DNA of 64,000 nt from Astrocystis sublimbata (lineage: Eukaryota > Ascomycota > Sordariomycetes > Xylariales > Xylariaceae). Where the stretch lies: the NCBI GenBank assembly GCA_022453515.1, contig JAJNNY010000079.1:62001-126000 (forward strand), written 5' to 3'. Shown here one piece after another: positions 1 to 64,000 of this stretch. The position numbers and the translations under genes were made by a program. The first letter of the stretch is position 1. Every line of letters starts with the position of its first letter. The notes below the pieces were generated by a model, which was not told where the DNA came from, ran no database searches, and saw only the letters and a list, made by a program, of their open reading frames with translations.

Positions 1-2315
1 ACATGGTTGGTGCCGCATTCGGTCGCTCTTCGATCCGTCTTTGTTGGATTCCTGGTTTGTGATAAATAATGAAACGTCGAATGTTCTTCGGAGCCTCCTT
101 TTCCTCTGGAATACCGATGTAGGCCTTCGCAACATCTTCTCGTATAGCTTCTCGAATGCTGCATTGCTTGCACGCATTGTTTCCGAGCAAGCTAATATCT
201 TTTTTATTGCCTCTACTCGAGGCGTGTAAGACGGCAAGTACAGTTAAATCATCCCCCTCAATAAGACCAACTTGTGTTCCAAGGACATTGATCCATCCAT
301 CGGCGTCTGGCCTAAGCGTAGTGACGGCTTGACAGCTGTTTCTGCTGCAACTTACCCATCCTTGGGCTCTGGCAATCATATGTTGACTTTCGGAGGGGAG
401 TATTCGTAGATTTGGAAGGTCACTTCCAAGTGGACCGCTCAGCATGAAAAACGACGCGAGACCATAAAAAGTCTCTCTGATCATCGTGGACACGTGATCA
501 TACTCTGCGATTGAACCCAAAGCTTGTTCTAGTACGTTTTGTCCCTCTGTGAATTTGCCATCGAAGTCATCTCGGATGGAGTAATATTGCTTCCTTCGGT
601 ATTCAATGCATCCTGGTGCTACAAACACAGTGCCGGAAACTTCGATGCTGTTCTGTGGAAATGACAGAATCTTGGAATGCGCTACAATCCCCTGGTGTGC
701 CGTAGCAACTGATTGTGGGTTGTAAGATTTATAGCCAGTGAAAAGAATTATAGTTTCAGAGAGTATTTCGTATTCCCTATCTAGTAGGAAACGTGGAGTC
801 ATTTTCGCGATTGTCGTTACTTTGTCTTTCGTCCATCATAATTTGGTTATACATGTTAGCTAGCCCCTGCCGTTTGACGCGAAGTCCCTTTTCTATGGTC
901 ATCTTGGAAAGACCCAAGGTCAATCTGATAACGGTTCCCACCATGAGCACGAGACAGTATTCTGATATTGGTGTGGGAACATCAGTTTGATGCTGACATT
1001 TGGAGCATTTACAGCTCAAGGCGAGGCGTGCAAGATGATTTTCGTAGTCAGCCTCGGCTTCTTTATATGAGGTGTTGGATGATTTGTCGATTAAGCCTTG
1101 TAGATCCGCTAGCTCTTTAAAAGTACCTAGAAGTGTTGAAATAAAGCCACATCCAAATGCCTCAGAGTTATAGTGGCTCCAATTTGCTCGTATAGTGGCT
1201 GTTAAGCCAGGCTCCGGGGTAGCAAACCCTTGGAGCAGACGTGCTGCACACCCCAAAGCCCCAGAAAAAGATAGTCGATTTTCCGTAAGAAGGACATGAA
1301 AATCGTTTCCAAATGTCCAAGCGAAGACCTTGTTCCATGGGAGTCTACCAGATTTCAAAATTGCTAATATGCGACCTCTGAATATATCCGTGGCATCTTC
1401 GAGCACAAATGTCCGTGAAGCAACTTCGACTTCGTTCAGATCGTTTTCCTTCGATGTTTGGGATAACCGGCTGAGATAATTGAAAAGAATCTGATAATCG
1501 GTTTTTTTGGCGTCGTAATTGGAGTAAAGAGAAGTACCACTTGCGTCCTCGAACCTAATTCGAAGTCCAAGCTGCCATTCAGACAAAGCAGCCAGCCATC
1601 CAATGTCATTTCCCCCTGTGATTGTGATCGCCTCCAATCTACCATTGGTCACCATTGAGATGCCATGGAGAGCTTTTGCAATTGACTGCGGACTAGAACA
1701 ATTGGCTCGAGACGATAGGGAGCCACGAAAGTTGCTGCTTTGTAGGTCGGCTGCAGGATCATGGACATTCCACATGTGAGGGTTCAATTGCAGAAGCTCC
1801 TCACAGAGTGTTCCAAAGGGAGATGCAGCAAAGATACCGCTGCACGCTTTTATCAGATTTCCCCATTCGATAAGCGAAGGTTTCTGCAGCTCTGACGACG
1901 GCGAATCTGGTGAGAGTATTGACATATATTCGCTTAATATTTCCGAGCCAACTTCCAGAATGTAGTAGTCCGATAATGCGCCACATAGAGCAACGCAATG
2001 AAAACCACTGTCGGTGGTCGAAAGTTGACGAACAAGGTGACTTGCGCCAAAGCCGAACCAGAGTAGTTGGCCGGGCAACTTATACGACTTCAACTCTCTC
2101 AGAGCGGATTCGACATTTCGCTTGCCTTGTGGCGTCATTTTAAGGGTACTACCCAAGATACGGGCAACCTCAAAAGTATAGGGGCTAACATTGGCAGCTG
2201 CGAGTCTCGCAAGGACGCCGACAGAAAACGACACTGTCTGTGATGCAAGTTGACCCCAGTCGACAGTGCCCTGCTGCACGAAGCCCGAGCTGCCATCTCG
2301 GCGTGAGAGACTCAT
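1..2315 (-). CDS. Conserved fungal protein of unknown function, 3' end cut by the window edge
   Basis: I do not recognise a named domain. The long exon is open from an ATG at 2313-2315 (protein starts MSLSRRDGSSGF) to a stop at 777-779. Downstream the same strand is open again from about 780 to base 1 and reads like coding sequence. A 40-44 bp intron (donor GTAACG at 820-815, acceptor at 781-782 or 777-778) joins the two in frame by either acceptor, so the stop is probably intronic. The protein then exceeds 750 residues and continues off the left edge. A longer reading upstream would need a TTG start, so I chose the first ATG. Visible traits are a globular Leu/Gly/Ser-rich N-terminal half (KLPGQLLWFGFG near residue 83) and a small Cys cluster (CKCSKC) near residue 440. 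No signal peptide is obvious. The intron and the function are inference. Confidence 0.65.
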
Positions 2316-3250
2316 ACTGGCGAGATCGATATAGCCAGAAACCAAACAAGGAGCTTAGAAAGTAGCCGAGTTGTGAAGAAAATGTGAGATGGGGACAAGC
2401 CTCGGGGTTTGATGAATGGGCTGTCCGCCATTTTACGCAGAGCTGCGAAAGCGACGAATGGAAACTGCACACATGTTGGAGCATGTATTCATATCTCTTG
2501 CGCCATGCGGCAGTGCTCACTGCTCGTCACTGAATAAGCAAGCCAGATCTCGAGGTCCCTGGCCCGCAGTATGAATATTAAATGTGAGTTCCGCCACCTT
2601 ACACCTATCCAGAACTTGCATTTAAATCTTCACCCTCCACACCAGGCCTCGATGCAGTGCGCGCACCATCTTACAAGTATGGAGTTTGGGGGCTGAGCTC
2701 GACCCCTCACTGACAAGCTGCTTTCATTGGTGTCATCGTGTCTTCTCCCGCATTAGTGTATCCTACAATCATACCCAATCTTGTAAACTACCACGCCCAA
2801 GCCGAGCGGAGCAGGAAATTGCATGCCCTGCCCCGAATGTTCTGCCCAAACATATCACTATTGCTGCTAGTCTGGCGACATCGGTCTCACTGCAGCCGAC
2901 AGGAGTCGGTCCGCCTCTCTAAAACCCAAGGCATTCATAAAGACAGTAGATTAATGTCACGGACAAGTAGGCCTGCACAACGTCACTTAGATAACAATTA
3001 CAACTAGGTGACTACCTAGGTAGCAGTCTACTAGCCTTACATTTATAAACAGCTTCTTTTATTCCTTTTATATACTTAAAAACGTGCCTTAGATCGCTAG
3101 AGAACTCAGTGTTCATATACAATCAGAAAAGGTTGCTATTAGATTAATGCGACTTTCATCACTGATTCTTCAATTAGTTCCCCTTCTTCCTCCCTCCCTA
3201 GCAAGCAAGCAGTCCAACCAACCAACCCACCCACCAACAAACCAATCCAA
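2316..3250. other. Intergenic: upstream of the unknown gene, 3' flank of the AA9 LPMO
   Basis: No convincing gene. Small plus-strand frames at 2686-3007 overlap one another, and I see no family signature in them. 3012-3023 is a 12-bp perfect palindrome, CTACCTAGGTAG. The stretch 3030-3160 is AT-rich and contains TTTATA runs. A low-complexity CCAACCAACCCACC-type tract lies at about 3212-3240, just beyond the LPMO stop. Confidence 0.6.
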
Positions 3251-4872
3251 CTACCCCTCCCACACCTCAGGCTCTGGCCCCTTATACTCATCGATATTGA
3301 AGTCCGGGTCATAAGACGAGAACCAAAGATCTAAATAACGATATCATTATTAGAACTTTTATTTATGACTTTGGATAATCACCCATGGCCGGGAATGTTT
3401 AATTAATTATGCAAAACAAGCATACCAGGCTGGCCCTTCGTATAAACCCCCGGGATCTTGGCCATGGGGCCCGGCGTCCCGATTTTGTCTGTATTGGTAT
3501 TGACAATCTCGACGTGCGCGCAGTTGACGTACCATTGCACGCCGCCGCCGCCGGGGCGGATATGTCTGTAAAGAGAAAAAAATCAAGTCAGGATGAAATT
3601 CTTGCTTGGTTCCTCGCTTGTCTGTTTTGGGCCTGGGACTCGTGAATCTAGGTGTCTGTCTGTCTTGTCTTGTCTGTCTGTCTGTTTCAACTCTCAAGCT
3701 TGCCATGCATAATCAATCATGCGATAATCGAGAGCAGATCAGAGCAGAGTAGAGAAGAGCCTTTGCCGCATCGAGGGGCGGGGGAACAAAAGAACTCAAT
3801 AGATAGGGTAAGATAAGATGAATCACTAACTCGTATCTCAGCAAATAATGCCCCGGCGGCGTCGTCTTGGGGATAGTGAAGTTATACTGTTTGCGCCCGC
3901 GTCAGTCAGTCAGTCAACGATATTTATAATTGAAAGCCCCGTTCACCAAGATTCAGATCAGAAATAGACCTACGCTGTCGAGATACAGCGTCCCCCACAC
4001 GGAGTCAACCTCATCATAGTACTTCTCGTTCTCCGGCAGCGAGTAGTCCATCGACTGCTCGGTGCGCCCCGTGACGCTGAGGATCTTGAACCAGTCGCCG
4101 TCGCCGGCGTACGTCTGCAGGTCGTTCGTAGGCGCCTTGGAGAGCCACGCGAAGGCGGGGCCTGCGTGGAACATTGTTGCGCCTTTGTCGCCCTGTGATT
4201 TGATTCATTAATTAGTTAATTAGTTGGTTAGTTAGTTACGCTCACTGTGAGCACGAGGCGAGGAAAGGGGAGGAGAAGGGGGAAAAGGGGGAAAGGGGGG
4301 GGATGGGCGGGGCTTGGATTCGAATCTTGAATTTGGCAAGATGGCTTAGGTAAGGTAAGTAATAAGTTAGTAATTCATTTTCATACCGGCCAACTCCCCC
4401 CTCCAATCCCAAACCCAACCCTATCCCCCGCGTTCACCGTCGCCGTCTTCACCGGGGCGAACGGGAGCGAGGCATTGCGGCCGCAGCGCATGTCCGGATG
4501 GTCGGGGCGTTCGAGGGGGTACGGCATGCCCCAGTCTTCGGGCGAGCCGCGGACTGGTTCCGGGGCGATTTCTCTGAGATAATTAGTAAATTGATTAGCG
4601 AGCGCGTGCGAAAATATCATAAGTAAAGTAGGTAGATAATTATCCACTGGGCAACGGTTTTTGTACCTACCGAACGTATTCGAAAGTATCAGTCCATTTG
4701 CCGTCGAGAATGAGGCGGCCAAACACATCTAGTAATTAGTTCACATGTTAGTGTGATGTGATGTCACATTTGTAATTAAGTATTTGCGATAATAGTTAGG
4801 GGGTGGAAGCGTACAGTGGGCGTTGGACACACCCACGAGGGCGGAACCGATCAAGGCAATTGAATATCTCAT
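3251..4872 (-). CDS. Secreted AA9 lytic polysaccharide monooxygenase (GH61 type), 7 exons
   Basis: Copper enzyme that oxidatively cleaves cellulose or related glucans outside the cell. Exons on the minus strand are 4872-4815, 4728-4671, 4573-4387, 4192-3974, 3886-3831, 3565-3426 and 3330-3251; they join in frame to 265 aa. Residues 1-18 are a signal peptide ending VSNA. His19 becomes the mature N-terminus, as the histidine brace requires, and is encoded right at the end of exon 1. The second copper His is in the FHAGPAFAWLSKAP segment (about residue 110). His194, Gln203 and the axial Tyr205 lie in YEHIRPGGGGVQWYVNC. GDGDWFKI near residue 137 is also typical of AA9. There is no C-terminal CBM1; the protein ends in an acidic Pro/Glu tail. 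All introns are GT-AG. Intron 3 (4193-4386) is the longest and carries a C-rich coding-strand tract. The family call is firm; substrate and regioselectivity cannot be read from sequence. Confidence 0.9.
4267..4302 (+). other. G-run tract with G-quadruplex potential inside AA9 intron 3
   Basis: Four runs of four or more G (4267-4270, 4278-4282, 4287-4291, 4295-4302) separated by A-rich loops of 3-7 bases lie on the strand opposite the gene. The pre-mRNA therefore carries a polypyrimidine-like C tract. Quadruplex formation is inference from the pattern only. Confidence 0.5.
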
Positions 4873-6502
4873 TGTAGGTTATCGTATAGTTCACATCGAT
4901 AAAGAAGTTGCGGTCCTTAGATCTCTCATCTACCTACCTACTTAACTAACATCTTGAACTCCGCCCTAGGCTGGGGTCAATTATATAGGCGCGCTTCCAT
5001 CCCATCTCCTCCTGTCTGGGTCATTCTCTCCCCAGAAAATACATTAGCCGGTAGTTCGTTCGCATGCGTATGTAGATCGGTATCTGGAAGGTCGCATTCC
5101 GCCGTCGCAACAACTCTCCTTCAAGATGGACCGGTCCTCCAATGGAACGAAAATCTATCTTTGAGATTTGACATCGTGGAAAACGGTGTAGACGACGTAG
5201 ACTTAGATCAAAGTGATTGGTCCAGATAAGGCAGAAAGGAAGGTCGTGGGAAAGAAAGCCTGGGTCGACGCCGCGGGAGCGCATCGGGTATTATTCCCCG
5301 ACGTGACGCTATCAAATGACGGGTGTGCTATGCCGGAACTTAGGTTCCGCGGAGCCGTGATAGTTGCGAAACCGTCTGTCCGCATCAGATCCGACCGATT
5401 TACTAGAGGATCTAATTTAGATTCAGATCGGACGTCAGAATCATATTTGATCGTCCGACTTTCTTCACGGAGGGCATAGCTGTAAAATACTGCTTAGAGT
5501 GTTTGCATAAGGTCAACAAAAATAAGACAACATCAAGAAAACACAATAGTTAATTATCATCCATGAATTAGGTAGATACCTAGGTAGGTAGTCAATTAGG
5601 TAGTTCAGTTACACGTACTAGTTGCGCTGCTGTATTAATTATAAGTAAGTAGGTAGGTTAGGTAGGTTAATCATGATAGTAATAACAAGGAGGCCGAAAC
5701 AGTGCTAGCTAGTCATCTGTCCTCCGCTGCCGCCGCCGAATCTGCTTCGTTCGCTCGCTCTGTGGTGGATCTTGTGATGAGTCCTGCTGTGGGTGACTGA
5801 GTGACTGAGTAGGCCTGGGCGACTGAGATGGGTATGTGTTGAGATGACTCAAGAGATGAGATGAGATGGGATGAGTTCGGGAGAACCTTAGGCAAGGCAA
5901 GGTGAGGCAAAGTGAGGTAGATGATATTAATTATTCGCGCCCAGCGTTCGTCTTCGGATACATTCCTCATGCATCCTTCACGGGGCCCATACCAATCAAT
6001 ACACATCGACCCCATCTCCAATTGCCATATCCGTCCCATTTCTGTCGGTCCTTTTCCAGTTCGCCCGCAAGTCGCCAGTGCGTAGTGCACAAAGAGCCAG
6101 ATTCAGCAACGGCACGCGCACGTCGGTCACGAAGAGAGCAACGCATCATTCCTTGTTCGGCGACCCTTCCTTCTCCAGAAATTTAGTTCTCTCCTCATCA
6201 TCTGTCCGTTTCGAGGCGGCATCCAGCATCTAGCAGAGTCGTCAAGTAGGTGGTTGGGTTGGTAGCGCAAAGATGCATGTATCGTATGCAGGACGCTATG
6301 TCATGCGTTCAGGCGTAAGGGTATCAATCGTGTGAAAGTAGGGAGCATCGTTCGACAAGGCGAAGGTGACCGGTACTAGCGTAAATGTGTGTGTATGGAA
6401 ATGGGGTTCTAGAATGCCCATGACGCGAGGATGGGTAGCTGATCGATTCCGTCGAACTGTTGTCCGTCTAAAGTCGTGCAGGTAAAATTTCAAGGGGGAA
6501 CA
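4873..6502. other. Intergenic: AA9 promoter side and 3' flank of the Arf6-like gene
   Basis: No gene supported. The frames at 4954-5479 and 5713-6186 overlap each other on both strands and lack family features. Bases 5560-5680 are dense in TAGGTA/GTAGGT units, including a perfect TACCTAGGTA palindrome at 5577-5586. The segment 5840-5880 is a degenerate GAGATGAGATG tract. Confidence 0.6.
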
Positions 6503-9487
<2,985 letters not shown>

Positions 9488-10536
9488 TCAGGCCCGGTAC
9501 TCAACCACGTGCCGACGCGTGACAGCTTGCATCGTGTTGCTGCTCTCTTCGCCTTCGAACTTGAGGTTGACCTTCTCGCTGCCCTCCATCCCCATCACCT
9601 CGGCCTTGTAGAACGTCGTCGTGTTAGGATACAGCGCCAGCACCACCTTGCCCTCCTCCAGCGCCGGCAGCACCGTGCCTTCTCGCGGGATTAGTATCAT
9701 ACTGCTCGCACTCGTCCTAAAGTCTTTCTGATGATGATTCTGGTTCTCGTCGAAGTCGGCGTCGAGCACCCGGTACCGTCGGGACTTGCCCTCTCCACGC
9801 ACCTCCTGCACGATGCCGAGGATCCAGTCCGTCTGCTCGCTGCCCGTCGGCTTCGGCTTGAACGCCACCTCGTCGTCCTTGGCGAAGATCTGCTTAGTGC
9901 GCACGCTGTTGGACGGTCCCGGCTGCGGCTCGGCACTACCGGCCTTGGCCGCCGGCGTCGATCGGTCCGGGTACTTGGGCGGCACCGAGTCACCCCGGTC
10001 GCCTTTGCCACCGCCGCTGCTGCCCCCCATGCGCCGCTGTACGCTGGAATTAGGCGACGGCATAGGCGAGTCTTCGGGGTAGTCCCACGGATCCTTACGC
10101 TGTCCACTGCGGGAGCTGCTGGCCTCTTGCGCCTCTTCGTTGTGCTTCACTATCGCACGCAACACCTTGATCTTTTCGATCTGCTCCTTCAGAGACTGTG
10201 CCGCCGTCTCGTTCTGCTTGACGCCTTGGCGGGAGAGCTGGTCGAGCTTGTCCAGGTCCTCGTATGTCATGGCTAGTCTGGTCAACATGATGAAAACGGC
10301 AGAATAGGCGTCCAACGTAAAAAAACAGTAGACGACTCACTGTTATTTCTCTTCTTTTCGGCACACAGCTTATCCTGTTCATACATGGCGGTCTGGTTGG
10401 CAGAGCTCTGATTGACCATGTCAATGACCCCCGGCAGTCGGTCCTTGATGTCCTTCCATACTGAAAGCTCCTCGCCGTGCTGGCCTATCTCGTTGTTGCG
10501 GTTGGGCCCGCGGCGCTGGTTCCCGCGTGACGACAT
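9488..10536 (-). CDS. SGF29: SAGA-associated factor 29 (Sgf29), tandem Tudor protein
   Basis: Chromatin reader of the SAGA acetyltransferase complex; the family's C-terminal double Tudor domain binds H3K4 di/trimethyl. Exon 1 is 10536-10341 and exon 2 is 10272-9488, separated by a 68-bp intron (GTGAGT...CTAG); 326 aa. The ATG was placed at MSSRGNQRRG because the extra upstream open frame reads like a leader. Residues 30-115 are helical or coiled-coil (EDLDKLDQLSRQG, KEQIEKIKVLRAIVK). A Pro/Ser/Gly-rich linker follows to about 190. The Sgf29 Tudor region spans about 192-326, with VAFKPKPTG..TDWILGIVQEV, RYRVLDADFDE, VLALYPNTTTFYKAEV and the terminal RRHVVEYRA. All are family hallmarks and the length is typical. 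Role taken from the family. Confidence 0.92.
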
Positions 10537-12564
10537 GGCCAACGGAATTGGCTTGGGCAAGTCCTGGGGGGTCGAGACGGAGCTCGCAGAACGGGCACGC
10601 CCTAACGGACTGAGGGAGGGCGAAACCTCGGTGGAGACCTGTCTCTTGCCTCGATGGCGGGACGTAGTAGAAGAGTGATCCCAAGCAGGACCCAACTCGC
10701 ACGACAGATCCCTCAAGTGGGTTCTAGTAGCCTTACCAGACCTGTCAGTATTGATACCCATAGTGTCGGTAAGCCTGTGGTTCGGCCTGGGGTGAGATAG
10801 GTCAACTGTCACATTAACGGCGTCGACGATACCGACAGTGAGACAACCGAAGCCCAAAGGTTGGAGGAGGAAAGGGGTCACAATGACTAGTATAAATTGG
10901 CAAGTGTAGGACTCGAGGTGAGATGGATGGTAGAGGACTGTGACTCAGCGCGAAACAAGTAGACAGACAGGCAGACGGGTACTGATGATGCCAAACGTTT
11001 GGAAGAATCAATGAATGGACTCATAACAGACTAAGCAGATACGCTCCGAAGCGGGACAACCAAGCTACTCACAAAGGCCGAGCAAAGCAATGCTCACTAG
11101 AAGCGAAGCGACTGGCTGCCTATAGACAGGAGCGAAAGCACGGACAGGCAGGCTCAATGGCGGCGGGATGGCCAAAGCGGATCGAGCAAACAGCGAGTAC
11201 GGCGGACAAAAAACGGACGAGTATGAACCTGCGGTAGATACTCGAAAGACCACAGACAGGACGGTGCAACTCGTGGGTGAAAGAATGAAGGAAGGAAACA
11301 AGTATGGGCTGACCCCTCAGCGGACACGGCTTTAAGTACCTAGGTAAGGAGCGTGCCTATATAAGATATGCAGAGAAAAGCAGGATATAGTCTAAGACCA
11401 AACGCTATTCTAGAGTCAGCAGGGCAACTGTCACGATGCAGACGAAGTACGCACCAATCGCATGCATGGCGAGTCGAGTGGTTTGAACTTGCATACAATA
11501 AGGAGTTGAATTTGGTAAGAGAGGTAGATAGATGTATGTCTGGACAACTGAGTGAGCCTTGAGATGGAGTTGTGATATAAGCAGCGGTGCACATACCGTA
11601 TACGTCGCGACTCCAGCTGCATGGGCTCAGGGCTGGGTACGGAGAGAATGTACCTGCAGCCGGAGTACAGAAATTAGCGCAAGCCACACGTGACGTCAAT
11701 GCTGCAAAACACAAGCCCTGTTGCGTGAATAATTGTAGAATTGCAGGTCAAGATGAGCAGGCGACTGGATGAAGGTTCAGGGTACACCTGGGCAGAGAAG
11801 GAGTGTGGTTGGTTGGTGGTTTGGCCCATGGTTCGCGACGGGGAGCTGTTTCCCGCATCGCGACTGGGGCGAATTGCAGTCTAGCCCAAGCCGGCAAGGC
11901 GGGGGAAATGCGGCCCAAAGCAGGAGGCTCAGAGTGGGGTGGGCATGGGCAAACACGGCTTTTGGATGACGTGGAGCTCCAGGGGCTGCGGGTACCTACC
12001 CCTCAGCGCATACCCTCACCAACATCGCAAGTACACCATGGCGGGGTTGGAGCTGTTGGTGGCTGACATGCCAGAGTTCAGATGCCCAGGCTCGAGCGGG
12101 CGTGCTAATGCAGAGCTCCCCGCCTCGTTCATACCACCATGACCATCATGACCATGTGGCTCGACACCTAGAGCCAGGTAGGTATCGCTTCCGAGTCTCA
12201 TTCTACCATTACCTATTCAACACCCTTTATAACCCTTGATGACTGTCTTATGTCACATGATTTATATTCACGACCACACCTACGCCTGTGTATAATCCAA
12301 GACTCTTACTAGCTGTCTTTCCATCACCTCGCCCGTCACATCTGTCACATCAGTAACGGCAGCATTCGGAGTTCCTGTATCCGCTCATTTTCTCAGTCCA
12401 AGCTTGGTCGATCACTGGCACCCGATTCCTCGAATCGTGGCTACGAACGGCGCTGTCATCAGACATTGGTGTAATAGATCGATTGACTGCTTTGGCAGAG
12501 CACTCTCCTTTCTCTTGGATCTCGTATCTTCCAAGCATCCGACCAATCCCAACGGCTATTCACC
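10537..12564. other. Divergent intergenic region between SGF29 and phosphomannose isomerase
   Basis: Two kilobases hold both promoters and, I assume, long 5' UTRs. Open frames at 10814-11301, 11340-11772 and 11769-12201 are short, overlapping and unrecognised. A TACCTAGGTA palindrome lies at 11336-11345. No RNA gene was seen. Confidence 0.5.
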
Positions 12565-14037
12565 ATGGTTCTCCCAACTCCCCTATACCGACTGCAATGC
12601 GGTGTGAATTCGTACGACTGGGGCAAGATCGGCTTGGACTCGGCCGCCGCCAGGTTCGCTGCCGCCACCCCATCAGATCAGCTCACCATTGAGTCTGAAC
12701 AGCCCTATGCCGAGGTTCGCATTGACCCTTCCCATCATTCATCGAGATATCTATATCTACTTCGACTACACATGTTTGAGTAGGAACCGGCATGCTGACA
12801 TGAGGATCCGGGCCAGCTATGGATGGGAACGCACCCCTCCAACCCCTCCAAAGTTCTCGACTCTGGCAGTTCGCTACTCGACCTCGTCGAGTCCAATGCC
12901 ATGCTGCTCGGCCCTTCCGTCAGAGCACGCTATGACTCCAAGCTCCCCTTTCTTTTCAAGGTGCTTTCCATCAACAAAGCCCTCTCCATCCAAGCACACC
13001 CCAACAAGAAGCTCGCCGAGCAGCTTCACTCACAAGACCCCAAGAACTACCCCGACGACAACCACAAACCCGAGATGACCATTGCCATCACCGATTTTGA
13101 AGGCCTGTGTGGCTTCCGCCCCTTGGACGAGATCGCCCACTTCCTCGCCAATGTCACTCCGCTGCGCCAGCTGGTCGGCGAAGACGCCTCCCAAGCTTTC
13201 ATTGACAAGGTGCGGGACCAGGAGAACGACAACTCCTCAAGTTCTTCATCCAACAACAAAAGCGCGCTTCGGTCTGCTTTCGCCGCTCTGATGAAGTCGT
13301 CATCCGAGGACATAGCATCCGCTGCCAAGGCTCTTGTCTCGGAAGCGGAGAGCCAAGGCGCCGACTTTGCGAGCGGCGGCACAGAGTCTTCTAACGGCCA
13401 AACCATGGCCGAGCTAGTCGCCAGGCTCAATGGGCAGTTCCCTGAAGACATTGGCCTGTTCGTCTTGTTCTTCCTCAACTACGTCCAGCTAGCCCCCGGC
13501 GAGGCCATGTTCCTGAAGGCCGATGACATCCACGCCTATCTTTCAGGTGACATCATTGAATGCATGGCCGCGAGCGACAACGTCGTGCGAGCAGGCTTCA
13601 CGCCCAAGTTCAAAGACGTACAGAACCTTGTCGACCTGTTGACGTATGACTACGCGCCGATCGACGAGCAGAAGATGTCGCCCACCGAATACCCCTATGC
13701 CGTGCTCAATAGGGCCGCCTATAGCTCAGGGTCCGAGGCGATGTTGTACGACCCGCCCATCGACGAGTTCAGCGTCATCCGGTCCAATCTGAAGGGCAAT
13801 GGCTCCAAGGTGACTTTCGACCCGATCGATGGGCCGAGTATTGTCATCTGCACCGCAGGGCGAGGCAAAATTTCAGTCGGGCCGAAGACGGAAAGCATCC
13901 AGGAGGGCTACGTATACTTCGTAGGGGCAACGGCAGAGCTTATCTTGGAATCGGAAGGTGGGAGTGGGGATGAATTCATCACTTTCAAGGCGTTTTGCGA
14001 GGTTGAAGATCATAGTAATGGGGGACCTCAGCTCTAG
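12565..14037 (+). CDS. Mannose-6-phosphate isomerase (phosphomannose isomerase, type I)
   Basis: Zinc enzyme interconverting fructose-6-phosphate and mannose-6-phosphate; it feeds GDP-mannose for glycoproteins and cell-wall mannan. Exon 1 is 12565-12714, starting at CACC-ATG-G. Exon 2 is 12817-14037. The 102-bp intron has a weak GTTCGC donor, a GCTGAC branch site and a CCAG acceptor; 456 aa. Family markers are [14 protein letters not shown] at the N-terminus and ELWMGTHP across the splice junction. Zinc ligands are Gln109 and His111 in [15 protein letters not shown], Glu136 in HKPEMTIAI and His289 in [16 protein letters not shown]. The catalytic Arg308 is in [13 protein letters not shown]. 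The segment around residues 180-210 (Ser/Asn-rich) is a fungal insertion. Length and motifs fit the fungal enzyme. It is divergent from SGF29 with no functional link. Confidence 0.95.
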
Positions 14038-14160
14038 TATGGCCGTCCACGCGCAACAGAGCATCTTATCTACCCTTGCCCTTGGCATCTTAAGCGACAT
14101 GCCGCAAGGTGGTGAGAAATTCATCTGAGTATGTGTGTAGAATCAAAAACCAAAAATACA

Positions 14161-14241
14161 AATCAGCAATCAGCAATCAGCAATCAGCAATCAGCAATCA
14201 GCAATCAGCAATCAGCATCGGCGATTAGCGATTAGCGATTA
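14161..14241. repeat. Heptanucleotide tandem arrays downstream of phosphomannose isomerase
   Basis: AATCAGC is repeated eight times without error at 14161-14216. After a 4-base spacer, GCGATTA is repeated three times at 14221-14241. The second unit is close to the reverse complement of the first (AATCGC versus AATCAGC), so the arrays could fold back on one another. They sit 124 bp past the stop codon, probably in or near the 3' UTR. Confidence 0.9.
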
Positions 14242-15494
14242 ACGTGGTGTGTTCAAGGTTGCCAGTACGGGCAATATTCTATTGAGTCTACAAATAATGC
14301 AATCCCGATGATTCTCTACCCCCCTGTGCGCCATCGTTACTAGCATGATTGACTCGCTTATGAAGATTTCAAGGTTTGCACCAACCTGCATGAACAACTA
14401 GAATGGGGGACGGACTGCATCACTTATTAGAGCCTCCACGCCAATCAATCAGTATTACTGTTATGTGCCGCATCGCGCCGCCTGAACTGACGAACACTAA
14501 GATTTGAGCATTGTGATTCAAGATTGATTTTGATTCACACAACACAACATAAATGAGAATAGGTATGAGTCACTCATGATCCCAAACTCATCAGTGTTGA
14601 AGTCCATCCACCTGTACCAGAATTGATAGGTATCTGTAAATCGCATGCATGCAGTTCGTTCCGCGCCAAGACCTCTCTACCACCAATCAACACGCACCTC
14701 CACCACCCCGCCATCGCATCGCGGCCAGTCGTTCCTCGCTGCGGGGGGAAGTGTCCAAACGCCCGCGTAACAATGAACATATTGTGTGAATCGACTACTT
14801 GTTAGATAGGTAGAAGGCGAGGCGATGTTTCACACTCGCTTGCATATGCATATTGCTTTCTAGGGCACGAATGGAAATATGTGAAACGAAACAACTGTTG
14901 CGACGCGATCGCTCGCGTTCGTGACATTTGAATTAGAGCGAATCGTCGTGGCTTGGCGCGTTGTTTCGTACATCATGGATTTGAGCCCAACGTCGCGAAC
15001 TTTGTGATTCCTTGCGTCGGGAGTATAATACATCTTCTTTCAAGTTCGATTCAGTCCTTTACTATACTATACTATGCCTTGTTCTCCTTCAATACTTTCT
15101 TATTACTATTTTTCGTTCTTCTCTTTCGGATTCTATTCATTGTCCATTGTTGATATTCACTTCAACCCCTTATAGGCTCATTCCCTTGTCTATCTATCTA
15201 ATTCTTTTCACGCCTATAAGCTACTCCTAAGAAAACAGTCTACTTGCTTCATAAACAGATTCACTTCTTCTGGGCCGGATCCCAACTACTTATTTCATTC
15301 ATTACCACCAATTTATTTACGGTGCAGTGCCACTTTTTTAGACAACTTGAATCTAAATCACCTCATCCTTCGAGAATCTACTGTCGACACTCGCCGCTTC
15401 ATATCGCCAGAGTCGAAAGTCAAGAGTAAATCGCAACCATCGAGTCCTAACGGATCTCACACCGCACTACATACATTTAAAACCCTCCGTCAAG
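14242..15494. other. Intergenic: 3' flank of phosphomannose isomerase and promoter of the secreted-protein gene
   Basis: No gene seen. 15040-15240 is pyrimidine-rich (TTC/CTT runs), and such tracts often precede fungal transcription starts. The small frames there are TTC-rich artefacts. Confidence 0.5.
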
Positions 15495-16187
15495 ATGCAG
15501 CTCCTCAATGCTCTCCTCTTCCCAGCTTTGCTCACGGCCAATCTCGCCCAAGCCGGCCTCCTGCGCGCCGTGCCGCGGACAGAGGGCAAATACTCACAGA
15601 CGCCATCACCCACACTATTACCCATACCCAACTACACCCACACATACCCACACACATTCTCGAGAAACTCATCTTCATATTACGGTTCATTCCCTACCGC
15701 GCCGGGACGGAGGAATTCATCCATACCAACACCAACAAAAGCAAGCGGACCATTCTCTACTCTCCTCCTCCCGCTCCCAGCACATACAACACAAACACAA
15801 GAAGGGCAGGAGAATACAGCGACAAGCCTCCCCTACGGCTTCGTGGGGGTCGTGCAGAGCTCTGACGGCGTTTCTATCCCTCCTGCATATACACCCACGC
15901 CCACTACTGCAGTTACTACCGCCCCTCCGGTTGTTACTGGAGTTGATGGGAATGAGGCGGCCAGTAACCAGATCAACCAGAAGTTCCTGCAGACGACGTA
16001 CTACGCGTGCCACACCTGGGCGCGCGAGACGCACTGCGGTTGGCATGAGCCGATTCTTGACGCTAGTTTGGATAGTGATAGTAGTAGTGGTGCTTCTGGT
16101 GGCGGTGGTGCTGGGGCCAAGGACGCGATTGTGAGGGTGGGGGTTGTTGCTGGGGTTGTTGCTTGGGGGGTGGTTTGGGGGTGGTGA
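15495..16187 (+). CDS. Small secreted Ser/Thr/Pro-rich protein with GPI-anchor-like C-terminus
   Basis: Not a family I recognise. Intronless, 230 aa, start in the favourable context TCAAG-ATG. Residues 1-20 form a signal peptide (MQLLNALLFPALLTANLAQA). The middle is low-complexity Thr/Pro/Ser/Tyr sequence, suited to O-glycosylation, with several N-glycosylation sequons (NYT, NSS). The only conserved-looking part is near residue 170: QTTYYACHTWARETHCGWHEP, with the two cysteines. A Ser/Gly/Ala-rich stretch about residues 199-211 is followed by a basic residue and a hydrophobic tail (VGVVAGVVAWGVVWGW). That is the pattern of a GPI attachment signal. It is likely a cell-surface or wall protein. 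Alternative frames over 15347-16134 are shadows of the repetitive composition. Confidence 0.7.
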   Translation: MQLLNALLFPALLTANLAQAGLLRAVPRTEGKYSQTPSPTLLPIPNYTHTYPHTFSRNSSSYYGSFPTAPGRRNSSIPTPTKASGPFSTLLLPLPAHTTQTQEGQENTATSLPYGFVGVVQSSDGVSIPPAYTPTPTTAVTTAPPVVTGVDGNEAASNQINQKFLQTTYYACHTWARETHCGWHEPILDASLDSDSSSGASGGGGAGAKDAIVRVGVVAGVVAWGVVWGW

Positions 16188-18019
16188 GTGGGGATTTGGT
16201 TTTGTTGTTTGGTCTGTGTTTGATGTTGATCGAGGGGTTATGTGATTGAGTTGTGGATAGTTGGGAGCTGGGAGTTCAGGTTTTCTGAGGCGTTTGGGTG
16301 CTTGGTTTATTGATACCTTTTGATGTTTTCACTTGGAATTGGCTTAGCAATTATATTTTAGTATACTTACTTACGATGTTATGAATAGAGATGAAATGAT
16401 TTACATCTAAGCTATACAAGGTATCTAAGTGGAACCTTGGTCTCTGAGTCTTGAGGAGGTGATGCGTGCTCTCCACGATAACTTTGCCCCAACCCCCCTA
16501 ATAGGGTGGAAATGTCTAGCGTCACAAATGTCGTCGAATACCAATCAATTGCTTAGTAGCTGATAGCACTTTACTAGAATATAACGGCCAGGGTCTTTGA
16601 ATGGTAATTCTCGTCGTCTTATGATCATACGCTTTTATTCATAGCCGGTATAAGCGAGGACATATGTCCTGGTGACCAATAATATGGGTGTAAAATATCT
16701 TTTTTCCTTGTATGAATCTTGTTTTCCTTTGTTTGTTATTCTGTTGGGACTGAGACTTGGGGTTTGGTGTAGTGTAAATGAGATGCAAACGCCCTATCAT
16801 TTCAATCGCGGTATCCAATGAACATCAGGCCCACGCGAGCCACGGTACAGGCTTCTGGTGACGACGGCAGGCTTAGAGCAACATTCTGCATACATTGCAG
16901 CTATAACTATCATCACAACTTGAGCACTTGGTAAGCTCTGTATTTGTCGTTCGTTTTCGACTTCCATGAGGATTGAGTTTCATTCTCAATGCAGTTGTGT
17001 CGTATTGTGGCTTGGATCATAGGGTTTCATGTCAAAATACAAACGGACCTCTTGGCTGCGGATGGGGTTCAGAAAATACAGCATGATGATTTGCTCGGCA
17101 AGGATAAAGTGATGACAGAAGTGACAGCGATTTGGGGCTGTCGATGTAACATATTCATCCAGTCGGCAATCACCAGCAAGGATGCACAGCGTCATTCGTG
17201 AAACAATCTAGGGTCCTGTTTTGGTTCTAGAATGATGTGTACCATACAGCCCTTCGCCCCCGCTCCTTTCGGTCGGCTATCAGGTTAAGAAGTCTCCGAA
17301 TCGGCTGTTTGTCCTCTTGAGAGTGAAACCTACCCCCCCATGACATCCCTGTCTAAAAGAACTTATGAGACTGGAGCTCATGAAATATATCAATTCTCGA
17401 AAGACACTGCCGCTATGATACTAGTCGCATTTTTCACCGCTTTACGGCTACTATTGCTGTTGTAGCTTAATAAGTCTAAAACATACATAGGTGGCTTCAT
17501 TGCTCCTTCCTAGACTGAAAAGTGATACATACTTAGGTAGTTACGTTTCCGAGTGAAAGTCTGTCAAACCTCGTTTGAACTAAGATGATTGAAATTGGCA
17601 GCTCTAACAGCTTGCAGCAAGTGGTAAATATGAAAGAACAACTGAAATAGGCCCAAGTGGTATCAAGTAGGCTTTCTGGTGATTAACACCAATGGGTACC
17701 TAAGCACCGGGAAACCAGAGGCCATTGGCTCTGATGAGTGCCTAAGGTAACCTAACCATTCGTGTCTGTTTGCAACTGCTACAGCAACGGCAAGCTGCAT
17801 AAAGGCCGAGCTACCTCAGATCTCTCTGTTGCCTTGGGACAAACGGACTTTCCATTTGATTATCAGAACTTGTCCTTTCCCTACCCTTTCCTTGCCGCAC
17901 AAATCAACTCTGATACCTTTAGACCTCACTCATCACTCACTTCTCATGACAATTATCCGACACTCAACACCAGCGACAATCCTTCGATGTGCCCTTGACT
18001 CTTGTCAATCACCTTCACA
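16188..18019. other. Intergenic between the secreted protein and the MYND protein
   Basis: No gene supported. 16188-16250 is a G/T-rich 3' flank of the secreted-protein gene. Frames at 16986-17201 on both strands are mirror shadows. 17762-18000 is probably the leader of the next gene. Confidence 0.5.
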
Positions 18020-21000
18020 ATGTTGACACCGGCAATCATCAATATCCAGTCCTTCTTCTACCCGGTGGGCAACACGCCTGCAATCTCCCTCACACAGTCA
18101 ATACCTCCAGGTGACCCTGCCGACATCCTGCTTCTCGGATGTGGTGATGTGCGCAACATTTTGTTCACTGTTCACAATGACAGTAAGCTACCCCTCATCC
18201 GACAGATACCCTCGAAGCCTACTAACCGACCATAGGTCGCAAGTTGGACGTAACCTGCTGCGACAATCAGAAGGCCGTTATCGGTGAGTTAGCTTCCGTG
18301 CTTGACCAAGTAGGTGATTTGAGCTGACATTGGTGCGCTGAAGCCCGAAATGTACTGCTACTGTCGCTCATCATCGACCATGAAGATGGCCAGAACGACA
18401 AGTTCCTCTGGAACATATATTACCATTTGTACCTTGGCCCAAAAGCACTCGACCTCCTCCGCTCCCAGAGCAAGACACTCTATGAACTCTCGTCGACCAT
18501 GGATACTTGGCAACAGGGCAAGTACGGACGTTGCCTGAGCTTCTGCGACGATGGCACTCTTGCCGATGTTCGTAAAATGTGGGAGTATTACAGTGTCGAA
18601 CGGAAGGGAGCCGAGGCTACTCGCTTCCAAAGTCACTTCAAGGCCGTCGTCGATCGAGCGAGGACAAAAGGAGGGAACCGATCAGATCCCAATTCGGTCG
18701 CTACCAACTTGTCTACCTTTCGCTCCGCCGCGCCGGCTCACATTCGATGCTTACAAGACATCAGTGATCTCGATCGGCATTTCTGGAAGTACGGAACTAC
18801 AGAGTTGAAAGCGAAAACCAGATCGGCTGCTACACATCCGAATCCCGCCTTTCTCACTCTCGGGGATGGGGCTAACCTACACTACGGCACTGACCCTCTA
18901 CATGGCTTTCATCTGGCCACAGTCGACACTCCCCTTGACTCTACTGATGCAGCTATTACACAACTTCCGCGACTCGAGAAGTATGCAGCTCTTGCTCGTG
19001 CCGAGTTTCGCGGTTGGATGGCATCGTACAGAGAACAAGTGCACAAGAATGGTATCAAAGTGCGGTTCTTCGTTGGCGATGCGGTGTCGTTCGCACACAC
19101 ACTACAACACAAGCACATGACTTCGAAAAACACAGCTTATTGGTACCGTGACCGATTTGGAGTGCGTCCGCTGGTTCTCGATGGCCCAGATTATGCCCTT
19201 GGCGCTCAAGCTCCCGTACAATTCGATGTGATAGACACGTCCAATCTTTGCGATCATCTGGGCTCGCTGACGCTTTTGACTGCGACCTCCCCATTGCTGC
19301 GCGACGATTCTTCGGCGGTTCTTTACAACGAAGTCCTTGCTGGGAACCATAAGAGCCCACGAGAAGTGCTTGACCAAGTGCTATGTGGTGATGTTCCGAC
19401 TTTGTCCGCGCTTCTCGGCTTGTTCCCGGTTGAGTATTGGACCAATACATCTTGCACATCGATCGGCGACGAAAAACTTCGCGACGCTTGCATGGTAGCA
19501 GCAACCAATGACCCGAAAGCCCGTGAAAGTGGCCAGATGTACCTTCGTACATCTTGGAAGCGCGCATTTCGCATGAACCCGACAACCACGCCTTTGCCTA
19601 GAAGCATTCCAATTCGGTTTGATCCAGAAATGCTCGCACGGACACTTTATAGTGTCTACTGTCGTATGTTTCTCGACGAGAACTGGGCGTACAAATTGTC
19701 AAACATGAGCCTAGGTAACATTGCTCAGTCAGCACTCGTATGGTATCACCGGGCCAGTTTTGCATCGTTCCTCCAGCTTGTCCAAAACCAAGTCACATGT
19801 AACTGGAATGAGGTAATGAAAGGCACCATGGACCTCATTGAGGAGAGACCGAACGCTCCGATGGGAATGAATTACTACCAAGAGCTCAACGGGTATCTTC
19901 ACTTGTTCGGTGTCTACTCTACATTCTCTATGGAAAAATGGAGCAGGCGTGACGACTATCCCATGTTAACGCCATACCTACCTCGTATCAGACCTGCGAA
20001 TGGATTATGGGGAGACATACGAGACTGGAAGAACATGCCAGCATTGGTCTGTGTCACACTCAAGATCCCACGTGAGAAGCTTGCAGTGTTCACCGAGATG
20101 AGCACGGACAAGCTGGGCACGCCTGCTGTTCATTGCCAACTCCAGGGTTCCGACTTTACTTGGCAGAATCTCTTTCCTGCTTGTCAATTGTCCTTTGGCC
20201 GCATTCACACCAGTGGAGAAATATATGACGACTCTTACGAGGTTCTTGTGCAAGAGGACGATGCCGGATGGAACGGAACGTCAGGTCTGATTGCATCCTT
20301 TTTCGCGCCAGCCTGGCAACTATACCAAGACCCTCAAGATGTCGCGGTGGCCTTTGGAGTACACAGCACACCAATAAGTACTTTTCATTTCAAGCCGAAG
20401 CTTGGTATGAGCATGCAAGTGTATGAGACTACCCTTGATAACACAGACGCTGTTTACGTCACACGCTTTGCGCCTAATCAGAAGGGCTGCCCAATGGTTT
20501 CTGGACCTTCCCAAGTGACACCAACAAGTGGCACCGAAGAGGGAGCCGACTTTTCATTGATTGCCACTGTTGACGGAAAGACTGGGAACATGACCACTCT
20601 TACCGGCCGACTGGACATCACGTCAAGCGTCCTCAAGGAGGCCCTTACCAGTGACTGTGAGGTCACGAAGTCGACAGTGTCTCCATGTGAAGTCTCAATC
20701 TCGCTAGGAGACAACCCACCCCTTGGCCTGCACTTCCCCGTCTTCATCAAGGAAACTTCTCAGAAAGTGAAAGTCGCTCGGAAATCATCATACGTTGAAG
20801 TCATTGTACAGGTGGCGCAGTGCTCTGAGTGGGTGGCTTATCCATATTCCATGTACCCCATCCAATCTCTATCCGGGAAGCCAGTGAACTACAACATTCC
20901 CTACATCAACTTGAAGAAGTGCCTTGCCATCCAAACCGCGGACCCCAGCAAGTTGGGGTGGCTGACGACTCATCTCTCATTGTCCATGTCATCCAGGGAA

Positions 21001-21801
21001 CGAGCGCTGCGCGAGAAAGACGACTTGCCGCGGTCTTTCGGCGAGCAAGTCCGCCTAAGATTCAAGGAAGCCTTGTTTGCCATCTTCGTCCAGTATACCG
21101 GATTGCAGGGCAACAAGAACAGGGTTTTTGCCCTCCACAACGCCGGGAACGGTGGTGTTCATGTCGTGATCCTGGTGAGCGCTCTACGCCTAGACCTCGC
21201 CAACCGTGGTGTTGTGCTCGACTGTGCTGTGCTTCCCCTACAAGATGCACTGATGCTCAACATCATGGAGCCACTGGGCAAGCTACAGGACCACGGCTTT
21301 ACGACAATCCCCGTGAAAGACGCGGACCTCCGGCTGTGGCGACACGTTCTGCCGGCTTATGTGGAGCGCTGCCGCGACTGGGCTCACCGAGACAATTGCG
21401 AATATGCGACGTCTGGCTCGATCCCTCTGCACGCTGCCAACGGAATGCCTGTCCTGTGCACATGCGGCAATGGCAAGTTCCCTCCCAGCTTCATCAGCAA
21501 CATCCCGGGCTGGCACAAGCTGTCCAAGTATGCGGTCCATGCCGCCATTTCGCCCGCGTGGTGGGCTCCTTTCGCAGATGGCATGTACTCTCCCAACCTG
21601 AGCGACCTGAGCAACCCGGGCGAGGTGGAGACCGCGGGTGTTGACAAGGCTCCTGGCGAGGGGGGGTGTGCGTCCTGTGGAAGGGAGAAGCAAGCTAACG
21701 GGAGGGATTTGTTGGACTGCTCGCGTTGCAAGAAGGTCAAGTATTGCTCTCACGAATGCCAGAAAAGGGCTTGGAAAAAACACAAGCACCTCTGTAAGTG
21801 A
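18020..21801 (+). CDS. Large DUF4470-like protein with C-terminal MYND zinc finger
   Basis: Exon 1 is 18020-18182, exon 2 is 18236-18283 and exon 3 is 18344-21801 (introns 53 and 60 bp); 1222 aa. The first ATG (MLTPAIINIQSFFYPVG) was used; the frame upstream of it opens only with a TTG. The N-terminal 140 residues (DPADILLLGCGDVRNILFTV, KLDVTCCDNQKAVIARNVLL) match the DUF4470 region found before MYND fingers in many fungal and animal proteins. Such regions resemble the start of a Rossmann-like fold. The centre is unrecognised. The last 45 residues are a MYND finger: CASCGREK..LDCSRCKKVKYCSHECQKRAWKKHKHLC, with the full Cys/His ligand set ending one residue before the stop. MYND domains mediate protein-protein contacts; the actual role is unknown. 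Confidence 0.88.
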
Positions 21802-24800
21802 TTGCGAGTTGATGGATTGGTACGACGTGCGGGGAACAGGGCACAATTGGGGTCCATAGAACACATCGGATGATCAGAACACCAGATCAGCGTTGTATTT
21901 GACTCATGGTATCATCATGGAGACGGCGGATTTCATGGCAGGTGGATTGATGGCTCTAAGGAAATTCATTGTCAGCTGACTTTCCGCTAATTCTGACCTT
22001 GCTCCTCTGGAGAGAGCACCTGTCTCATAGGAATAAGTAGGTAGATAAGAATGACACTGTCACATGTCGCGTAGAAGAGTTGACGTGCTAGAGTTCAGGG
22101 TTAGTAAGTGATATGTACCAACTCGCCCCAAAGTGCGCCGTAGATTTCTTGTAGGTGTTAAGTGCCAAAGTCGTACAAGTCTCACCTGGAAAACAGGATA
22201 ACTTTAGTCCCATCATGCAAACATCCTACCGCCCAAGGTTGTTTCGCCACATAGATGTCATCCAAATGTAAGGTCGCCGTGATGATACTTTAAAGGACGT
22301 TGACAAACAGCGCGTCATAGCCGGAAATCTTACATATTTGGCTAAGATTTTCAATTGTTATTAATGATCACGCGATGATAACAGTCACTTTTCAAACTTC
22401 CTTTAACAACGAAACTACCAGGGCGAGAGAGTTGCACAAGTCATCCCACTAGAACCCGTAGCTTCTGGGAATCGCGGTACCACACGCGAGGGGGCATTGG
22501 CACGATAAATCATCGTGTGTATCGTCACGAATTGCTCGCACTTCTCCACACCTAGCACACAGTCCTTCAGTAGCAGCCCGGGTCCGATCTCATGTGTGCT
22601 ATATAGCCACTCTAGTCGGTAACCACTTAGTCGGATATCAAACCTTCCCAAGCTGTCCTCGGCAGCATGAGTTTCAACTGATGCTAAAGGGCAGATCTTG
22701 TCGTCTTTTACTGTAGATGTAGGTTCTTTGTGCTTCTCAGTTCTTCTCTTGATCATATTGTGCCGTCGACCAAGTAAACTGATTGTCATGGACATCAAAG
22801 ACGCGGATGAGAAGCGAGCACGTCAATACAACTAGGTGTGCCCTGGTAGGGAGAAGACTTGGTTTCATCCGGGCTTCGACGAGGCAGTCGAAAAGTTTAC
22901 GTTGAGTTGATAACCCTAGATCCTAGGGATCAACCAGATGTGCGTCGCAGGCATTTTAATCTAACCTAGAAGAAGCACAGGGTTATCCCCTCCTATGAAA
23001 GAGTCCCAGGTTAGCACCGGATCATAACAGTAATACGGCGGATGACAGCCACTGCTATATGTCCCCTGGAGTCATTTATTCCCCCTTCTGGCAAGTTTCG
23101 CAGGCATAAATTACCCTAACAAGTATTCATGCTCCCGAGAAACCTGCGAATCCATGTTCCATGAGCAATTTCTTTACTGTAAAGGGCAATTACTGACTCA
23201 AGCCGACTGAAGACACCGGACACTGGATCCTTGATATTAATACGCAACTGATCTCATAGGAAGGTAGTAACGATTTGTGAAGATTTCAAACCCCCCATCT
23301 AAGAATAACTGCCGGGGATGGGAGATGACAGCCAGTTTTAGGGGTTTTGCGAAAAGAACGTCAGGTTCTCGATTCAGGCAACAACAAGGGCGAAGTTGGG
23401 GCTCATTTCAGTACTGAATCATATCATTATTGGATATGTAACATTTTGTCCTGTAATACCACTAGCAAACTCCCTTTCTAGACAATGATCTTTCACTCTT
23501 CATTCAACCCCTATTCTTTGAACGGTCTTGGCATAGACTACCAGTCCACATTGGTGATTCGTCTGGTGATGGCCATTCTTATTGCAAAGACCTCGGTTGA
23601 ACCTACCGACATTTCTGTGCGTCTTTTGCGTCCCATCGTTCCTCAGTCATTGGCTTTAGCTTCGTTGCATAGAAATGTTGAAATTTTAGTATAAATGGCT
23701 CTAAGACTGGAGGTATTCCTGCAGGAGTGCTATGATGATTCGGCTCATTTTAGATGCTCATGTCGGCATATAGTTTCGGTTCATATGACTACTGTCATGT
23801 TGAATTATTTCAAGTATGTAAACAATAAGACGAAGCAACTCCGTCACTCCGTATACGTAGGGCTATGTACCAAGCCGCCAAGGAAGTCAAGGCGCTAAGC
23901 CCTAGTCAGCAAGCCGAGGCGGCAAGGACCCGGATCCTCCTTGACGTGCCGTCCATCGATAGCCCCATCATCGACGCCTATCCCATCGAGTCCATCAACC
24001 ATACAGCGATCAATTCCGTAGCCACCGGGCAGGAAACGGGGCGAGCGGGGGCCGATTTCGTCTCTACAGTGAGACGATCGACGCTGAGATTGGATTGCGC
24101 TATCCTTCGTATGGAGAGGTACGTAGCTCCAATATGAACTTCTTGAGGATAGCTTCTCGGGCGGACACAACTATCAAAGTCAACATGCTTTTTGCTGCTC
24201 TAGCGGCTATCCAGTGTATTGCAATACATGAACTCTATACGTTGTCATGATGAAACAAGGATGGACATTGCTCCTCTGATCGACCACTTGTCATCTGGCG
24301 CACCCAACTTATTTAACAACCCGTCACGCTAGACTTAGCAGAAAGGATGTAACGAGGCCAAGATCTTGCTATGTTTGTATTAAGAGTAAAGGGAGAGTGG
24401 AGTTTTTTGACTGGTGCCAAGGTAGCCGGGGTAGCTCCCGTGGCCCCGTTATTCTCGCGTGGTGCCAAGGTGCATGGGAGGAGGTACGGAGTCCATGTAG
24501 TTGTCGAGGTTGTCCTTGAACGGCCACTCCGCCACTCCGACGGCCGGGGACACGGAGAAGAGTGGGAATACTTGCTCAAACATATACGGAGGGATGCTGT
24601 TCGTTTTTTGAAACAGTATAAGCCGCATAAAGGTATTGCAGTTCCATTGCGGAGGGGATAAACTCGGCTGCTACACAATTGAAGACGCGTATTAAGGCGA
24701 CTTAATGACATAGATGGCTGAAGTTTGAACTACCTACAGGCGACTAGTTACTGGTGAAAGATACGCGTAATATCTTAGTTGCTCATCCAAGAAGTCGAAG

Positions 24801-25568
24801 GATCTTTTAATACATGTTGAATTGGGTAGCTCCGCACACCCATTGACGTGGATCGGTATATCGTAGGTCGGAGTAGGTATTACTACATATGCGCTGCGTA
24901 TGCACCTGAATTTGAAGGATTCTTAGCATGGCATTACTTAGCATATGCTCGGGCCATTGCCACTGCCGGGCGGTTCCCAGTCGTTGGCTGCTGACCGTAC
25001 TGTATGCACTATTCCATATTCTCGTACGCCTGCTCATGAAGTTGTTTTTACATTTGTCGTCTCAATCGAACTCTTTACTCTCGTAGGAAACGTGTCTAAA
25101 CTTGGATTTATAAGCCTGCTCTTAAAGAACACAATCCCAAATTACACTAGTACTCTGCTTATATAATTCCGAACCGTCTTGGCACCCTGGAAGCTTAGAA
25201 GCACTTGGCACCGTCTAGGGGCATTGACCCATCCTAGGAAGAGGCTAAGAGCTACCCACTGTGGAGGTGAGTGCTTATTTAATGGGGCTTTGAACTCCCT
25301 AAACGACTTCCTTTAGGCAGAAACTTAGCTTGGGACTTTAGACAAACGTATCATGACTTTCTTGATATCTCTTAAGAAATTATGCAGGACCTGTAATATC
25401 ATCCGCATGGCAATACTGCGGAAATGGGTATTCGACAATGATGTACTCCATATAAGCTACCCCTAAATGACGTCCTGTTAATCATCGAAATCCTACAGGT
25501 CTCCCATCGTCTAGCCCGCTAGACTCCTTTAAACATAATGTCAGCCCTGATACCATCCAGCCCACTAG
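21802..25568. other. Gene-poor region, 3.8 kb
   Basis: No intact gene seen. Several short frames occur (22415-22795 minus, 23485-23694 plus, 23865-24137 plus), and none shows a recognisable motif. One stretch at 24449-24628 looks like a coding relic and is listed separately. 25400-25560 is AT-rich. Many small AT-rich blocks suggest old, decayed sequence, but I found no intact transposon ends. Confidence 0.5.
24449..24628 (-). pseudogene. Possible coding relic (59-codon frame)
   Basis: A minus-strand frame from ATG 24626-24628 to TAA 24449-24451 reads with protein-like composition (SIPPYMFEQVFPLF, GVAEWPFKDNLDNYMDSVPP). The surrounding frames do not. I do not recognise the family. It has no visible continuation upstream and may be the C-terminal scrap of a decayed gene or chance. 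Low confidence. Confidence 0.25.
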
Positions 25569-26318
25569 CTAAGTAGCTAGCTGCTCTCTCGAGGCACTGA
25601 TCATCCAGAATCCTTTGCTCCAGGGCGCCTCCTCGCGCTTGAGCGTGAACCCCTTGGCCCTCAGCAACTCCTCCATCTCGCCGCGGACCCCTGACGCATC
25701 CCAGGTCTCCAGCACGATGTTGCGCACGGAGCCCCAGTGCACATCGTCCAAGCCCCGCAGGACCTCGAGCTCGGCGCCCTCGACGTCGACCTTGAGGAAG
25801 TCGATCGCCGCGAACTCGGGCCGGCGGCTCAGTACGTCCGACAGGCGCTCGAGCTTGACGTCGAACTCCTGCGCGCCGCGGAAGATCTGATCCGCCACCT
25901 CGTCGCCGCGGCTCTCGCGCGCGAGCTCGACCATCTGCTTCTTCTCCTCGGGTTTTAGGGTTGAGTTGCCCGGCAGGTTGGGGAAGTACGTGAACTTCTC
26001 CGTGCTGGCGCGCGCCGCCAGGCCGCAGGGCAGCGTCTCGACGTCGTCGGCGAGCCCGTGCAGCTCGAGGTTGCGGCGCAGCAGGCCGTAGGTCTCGGGC
26101 GCCGGCTCGAAGGCTAGCACTTTGGCGGCTGGGAACTTCTGCTTGACGAACAGCGAGAACATGCCGATGTTGGCGCCTGCGTCGACGATGAACGGCGCCT
26201 CTGGCAGGCCGGCCACGTCGTAGCACCCGTCTTCGAAGATCTCCTTGTAGATGAACTTGGCCTCCTCCTCGCTCTGGGCGTAGCAGGACGTCTTTTCGAA
26301 TTGTATGAGGTGCGCCAT
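25569..26318 (-). CDS. FkbM-family SAM-dependent methyltransferase
   Basis: Intronless, 249 aa, ATG at 26316-26318. Probable O-methyltransferase of the FkbM family, whose members methylate sugars, polyketides and other small molecules; the substrate here is unknown. The SAM-binding glycine motif is VDAGANIGMFSLF (residues 45-57). The acidic end of the second strand is KVLAFEPAPET, and DFLKVDVEGAELEVLRGLDD is the FkbM signature. FVLxTW-like sequence (IVLETWDASG) and a basic C-terminal KGF..WMISA segment follow. No signal or membrane segment. The gene is visibly GC-rich, with strong G/C third positions, inside an AT-richer gene-poor stretch and without neighbours of related function. This is compatible with acquisition by transfer or with relocation, neither proven. 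No PKS or NRPS is within view. Confidence 0.85.
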   Translation of the reverse strand: MAHLIQFEKTSCYAQSEEEAKFIYKEIFEDGCYDVAGLPEAPFIVDAGANIGMFSLFVKQKFPAAKVLAFEPAPETYGLLRRNLELHGLADDVETLPCGLAARASTEKFTYFPNLPGNSTLKPEEKKQMVELARESRGDEVADQIFRGAQEFDVKLERLSDVLSRRPEFAAIDFLKVDVEGAELEVLRGLDDVHWGSVRNIVLETWDASGVRGEMEELLRAKGFTLKREEAPWSKGFWMISASREQLAT

Positions 26319-26453
26319 CTTTGATTCTTGTGCAGATGCTGGTGAAGACGGGCGGGGAACAGGTCGTCGTGCTGACGCTTTTGAGGAGGTGATGATGGTG
26401 GTGATGGTGGGATGACGTGAGATTTGACGAGTCCGATTATTACCCGAGGTGTC

Positions 26454-26600
26454 GAGCTTCAGTATTGACAGTCGTAAATAATTAACCTTTTCGTGGATGT
26501 TTGCTGCGATGTGGCGAACTTATTCCTCGAGACATTGAGCTTCGATGTTGACAGTCATAAATACTCAAACCTTGTCATAGACTGGCTGCTGCGATGCCGG
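26454..26600. repeat. Imperfect tandem duplication, period about 83 bp
   Basis: GAGCTTC followed by a variant of TTGACAGTCGTAAATA occurs at 26454-26480 and again, diverged, at 26537-26562. Each copy is followed about 35-40 bases later by CTGCGATG or GCTGCGATG. It lies upstream of the FkbM methyltransferase start. Boundaries are approximate. Confidence 0.5.
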
Positions 26601-27669
26601 TAATACCTGATCGGGCCCCTATTCCCAGAGTAGAATGCATTCTACGCCAATAACTTACCGCGGCAGAGCTCTCAGGTTCAGCGTCCAAACGCCTCATCGA
26701 GTGAGAGGACCGGATACTTCTGAATGAGGTAATCGCGGAATGATGATGGGAGCCTAGCATACCTGGTCGGGTCTATAGTAGGCGTGTAGAACATGCCATG
26801 TAGTCGAAGGGGTTTAACCTGGATAGCTGTGCGTTGTATTGAAGTTGGTATACGGGTATACTATAGTAAGCATAGTACTTTTCATTGCAAGAAGTTTGGT
26901 CCGGGAAGGAGAGCAGGGTTGATCTGCGCCAGCTCTGGCCTGCAGCATCCTGTTGTTGCTATATATAGGCGTAGATGCAACGATACAGGTTGGGATCGGG
27001 ACTGGGCGTGACAAACATGCTGCGATTGATAGGACTGTCGTGCAACTCGGAGTCTCGCACCAGGGTAAATGGTCAACTACGCTAGTTGTTTCGTGGGAAC
27101 ACGATATTGCAAGGTTCAAGGCAGTTAGAACCGCGTACAGATATCGGCATTCCGACGTCGCGATCCTTCTGTGATGTGACGAGTCGAAGCATGGGGTGAG
27201 TGAATCGTCTCGTTACAGTCAGCCCCATGGAAGAAGATACGCAACTTGTTGTTGCTTGCGTTCTTGGGTATTGTCCCGAGGAGCCGGATCTTCAACAGCC
27301 GTTCTAGCTCTTTATCAAGGTTCGGGAGTCGGAGTCATGTTCCTGAGTTGAGAAGAGAAGAGCTGATTGTCGGCAGCAGACGAGGATGAGTCATCACATG
27401 AAGAGGAGGTCAGTTTGGTCATGGAGTCTCGTCGTTTCTCGCCCACCTCGTCGGTGTCGTTGTCATCGTCCCCAGTCGCCTCTAGCCTTCAGCGCTTTGT
27501 TCGAGGCATTGGCGATAACCCGATTGACGAAGTTTAGAGTGAGGCACAATCGAGGAATCCATTTCGGCAAATTAAATTTCATACATGCCGAACACCTTCG
27601 AAGTTTCGTAAGAGCATGTGGTGATTATATGATGAGGGAGAGATCATTGTCTGCAGTGATGATATCGAC

Positions 27670-27713
27670 CTATTAGGGTTAGGGTTAGGGTTAGGGAACC
27701 CTAACCCTAATAG
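27670..27713. repeat. Inverted interstitial telomere repeat (TTAGGG)4-AA-(CCCTAA)2
   Basis: Four perfect TTAGGG units at 27673-27696 run directly into AA and two CCCTAA units (27699-27710). The outermost CTA/TAG flanks are also complementary: 27670-27686 and 27697-27713 are 17-base perfect inverted repeats with a 10-base loop. TTAGGG is the usual telomere unit of filamentous ascomycetes. The G-strand-then-C-strand order is that of two chromosome ends joined together. Confidence 0.95.
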
Positions 27714-28598
27714 CGACGGGAGATGTACAGACCTCCATTATTGTTCACAACACAGGGGTCGTAGCATCAAGCACGCACACACACACGGCAGCATGAGTAT
27801 ACGTAACTAGCTAGATTATCATCATACACAACAAACAAGTTGGGACTATTCCAAATATTTCATTATCGAATTTGAATTTTGTCTTGTTTCTATTGCAATT
27901 AATGGACTAGGAATATAGACGTTTCGTAAATAAGCATATGATGTCCAGCTGTAAGTGAGCACTTGATAACTTCTCATTGGTATGCCTCCTGTTATTTTCA
28001 GTTATTTACCCCAAACGCCACCTCAGCCTGCATCGATGGGCGAGTCGTGGCCTGTACCTATACGCCCGACACCGTATTTAAGCTTGGCATCGGCATCTGT
28101 AAGCATACTTGATTACATGAGTTTCTGTAATTATGTTGATCCCTAGGTCCTCTCGGCTTTCTTACCATCCACAAGACATCCTGTGCGAGATGAGGATGTT
28201 ACGACACTATCCTCGTGAGTACTAAATTCTCTTTGTACTGCAGCCGAGGATTGGATGTTGCATGAGGACTTTTGTGTAGCATAGTGGGCGCTCGGCATAC
28301 AACGTCAGATCCTATGCTACGAGTAGAACATCTACAACCCCATGATCTCAGATGTCTATTCGCCACCATATATCAATTGTTCGTGCACCTTGGGTGTGTG
28401 TTTTCAATGAATTGCACGTGGCGCCAAGCCAAGAGTATAGTAAATATGCATGTCCTCATGGACATGTGGTATAGATTTATTGTCCCTGCCGTACTGTTCC
28501 TGAAATATACGTAATATTATAACTCACTTAACAGAGCTTGCAGTAGATCACAACATCTTAATCGCCTTTCTACAAAAGTCGAATCGATAGTCTCATCC

Positions 28599-29561
28599 CT
28601 AAGATTCCGCCTTCTCCAGCTGCTCAACAAGCGCAATAATATACGCCTCAACAACATCCGCCCCAACCCTGATAGCCTCTGGCGACTGGTCTTTCGGAAC
28701 GTGTAGAAAGACCGCTCTCCCTCGCTTCGACGGATGCTTTAGGTGCAGCTGCGCAAGCGACGCGTAAAGTCTGTATTCGCAGAAGCCTTGATTCGGGTGG
28801 TCGTCGGCTCGAATGGGAAGATTCTGCAGGGAGGATCGGTCAACAGTGATTATCTATACGTGGCGATGTTTCATAGCGTTTACGAGTCATAATGGTTTTG
28901 GAAAACCACAGAGACGAAAGTCAAAGCAAACATAGGTTAACCTACCTCGAACTTCCCCCGCACCTCGGCAACAGCCGCATCATTATCAAAGCACGGCTTA
29001 AGACTCTCCGGAAGCCCGAGGTTTCGGAAGTGCGCTTCGTCGACGTAGACGCCGTCCTCACCAGGCCGTTGGTAGCCCTCTCGGTACGCGATCTTCTCGG
29101 CGCGGAACCCGGGAACCGCGGTCGTCATGCCCAGGTGGACGCCAAAGGCGAGGTCCACGATCTCGTCCTCGTTTCCATCCGCGCTTTCGCGGCTGCGGAG
29201 AGTATCGGGTCTATGCGGGGGCAGAAAGGAAGACCGCCGCGCTGCCCAGACTTCTTCGGCCATCTCCAACACGTCGGCATACACGTCGAGCGAGTCGCGG
29301 CGGTACTTGAGGACGACGATGTCTTGCTTGCCTGGGCGGGTGATGAGACTTGGGGTCGCGTCGCGGATCATGCGCGACGTGTTGTGTTTGTTCTCCCTGT
29401 ATGGCTATGTATACCAGAAACAAGTCAGAGGGCTCTAGGTGATCTGGGCAATAACTTTTAATACGGCGAGGCACCGTATTGCAGGTACCAAGGGCAAGAC
29501 AAACCGCATTGCCAGTGAGGAAGACGTAGGTCTTGGTTTTGGCTTCAGGGTTGGCGGACAT
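28599..29561 (-). CDS. Pyroglutamyl-peptidase I-like cysteine peptidase (C15 family)
   Basis: Would remove N-terminal pyroglutamate from peptides. Exon 1 is 29561-29505, exon 2 is 29404-28946 and exon 3 is 28823-28599; 246 aa. Intron 1 (donor GTTTGT, acceptor CATAG) was chosen because it yields TYVFLTGNA-PYRENKHNTS, aligning with the family's N-terminal VTGFGPF...NPS region. Candidate catalytic residues are Glu122 in GFRAEKIAYREGY, Cys187 in NQGFCEYRLYASLA and His213 in RAVFLHVPKD. The spacings (65 and 26) are close to the classical E/C/H triad. GVHLGM is the family's strand-turn. The oxyanion-side GFG is altered to GNA, so activity is uncertain. Reading straight through intron 1 gives a misleading longer frame. 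Assignment is from remembered family motifs. Confidence 0.78.
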
Positions 29562-30001
29562 TGCAGACAAGGTGAGCAAGGGGTGAAGAGTTTCAAATCT
29601 TGTCCTATTGTTGATCTAATATAAAGAGAATCGTTGAGTCAATGCAACTAAATATCAGGGTATGGTATAGCGATAAGAGGGTTGTAGTTAGAGGTGCGGA
29701 AGACACAGCGGTCAAAGCTTTCAATATAGCCAGTGACCCCTCACAAACACTAAACCTGGCGTTGCAACTGACCTGGTAACTCGCCATCTATTGCAGGCAA
29801 GGTCGACAAGGTAACACAGTTTCACTATCACAAGTCACACAATAACAAAGCCATCCCCGCATTAGTCAAGGGATACAGGGTTACCAGGTTAACTTGTTGT
29901 TTCAGCCCGAATTTCTAGAGAGTGTAGCACCTAGTTAACTTTTAAGAGATACTTTGGGTTTTATTATTTACTTGTTGACTTAGATATTTCAAAGATGGGC
30001 A

Positions 30002-30006
30002 ACCTA
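30002..30006. other. Left target-site duplication of the solo LTR
   Basis: ACCTA, repeated exactly at 30167-30171 on the other side of the element. Confidence 0.8.
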
Positions 30007-30166
30007 TGTCACGGTTCGCTAGCGGCTCGGTACGGAATAACCTACGAACTGCTACTAATTAGGTATATATATTAGTTTCGAGCCCTAAGAAGTAGAAGGA
30101 GAGTCTTCTCTCCTTATACAATAACAAAAGTTATTTACTAGACTTCTAGTAGTGTGAACTGTGACA
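30007..30166. mobile_element. Solo LTR of a retrotransposon with 5-bp target duplication
   Basis: The 160-bp element begins TGTCAC and ends GTGACA: perfect 6-bp terminal inverted repeats of the TG...CA type typical of LTRs. It is flanked on both sides by the identical 5-mer ACCTA (30002-30006 and 30167-30171), the target-site duplication size of Ty3/Gypsy and Ty1/Copia integrases. Inside are an AT-rich TATA-like stretch (about 30062-30073) and CTTCTCTCCTTATAC sequence. No internal coding region remains, so it is the product of LTR-LTR recombination. The superfamily cannot be decided. Confidence 0.85.
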
Positions 30167-30736
30167 ACCTAGCCAGTATTGGCTTCTTCACAAACCTCAG
30201 TTGATATTAACAAAGGTAGGAGAATAGGAATTGCATCCAGGTTGTCTTGTGATGAATGCAAACAAGGAGGCATAGCATAGCACACATCCAATTGAAGACT
30301 TTCATTCATAATAGTGAAAGCCACTAGTTTAGAAGTTTATAATCCCTGATCTCCCACTCGGCTTAGGGGTGAAAAACATTATCTTTAATTACCATCCTCA
30401 CTCCGACTTGCAAGCCCAGTTGGTGTTAATAACACAGATACCAGCGGCACAAAGATATCAAGTCCCCGAGTCTGCAATAGATCAAGACTATCTACTTATA
30501 GCTTGCCTTGCTGGGTTGCGCGGATGGCTTTCTCGCTCATCCCCTTAAGATGATTGTTTTGTTAAATAGTACTATAATATCTGGGCCACCGGAGCTATAA
30601 ATAAATAAAAACTATTATAGCTTATGGCATGAATTCAACAAGGACATCCAGCGTAAGGGACGAAAAAGTTAGCCCTAAACACAGTGCAGGGTAGCAAAAA
30701 GAGAACCGCCTTGGTAATAGTGGAGCTTTCAGGAAT

Positions 30737-30831
30737 TGAACCCTACCCGATTTGAACGGATGACCTTGTGGAAACTAACTGCCATTGGAGCAAGCTGGAA
30801 TCACATATTCTACCAACTGAACTAAGGGTCC
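30737..30831 (-). tRNA. tRNA with anticodon CCA (Trp) and a short intron
   Basis: A full cloverleaf can be drawn. The acceptor stem is GGACCCT/AGGGTTC with one G-U. T8 A9 are present. The D arm is GTTC-AGTTGGTA-GAAT and the T arm is ATCCG-TTCAAAT-CGGGT. Both internal promoter boxes are good (TAGTTCAGTTGG; GTTCAAATC). The anticodon loop TTCCAG gives anticodon CCA at 30798-30796. An intron of about 22 nt follows position 37. It contains TGG, which can pair with the anticodon as in other nuclear pre-tRNAs. The anticodon stem has an A31-C39 mismatch, so a decayed copy cannot be excluded. The isotype rests on the anticodon only. Confidence 0.7.
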
Positions 30832-31724
30832 GAATTGGTGATTGTTGCAAAGTCGAGCAAAGTAAGTTCAACTATGTTGGAGCGTTTGTTTTCGTTCTCG
30901 CCCGCCCAAGGAAAATTAGTAGGCGGTAGGAGCGCAGATGTAGTACTATATGATGCGAACTTTGCCAGATGCCTACGTTTAAAGACCAGAATAGCAGCTT
31001 TCTTGCATCTGTAATTAATGAGATGTCATCAAATGCCTCATTAAAGTTGAAGTCTTTGCTAGCTTGGCCCGTCTTCCTAAGTCTCTACGCGCCTGTCTGC
31101 TAGTGTATAGGCTTCGATTCCAACCAGTCGCAAAACTGTCGGATCTGCTATTTGGGTATTAGAGTCGTGTATATAAGCACTGGGCGACCACAAGGGCTTA
31201 AGGGAGCCCAGGAATCAATAGATTTAACACCTTACCCTCGATATTCTACTTGACTACGTGATTATTATTAGATTCCTTCACTCTTGTACAAAAACACCTG
31301 ACAACCCCATTAGGCTCAACTCGGGCCAAGGTCCTATTAAGCACTCTACATTTCACATCAATGGAGATTTCTTCTTCTCACTTCTCCCCCATGTTTGATT
31401 CAACTCTCTAAATCGCCGCTAGGACTTCGCCCGCTGTTTCTCTTATTGTTTCCTTCGTTATGTCTCTATAATAATGATGATCGCCATCATACTTTTAACT
31501 ACCTAGGAGGGTATATCTCCTCCCCCTTATCATGGCGTGTCAACCCCGTCGTGGTCCCCTCTTCATACTCATGCTTACACTCATACTTGTCCTCCACTAA
31601 AAACGGACACAATCTCCTTCCATCTTCCTGTTCCCTCTCCTCTCCCCTCAAGCCAGATATTTCACTTGTTCCACCTATTCCACTCATCTCATCCGCTTCA
31701 CCCCAAAGGAATAACAACTACTTC

Positions 31725-31865
31725 TTCCCTTTCCTGTTCCTGTTCCTGTTCCTGTTTCTGTTTCTCTTCCTCTTCCTCTTCCTCTTCCTCTTCCCCTTCC
31801 CCTTCCCCTCCCCCTTCCTCTTCCCCTGCCTCTTCCCCTTCCCTCCCCTTTCCTTTCCCCTCTTC
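31725..31865. repeat. Pyrimidine-rich low-complexity tract
   Basis: Runs of CTGTTC, CTTCCT and CCCTTCC make up almost the whole segment. Overlapping frames here encode only Ser or Leu/Phe repeats and are not genes. It lies just downstream of the SSN3 stop codon. Confidence 0.85.
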
Positions 31866-31901
31866 CCCCACTAACATATCATCGCCACCATCCCGGGATT
31901 C

Positions 31902-34040
31902 CTAACCCTCCTTCAACCGCTTCCCCGGCCTCACCACACTATCATCCGGCAACCCCGACCTCTTCGTCCCCGGAAGACTGCTCGTGCGTATATCATTATC
32001 GTCCTGGCTGACGCGGCGCGTCGGGTACGCCGTCTTGAGGCCTTCGAAGCAGTTTTTGCTGATATACTCTCCGGCACCACTACCGGCACCACCCATACTA
32101 CTACCCACAGATAACCCCCCCGTAGAAGAGCCAGACATGCCAAAAAACGGATGATGCAGCGCCTGCTCCGCCGAGAGGCGTTTCTCGGGGTCATATTCCA
32201 GCAGACTCGACAGCAGGCGATACCCCTCGGCCCCAAGCGAGGCAAGGCTATTGTTATTATTCGACGCAGCATGCGACGATGAGGAGGCATGTCCGCCTCC
32301 TATAGTGCCATAATACCATTTTTCCAAATGGCTCGTCGAGGCCGCCGGAGACGATTTCCCATGATGGCTATTATGATGATGATTATGGTGATGGTTGGCG
32401 AGAACCATAGGCGTCAGCGAGCCCAGGTTGACGGACTCGGGCATGCTGACGAGGTGCGGCCAGCGCTCCTTGGTGGGCATGCCCATGATGTCGACGATCT
32501 TCTGCATCTGGTTGCGCTGGAAGGGCACCGTCTTCTTGTCCATCTTGGCCTCTTCGCCTTTGAATATTGGTCGTAGCGATAACAATTCCGCGAAGATGCA
32601 GCCTACGGCCCACATGTCGATCGCGGGCGTGTAGTGGCGGCTTCCGAGCAGCAGCTCCGGCGCGCGGTACCAGATCGTCACGACGACCTTGTCGCCGCTG
32701 AAGAGCGAGTGCAGCGGCTTGTGGAAGAGGCGGGCGAGCCCGAGGTCGCCGATGCGCACGCGCCCCGAGGACGTGACCATGATGTTGGCGGGCTTGAGGT
32801 CGCGGTGCAGGACCCAGTTGGAGTGCAGGTACTGGCAGCCGTTGAGCAGCTGGAACATGATGCTCTTTACCGTGGAAGGGGGGATGCTGTGGCGGGGCTG
32901 CTGGGTGTGGTGGTGGATGATCTGCAGCAGGTCGTGCTCGGCGTACTCGAAGACCATGAAGATGCACTTGTCCTCGAGGATGATCTCGACGAGGCGGATG
33001 ACGTTCTCGTGGCTCAGCTCGGAGCACAGGGCCATCTCGCGGATGGCGGACTGGGAGATGCCCGTGTATTGGATTTGCTCGCCCTCCTTGTCGGGCTTGA
33101 ACTTCTTGATGGCGAACTCGCCGGGCTGGCCCTGGCGGCCGGTGGCCTTGTAGACGCGGCCATAGGTGCCGCTGCTGATGAAGCCGACGACGTGGTACTT
33201 GTCGATGACCTTGACCTTGGACTGGTAGCCTCCCTTGCTGCCCCTGTCGTTGGGATCTGTTTTGGGGTATAGTATTTAGCTATCGATCTGTCTGTGTATA
33301 TGCATGATGATGAGAGTGTGCAAGGTTTGTATGACTAGGGCTGACGTGGGTGTGGGATGGACGGGCCACATGTCCGAACCAAAGATCTCACTCATCTCTC
33401 CAGACTCGGAGACGGAGGAGGGAGTGAGTTTCTTTCCGTTATGTAATCGCGGTGGACACTCACTGTTTATGGCAGCTTGGTGGTAGTTTGCGCCATAGTA
33501 GGCTCTCGAGTGGGTGGGGAATGGGCGATGATCCATAGAACGGCAGACATGTGGAAATGAGGATTGGTCGCAGAGTGAAGGAGAGAGCAGCGTCGTTTGT
33601 TCAGTGGTTCAGTGGTTCAGTCGCAAGTCGCAAGTCGCAAGTCGCAAGTCGCAAGTCGCAAGTCGCAAGTCGCAAGTCGCAAGCCGCCTCGACACTAGTC
33701 GTCTAGCGTAGCGTAGTGTAGTGTTGCAAAGCAAAACAAAACAAACAAAAAAGGGAAGAGATGTTGGATTTCGGGGGGCAGGGCTTTGTTGTCTAATATT
33801 GTTTACTGTTGGCGTTGGTGTCGAGACATGTTGTTGTTGTTGTTTGTTGTTGGTGGTGATAAGATGCGATGCGATGTGATGCAAGGATAGATAAAAAGAA
33901 CTGGGCTGACGAGATATCATCATGTCATCTTCATCTTACTCACCATCAAAGGCGGCCTGAACGCTCCTCTTCAAGGGCTGGGGCCGTGCGGATACCGAGG
34001 CGGGCCCCGACGCTGCCGAGGGTGGGTTGGTGCTGCTCAT
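31902..34040 (-). CDS. SSN3: Mediator-associated cyclin-dependent kinase Ssn3/Cdk8
   Basis: Catalytic subunit of the Mediator CDK module, phosphorylating RNA polymerase II CTD and transcription factors in the nucleus. Exon 1 is 34040-33944, exon 2 is 33502-33464 and exon 3 is 33256-31902; 496 aa. The 32-residue exon 1 (ending LKRSVQAAFD) and 13-residue exon 2 were added because they lead in frame into NDRGSKGGYQSKV, the conserved lead-in to this kinase. The kinase domain starts near residue 66: GFISSGTYGRVYKA (glycine loop), SQSAIREMALCSEL, HRDLKPAN (196-203) and the fungal Cdk8-type DLG (216-218) in place of DFG. IWYRAPELLLG and MWAVGCIFAELL follow. An unusual His/Asn-rich insertion (about residues 320-335) and a Ser/Ala/Asn insertion follow GMPTKERWPHL. 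The C-terminus is basic (GKRLKEG). Intron 1 is long (441 bp) and carries a heptamer array. Confidence 0.92.
33619..33681. repeat. AGTCGCA x9 heptanucleotide array in SSN3 intron 1
   Basis: Nine uninterrupted copies of AGTCGCA lie inside the 441-bp first intron of SSN3. It is a second heptamer microsatellite in this window, unrelated in sequence to the one at 14161. Confidence 0.92.
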
Positions 34041-35311
34041 GGCTGGCTGGCGAGGTGGCTGGCCCGCCCTTTTCTGACGACAGGATTACCCGACTGTCGT
34101 GTACCCCCGCGCCGTGAGAGCCGGTAAGCCCGGAACCGAAGGTGGAGATCAGGACAGACAGGCGGTATGGGCGGTGAGCGATGAGCGATGATCAATCGGT
34201 GAGATCTGGCACGTGTATGTATTTGTGTGGTGGTTACTTTGTTATGGAGTACGGTAAGTAAGTAGGTGGGTAGTATTGATCGTGCTGTGCGTGGTATGAG
34301 ATGTGAGTGGTAAGAGCAGTGATTGATTAATTGATTGAATGATGTTGGTGAGATGAAACTTGAAGATGAGAGAACGGACGGGTCGATGGGCAAAGGCAAA
34401 GGCAAAGGCAAAGGCCCGAGCCGACGGGAACGCGAAGCCTGAGGCGGGCCATCACCTATCAATCACCCTTAACCTTGACCTTACCTGCCGAGGCGCATTT
34501 CACCTCGAGCAACATTCCGCTCAATCATGGAATATATTTCTATATAATCAGGAATTCAATAATAAAAAGTACATGCGATTTCGTATGGAATATTTGTATA
34601 GATACCTCGAGTTCTATTTTATAAGTTCCTTCTTATGGCTCATGTTCATACCGGTGCTTAAGTGTGCCTCAAGCGCTGTAATATAGTGGGTCGCCCCTAG
34701 ACACTGTAGATAATACTGTACCAAGTATCGAAGTAAGCCTTCCAAGTCATCGGCAATAAATCTCACGGGAAAACACTAAAATCACCTTATTTCCAAACAA
34801 CTCATCAATCACATATTAAACATTCCAGCTATTCCCCCAAACTAACAAATCGCAAGCCGGCTCTATATAATTTATTTAAACATCCATCTGTAATGCTTGA
34901 TGATCAAAACTTAGGTAGGAAGGCAAGGTTCTGGTTTAAGTTCCACAACGGCGCACTGTGGCTAGTAGAACACAACCGTCGTGGCGCAGCAGCCAGACAT
35001 TCTCCCGCCAATTTATACAACATCAAGAGATTGGAAGCTACCAAATAAAAATACGAACACCAGAATGCAAGTTCACTGGGTAATATCTACACATGTTCGT
35101 TGTACCTATTCTTTCGTATTTCTTATTTCTTGGGGGCAATCTATAATGATTTTCATCAAAACCCAACATCTCCTCATTGTCCATGAATTATAGCATTCCA
35201 TTTCATTTCAGTTCATTTCCACAATATAAAGGCGATAAGGCTATCAGGTCGTGAACATCCACAGACAGACCCCAATTCACTCGCTGTCATTCTCTACGTA
35301 CCTAGTAAACC
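34041..35311. other. Intergenic between SSN3 (5') and ARP2 (3')
   Basis: No gene supported. 34388-34412 is a short AAAGGC tandem run. 34550-34630 and 34800-34880 are AT-rich. Frames at 34360-34686 and 34981-35193 show no family features. Confidence 0.55.
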
Positions 35312-36658
35312 CTATCGCGGCCCCAGCTTCTCCAGCACCCTTGACCCCTGCTCCGCCCACTCCTCCTTGGTGATCCACATGCTCTCCTTATCAGCCATGA
35401 TATTAGCCAGCACGGCGCCGCCCAGAAACACCATGTGGCGCCGGCGCGGCGGGTCCTCTATCCTGACCTTGAACTTGCTCAGCCGCTCCGGGTTGCCGCC
35501 GAGCACGCGCGTCAGCCACAGCTGCTTGAGCTCTTTTTCCAGCCGCGAGGGCAGGCCCGGGTACATGCTGCTGCCGCCCGACAGCACGATGGCCTTGAAC
35601 AGCGACGACCGCACGTCCACGTCGGCCGCCTGGATCGTGTTGAACAGGAACTCGGCCATGCCCGGCTGCTCGCAGTCCACCAGGTGCGGCTGGAACAGGC
35701 ACTCGGCCGCCTCGAACCGCTCGCTGCCCACCCGGATCACCCGCCCGTCCGGCAGCGTGTAGCTCTCCACCAGCACCGTCGTGTCCTCGCTCAGCCGCTT
35801 GTCCAGCTCCAGGTCGTACGACACGTAGCACAGCTTCTCCTTGATCTGCCGCACCGTCTCGAAGTCGGCGGTTCGGTTGAGCGCGTAGCCTCTTCGCAGG
35901 AGGAGCGCGATGAGGTTGCGGGTCACGTCGCGGCCGGCAACGTCCAGCCGGCGCGTCAGGTGGTTGAGCACGACGGATTCGTAGACGGGCACGATGTGGG
36001 TGACGCCGTCACCGGAGTCGACTACCACGCCGGAACTGAGGCCTGCAGAGAGACAGACTGTCAGCAATTGTATATATATATATATAATAGAGAAAGTGTA
36101 AGCTGGCTGGCTGCACGCACCTTGGGCATACAGGGCCAACACGGCCTGGATGGCGACGTAGACACCGCCGAACTCGTAACGCTCAAACATGACCTCGCAC
36201 ATCTGCTCGCGGTTCTTTACGGGGTTCATGGGGGGCTCGGTGAGCAGGATCTTGCGGCCGCGGGGGTCGATCTGCATCTTCTCGAAAAAGGTAAAGTCCC
36301 ACAGGTGCTGCATGTCGTCCCAGCGCTTGACGATGCCGTTCTCCATGGGGTAGGTGATCTGGAGCATGGTGCGGGCGGCGGCGGCCTCGTCGCCGCACAT
36401 GATGTCCTTGATGGCCACGTCATTGTCGCCGCCCTTCTCTTCCGATCGCAGGATGGGCCGGCCGACGATGGAGGGGAACTGGTGCTCGGGGAAGTTCTGG
36501 GCGGCGTAGCCGACTTTGAGGAAGCCGGTGCCTCCGTCGAGGACTGTTTTTGGGTTGAGTTCGAGTTAGAATCTGAGTATCTGTATGTCTATGTGTCTGT
36601 GTCCGGGGGGGCAACAAAGTAAGGAGTCGAGGTGAAACCAACCGATGGGAGCTGTCAT
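35312..36658 (-). CDS. ARP2: Actin-related protein 2 (Arp2/3 complex)
   Basis: Nucleates branched actin filaments as part of the Arp2/3 complex. Exon 1 is only 16 bp (36658-36643, MTAPI), exon 2 is 36543-36121 and exon 3 is 36042-35312; 389 aa, the usual length. Markers are [14 protein letters not shown] at the nucleotide-binding loop, [40 protein letters not shown] and [18 protein letters not shown] (the second phosphate loop). [34 protein letters not shown] and the terminal [19 protein letters not shown] complete the actin fold. Intron 2 (36043-36120) holds a TATATATATA run. If left unspliced it stays open, so a naive frame reads 25 spurious residues through it. A large antisense frame over this gene is a GC-rich shadow. 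Confidence 0.95.
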
Positions 36659-37376
36659 GGCTGCGTATCACTCTCGGGCGTTCGTTCAATCAGGGCGCAC
36701 GAAGGTGGTGCACGGCTCGCCCGAGAGGATCAACCAAGTTGAAGGATACGTAGGCACCAGAGGAAGTCTCGGGAAACAGTGTGAAAGGTCGGTGTTGAAA
36801 TAATGCGGTTAGGTAAGGACGGGAGCTTCCTGGACAGTGGTTGCGACGGTGGGGAGACGGCGGCGGCGGACGGGACACGGACAAGGACAAGTGACGATGA
36901 GGCAGCTGTCGTCAGACCCAAGCCTAATCCAAGGCACCGCAACGGGGGACAGTGTGGCAGGGAGCTCGAGCTGTGGCTGTGCATCCGTTCCTGCAGCCTA
37001 ATCAGGTACAGTAAGGATGAATAGAACACACTGTATTAAGGACTGAGATGTCGCGGCAGGCACCCCACATTGCGCCGGGCACCAACCCCGCCAACCCCAC
37101 CTCGCCCACCTCGCCCACCTCTCAATTGAGACCTCTCACAAACTCCAAGCCAGCTCAACTGAATGTTGACTGGACATTGATAATATCTGTACGTAATCGT
37201 GTAGGGGCCGGACTATGTGGTCTTTCAATGCGACTCATGTGAGGGGGCGTAACCTAGTCCGCGCAAGTTCAGTCGATCTTAATCATGAGCATCTAAATCC
37301 ATGTAGCATGAAGCAGTTTTAAATTCCAGAAATGGTAATTCGAGAACTACTAGTAAATCTTCACCACTCACCCACC
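36659..37376. other. Divergent promoter region between ARP2 and the racemase-like gene
   Basis: 718 bp with no gene. Short frames on both strands have no family features. CACCTCGCCCACCTC repeats occur at 37098-37122. Confidence 0.6.
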
Positions 37377-38512
37377 ATGTCTGCGACAGCACTTGTACGA
37401 GGGCAGGGCACCAAGATCCTGCTCCTGAACCCCAACTCGTCGTCGTCCATGACGGACGGCATGAAGACGGTCATCAACGATAGTGAGTAAAACGAACCAA
37501 TATGCGATTTATATGAACGAGTTCCCTATCAGAGGCATGACAATGCCTGGAAGGAAGTCAGGTTTTACTGGCGGAAATGGTAAAAATATGGAATGTTTAC
37601 TAACACGAATATCGTAACCCAGTCGATCTACCTCACGTACGCAACACCATCTCAAACCCAACTTGACAATCATCAAGTGCCTGCCTACCTAGAGAATAAA
37701 CCAAGACAACAATCTTGATGTAAACCGAAGAACGAACTGACATTTCCCTCACCACACAGTCAACAGAAATCCACACCTACACCGCGCCCCCCACCTCCGG
37801 GGCCCCAGCAAGCATCAACGACGCAGCCGACATAAAAGCCAGCACGGCCGCCGTGCTGTCCGACTTCCCGCTCTCCGCCGCGTCGCAATACGACGGCATT
37901 GTGATCGCCTGCTTCAGCGTGCATCCTCTCGTGGTCGAGCTCCAAAAACAAGCCCCAAAAGATGACACGCCTACTACTACTGACACCACCGCCACTACTA
38001 CCGCAAAACCAAGCCATAATAGAGCAGTGCCCGTAGTAACAGGCATCTTCGAATCCAGCATCCTAACCTCCCTCTCCCTTCTACGCCCAGGCGAAGAATG
38101 GGGCATCGTAACCACCGGAAAATTCTGGGAGGCGCACCTCTCCGCGGGCGTGGCGCAGTTTCTAGGCATCACTGAGCATCTCCAGAATACCAAATTCGCA
38201 GGCGTGCAGTCTACGGGGTTAAATGCCTCCGATTTCCATGATGGCGTAGATCCCGCCATAGTCAGAGAGAAATTAAAAGCTGCGACGAAGAGACTATTAA
38301 CAGCAGGCACGGGGAACGTATCTGTGATTGTAATGGGCTGCGCCGGCATGGCGGGGCTGGAAGATATCATTCGTGAAGCGGCTTCTGAGGAGTACGGGGA
38401 TGAGTTTGCGTATGGGGTGCTGCATGTTGTTGATGGGGTTAGGGCGGGCGTTGTTGGGGTTGAGCAGATGGTTAGGAATGCGAGGTTGAGGCCCGGGAGG
38501 AGGGGGTTGTGA
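37377..38512 (+). CDS. Asp/Glu/hydantoin racemase-family protein (Dcg1-like)
   Basis: Likely cytosolic cofactor-independent racemase of the Asp/Glu racemase superfamily; yeast Dcg1 is a hydantoin-racemase-like relative tied to nitrogen metabolism. Exon 1 is 37377-37482, exon 2 is a 14-nt microexon at 37623-37636 and exon 3 is 37760-38512; 290 aa. The microexon (I-D-L-P-H) is needed to keep frame and is bounded by TAACCCAG and GTACGC. Family features are ILLLNPNSSSSMTDGM at the start, YDGIVIACFSVHPL with Cys91, EEWGIVTTGKFWEA and VIVMGCAGMAGLED with Cys234. These give the two-cysteine catalytic arrangement. A low-complexity Thr-rich insertion (about residues 110-123) is extra relative to bacterial members. 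Substrate unknown. Confidence 0.85.
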
Positions 38513-38735
38513 TTTTGGGATCTGGGTTACGGGATGGGGAATTGGGAGATTGAGGTTTGAATGGATATGTACAGTACGATTAAAGTAGGTATGATTCGTG
38601 AGCTTCATTACGGGCATTAAAACGCTATTCGTCGTGTACACTAAGCCAAGTTGAGGTTGAGTATACTACATGAATACCTCTCTGTATCTGTCTCTGCGGC
38701 CTTCAGTAAAGAGAAGAGAAGAGGGAAACTAAGGA

Positions 38736-40402
38736 TTAATCCAGCCGTCGCGTCCGTCCCCAAACCTCATCAGCGTCCTTCTTCCCCTTCGTCTCCGGCA
38801 CGCGCCACAGCACGAACAAACCGCACAGTGCCGCCAGCGCCGTAAAGATGAAATACACCCAGCCCCCCGCGCCACCAAAGCGCTCGTTCAGCGCAACATT
38901 AACAATAGGGAAGAACTGCGCGACGAGGAAAGTAGCAAGGTAGTTAGCGCCGAGACAGCACGACTGCACGGCGCCGACAGCCTCAGGCCCCACCATCTCG
39001 GACGCGAGCATGAACGGCACGGGGCCCAAGCCAACAGCGAAGAAAGCCACAAAGAACAGCACGGCGATGGCGGAGAGGATCTTGGCGCCGAAGATAATCG
39101 ACAGCGCGAGCGCAAGCGCACTCGTGCCTTGCCCCGTGATGGAAAGCAGAAGACACGTCTTGCGCCCCAGCTTGTCGGGCAGCGGCGAGCACGCGATGGT
39201 CGTGATCAGGTTGATGCCGGAGATTATAATGGTCAGCAGCGCCGAGTTGATGGGCAGCAGGTCTTTGAGTAGAGACACTGAGTACATGATGATGGAGTTG
39301 ATCCCGCATAGCTGCTGCGCGCACATGACGCCTACGGCGGCGATCAGCGCGGGCCGGTAATGCACGTCGCGGATGATCTCGAAGAATCCGATGTGCGACG
39401 TGGAGGTCGACTTGCCGCTCGCCTTGCTGGACGTCGAGGATCTGCGGAGGATAGGGCTGGTAGGCGCCGCGGAATCGTCGAGAAGTGCCTCTTCCTCGGG
39501 GGCCTCGACGCTGGAGTCCCAGAAGGCCGTCTCCTCCTCGATGCTGTAGTGCTTGCCGCGGATGCGCTGCAGGGTCCGTTTCGCCAGGGGGATGTTCTTG
39601 TTCGTGGCAAGCCAGGCCGGGCTTTCGGGTATGATAAGTAAACCGACGAGGTGGAGAGCGCCGACGATGATGCCCACGGCAAAGATCCATCTCCACGTCG
39701 GCTCGGAACTGAGGAAATACCCCAGCGTCTGCGTCCCCAGGATGCCGACGTTGATGCTGACCTGAGTCATGGCCCCGAAGGTGCCGCGCTCCCGCGGCGG
39801 CGCCACCTCGCTGATGTAGATGGGCACGATCACGGTGGCCGCGCCCGCGCCTACGCCGGACAACACCCGTCCGACGGACATGACGGCGATTGAGGTCCCC
39901 AGCGTCAGCAGGACGGACCCGGCGACGAAGAACAGGCCTGTCAGGCGCATGGCGAAGAGCCGGCCGCGGGACGAGGATATGGGACCGCCGGCCAGCGCGC
40001 CGATCAGGCCGCCGAGCGTGAACATGCTCGATACCACGGCGAACTGGGCGTTGTTCATGGGGATGCAGCCGGGCAGGGCCGAGGTCGTGGTGGTGGCGGC
40101 GCGGTGAGGGCTCGAGGGTGATGTCCACGAGTGGTAGGCGGCCGAGAGCCTTGATCCCACGGTGGATTTGGGGACGCGGCAGGATATGACATCTTGGGGG
40201 GCATTGAGTTCGGCCTGTTGGGTGGCGCGGGGGATGTGTCAGTTTATTTTCTGGGAGGGTGGCGGCGATGGAGGAGATGATTATCATGAGAGCTTACAAG
40301 GTGGAATCCGAATTGCAGCGGGCCCAGCGTGCTGATGGTGACGAGCAGTAATAGGAACGGAGAGATGTCCCTCATGTACTGTCGCAGTGTGGTGGTAGCC
40401 AT
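38736..40402 (-). CDS. MFS sugar-porter family transporter
   Basis: Twelve-helix membrane carrier of the sugar porter family; sequence style is close to the fungal Vps73/YBR241C group, so an internal-membrane location is possible. Exon 1 is 40402-40298 (35 codons) and exon 2 is 40214-38736, with an 83-bp intron; 527 aa. Exon 1 encodes the first membrane helix (FLLLLVTISTLGPLQFGF). Later features are the GRLFAMRLTG loop after helix 2, GRVLSGVGAGAATVIVPIYISEVAPPRERG (sugar-transporter signature), PESPAWL after helix 6, a long cytoplasmic loop rich in Ser/Glu, CAQQLCGINSIIMYSVSLL in helix 7, LPDKLGRKTCLL and the terminal VPETKGK. Convergent with the racemase-like gene (223 bp between stops). Substrate not predictable. 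Confidence 0.9.
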
Positions 40403-41556
40403 GATGAAATAGATGCCTAAGTAGGCAGGCCAAAGGCGACGATTGTCAAAACCTGCTATTGGAGCATGAAGTGGTGATGGTGATGGTGATGTTCAGGTGT
40501 AAGTGTCGTGGAGCTAGGTACCTGCAGCCGCTAAAGAGGATCATGGAGTCAATTACGTTCCTGTCATCGAGGGGCCTGGGGCCTGTATGCGGAGAGTCCC
40601 ACTCCGTGAACCGAAGCTAATACAGGTATGGCTTAGTAACAGGTACCAAATCCCCGGAGTCGATTGGGGAAATCTGAGGAAACAGGCGATGTTTTTACCT
40701 AATCACGGACTGGAGTTCTCTGGTTGCATGATCATGCTATGTAGGACCGTGCTGTAACCGTAATAATGTTAAGTGTTTTTGTACCAGTGTGAGGGAATAT
40801 AACAGTTATCACGTAGCCAAGTAGAATAATAGGGGTTAGGTGTTAATTCTATTGATTACTGGGCTATATTTCATACATATAAAACTTAGATATTAAAGCT
40901 AAATGTTAAATGTTAGTATTATATGTGTAGGTGATTTCGACCAGTCTTGTGTACATATATAGTTATAACAATATAGTTAAGAATGATTTATTCTAGTGTA
41001 TTTCTTTTTCGCACTCATTGTGCACTCTGCTCCCAAATACGTCTTTACGGAATCGAAGTTTGTATTTAGAATATCCTGCCGGGGTTTTAGAGTACGCGAC
41101 AGCTATTGTAATTGTTTTTGAGTACATCCTCCTGTTGGGGTGTTGCAATAGTACCTAATACGTTTACAATGCGATCGGTTAGACGCCTTTTACCAGCAAT
41201 CTGCGCTAAACCGGCGACGCCGAGTTCAGCTTCTCACAACTATCAATCAGAGGCCAAAGCTGCTGCGATGAAGTTGTGAAGAGCAGCAGTAAATAATTTG
41301 ACTAAGCATTTGATTTATAGGAAAATAATAGATGACATCTCGAATACCCGGCCTATGTGCTGGCCTTGCATGTGTGTAGGGGATCCAATCCTCCGTCTCT
41401 GTTCCAGTCAAAAGTGGGTTGCCGAAGAGCCTCTCCCCAAAGTCTGGGCCGACCGGTTCCACTTGGTAGGTTACCAAGGAGGCGGGCTCTTGTCTGCTCC
41501 ACCATCTCCAACCTCTGTGTGAGGTGTCGATATCCAGGATTAGGTAAGAAGCGATT
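40403..41556. other. AT-rich intergenic stretch 3' of the effector gene
   Basis: No gene seen. 40770-41000 is conspicuously TpA-rich (many TATA/TTAATA/ATATAT words) and contains the left copy of a 95-bp direct repeat (40771-40865). 41300-41560 overlaps the 3' flank of the effector. Confidence 0.6.
40771..40865. repeat. Left copy of a 95-bp direct repeat flanking the effector gene
   Basis: Aligns without gaps to 42588-42682, identical at roughly four-fifths of positions (both start AAGTG, both end CTGGGCT). Several differences are C-to-T before A (GCACC versus GTACC; GTCAATT versus GTTAATT), the RIP mutation type. The repeat could be a remnant of a mobile element; no terminal structure is evident. 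Confidence 0.75.
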
Positions 41557-42471
41557 TCATCCAGACTGGCCCGAACGATTATGACCTTGTCCCCCGAATT
41601 GCATCCCCGAAAAGTTGCCCCTACCCCCATTGATTGATCCAGTCTGGAAGCCTTGATTGTTGGTCCCAAATGTGACCGTTATCGAGTCACGCTGTTTTGC
41701 TTCAGCATATTCTTTCTGTTCTTCATTCTTGGATTCCAACCTGCGGAGTAAATCTAGTGACAACTTCATTGCCTCCCGTTCTTCCGGTGGAACCTGCCTT
41801 GGGCCTTCATCAGGTACACCCTCAATAGTATGAGAAGGCCCGCTTCTGATATCCAGACCCTCAACTTCCTTAGTCAGAGTTGTGAGCTGTTGGTCGGTCA
41901 CCGTGATGAAGTGGGAGATAGTGGCCATATTTTTCGATACCGAAGTCCTGATTTCCTCCGTGATTTGGCGGTGTTGAATGGAGTTTTGCCTGTTATCGCG
42001 ATGTTTAGAGAAAATCCTGTTTTCAGACTGGTAACAAACATACAGTGTGGCAGTGCTCGCTACCAAGCTCAGCGACACTTGATAGTGATGCAGCTAATCT
42101 GACATGGACTTCGTCCGCATCTCCTTGAGGCCAAGGTTCGTGCGGTCGAGAGCACTTAATTTACCGTTATTGGAGTTTCTCGTCCAACCCTGGAGATCCT
42201 CCCTGAACTTCCTACATGATTCCTTGCAAGTTGACGTGATTGTCTGGCACGAGTCTACTATTTCGGTGCCAAGTGCTTCCCATTCCGATTGCGGTATTGC
42301 TTGCAGTGATTTTAGGGCCCTATCTATCATGCTGAGGTTCGCTTGAAGGCCATGGAAAGTGTTTGGAGCCTCGGAGATATTCCGGATATCATCTGACAGC
42401 ACGCTTATCCAATGGAGAGTTGGGGCAGTGATACCGAAGATGTTGGCGACAACGCCTAATGTGTCCGCCAT
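41557..42471 (-). pseudogene. Amyloid-signalling effector (HeLo/SesA-like N-domain, C-terminal sigma-like motif), broken by an in-frame TAG
   Basis: Effector partner of the adjacent NB-ARC-TPR receptor. Frame from ATG 42471 runs to TGA at 41557-41559. It is interrupted by one TAG at 42096-42094 (codon 126). A 54-bp intron (42043-41990, GTATGT...ACAG) lies after ...STATL and joins to QNSIQHRQITEEI. Read past the stop, the product would be about 268 residues. Residues 1-150 (MADTLGVVANIFGI, PNTFHGLQANLSMIDRALKS, DSCQTITSTCKESCRKFREDL) resemble the helical HeLo-like/SesA-type domain at the N-termini of fungal STAND proteins and their effectors. A coiled middle (PPEEREAMKLSLDLLRRLE) precedes VTFGTNNQGFQTGSINGG, the amyloid-type motif. 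As written, translation ends before the motif, giving 125 aa. Family memory places Gln (CAG) at the stop position (SMSDQL). Confidence 0.8.
41623..41685 (-). other. C-terminal amyloid-signalling motif of the effector
   Basis: Encodes ITVTFGTNNQGFQTGSINGG. The core FGxNNxGFQxGxxNG matches the receptor's N-terminal motif at 43017-43076. Such paired Asn/Gly/Gln-rich motifs template one another in fungal NLR/effector pairs (sigma class in the literature). Further Gly-rich FGG units follow it. Confidence 0.75.
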
Positions 42472-43010
42472 ATTGTTTCAGGTGGATTCGAGGAATGGCA
42501 CACTTTGCGTCAGTCGTGCGAGGTAGGTAAGGAAAATCAAACGTAAGGACACAGAAGAGGAAGACAGCAGAGCTTGCTGCTACTATCAAGTGCTTTTGCA
42601 CCAGAGTGAAGGAATATAGCAGTAGCCAAGTAGCTAAGTAGAATAGTAGGGGTTACGTGTCAATTCTATTCAATCCTGGGCTCTTCCATTCAGTGGGAGC
42701 CGCCCAGCCCTTATATACACAGATCTCGTAGCCCAAACAGCCCCCTACAGGGGAGCCCCTAGGCCATGGTGAGGCTCATGCTACCTTGACACCTGACAGC
42801 TACTCACTAGGCAGCATTCTCAGCAGTAGCTAACGTTGCATTCTCCATTCAGCTGAGCCGTGAGGGGTGACCATAGACTAGGAACGACTCGGACAGTGGT
42901 ATTTTATGTGTGCTTTTGCTTTCTGTTTCCCATCTCTATTTGTCACCGCGTTCCTATTATTCAACAAACATATCCTCTTCCTAAATCAACCCATCACGGC
43001 GGCCCCAACA
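42472..43010. promoter_or_regulatory. Shared divergent promoter of the effector and NB-ARC-TPR receptor
   Basis: The two ATGs face away from one another across 539 bp, so one region must drive both genes. It contains the right copy of the 95-bp repeat (42588-42682) and a CCCTTATATACACAGA stretch (42709-42724) that could serve as a TATA element on either side. No factor site identified. Confidence 0.55.
42588..42682. repeat. Right copy of the 95-bp direct repeat, inside the shared promoter
   Basis: Counterpart of 40771-40865 in the same orientation, 1.8 kb away. The two copies bracket the whole effector gene. This copy keeps the C residues where the other has T in several CpA contexts. Confidence 0.75.
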
Positions 43011-45679
43011 ATGGCTTTCTCTTTTGGAGATAACAATTACGGGTTTCAGGCGGGGCAAAACAATGGATTAATCTTCCCTACAGTGCATTTACCTCCAGGT
43101 ATGATGTGTCACGGCGATATCCCAGACTTTCCGAAATGTAGTTTACCATCGACATCAAGCAATCCACTAACCTAGAGCTCTCAATAGATCCACCCGAAAC
43201 ACCACCACTTCCGACAGCTTTCATTCCATTCATGCGCGATACTCATTTCGTCGAACGTAAGAGCCTCCTCGATCAGATACAGCAAGCATGCCCAGCCCCG
43301 CCCTCTCGTGTAGCAATTGTAGGGTTAGGGGGTGTTGGCAAGTCGCAACTGGCTATCGAACACGTGTATAGAATGCAAGATACCTTTGCACAGCAAGGAA
43401 AAGATATCTGGGTGTTTTGGGTGCATGCCAGTACGCGAGAGCGCTTCCAACAAAGTTTCGAAGAGATTGCAGACTTAGTCAAGATCAAGGGTCGCCATCA
43501 GCGCAATACGGACATTTCACAGCTCGTCTATCGATGGTTATGTAACCAGCACCATGGTCAGTGGTTGATGATCCTGGATAGTGCCGATGATGCCGATATC
43601 TTCTTCAAGGAAAGTCAAAATGAGACACGAGAAGGGGCTGCTGAAGAAACATTCGTTGGCCCCAAGGCAAAGCCATTGGTGAAATACTTGCCGTCAAGTA
43701 CAAACGGGTCCATCATTATTACAACGAGAAACAGAGACGTAGGGATCGGCCTTACAGATCACCACAGCAATATTGTCGAAGTTGGTCCGATGAACCAAGC
43801 TGAAGCCCTCGAGCTTCTAGAGACAAAACTAGGCCAGCACTACGACGAGGTCAGTGGACAGGAGCTTGTTGAGGCTCTTGGGCATTTACCTTTGGCTATC
43901 AATCAAGCTGCGGCCTATATATATCAAACCACGCCGCTTACTTCAGTGAAGCTTTATCTACAAGAGATGCGGCGATTTGAACAAAAGGTCCAGGATGAAA
44001 TGCCGCCTGCTTCAGAAGGAACCTACCCGAAAGACTTTGAACATCGTGAACGAAAACAGTGGCATCATCTATCTCAAGAAATTCGCAATTCTCGTCGTGA
44101 TTGGGACGCCCCAAAATCAGTCATTGCGTCGTTTCGGATAAGCTTTGAACATATTCGTTCTCAAAACCTATCGACAGTACACACACTATCGAGAATGGCC
44201 TATTTTGATCACCAAAAGATTCAGCGCTCGTTGGTCCACCCATTACCTCCAATCGTCGGATCTGAACCTCAACGTCAACGTCACCCGGATGCACTTGTTC
44301 GCACACTCTCGAAGATATCCTATCTCGACAACCAGAATGTTCATTGCTCGTCGGTCCACCTATTACCTTCGATAATTGGATCTGAAGCTCAAGATCACCC
44401 GAATAACATCTTTGTCTCTAATGACTTCTACGACCAGTGCTTCGAAAAAGACATCGCAACACTTCGAAGGTATTCCTTGATCAGTGTACACGAGACTGAT
44501 GGCACATTTAATATTCACAGGCTCGTTCAAGTTTCACTTAGGTGGTGGCTAAACACCTTCCAAACAACCGGAAAGGGTATCCTGGAATGGTCTTTTGATC
44601 GACTGGTTCCAGCGTTTCCGTTCCCTTCTCCGTCAACCGTGCCGGTATGTCGCGAGATGCTTCCGCATCTCCCCATACTAGTGCACTTCTTTGGATATCA
44701 ACCTGAAGAATTAAAGAAATCCATGGCGAGAAGTTATGCGTTTCTAACATATAAAGTCGGGTTTCTTAAGCTCTATAATGGCGATTTTTTGGATGCAATA
44801 AGGATCTTTACCGCAACACTGAAGTCAGAGTTAAGCTTTGGAAGCTCAGGATCAGCAGAACTCTCCCTATCAGCCCTCGCTTCGGCTCACGAGGCAATGG
44901 GCGACTTTATTTCTGCTGAACATTGCCTCAAGGCCGCATTGTCTAATATGCAAGAGTTGGACGAAGGGTCTGATAACTCTGAAACAATAAAGATGCGAAT
45001 GGAACTAGCAAGAATATATGGACATCAAGATCATTTGGACAAGGCCAATGAGGCTTTCATCGAAACGATAGAGAGGGCGAAAATTTCTCTAGGTCCAGAA
45101 CATAAGGTTACCCTTAAGGTCATGGAGGCAGTACGCGACAGTTATATTAAGCAAGCCCGATGGCAGGAAGCCGAATCGCTCCACCTGGATATTCTACGTA
45201 CGATTGACAACATACAGGATCTTGAAGATTCGGAAAACATTTCCAGGGATATTGAGCTGGCTGTCATATACACTGGTCAAAACAATTGGGAAAAAGCTGA
45301 GTTGTTGCTTACCCAGTTAGTTCAAAAGGTGCAGAATTTGCCGGAGCCGGGGTTAGGGCCAAGGGACCAGAATCCAACTCAAGTCATGCATCGCATCGCT
45401 AATGTTTATGCAAGTCGCGGGCAGTATCAGAAGGCCGAGTCGTTGCTACTAGATCGCTTGGGAAGGCGAGCACAGCGGAATGGTCCGTACGATGAATTCA
45501 CATTTTTGTTGATGGCAGATCTGGCGTCGTACCAGAAAGAACTCAAAAATTGGTCAGGTGCTGAAATGCTACTTTTGGAAGCATTAAAAAGATCGCATCG
45601 CGTGCTCGGTGGTACCAATCGTGTCACAGTTGAGCTTTGGTCTATCGTAGGTCGACTATACAGCAGCCAGGGTCGATAG
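43011..45679 (+). CDS. NB-ARC-TPR (NLR-like) receptor with N-terminal amyloid motif; truncated by TAG at 45677-45679
   Basis: STAND receptor expected to oligomerise and trigger its effector by amyloid templating. Exon 1 is 43011-43098 and exon 2 begins at 43188 (intron GTATGA...ATAG); 859 aa as written. Residues 4-22 carry FSFGDNNYGFQAGQNNGLIF, matching the effector's tail. NB-ARC landmarks are the P-loop GLGGVGKSQLA (residues 75-85), Walker B WLMILDSADDAD (155-166), IIITTRNRDV (205-214) and GHLPLAINQAA (261-271). The winged-helix end is FNIHRLVQVSLRWWL, where many NLRs have MHD. A degenerate duplication sits just before it. TPR-like repeats follow from about residue 560 (ARWQEAESL, NNWEKAELL, GQYQKAESL, KNWSGAEML). 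The stop falls in the next repeat at the aromatic position (QGR-stop-EKAKQ). The remaining 154 codons continue in frame. Confidence 0.9.
43017..43076 (+). other. N-terminal amyloid-signalling motif of the NLR
   Basis: Encoded almost entirely by the small first exon. The core FGDNNYGFQAGQNNG is the counterpart of FGTNNQGFQTGSINGG in the divergently transcribed effector. Confidence 0.8.
44180..44405 (+). repeat. Degenerate internal duplication in the NLR gene
   Basis: Two adjacent ~37-residue blocks resemble each other: LSRMAYFDHQKIQRSLVH then PLPPIVGSE, and LSKISYLDNQNVHCSSVH then LLPSIIGSE. The nucleotide copies begin about 117 bp apart. Related proteins normally have one such helix-FDRQG-type block between the NB-ARC and winged-helix parts. 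Confidence 0.75.
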
Positions 45680-46141
45680 GAGAAGGCCAAACAATACTTT
45701 ACACAAACTGTTTATTTGATGACCCGCACGTTAGGGTCATCGAACTACAGAACTTTAAAGAGCATGTATGAGTTGGCATGTACTTGGAAGCACCTGGGCC
45801 GATTGAAAAAGGCAGTTCGGTTGATGGAAAAGTATGTCAGGGGGTTAACCGGACTTTTAGGGAATGTGACTCTGGACTTACAGGAGGCACTATTCACATT
45901 GGCTGAGTGGCGTGCTGAAAAGTTCCAGGTCGACAAGAAACGTGTGCAAGTGGTGATTGCAAACAGTGCATCACCGCTCGCCACCGAGAACCGATCCTAT
46001 CGCCAATTTCGATCAAGAATACGTCGCTATCGCCGTCGCCGTTATTATAAGCTGTACGCTAATAACTGGGCCACAATTCGTATTCGAACAGACCTGCCAA
46101 GTCTGACGGATCGCCTGGAAGTCCTGTCATTGGACACTTGA
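45680..46141 (+). pseudogene. C-terminal TPR remainder of the NLR, cut off by the premature stop
   Basis: Same frame as the NLR exon and directly contiguous with it. It completes the interrupted TPR (EKAKQYFTQTVYLMTRTLG), adds another (KSMYELACTWKHLGRLKKAV), and ends in a basic Arg-rich tail to TGA at 46139-46141. With a sense codon at 45677-45679 the intact protein would be 1013 residues. Confidence 0.8.
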
Positions 46142-46933
46142 TGAAGCTTGAGAAGAATATTTGCCTTCTTCCACGTTATTATTCATAGTTACTCATAGGT
46201 TTTTGCCAGCGATTCCCCAGCAAATTGTATGAGATATAGGCTCGATAGCTCATTGACCCCAGCAATTCATGCTTCACTCCATCTACTGAAATACTCTTAT
46301 ATGAATTAATGAGTAATAATTACCTTCTTTTTGGAAATGGCTTGGAACTCATAGCAGCTATCAACCAACAGATGCTCACACGGTCACCCGGAGCCGTCTC
46401 ATGTTGGGCGAACTGGATTGTCAAAGTATAGACTCCCATGAAATCCATGTCGCATACCAAGGTATTGCCTACATATTTGCACACCAGCGGAACACGCCAT
46501 CGACCTCGAGTAGATAACAGCACCACCAGACATCGCATTTTAGTGATATTACCAATCCATTGTGCGGGTGCTTAGGCACTAGATAAAGTCGTAGTATAAA
46601 CACCGGCGCTTCACGTGCGTATACAATAGTCCTGACTCATTCCGCCGGCAAGTCACAGAACTTGGAAGTCACTAAGAGCACGCAGTTCAAGTACTCGTTC
46701 TGCAGATGTTCAACCACTCTCGAGTCCCCTGGTATGTTCATGTGTGAGAATAGCTCCAACTTTACCCACATCAAGAGCTCACCCGTATCATTGTTGTACA
46801 GTGATATCGGACGATGCCAACGTTTGTTTGACTTGAAGACCGAGCGTTCTACAGTCGCTCTCGTTCGGGCATTTGACGTCAGGATGTGCCCAGCCAACGC
46901 ATATGACGCTCACATCATATACCCCTATATTCT
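46142..46933. other. Intergenic 3' of the NLR; possible minus-strand coding relic
   Basis: Convergent 3' ends. A minus-strand frame in 46637-46870 reads protein-like (RPISLYNNDTGELLMWVKLE, VVEHLQNEYLNCVLL) but has no ATG at a plausible place and no recognised family. A second short minus frame is at 46320-46538. They may be scraps of a decayed gene. Confidence 0.35.
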
Positions 46934-47956
46934 TTACTTCTTTGCCTCGGTAACAGCTCTCCCAACAACACCAGCAAGCGACTCCATATCCTGCGGCGCG
47001 ACCCCTAGTGCCTCATTGTCCGTCTTCTCATAGAGCGTGCCCCCTTCGGCCCAGATGCGACGCAGTGTCGCCAGTGTTGCAACTGGCTTGCCTTCGTACC
47101 ACAGCTGCTTCTCGAGATCGCGCAACGTCTCGTTCGGGGTGTGTTCTGTCGTCCACTCCCCGCCCGTCTGCTTTTCAAACTCACGCTTGATCTCGAGCGG
47201 CGTTGTTACGAAGGACTGCACTTTCAACGCTTTACCTTGCGCCTCTGTTGGATGCCGCAGTGCTGCTACCAAAAGCTTTCCAACGCTGCACGTGCCGTGT
47301 CAGTGTGCATTCGAAAGCCGAGGTGGTGAGATGCAAAAGGGAGAAACTCACTCAGGCATGCTAGTGAATCCGACAGGATCATTACCAGCACCAACAACAA
47401 CTGCCCTCTTCGAACCCACATCGAAGCCACCAAGGGCCGCGAAATCCGGCAACAGTGTCAGGAACATGTCAATATAGGGGCCCGTCACCAGATACGTGCA
47501 CTGCACCCTCTTGACATTGTCGCGAATGAACTCTCGCACGCGGAGCTTATTCTGATGCGGCTTCTCATCCTTGCTGGTGGCATCATACTCGATATCAGTG
47601 CCGTACTCGCTCGGAAAGAACCATTTGACGCTCCCGCTGTCCTCGGCGAGCCGGAGCAGCTCGATCTGATGCGTTATCGCATTGCGGCCGAGACAGGACA
47701 CCACGACATCAACGCCGTCGTAGGCACGTGACACGTCCTCGGCATTGGCGACGTCCCCTGTCACGATGCGGAGACCCTGGGATTTCCACGCCGATAGGAG
47801 CGAGGATTTGGAGGGGTCGCTGGCTGTTGCGGCGGACGTGAAGAGCGCTATGCTGTGCCCCGCCGACACCCCCGCTGCGACGATGGCGGCGGTGATGTGT
47901 TTGCCGATGGCACCCGTGCCGCCGAAGATAAGGATATTAAAGGGCAATGGGGCCAT
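46934..47956 (-). CDS. NmrA-like / isoflavone-reductase-like NAD(P)-binding protein
   Basis: Atypical short-chain dehydrogenase family protein with an NmrA-like Rossmann fold. Such proteins act as reductases or as redox-sensing regulators. Exon 1 is 47956-47352 and exon 2 is 47285-46934, with a 66-bp intron (GTGAGT...GCAG); 318 aa. The dinucleotide-binding motif is FNILIFGGTGAIGKHI (GGTGAIG, residues 12-18). GLRIVTGDVANAEDVSRAY, VDVVVSCLGR and SVKWFFPSEYGTDIEY (the segment typical of the isoflavone-reductase/PCBER group) follow. TYLVTGPYIDMFL and VGAGNDPVGFTSMPDVGKLL lie toward the C-terminus. No signal peptide or membrane helix. Substrate unknown; no clustered partner genes. Confidence 0.88.
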
Positions 47957-50734
47957 GGTACTCTCTTTCTCCGTGTGCGCGAGGTAGGGTAGATGGCGGG
48001 CTAAGGGTCCAGGGGTCCAGAGATAATGACAGTTTGATGATGCGCTGCCCCTTAATTGATTGTTTGATTGACTGATTAGCTGTGATGCGGCAGTTGGAGC
48101 TTGTCAGGGGCGACAGCGACGGTACTTTGGGATCAGATAAGATTTTATTCACCAAAGTCTACAAGGGTAATACTGTCACAGTCCCTGGCCACACCTTCTA
48201 GAATATTAAGACATTTGAATATTGTGTTGCATTCCTGCAACGCAACATAATGAGGCTTTTCTGCATGTTGCTCGATATCGGCATTGCAGAGCGCGCCCTT
48301 TCATTTGCTAGCGCGCACCTGCAATAGCCGACAGGTACGCTATGAAGCTCCTGCTGTAGCTATCTGACGTCGACATAGCAACACTGGAGGGCTGGGTGGT
48401 ATTCTCCGTGTCTTGCTTGTGTTGTACAGTAAATATATTCGTTTTGTCATTTACCATCAAGACCGGTCACAAATGTTCTCCCTCACGGTATTTGGCAACG
48501 CGATGTCTGAGATGCATCGGTCGTCGTTCCAAAGCGGCACATGACTTACTGGCTCGGAAATCCTTCAAGGGGGCGACGTGAATTTACACTCCGATCTATC
48601 ACGCTTAGCTCCTGGCCAGACTCAAATATCGGAAGATAGATTGAGTTCGCGCCACATTTCTCAAGAGAATGGTTCGCTGGCTTGAGCAGACTACTTTAGT
48701 ACATAAGCTCATTCCAACCTTACCTGACTTAGTACTGACTACCGGTGGTTTGGCTCCTTTGTTCGTCTGCCTGCCTTTGTTTCGCCCCCCCTCTTCGATA
48801 AGAAAGAGACAGCAATCACACACGGAACTCGGCTGATATTTCTACAGAGTGGCATGGTAAGAAAAGCCGGTTTTTGAGCCTGGTGGCGGCCTGCGCAGCT
48901 TCTTATCCAATCTGTACCACCGATACTGTCATGATAGTGTCATGATAGCGGTTTGTGTGGTACGAGCAGACAGTTGTCGATCTCGCAAGCTCGAGTGATT
49001 CGTTCCCAACGGCTGGCCCACACCACCACGCCGCCGCCGCCGCCACTGCTACCGCTCGGCACCACCTCCTCGACCTTTTGCGATCCGTGAATTGTGTTAG
49101 CAGAGGCAAGCTATCGAACTATCACTGATCAGGGCTATCTGCCAGGCGCCATGCCCGGCCAGAACACAACCCTGGTCCTTGCAAGCAACCAAAATTGGCT
49201 CGGCGCCGGCTCAGGGGTGCCCCAGTGCCCCATCCGCGCAATTCAGCCGCCGCTGCGTCTCAGGCTTTTGTGCAGCGCTCTTAGCCAGTTCAGGCCGGTG
49301 TCAAGCCAGTTCTGGTGGTTAGCCATCCATCGTGCCCCCCAAAACTCCCCACTATCGAGCTGACGACGCGATGATGCAACATTAGCACCGCAAGGTTCGT
49401 TCCTTTATCTGGCATAGTAGTACCTGTCGTCGACGAGCAAACGGAGCTCGACAAGCGGGACAGGGTCGCAAGCTCAGCAAGCTGAGCCGCTAAGGTGTGT
49501 GTACATGCAGTCTAGACGCTGCAGCAACGGGAAGCCAGACGAGCCAGACAAACGGATTTGCAGCACACTTACACCGGTTCCTCTTTCGGTATTCCATAGT
49601 CCATACTCGTGCGTAGAAAGAAGTATAAACAGCCCGCCCCAAGATGCAAGCTCCCGGAGAGCAAACGCCGCCGCCGCTCCTCGTTGGCCTTTTGACTTGA
49701 TTCGAGTAGCTGTAGCACACAGCGCTATCTTGACCTGTGCTCTGACTGGTCTACGGGGACTCTAGTTCGCACTATCCTCGCTATTTTCACTATTCTCGCT
49801 ACCATCATCACTAAAAGCTGACGTGCCGTGATCAGTCTTCTGATCAGTCTCCTGACCAGTCTTTCTGACCAGTCGTGTTCCCGATTCTGAGGCACAGACT
49901 GCGCTGAGGACGGCTGGCAGCGAGATCGTCGGATCGAGATCGACGATAACTCTGCAGGCAAGCTGTGCCGCGCTGCTAGTGGTGGTACAGAGACTTAGTC
50001 CTTGGTAGTGTAGATGCGACAAACGAAAATCAGGTCCAAGCCCACCCTGCCTCCCTGCCAAATCCACCTTTCACCCACTCATCGCTCCTTTGCTATCAAA
50101 AGCCAGCAAACCCTAGCAAATCAATTTCCCCCCAGACATCGTCCCCGGGCCGTTTGATTATCTCATTCTACACTTGGCTGAGGTCAAGTATTGCAGCATT
50201 ACGTCGTTGCTTCCCAGACGTGGAGCCGCCTGCCGCCAGTCGTACATAATAGTGGCACGGAAAGTAGCACAGGCGCACGCCCTCCTGCAACTCCTGTCCT
50301 TGTCCTGCATCTAGCTGCTGCATATACTACTACTTAGACCACGCGCAACCGCCAATCACTACGGCATTCGCCGCCTGTCTCGCAGTCTATCACGTCTTTG
50401 ACTCTGGAGCTCGCACCACGCACACACATACATCAGCACACCGCCAGATGAAATCACGCCTGCAGCTCGTGTACTCTGCCAACCCTTCCACGATACCTGA
50501 CAATACCTGACATCGAAACATCGATTTCGATGTGCTTGCCATTGCCCGCTACTCGCTATTGCCACGCTTTACTGCTGTGCAACTCATCCACGCCCATCAC
50601 GAAATACCCCGACGCAGTCTAACACGATCGGTACCTGATCTGATCTGATCTGATCTGGTCTGCAACTGTCAGACAAAGCACAGAACACAAAAACCGACAG
50701 CTACACCATATAATAGTCTCAATAATCCAACACC
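47957..50734. other. Intergenic, 2.8 kb, divergent promoters
   Basis: No supported gene. Frames at 48396-48823, 49094-49363, 49490-49765 and 49725-50067 pair up on opposite strands and show no motifs. 50636-50659 is a TGATC-type short repeat (TGATCTGATCTGATC). The last ~600 bp are CA/CC-rich, as expected for a long leader of the following gene. Confidence 0.5.
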
Positions 50735-51214
50735 ATGGAATCTCAATTTCAGAATAGTGCCGTGTGGCCGGCAATCACACACAACCTCGACTTCGCCATG
50801 CAGGAATACCTCTCCCTCCAAGACCAGCACGAAGAGCTATGCCAGCGCCTGCACGCGCTGTCCCCGACCTCATCCACATCAACAAGATCCAGCGCCTCGA
50901 CAGCAGTGACGTCGCCCTCGGTGTCGCCGACTCGCTCGTTCCGCGACGGGCCGTCGCCTTCGCGCCTCGCCGCCCCGTATCCTTTCCCGTCTTCAACAAA
51001 AGCCGGTCATGGTCAGAACGAACAAGTGGCCGTGGGCGAGCAGAAGCTGTATGACGTCAACGAGGGCATGAAGCGCGCGCTGACGGAACTCCTGAACTGC
51101 GAGGCCGTCAGACAGGATCGCGCGATGCGCACGTGGGTGCAGACTAGGCTGCTTGAGACGGAGAAGGAGCTCCGTCGCGGGAGAAGGAGGCGTAGCTCGG
51201 CGACTGTTGAGTAA
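50735..51214 (+). CDS. Small hypothetical protein with coiled-coil segments
   Basis: Intronless, 159 aa, ATG in CAACACC-ATG-G context. I do not recognise a family. The N-terminus is helical (NLDFAMQEYLSLQDQHEELC and on through QRLHAL). A Ser/Thr/Pro-rich linker follows (about residues 43-90). A second amphipathic helix (LYDVNEGMKRALTELLNCEAV through RTWVQTRLLETEKELR) ends in an arginine cluster RRGRRRRSS that could be a nuclear targeting signal. No signal peptide. Composition and codon use are like the neighbouring real genes, which is why I keep it. Confidence 0.65.
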   Translation: MESQFQNSAVWPAITHNLDFAMQEYLSLQDQHEELCQRLHALSPTSSTSTRSSASTAVTSPSVSPTRSFRDGPSPSRLAAPYPFPSSTKAGHGQNEQVAVGEQKLYDVNEGMKRALTELLNCEAVRQDRAMRTWVQTRLLETEKELRRGRRRRSSATVE

Positions 51215-52371
51215 GCTCAGCTGAGCCTGGCTGCATCACCCTATCAGGACCCCTGAGAATACGGGAGGTTGGTGACGTCGTTGCATGCATGCACCGCAAA
51301 AGTAAAATATGAAGGAGGGAAGGAGGCAGAGGGGAGAAAGGCGTTTTGAAAAAAGAAGTTGCCTGCAGGCTTGGAGTCAACTTACATATCTTGTTTAATC
51401 ACTGCTAATTATCATCCCGGGGCCGCGACGGCCCGTTGGAAGGAAAGGTTCGGCACTGCCTAATGTCGCCCCGAGACATCGAGTCATCGCGTCGTCATTT
51501 TGCTATGTTCTTTTTTTCGGTTGGCATGGCATGGCATTTGAAATATTCCACTTCATCGGCGTTTTCAACTAGTACCCCTGGGTCGTCTGTCTTGTCTTGT
51601 CTTGTCTTGCTCTTCCCATTTTCTTCACTTCAAAGTCTTGTTGGTCGGTCTTACTGGGCTTCTGCATTGGCATGCTGGGGAAACATTTGGGTGGCGTTCG
51701 AAAAAGGGGAGAAGGAAACCATTTGGGCGTCACGGGATTCATACCATACCATACTATCCATACCTTATCATATCTACTTAGAACTATCTGTGGTTCTACC
51801 TAGAGTGGGGGAACTGCTTTTGTTAAAGAGGAAGAAATTAAAGCACTTGAGTTGAAACTAACTGACTATGTTTGTCTCTGCGATTGTGTTCAATACTTTT
51901 CTGCTCTTAAGCTAGGGTTCGTCGCAATATTGGGAGTGGGAGTGAGATGATCCATAGGTGGGTTCCCCTGCAGGTGTTCCTAGACGGGAAACGTCATTTA
52001 CCTCTTGAATACATACACCCTGTATAACGATACTAGGTAGCGCTTGTAGAAATGCATAAACTCGCTCTTTTAGATGCACATGTAAAAGTGGAGCAGTTAT
52101 CGCATCGCCGGAGTCGCGACGCTTGACCGCGAACTTGATAGCTTCACAATCGATAGCTGTGCCGAAGCTCCCAGCTTCCAGACTTATACCTTCAACATCG
52201 ACTTTCCTCAAAACACCCCAACGCCACCATTACTACCATTTTTTCTATCGTAGACAACTGAAATAGAGTCTGAACACATAGAAAACCAGCTCAAGCGTAT
52301 CTTCCGCACCCCATCTCGGTCATTTGGGTCATCGTGAAGAGAGTAGCGCTTCCACGCGCGCTTCCTACGTC
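51215..52371. other. Intergenic between the small coiled-coil gene and the cyclophilin gene
   Basis: No gene supported. TCTTGTCTTGTCTTGTCTTG at about 51590-51609 is a short tandem run. Frames at 51436-51855 and 51912-52211 have no motifs. Confidence 0.5.
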
Positions 52372-53937
52372 ATGTCGGTGCTACTCGAGACCAGCGCGGG
52401 CGACATCGTGATCGACCTGCTGGTCGACTACGCACCCAAAGAGTGTCAGAAGTGAGTTTCCAATTCTCTCTCTATCAATCACATATGAAATCATGCTCCT
52501 TTGCTGACTTGCACGGTGAACAGCTTCCTCAAGCTCTGCAAGCTCAAGTACTACAACTTCTCGCCCATCCACTCCATCCAGCAGAACTTCTCATTCCAGA
52601 CCGGCGACCCCCTCGGCCCCGACTCCTCCCAATCCGACGGCGGCTCCTCCGCCTGGGGTCTCCTCGAGGGCCCGCAAAAGAAGAACTTCCCCGCCACCTT
52701 CCACCACAAGCTAAAGCACGTCGAGCGCGGCACCGTGTCCATGGCCACCGTGCCGCACCCCTCCGACCCCGACGTCCGCCTCGCAGCGAGCCAGTTCATC
52801 ATCACCCTCGGCGAAAGCACGACCGACTACCTGGACGGCAAGACCTCCGTCTTCGGCAAGGTCGTCGAGGGCTTCGACGCGCTCGAGACCATCAACAGCG
52901 CCATCACCGACAAGGAAGGCCACCCGCTCGTCGACATCCGCATCAAGCACACCATCGTCCTCGATGACCCGTACCCCGACCCGCCCGGCCTGCGCGAGCC
53001 TTCCGGTTCGCCGCAGCCTTCGAAAGCCCAGCTTGCGACGGTGCGCATCGCAGACGACGATGCACAGGATCTGCATAAGGAAGTCGATGAGGAGTCGGCG
53101 GAGAAGACGAGACGGGAGAGGGAGGCGCGCGCTCAGGCCCTTACCCTCGAGATGATGGGCGACTTGCCCTTTGCTGAGGTCAAGCCGCCGGAGAACATCC
53201 TCTTCGTCTGCAAGCTGAATCCTGTCACTGCTGACTCGGACCTCGAGCTCATCTTTAGCCGCTTCGGCAAGATCCTCTCGTGTGAGGTGATTCGCGACAA
53301 GAAGACGGGCGACAGCCTGCAGTATGCGTTTATCGAATATGAGGAGAAGAGTGCGTGCGAAGCGGCCTATTTCAAAATGCAGGGCGTCCTTATTGATGAT
53401 CGACGCATACATGTCGATTTCAGTCAGAGCGTCAGCAAGCTGGCGGATGTGTGGAGAGGCGGCGAGAACGCGAAACGTAAAGGACGAGAGGGGGGTCGCG
53501 GCGGCTGGGGCGGCGTGCAGGATCTGCAGAAGTGGAGACAGTATAGGAATGATGCTGATGCGAGGGACGAGGATGAGAGGTATAAAATGGTCTATGGGGA
53601 GGAGGAGATGCGCGGCAAGCATAAGCGCCAGGGCGATGAGGAGGAAGGAGAGGATCGTAGGGAGGGTGGGCCTGTGGATGAGAGAAATGGGGATGAGAGG
53701 GAGAGGGAGAGAGAATGGGAGCGCCGCCAGAGACCGAGGGACAGGAGTCGCAGTCGGAGCCCGAGGAGAGATAGGGATAGAGATGGAGACAGGAACAGGG
53801 ACAGACCTAGGCATAGGGATGGCTATGGCGAGAGGAAAGAGCGCGATCCGAGGCGCAATGATTCGTTCCGCCAGGACTATTCGAGACATCGCGATCGAGA
53901 TCGGCGGCGGGACGATCATCGCGATCGGAGGAGATAG
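52372..53937 (+). CDS. cyp6: Cyclophilin-RRM peptidyl-prolyl isomerase (Cyp6 / PPIL4 type)
   Basis: Nuclear PPIase linked to RNA processing. Exon 1 is 52372-52451 and exon 2 is 52524-53937, with a 72-bp intron (GTGAGT...ACAG); 497 aa. Residues 1-165 form a divergent cyclophilin domain: [60 protein letters not shown] and [10 protein letters not shown], with [16 protein letters not shown] near its end. The usual catalytic residues are partly replaced, as in the PPIL4 group. An acidic helical linker is followed by an RRM at about 250-330: [40 protein letters not shown] and [14 protein letters not shown]. The C-terminus is Arg/Asp/Glu/Ser-rich ([14 protein letters not shown]). The domain order is diagnostic. 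A 436-codon antisense frame is a shadow of this biased tail. Confidence 0.93.
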
Positions 53938-56900
53938 CTGGTGCGAAGCTTTAATTACGGGGACGCATCTACTATTGAAGAAGTTGATGTAACCCATGCG
54001 CATAGAGGAGGGAAGTTGCAAGGTGGATACTTAGAGAAACTGCTCGACTTAATTATGATACCCGAATAAAACAAACCACGATATTCCCTACAAATTCGAA
54101 CACTTAGTTGACCAGGTTTCGCGTTCTATGTTCTACACAGATCATCGCCATCCATTTGTATCACGATTGCTTAGCTAAAGTTTACAGACCTGATATCACG
54201 TCATCCATCCATCCAACATACCTTGCACGCCGCACGGGAAGCTGGGCTAGTGTTATCGCGTGGAAACACCGGGATACGGGCGGCGCGTAGACCATGGACC
54301 ATGTGTCCCGTACCTCGGTCAGACAAACGTGCAGCGATGTGATGTCCCACACGGCCGTCGAGGCCATTGTTACCGCTCGTCCCACGTGGCTTGAGATAAG
54401 CTTCGCGGATGGTTCGAGGGACTGATTTCAGATGACGGGATATGAGGGATTGTCCGATGTGCTGAGGAGTTCATCTCACGTTCTACATTGAATTTCGGGG
54501 TTCGGTCCTCACTGGGGCATGGGCATCGTGGGATTTGTTACTCGGTTCTTGGGTGGTTGAGGGTTGGGTTGCGTTGTTTTGTAAGTGGTATGGTGTTGAT
54601 AATGATGCGATATAATCTTGCTATGCTATGCTCTGGTGATAACTTGTGTCTTATCCTACCTTACGCGAGTAGTTGTGAATTTGGCCTTTAGTACCTTGCT
54701 AGCTAGGTAGAGATTGTGGTCAAATCGTGAATTGCATAGTCCATTTCCTCTTGGTAAGCTGAGTGAATCAATTAAATCTTAATTCTTATTATTACAGTCA
54801 ACTTGATTTAATTACTAGCTAATCACTTAGAAAATACCTGCGCAATTCCACCCGGGTATGAGTAAACAACCTTGGAACATACTCTGATCCTGGGCTTTCA
54901 CAGAACTGGAATTTGTCCGTGGGTCTGGTCTTCAGCTTCCAAGGGTTATAGACTCTATATTTAAGTCAGTAGTAAGTGGTAATCCCGTTGCCGCTCCCGT
55001 TCCCGCTGCCGGTTGTTGGAGCGTGCAGCCGGGCGGACGAATGATGCGATGCGATGCGATGCGATGCGATGCGATGCGATGCGATGTATGTATCAGCACA
55101 GCTGAGTTGAGCCCCGAATGATGAGAACTGAGCTGTCGGAATAAGGACAAAGGCAAGGCGTGGGTAACAGTGAGGCGAGACGCGACGAGATGAGATGAGA
55201 CGACTCATCATGACATGACGTTGCGATGGACTCTATATTTCAGACGAAAACAGTTAAGTTTTTAGGTTCTTGGGAGGTCCTACTAATTTTGGTACAAAAG
55301 TGCGAATGATAAATACTCAGACAGATTAGATTGTGTAAGTGATAAGGTACATCTCTCTTGCATCTCAATTTCGTAACTCACCGAAGGGCTCTTTAGTGTC
55401 CTCAGTGCTCACAAACTCAAAGTCACAAAGTTGAAGTCAACTCACTCACTCGCTATTTACCTGGTACTATCCAAGCTAAGCTGCTGTGCTAGGCGCCTAG
55501 GTATGATCGAAATACTATATATATCATAGAATCATTCAAAATCATTGAACATTGCTAGCGAGCCAACGTCCTGGCTCGATTGGCTGCTACTAATCAATTA
55601 ATCAATCAATCTCACAATCAATTGAGGCTTCGCTTTTGAGGCTGAGACATGATGGCCAGAGTTGGGGGCCGAGACGCTAACTGAAGCAGGCAGCCAAGAC
55701 ACTATGCTGCAGGGTCCCTGTCCGCCCCCTCTACGATCACACTCACCTTAAGAGATCGGGATTTGAGAAAGCAAAACAAAACAGGACATCAGGATACTAA
55801 TTTTGGGGGCTTGGGCATTTTATCTCATTGATGGCGCTCACATGTCTTCATCAAATGTTCCCCATATGAAAACGGATATAGTGAAGTACATGTATGAAAA
55901 GTATGTAGTTCGCGGTTCCACGGGACGACATCTCACTGTTAACACATCGTAGGCCTTGATAGTAGGACTGATGAGTCTGCAACCGACTTATCACACGGTC
56001 AACGGTTGAATGGAGGAGAAACAGGTAATACACGAGCACATTCTGTTTCTGTACACTGATTCGAGATTATTCGATAGCGTGTGACAGCAACGAGAGTGAT
56101 GTTGAGCACGGTCGCATGTGACACGTCACGTCTTCATGAGCCTGTTGTTCTAATACGGCCGATCCAATGCCTCCACCTAGTCCAGACTTGGCTGGCCGTG
56201 ATGCAAACAAACAAACCCACATACAACTGACGTTATTCCGTGTTTTCCGGAGTGAAGCAAGCCAGTAAGTATTACGAACACCGGTAACTTGCCTGTAGGC
56301 TGTATGCGACCAACTTCAGTACCATGCGGCGTATGCAATGAATGCACCAAGAGCACTTTCCAACCCGTGCTAGGCCAGAATTATATATATAGCAGGGTGA
56401 TCAATTCAAGCAGCTGCGAAACAAACAACCCAACACGGCCGCCATTTTCGTGGGATGTGGAGGGCGGCGAGGGCGGCTAGGTCTTCCTTGGATATGGAGG
56501 CGGATATGTTCCGGCCTCATTGGTCGTGCACCATCCGGATGACTGCAGCCTTGGTTAGAAGGGTGACAGCGGGGTCTGCATCGAGCCGGTATACCTACAG
56601 CTCAGTGCCTGGTCTAGAAAACATCCGTTTGCTTCTTTTTCTTCTGTACGCCCTACCTGTGTGTGCCTATGCGCTACCATCGCTGCTGTGGGAAAAGCCA
56701 CAACAGGCGGCCGGCACTGACAACCAAACTCATCGGGGGGGGGGAGGAGGGGCTATTATTGCTCTCTTGTCCTCTTGCTCTGTTGCTTCTTTTTCCTTCC
56801 ATCTATACTATTCCACTCCTTCTGTTTGACAAGACTGTGTCGCACTGTTCTACAATTGGAAGCAACACGATACACCGACGGGGAATTATTCGGGGGATAT

Positions 56901-59900
56901 CGAAGAAAAGTTTCGAACACTTCGAGAAGTTGCTTCGATCCGTCACCTACGTAATCAGCTGGACGGAACAGGCTAGATTAGACTAGACTTGCACGAAAGA
57001 TGTACACACAGTACCGACACTGCGACCTTGCACCCTTCTTCTTCATCTTCGGAAATGCACCTCGCTTATCGGACCCCTTCATAGCCAGGGGATAATATAG
57101 ATGCACAAGCTACGCTCCTATTGGCCCGCCAGCTCGTATGCGTTGTAGCAGCTGGCAGGGCAGAAACTTGGGGGACGATCGTTTCTTCAACGTTGATTTG
57201 TCTAAATGTTTAATGAAACTGCATCTGTTCATCTGTCTGATGTGTGTGAGATTCTCCTCAGCTGCAGCTAAGGGTGAGCTGTTCGAGCAACAATGCAGTA
57301 TCCGGCTGTTCATTCCTCTCGCTAGGACTTGAACCCCTAGAGAGACAGACAGCCATAGTTTCACATAGGGTGAACCGTATCTGGGGGCGTTCGTAAGATA
57401 CGAGTTATGATGCTGACGGGTGAGCGAACGACTGAACGAACGAACGAATGAACGCAAACGAAACGAGCGACGCGGTGGCATGTCACGGGACTGGGAAGCC
57501 ACAAGCTCCACCCTGTCGCAGGGCATCGTTGTAGAATGATCTGCTGCGTGTGATTGCGTGCATATTGATATCACCTCAAGTAACGGCGGACGAGAGTCAA
57601 GGTAACCCGGCCCGTGGTGCGAATCGGCCAGGTCTTAGTCGCATCGCATCGCATCCCCGGACCCCATGCCCTGCCCCCTCGCACTCTTCCCCCCCTGGTT
57701 CGTTCCCCATTGGTATTCTCGATCTAGATGACGCAGCACTCTAACCTGCTTTGAATCATGATTCTCGAGAATCTGACGAATGACAGCCCAGGCGCAATCT
57801 GGGGGGGCGGGGGCTGCGATGATCAAACAGCGAGAATCTGAAAAGATGCAAGACTACCCGCGGGACTCGTGTTATTTTGTTTGCGATTCTCGAGCCAAGG
57901 ATCCATGCAGGCAGGCAGGCATTGTACCCAGCGCCATGAGACGAACGAACACGGCTGACACCTGCCCCATCGCGATCACACTCGACATCCGTTTCCTCTT
58001 GGGGCAGCTTCCAACTGTCCTTCTACCCTCGCGAACACCCTGGTGTGTCTCACTAGTTCAATGACCCCCAATCTTCAAGAGCATGGGTGGACGTAAGTAA
58101 TCATGTGCATGGGGGCGACTCTCGAGACTTCCTTTCTCCGACACCTTTCTAATCATCGCAGGCGGTTCACTCGACTCATGTTCCTTTGGGTTTGGAAATC
58201 TGGAACACGCTTCACAATGGTAATTACCTCGAACCAACGATAATTATGCCTCAGCTTATGGTGTAACATTGTTAAGATTAATTAAAGTTAGCATCCATGT
58301 ACATATATCATGAGTATGCGCATCTGTCTGACTGACTAACACAACCTGGCTTGACGCCAACCGAGCTATCTGGATCTGGAAAGTGTTGCCCTTGGGTCAG
58401 CCATCAGGCGGAGTGGCAGAACACCCACCTGACTAACAAATAAATCGGGAGGTAGGCAGAGCAGACAAACGCAGAAGTGCTAACGCACAGATGAAGACGC
58501 AGTGGCATGACGCCGCTCACTTAGCGACAGTAGCCAAGTACTCAAAGCTAGGTCTATCATCTTCGACGCTATGTCGCAATGTCACAATGCCCCTCTATCA
58601 ATCGGACCTCCACATGGCTTGCGAACCCTGTTCTAGTGGTATTTATTTTCAGGGGCAAGTCAAGTCAATGCGTTGTTGGCTCTGCTGAAGAATTGCGCCA
58701 CTTTCAATGTCTCTCCTTTTATCTAGCCACCGAGTGGCCTCGGTAACTTCAAGGGATTTGGGTTCTCGGATTGTCGTAGATAGATGCCGCAACTCACGAC
58801 AAGCTTCGTGCTTGTGGCATGGCTTGACGCCAACTAATGTATGCCGCCGCCACCAACGCCTCCGCTTGAACCGCCTTCTACATCGAGGTTAATGATTGGG
58901 GGTCGGGTGGGGTGTCTATGTCTAGGTACTGTAGAATCGTACCGCGGCGCCGGAAGGGAGTTCCTGCGCGCATTGCAATTGTCTTACATCGCGTTTGTCG
59001 TCCATCCACCTACCTAGCTGATTACAATCTTCATTTCACATACATAGTACTCTTTTTAGTTTTGAAGCAGCAGATGAAGGCCAGTGGTACAGTATCTCCG
59101 GGGTATATATATACACTTGTATGCACCTGCTATGCACCCACGTCAAACTTTGCTAATTCGCTCTCGGGGATCGCATCTCGTGCAGCCGCCAAGAGCTGAG
59201 TGGATGACTGACGAGTGGCATCAGTGGCGGACAGTATGTGTCTGTCTGTGACCCTGCCACTCTAATCATATGGCCGCATAGAACAGCCAGATTCCGAATA
59301 CAGAACGAATTGTTTGCTTGCGGGACTTGAAGTAAGGCGGACATCCCCGCCCTGGAGAGAGATACACCAAGATTTCGCAGTGGCTGACTGATGGCTTGCT
59401 TGCTAGCTCTGCGAGCTAGCAGAATGCCACTATGGCACAGCAGTAGTCGTTGGTAGTCGTTGCTGTTCGCATGTGTAGTGTTTCCCACTGGCCATGTCAC
59501 GTCGCTCGATTGGACGTTGAAGCAGCAGAAGCAGTAGCGGTAGTTGCGTGGCACGAAAAAGAACCGAACTACGGTAGGACTAGCACACATCATACAGCAC
59601 ACAGCACATTGAACGTTTCCCCGGACCAACCATCGCTAATCTACAGCAGAGCACAGCACACGGCACACACTCACAGCTCACAGCTTACAGCACGCATATC
59701 CTGATCGCATTTTCATGTGAAGACAGCATGCGGAACACGCACTCCACTGTCCCATCTTCTAGCACTGCCTCCTCCTCCTTCTCCTAGATGTGCTCGATGG
59801 CAGGACACGTGCCCAACAGCCAGCAACCCACAGCAGCCCAGCTCGCGAACGCACCATGCTCTCAGTCATAGTCTCACTTCACTATGAGACATGATGGAGA

Positions 59901-61571
59901 GAACAATACCAGCTAGATAGGCACTGTGTTGTATCGCTTGTGCATCTGTGTTGTATTGGGGGTCACAGTGCAATCTACCTAGTTTATAGATTAAGTCCTA
60001 CGATACCTATGGATGAAAAGTACCGAAACTGACTAACTGACTGGCTGACTGACCACGGATGGCATGAGCGAGGGAGGAAATAAATTAAGTCCTGCTCAAC
60101 TTATTTCTAGACTTTTAAAAGAGCAAGAAGTAAATCTGGGGGTGTGAAGAGCAGCCTTACGGGAAGCAAGGGGCCCAAATATAGGATGGGGCGACACACG
60201 GGGTGCTGCGCAAATCTGCGTCTCTTCATGCACAGAATATGCACCTTTCCGATGGAGGGTAGGAAGACCATGTATGTATGTATGTGACCCTGTATGTCGG
60301 GCTGCTTATTGACAAGCACCCTCTTATGCGACACCCTTGCCAATCCAATCGTTCGTTTACATCTACTACTATCCAGGTACTTACTAGTCTAGAGAAGCGC
60401 TGGCGCCAGGGCTTGCGATAGAGGAGAGAATGTGACGACGCGAAACCTATCTAGACGAAAGATTGGAACTTCTAGAAAAAGGGGAAACATAGCAAACAGA
60501 ACAGAGAAAGAGACTGCAGCCAGCGTCACTTGGCAATACTTTCGGCCCATTTACAATTCAATCTGGTCCAATCCTCGCTGGATCTGGATCTGCAAATGCA
60601 CGTACGTCTTTGCTGCAATAACTGGTAGGATAGGACAAGAACAGGATCAAGAAAGGCGTGTCTCGAAGCGAAAACTGCTGTGATACGGGGTATAACATGA
60701 AAAGAGACTTGCAGCATCATCCCGTTAGCTGTCTTCCTCATTACCATAATATCGCCGCCCTGCCTTCTGCCCCAAGCCAAGGCGAGCAAGCGAAACGAAC
60801 TCCCACCTCTGTCTCCTGGAAACTGGCATTTGACCTGCCCGGCCCCGTTGAAACATCCTCGAGTTGAACGAGACGAACATAACCTGGCGATAACTCGGCG
60901 GCAAGGCCCACTTGCCATCTTGTTTTTGAGACCCAAGGAACGGAGGTATACAGTGGATTGTTCGAAGAAGCGTCTTGGGTCACGGTGGCAGCCCCCAGTA
61001 TCTGCCTGCCACTTTGGTCCCAAATAGCGGCACCGGCCTCTGCTTATTCATTCTCTTGGGCGGCATTCGATGAGAAGATACATCTATCTCGAGTTTAATT
61101 TTGTACATCATTTGTTGTTTACTCATCCGACGGTAGTATTGTACCTTACCCACCTTCGTGCCTAACTTGTCTCGCCTTGTCCCTGGCTCGGTTGAGCAAA
61201 CTCAAACGGGCGAGATCTGCCGGCATCATCTCGAAGCGTAACCCTCGAGAAAGGAAGGAGTCTCTCGGGCGGCAACAGATTTCTTGAGGAACGATCTCAT
61301 CTCCCTCCTCCCCACATCTCATCCCACATCTCACGCTTGCTATTTAGTACTCCGCCCGTTTGTTTGCTGTCCACCGAAGCACAAGCGAAGAGTTCTAGAA
61401 GTGCGAGAGAAGCAAAGGAAGAAAACCATGGTGTCTCCCACTTGTTGTGCTCCCGGCGACGCTGTCGTAGGAAGTTTCGGCCGACGATATAGTCGCCCCT
61501 GTCCGCCGTACGCGCTGGCTTACTCGGACCATCGCCGCTTCCACTTCTCTCCCCACGACAGTCGCATAATC
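53938..61571. other. Long gene-free region, 7.6 kb, upstream of the Zn2Cys6 regulator
   Basis: No protein or RNA gene that I can support. About thirty short frames (up to 165 codons, e.g. 57110-57574 and 60526-61023) lie on both strands, often mirrored, and none carries a motif. It contains a GCGAT array (55046-55085), a run of ten G at 56735-56744, and CA/CT-rich leader-like DNA after about 61150. A frame open from 61284 precedes the regulator start and is probably 5' UTR. Confidence 0.5.
55046..55085. repeat. GCGAT x8 pentanucleotide array
   Basis: Eight uninterrupted GCGAT units lie in the gene-free region downstream of the cyclophilin gene. Frames across it encode only a short residue repeat (e.g. 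Ser-His-Arg-Ile-Ala) and are artefacts. Confidence 0.9.
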
Positions 61572-63393
61572 ATGTCTGATCGCGATGATTCGGACCAGCC
61601 CCGAAAACGCATAGCAGTCGCTGTAAGTACCAAACCACTTCTTGTATATGCTCATTACCTTCTTCCCTTGTGACGAGTCAGGCCCTTATTCCCTCCCATT
61701 TTTATACTTGTTTCCCATGTTCCGCACTAAGGTGACCCGCAAGCTGACAACTTGAAGTGCGGGAGATGCCGTAAGCGTAAGATCCGGTGCAGCGGCGATC
61801 CGGGAAACGGCCAGCCCTGCTCTAATTGTAAGAACGCCGGTTACGAGCCGTGTCTCTTCCTACGGGTACGAAAACCACACACCCACACACCTATCCACAC
61901 ACACAAGCACAAGCAGACACACACAGACACACAGCTGCACACACAGACATACGTACATATACCCACTCAAGCACACACCGTGACCAGCACCCTACCGTAT
62001 AAGAAGAGGTGAAAGCCAAGTCAAGATGACATGCCCATGTTCTGACCCGTCCACGTGCCCATTCTAGGTATCTTCCCAAGAAACGCCTCTCAAAGAGGCA
62101 AGCGAGTACCCATACAACATGGACGCGGCGCGGAACTACGCCAACGCACGTGGCGCAGCCGGCGTCTCGCCGATGAGCCCCATACCATCCTATGCGCATG
62201 AGATGCCCGGCGGCGACGGCAGCGGGATGACACCGGGCTACCGGCAACACTCGTACCCGTACAGCGCGAGCGGCAGGGCGTACTACCCTTCCCCGAGCAT
62301 GTCCGGCTGGGCAAGCGCCGCGGGCTATCACGACGACGGCGCTGTCGACTACGGTCTCCAATACCCTTCTTACCCGATCATACACCAGGAGCCGGCGAAT
62401 GCTGCGCCGCTCGTCTCGGGGTACGGAACGACGACTACGGGTTCTCCGTATAACACACGAAGACCGGTGTACGTCGACTCCGCTGAGGCCGCGGCAACGG
62501 CGTCACCGTCGTATAATACATACGGAGGCCTGGTTCACCGTCCTGCGGCCGGCGGTGCGGGGAGTGCAGGTGATGCGCAGGGCGGGTTTTCGCTGTCTAG
62601 TATGGCGGCCTCGCTGCCCAGCGCATCGGACAGACTGCAGTCGGGCGTCAACAAGACGCTTCCAAGCCCGTCTTCGTTGGGTTACCATCGCGCAGATGGA
62701 AGCGCCGGTAGTATCCAACCGTACCAAAACGGGAAGCCGATGGCCGTGCAATACAGCAGCTTACAATCGGCCTATGAGACCCCTTATTCCGCCACAACAA
62801 CGGATATCGCACATCGCGCGACAGCTCACGCAGATGCGGCGTATCCGCCTGCGAGTAACGCGGCTGTAGACCATCTCTACGCCGGCACAGCAGGCGAGCA
62901 TGGCATTCGCCCTGAAGATCCACACACAGGGATCGCTTACGTTTATGGTGGTGGTGGTGGTGATACTACCACCAACACCACCAACACCAATACTTCCCAC
63001 AGCAATGGCAGTGGCAGCGGCAGCGGAAGCAGCCACACCAACGATCACGATAACGGCAGGTCCTCTAGACACAGCACCCGCCTTTCCAACAGCGGCTCTG
63101 CTTCTACGGGCACAGGCACTCTCTCCAACGGCCACGTCTACGTGCCGCAGCAGACGACATACGTGATGCCGCCGAGCGCGCCGCAGGCCCACGGGCTGCC
63201 TCACATGCCACTGCCGACGCGAAGCATTGATTCTTCGTCGTCGTCGGCAGGGAGCGGCGCGACGAGCCTGGTTGCGAGCGTGGATAGTATTTCGAGCTTG
63301 AACTCACACTCGCGTCAGCAGCGCGAGCATTCGCGCGGCAATGAGCATGAGCAGCAGCATCGGAGATCCGCGGGGAGTCTGCGTGGGGGTTAG
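61572..63393 (+). CDS. Zn2Cys6 fungal transcription factor
   Basis: Nuclear regulator with a binuclear zinc cluster near its N-terminus. Exon 1 is 61572-61622, exon 2 is 61758-61865 and exon 3 is 62068-63393; 494 aa. The start was placed at MSDRDDSDQPRKR, directly before the basic lead-in RKRIAVA; an in-frame ATG at 61428 would add 48 residues lacking conserved features. Exon 2 is the zinc cluster alone: six cysteines in CGRCRKRKIRC, then PCSNCKNAGYEPC, an unusually clean one-exon domain. The rest is low-complexity: Tyr/Pro/Ser/Gly-rich (PSYAHEMPGG, YPYSASGRAYYPSPS), a Gly/Thr/Asn/Ser stretch near residue 330, and a Ser/His/Gln/Arg-rich end. I see no fungal-specific middle homology domain. 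Intron 2 carries CA repeats. Targets unknown. Confidence 0.87.
61874..61980. repeat. Degenerate CA/ACAC microsatellite in intron 2 of the Zn2Cys6 gene
   Basis: Near-continuous CACACA, ACACAG and CACAAGC words fill the first half of the 202-bp intron. Confidence 0.8.
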
Positions 63394-64000
63394 GGGGCTG
63401 CCTTGATCCTGACGCGAATCTTATTTGCATACGCCTACTTGCCTGCCTCCCTGTTCCTTTGCCTCGCTGCTTGTTCTTTGCTTGTTCTTGCTTTTGCTGA
63501 ATGAGTGGTCTGTTGTTGTTTTCTTGCGCTTCTTGCTGATTGGAGGACACACACACTCGCACACACACACAAATATCATGGATACACGCGCTAATACTGC
63601 GGTACCTCGAAGCACCGCATCCATTTGCGAGCTATGCAATGCTATGTCATGCATAAGGCCATACATACATACTACATACGCACAAGCACGATACAGGCCC
63701 CGGGTAGCCGTTTCCGTTTCCGCTTCCGCTTCCGTTGCCGTGTCCTGTTTCCCTATCCCTTTCCCTTTCGCCCCGCTCCCCTTTTCCCGAATCCCCGCTA
63801 CCTACCCGTTGGCTCCACGTCAACGATGCGGTGCGACGGTTTCTGGTTAAGCAACCTGCTGCTGTGGTGTTGTGGTGTTGTGGTGTTGTGGTGGTGTGGT
63901 GGTGTCTGTCTTCTTACCCAACCGGGTTCCTGGGTACCTACCTACTTACATGGTCCGTCTCATGGGAGGAAGTGATGAGTGGTTCGGGATCGAGGAATGA
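63394..64000. other. 3' flank of the Zn2Cys6 gene to the window edge
   Basis: No gene supported. Contains CA repeats at 63548-63570, a CCGTTTCCGCTTCCG-type tract at about 63710-63740 and a TGTGGTGTTGTGG tract at 63863-63902. Confidence 0.55.

Follow-up and report, generated by a model that had tools for sequence, protein, structure and literature searches.

A divergent pair of receptor and effector genes

The window, i.e. the whole stretch of 64,000 nucleotides of DNA that was analysed, represents positions 62001-126000 of contig C167 of the 42.6-Mb genome of Astrocystis sublimbata (Xylariaceae). It contains two divergently oriented genes, the start codons of which (ATG at minus-strand position 42471 and plus-strand position 43011) are separated by 539 bp, in agreement with a preliminary description of this DNA. 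The minus-strand gene, specifying a HeLo-like protein (the effector), ends in FGTNNQGFQTGSINGG, and the plus-strand gene, specifying an NB-ARC/TPR protein (the receptor), begins with FGDNNYGFQAGQNNG, both motifs being present in the sequence exactly as previously quoted. The NB-ARC domain and TPRs that had been placed behind the receptor motif were retrieved at 34.2 bits (over the cut-off) and 69 bits (TPR_12), respectively; as regards the nucleotide-binding domain, NACHT reached 25.1 bits, which is under its cut-off of 26.7. A genome search with PF00931 returned 12 matches, the window receptor not being among them, even though the protein scan detects its NB-ARC domain.

Table 1 Features of the receptor/effector pair, with positions given relative to the window.
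Feature	Position	Strand	Basis
HELLP-type effector gene: PF17111 N-domain, linker and C-terminal PP motif	41557..42471	-	286 codons after intron removal, one in-frame TAG
Effector PP motif TFGTNNQGFQTGSING, C-terminal	41626..41673	-	PP HMM 18.9 bits; pair score 55
Predicted effector intron, 54 nt, GTATGT...AACAG, at ORF nt 429	41990..42043	-	gene model
Effector in-frame TAG, codon 126 of 286, upstream of the PP motif	42094..42096	-	PF17111 match spans the site
Receptor exon 1 MAFSFGDNNYGFQAGQNNGLIFPTVHLPP, N-terminal PP motif	43011..43098	+	PF17046 23.9 bits (cut-off 23.2); PP HMM 43.6 bits
Receptor leader intron, donor GTATGA, starting at ORF nt 89	43099..43175	+	gene model
PNT1-type receptor body (NB-ARC, TPRs), without a stop before the TAG	43176..45676	+	Pfam, ORF, gene model
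Receptor in-frame TAG, codon 864 of 1017, within the TPR array	45677..45679	+	gene model, homologue alignment
Post-stop frame with TPR homology, to the next stop	45680..46141	+	ORF, homologue alignment

Comparison of the effector N-domain with the HeLo, SesA and PF17111 families, which had been suggested as a check, identified PF17111, which scored 31.8 bits against the first uninterrupted piece of the gene and 43.7 bits across residues 2-184 after excision of the intron and with X in place of the stop; SesA scored 20.7 bits, under its cut-off of 26.3. Comparison of the effector with solved structures returned nothing relevant (best of 5 at E 0.074). The structure model of residues 1-125, obtained with single-sequence input, was poor (pLDDT 60.1), and none of the 47 matches listed in the corresponding structure search was at E <= 0.001.

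The open reading frame from position 43232 exhibits 100% identity over 99% of its length to A. sublimbata F4808DRAFT_475484 (referred to as P0001). Two acceptors are possible for the receptor leader intron, and the public model P0001, which is without four further residues, fits an acceptor located 12 nt downstream. Both introns of Table 1 and the in-frame TAG of either gene were absent from the preliminary description. Five flanking frames were scanned, specifying a sugar transporter and an Asp/Glu racemase-like protein on one side and an NmrA-like protein on the other, the remaining two being without any match.

In-frame stops and the state of this copy

The effector TAG precedes the PP motif, and therefore the effector as written cannot receive a signal. 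The PF17111 match is continuous across this stop, just as TPR homology runs across the stop of the receptor. Considering that both genes carry a TAG, and that homology runs through both sites, this copy is read as decayed or null: the window locus is most probably a signalosome of the HELLP/PNT1 kind (see below) that is represented here by a decayed copy or a null allele.

The alternative, according to which the same HELLP/PNT1 module is functional and the TAGs represent assembly errors or are spliced out of the transcripts, is considered unlikely. It would be in line with the presence of a single stop per gene before the natural end of the frame, and with an ordinary RIP-type index over the pair (TA/AT of 0.55-0.94 in 1-kb windows starting at 41001-46501, with a window mean of 0.76 and a value of 1.11 at start 40501); the absence of an elevated index across the two genes also led to RIP being rejected as source of the stops. 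With regard to the receptor, P0001 sidesteps the TAG by omitting positions 45647-45883, a 237-nt GT-AG excision which keeps the frame and avoids the stop. However, the 79 residues thus omitted align with TPRs (perhaps of a different repeat) in all nine of the nine Xylaria homologues compared, and the excision of TPR-coding sequence in P0001 is likely to be an annotation artefact. As regards the effector, 18 frame-preserving GT-AG excisions (40-160 nt) that remove the TAG are possible on paper; a stop hidden in an intron was nevertheless rejected, since the stop lies within the continuous PF17111 match and each of these excisions cuts domain sequence, as judged by eye. Moreover, independent errors that stop both partner genes are unlikely.

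A homologue search with the effector, covering a length range of 157-500 aa, retrieved none of 684 candidates at E <= 0.001, neither HELLP-like proteins nor any others from other species. This implies that no annotated effector protein of 157-500 aa was seen, and an annotated effector shorter than approximately 157 aa would escape such a search, so that the failure to find an annotated effector is weakened as evidence for decay. If both stops are real, the receptor and its executioner have decayed together, and the locus would allow the joint persistence or loss of such pairs in populations to be tested in nature. As only one strain is represented, a null allele in it would not imply that the pathway is absent from the species.

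Motif class and a second pair in the same genome

The PP signature has been reported as FxGx(x)NxGLQLxGxNxGxL and the sigma motif as repeats of GxGxQFNxx and GGTQNINT (Daskalov 2012, excerpts of PMC3321046), and PF17046, named ‘Ses_B’, is referred to in the excerpted text of a 2025 paper (PMC12261475) as ‘PP (misnamed SesB)’. The window motifs share the core NxGxQxGxN, which fits the PP signature as printed. Because of this fit, and because PF17046 is in print a PP model, the motif class is, as judged from its sequence, PP (RHIM-related) and not sigma, the class that had been put forward as an analogue.

Profiling of both ends with motif models, also suggested earlier, was successful in part: PF17046 recognised the receptor leader, the effector tail was without a PP match in Pfam, and a purpose-built PP HMM matched both ends. 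Pfam’s miss of the effector tail is weak evidence, since a match to PF17046 at E <= 0.001 is also absent from P0062, a PNT1-like receptor of Podospora pseudocomata, the leader of which starts like that of Podospora anserina PNT1 (the latter being translated from a primer printed in the excerpted text of PMC7885112). The PP HMM was derived from 23 NLR N-termini, with exclusion of the window receptor, hand-picked from 54 PP-like leaders found among 120 listed receptor homologues of 1872 matches, and was used to scan 6966 six-frame pieces (332,857 aa) from the window and 40 overlapping loci. The training NLRs being homologous to the window receptor, it is the effector tail that represents the informative test. 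This tail scored 18.9 bits (i-E 3.7e-4), or 20.3 bits when scored alone, as compared to 43.6 bits for the receptor leader, 22.0 bits for the PNT1-like P. pseudocomata leaders P0062 and P0117, and no more than 7.4 bits (E 1.5) for any other scanned piece. A comparison of the PP profile with solved structures retrieved nothing relevant, the one match (Phi92_gp130) being at E 0.2. Taken with the PF17111 match and the PF17046 match, these scores bear out the earlier claim of an NLR/effector pair with matching amyloid-type motifs.

Two further readings of these ends are highly improbable. A sigma-class module of the Nectria ses type could be suspected from the name Ses_B of PF17046 and from the weak SesA match in the effector, though the sigma repeats, in the form printed in the excerpts, are absent from both ends by eye, no sigma-named Pfam family is among the matches, and Ses_B is a misnomer for PP according to the excerpted 2025 text. 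A chance or compositional likeness of two functionally unlinked ends, which share a high content of G, N and Q, is contradicted by composition-matched shuffles, of which 0 of 20,000 reached the HMM score of the effector tail (18.9 bits, with a top shuffle of 14.2) and 0 of 5000 the pair score, and by the HeLo-like gene being located where a partner is expected.

Genome queries with the receptor leader, the effector tail and a Xylaria leader retrieved no PP copies other than those of the window locus; one of these queries also met a second receptor (on contig C174, see below), outside its motif. PF17046 gave three matches across the whole genome, of which one, the window receptor, is over the cut-off, and the two weak ones score at most 7.4 bits by the PP HMM; PF17108 (HRAM type) gave two sub-threshold matches. 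Classification by pattern of the leaders of the 120 listed receptor homologues yielded 54 PP-like, 13 VHxGN-like and 53 that are neither. The VHxGN-type leaders belong to P0003-P0007, P0009, P0014, P0023, P0057, P0060, P0080, P0095 and P0097, nine of these 13 being named Xylaria. PF17108 is present in the precomputed lists for two of the 13 (P0023 and P0097) and absent for the other 11, and a direct scan of the P0057 leader placed PF17108 over and PF11558 below the cut-off. On sequence grounds, this suggests that near relatives of the receptor swap PP for an HRAM-type motif.

A second divergent HeLo-like/NB-ARC-TPR pair is present at locus L032 (G000:C174:80500-88500), with its effector at 2732-2007 on the minus strand, receptor exon 1 at 3208-3310 on the plus strand, and 475 bp between the start codons. 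Its effector matches PF17111 at 53.2 bits, its receptor exhibits 41% identity to the window receptor (query residues 2-481), and both frames are open if a 73-nt leader intron is assumed in the receptor. The two genes share a motif (receptor QQFGNASVTNGSQSFQG, effector QTFGTLSAQNNSRGFQG) with the pattern QxFGxxSxxNxSxxFQG, which fits none of the four patterns PP, sigma, PUASM and GDQN in the form given in the excerpted literature. Pfam placed no family on the receptor leader and its effector matches all stop before the tail motif, the PP HMM scored at most 1.2 bits on this pair, and the effector tail, used as a genome query, matched only itself. The motif possibly represents a new amyloid motif class or a divergent sigma.

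Local alignment of the matched ends gave a score of 55 for the window receptor and effector (0/5000 shuffles) and of 48 for those on C174 (1/5000). The crossed combinations gave 23 for the window receptor with the C174 effector (1731/5000) and 37 for the C174 receptor with the window effector (250/5000), so that each effector tail aligns best with its own receptor (in two of two pairs, these being paralogous pairs from one genome). The C174 pair thus supports, at the level of sequence, co-variation of the motif inside pairs, though the crossed score of 37 is not negligible and counts against this. It is conceivable, if on balance doubtful, that two amyloid death pathways of like layout exist in the genome, insulated from each other, namely the PP pair, the function of which is lost, and the open C174 pair with a further motif family and a HeLo-like effector.

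Elsewhere in the genome, at locus L033 (G000:C135), an NB-ARC gene (2625-5392, minus strand) carries an apparent nucleoside-phosphorylase-type N-domain ahead of the NB-ARC (translation judged by eye), as in an all-in-one receptor. A HeLo-like match on C135 was rejected as a member of a pair, being located approximately 4 kb from an NB-ARC gene which seemingly has its own N-terminal domain.

Proposed mechanism and comparison with known signalosomes

By analogy with characterised signalosomes, the NB-ARC/TPR receptor would sense a cue by means of its TPRs and oligomerise, upon which its N-terminal PP motif would fold as an amyloid. This amyloid would serve as a template for the C-terminal PP motif of the HeLo-like effector, and the effector would then move to the membrane and kill the cell. 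In the excerpted literature from which these steps are taken, receptor oligomerisation is proposed, and amyloid templating is described, as are relocation to the region of the membrane and death. We infer that amyloid templating and killing may have been carried out by the window pair before the stops arose. The earlier designation of the locus as a cell-death module thus holds for the family and probably fails for the window copy, given the in-frame stop in each gene.

As described in the excerpts of PMC3321046, the HET-S/NWD2 system of P. anserina resembles the window locus in that the N-terminal motif of a receptor templates the C-terminal motif of its neighbour. It differs in possessing a HeLo domain, a NACHT/WD receptor and an HRAM motif, none of which was found at the window locus, where the HRAM models PF11558 and PF17108 gave no match on either end and the receptor repeats are TPRs. 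The ses locus of Nectria haematococca (sigma; same excerpts) likewise has a motif common to a STAND protein and neighbouring effectors, in combination with another motif pattern and another receptor type. Closer to the window locus is CgHELLP/CgSBP/CgPNT1 of Chaetomium globosum (excerpts of PMC7885112 and PMC5485727), with which it has in common the PP class, an NB-ARC/TPR receptor and a HeLo-like effector, whereas the scan of five flanking frames did not reveal the third partner, a lipase (SBP).

In P. anserina, HELLP (HeLo-like, with a C-terminal PP motif) adjoins PNT1 (PP-NB-ARC-TPR), the genes being Pa_5_8070/Pa_5_8060, and PNT1(1-31) forms a prion that activates HELLP (excerpted text of PMC7885112). 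The PP motif is RHIM-related, and the HELLP domain is related to the four-helix domain of MLKL (excerpts of PMC7885112, PMC5485727 and PMC12881547). In the excerpted text of PMC7885112, HELLP has a single intron of 47 bp (ORF nt 429-475) and PNT1 a single intron (nt 95-148). The window locus differs from this system by an in-frame TAG in both frames and by a receptor intron that starts at nt 89 instead of 95. It shares with it, as described there, the two-gene cluster, PP at the receptor N-terminus and at the effector C-terminus, NB-ARC and TPRs, a HeLo-like effector, one short receptor leader intron and the placement of the effector intron (ORF nt 429). What the sequence of the locus shows directly is its domains, a PP motif in either gene that matches that of its partner, the divergent orientation and this shared position of the effector intron.

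Judged from its sequence, the window locus is a further member of the HELLP/PNT1 kind of PP signalosome. The preliminary description had regarded the NB-ARC/TPR receptor with its HeLo-like partner as a useful variant, a combination which is the architecture described in the excerpts of PMC7885112. Since receptor, effector, motif, layout and effector intron position all match HELLP/PNT1 as described there, the architecture is the published form and no variant, and holds nothing new. With its motif class corrected, a PP (RHIM-related) signalosome is now placed in a member of the Xylariaceae.
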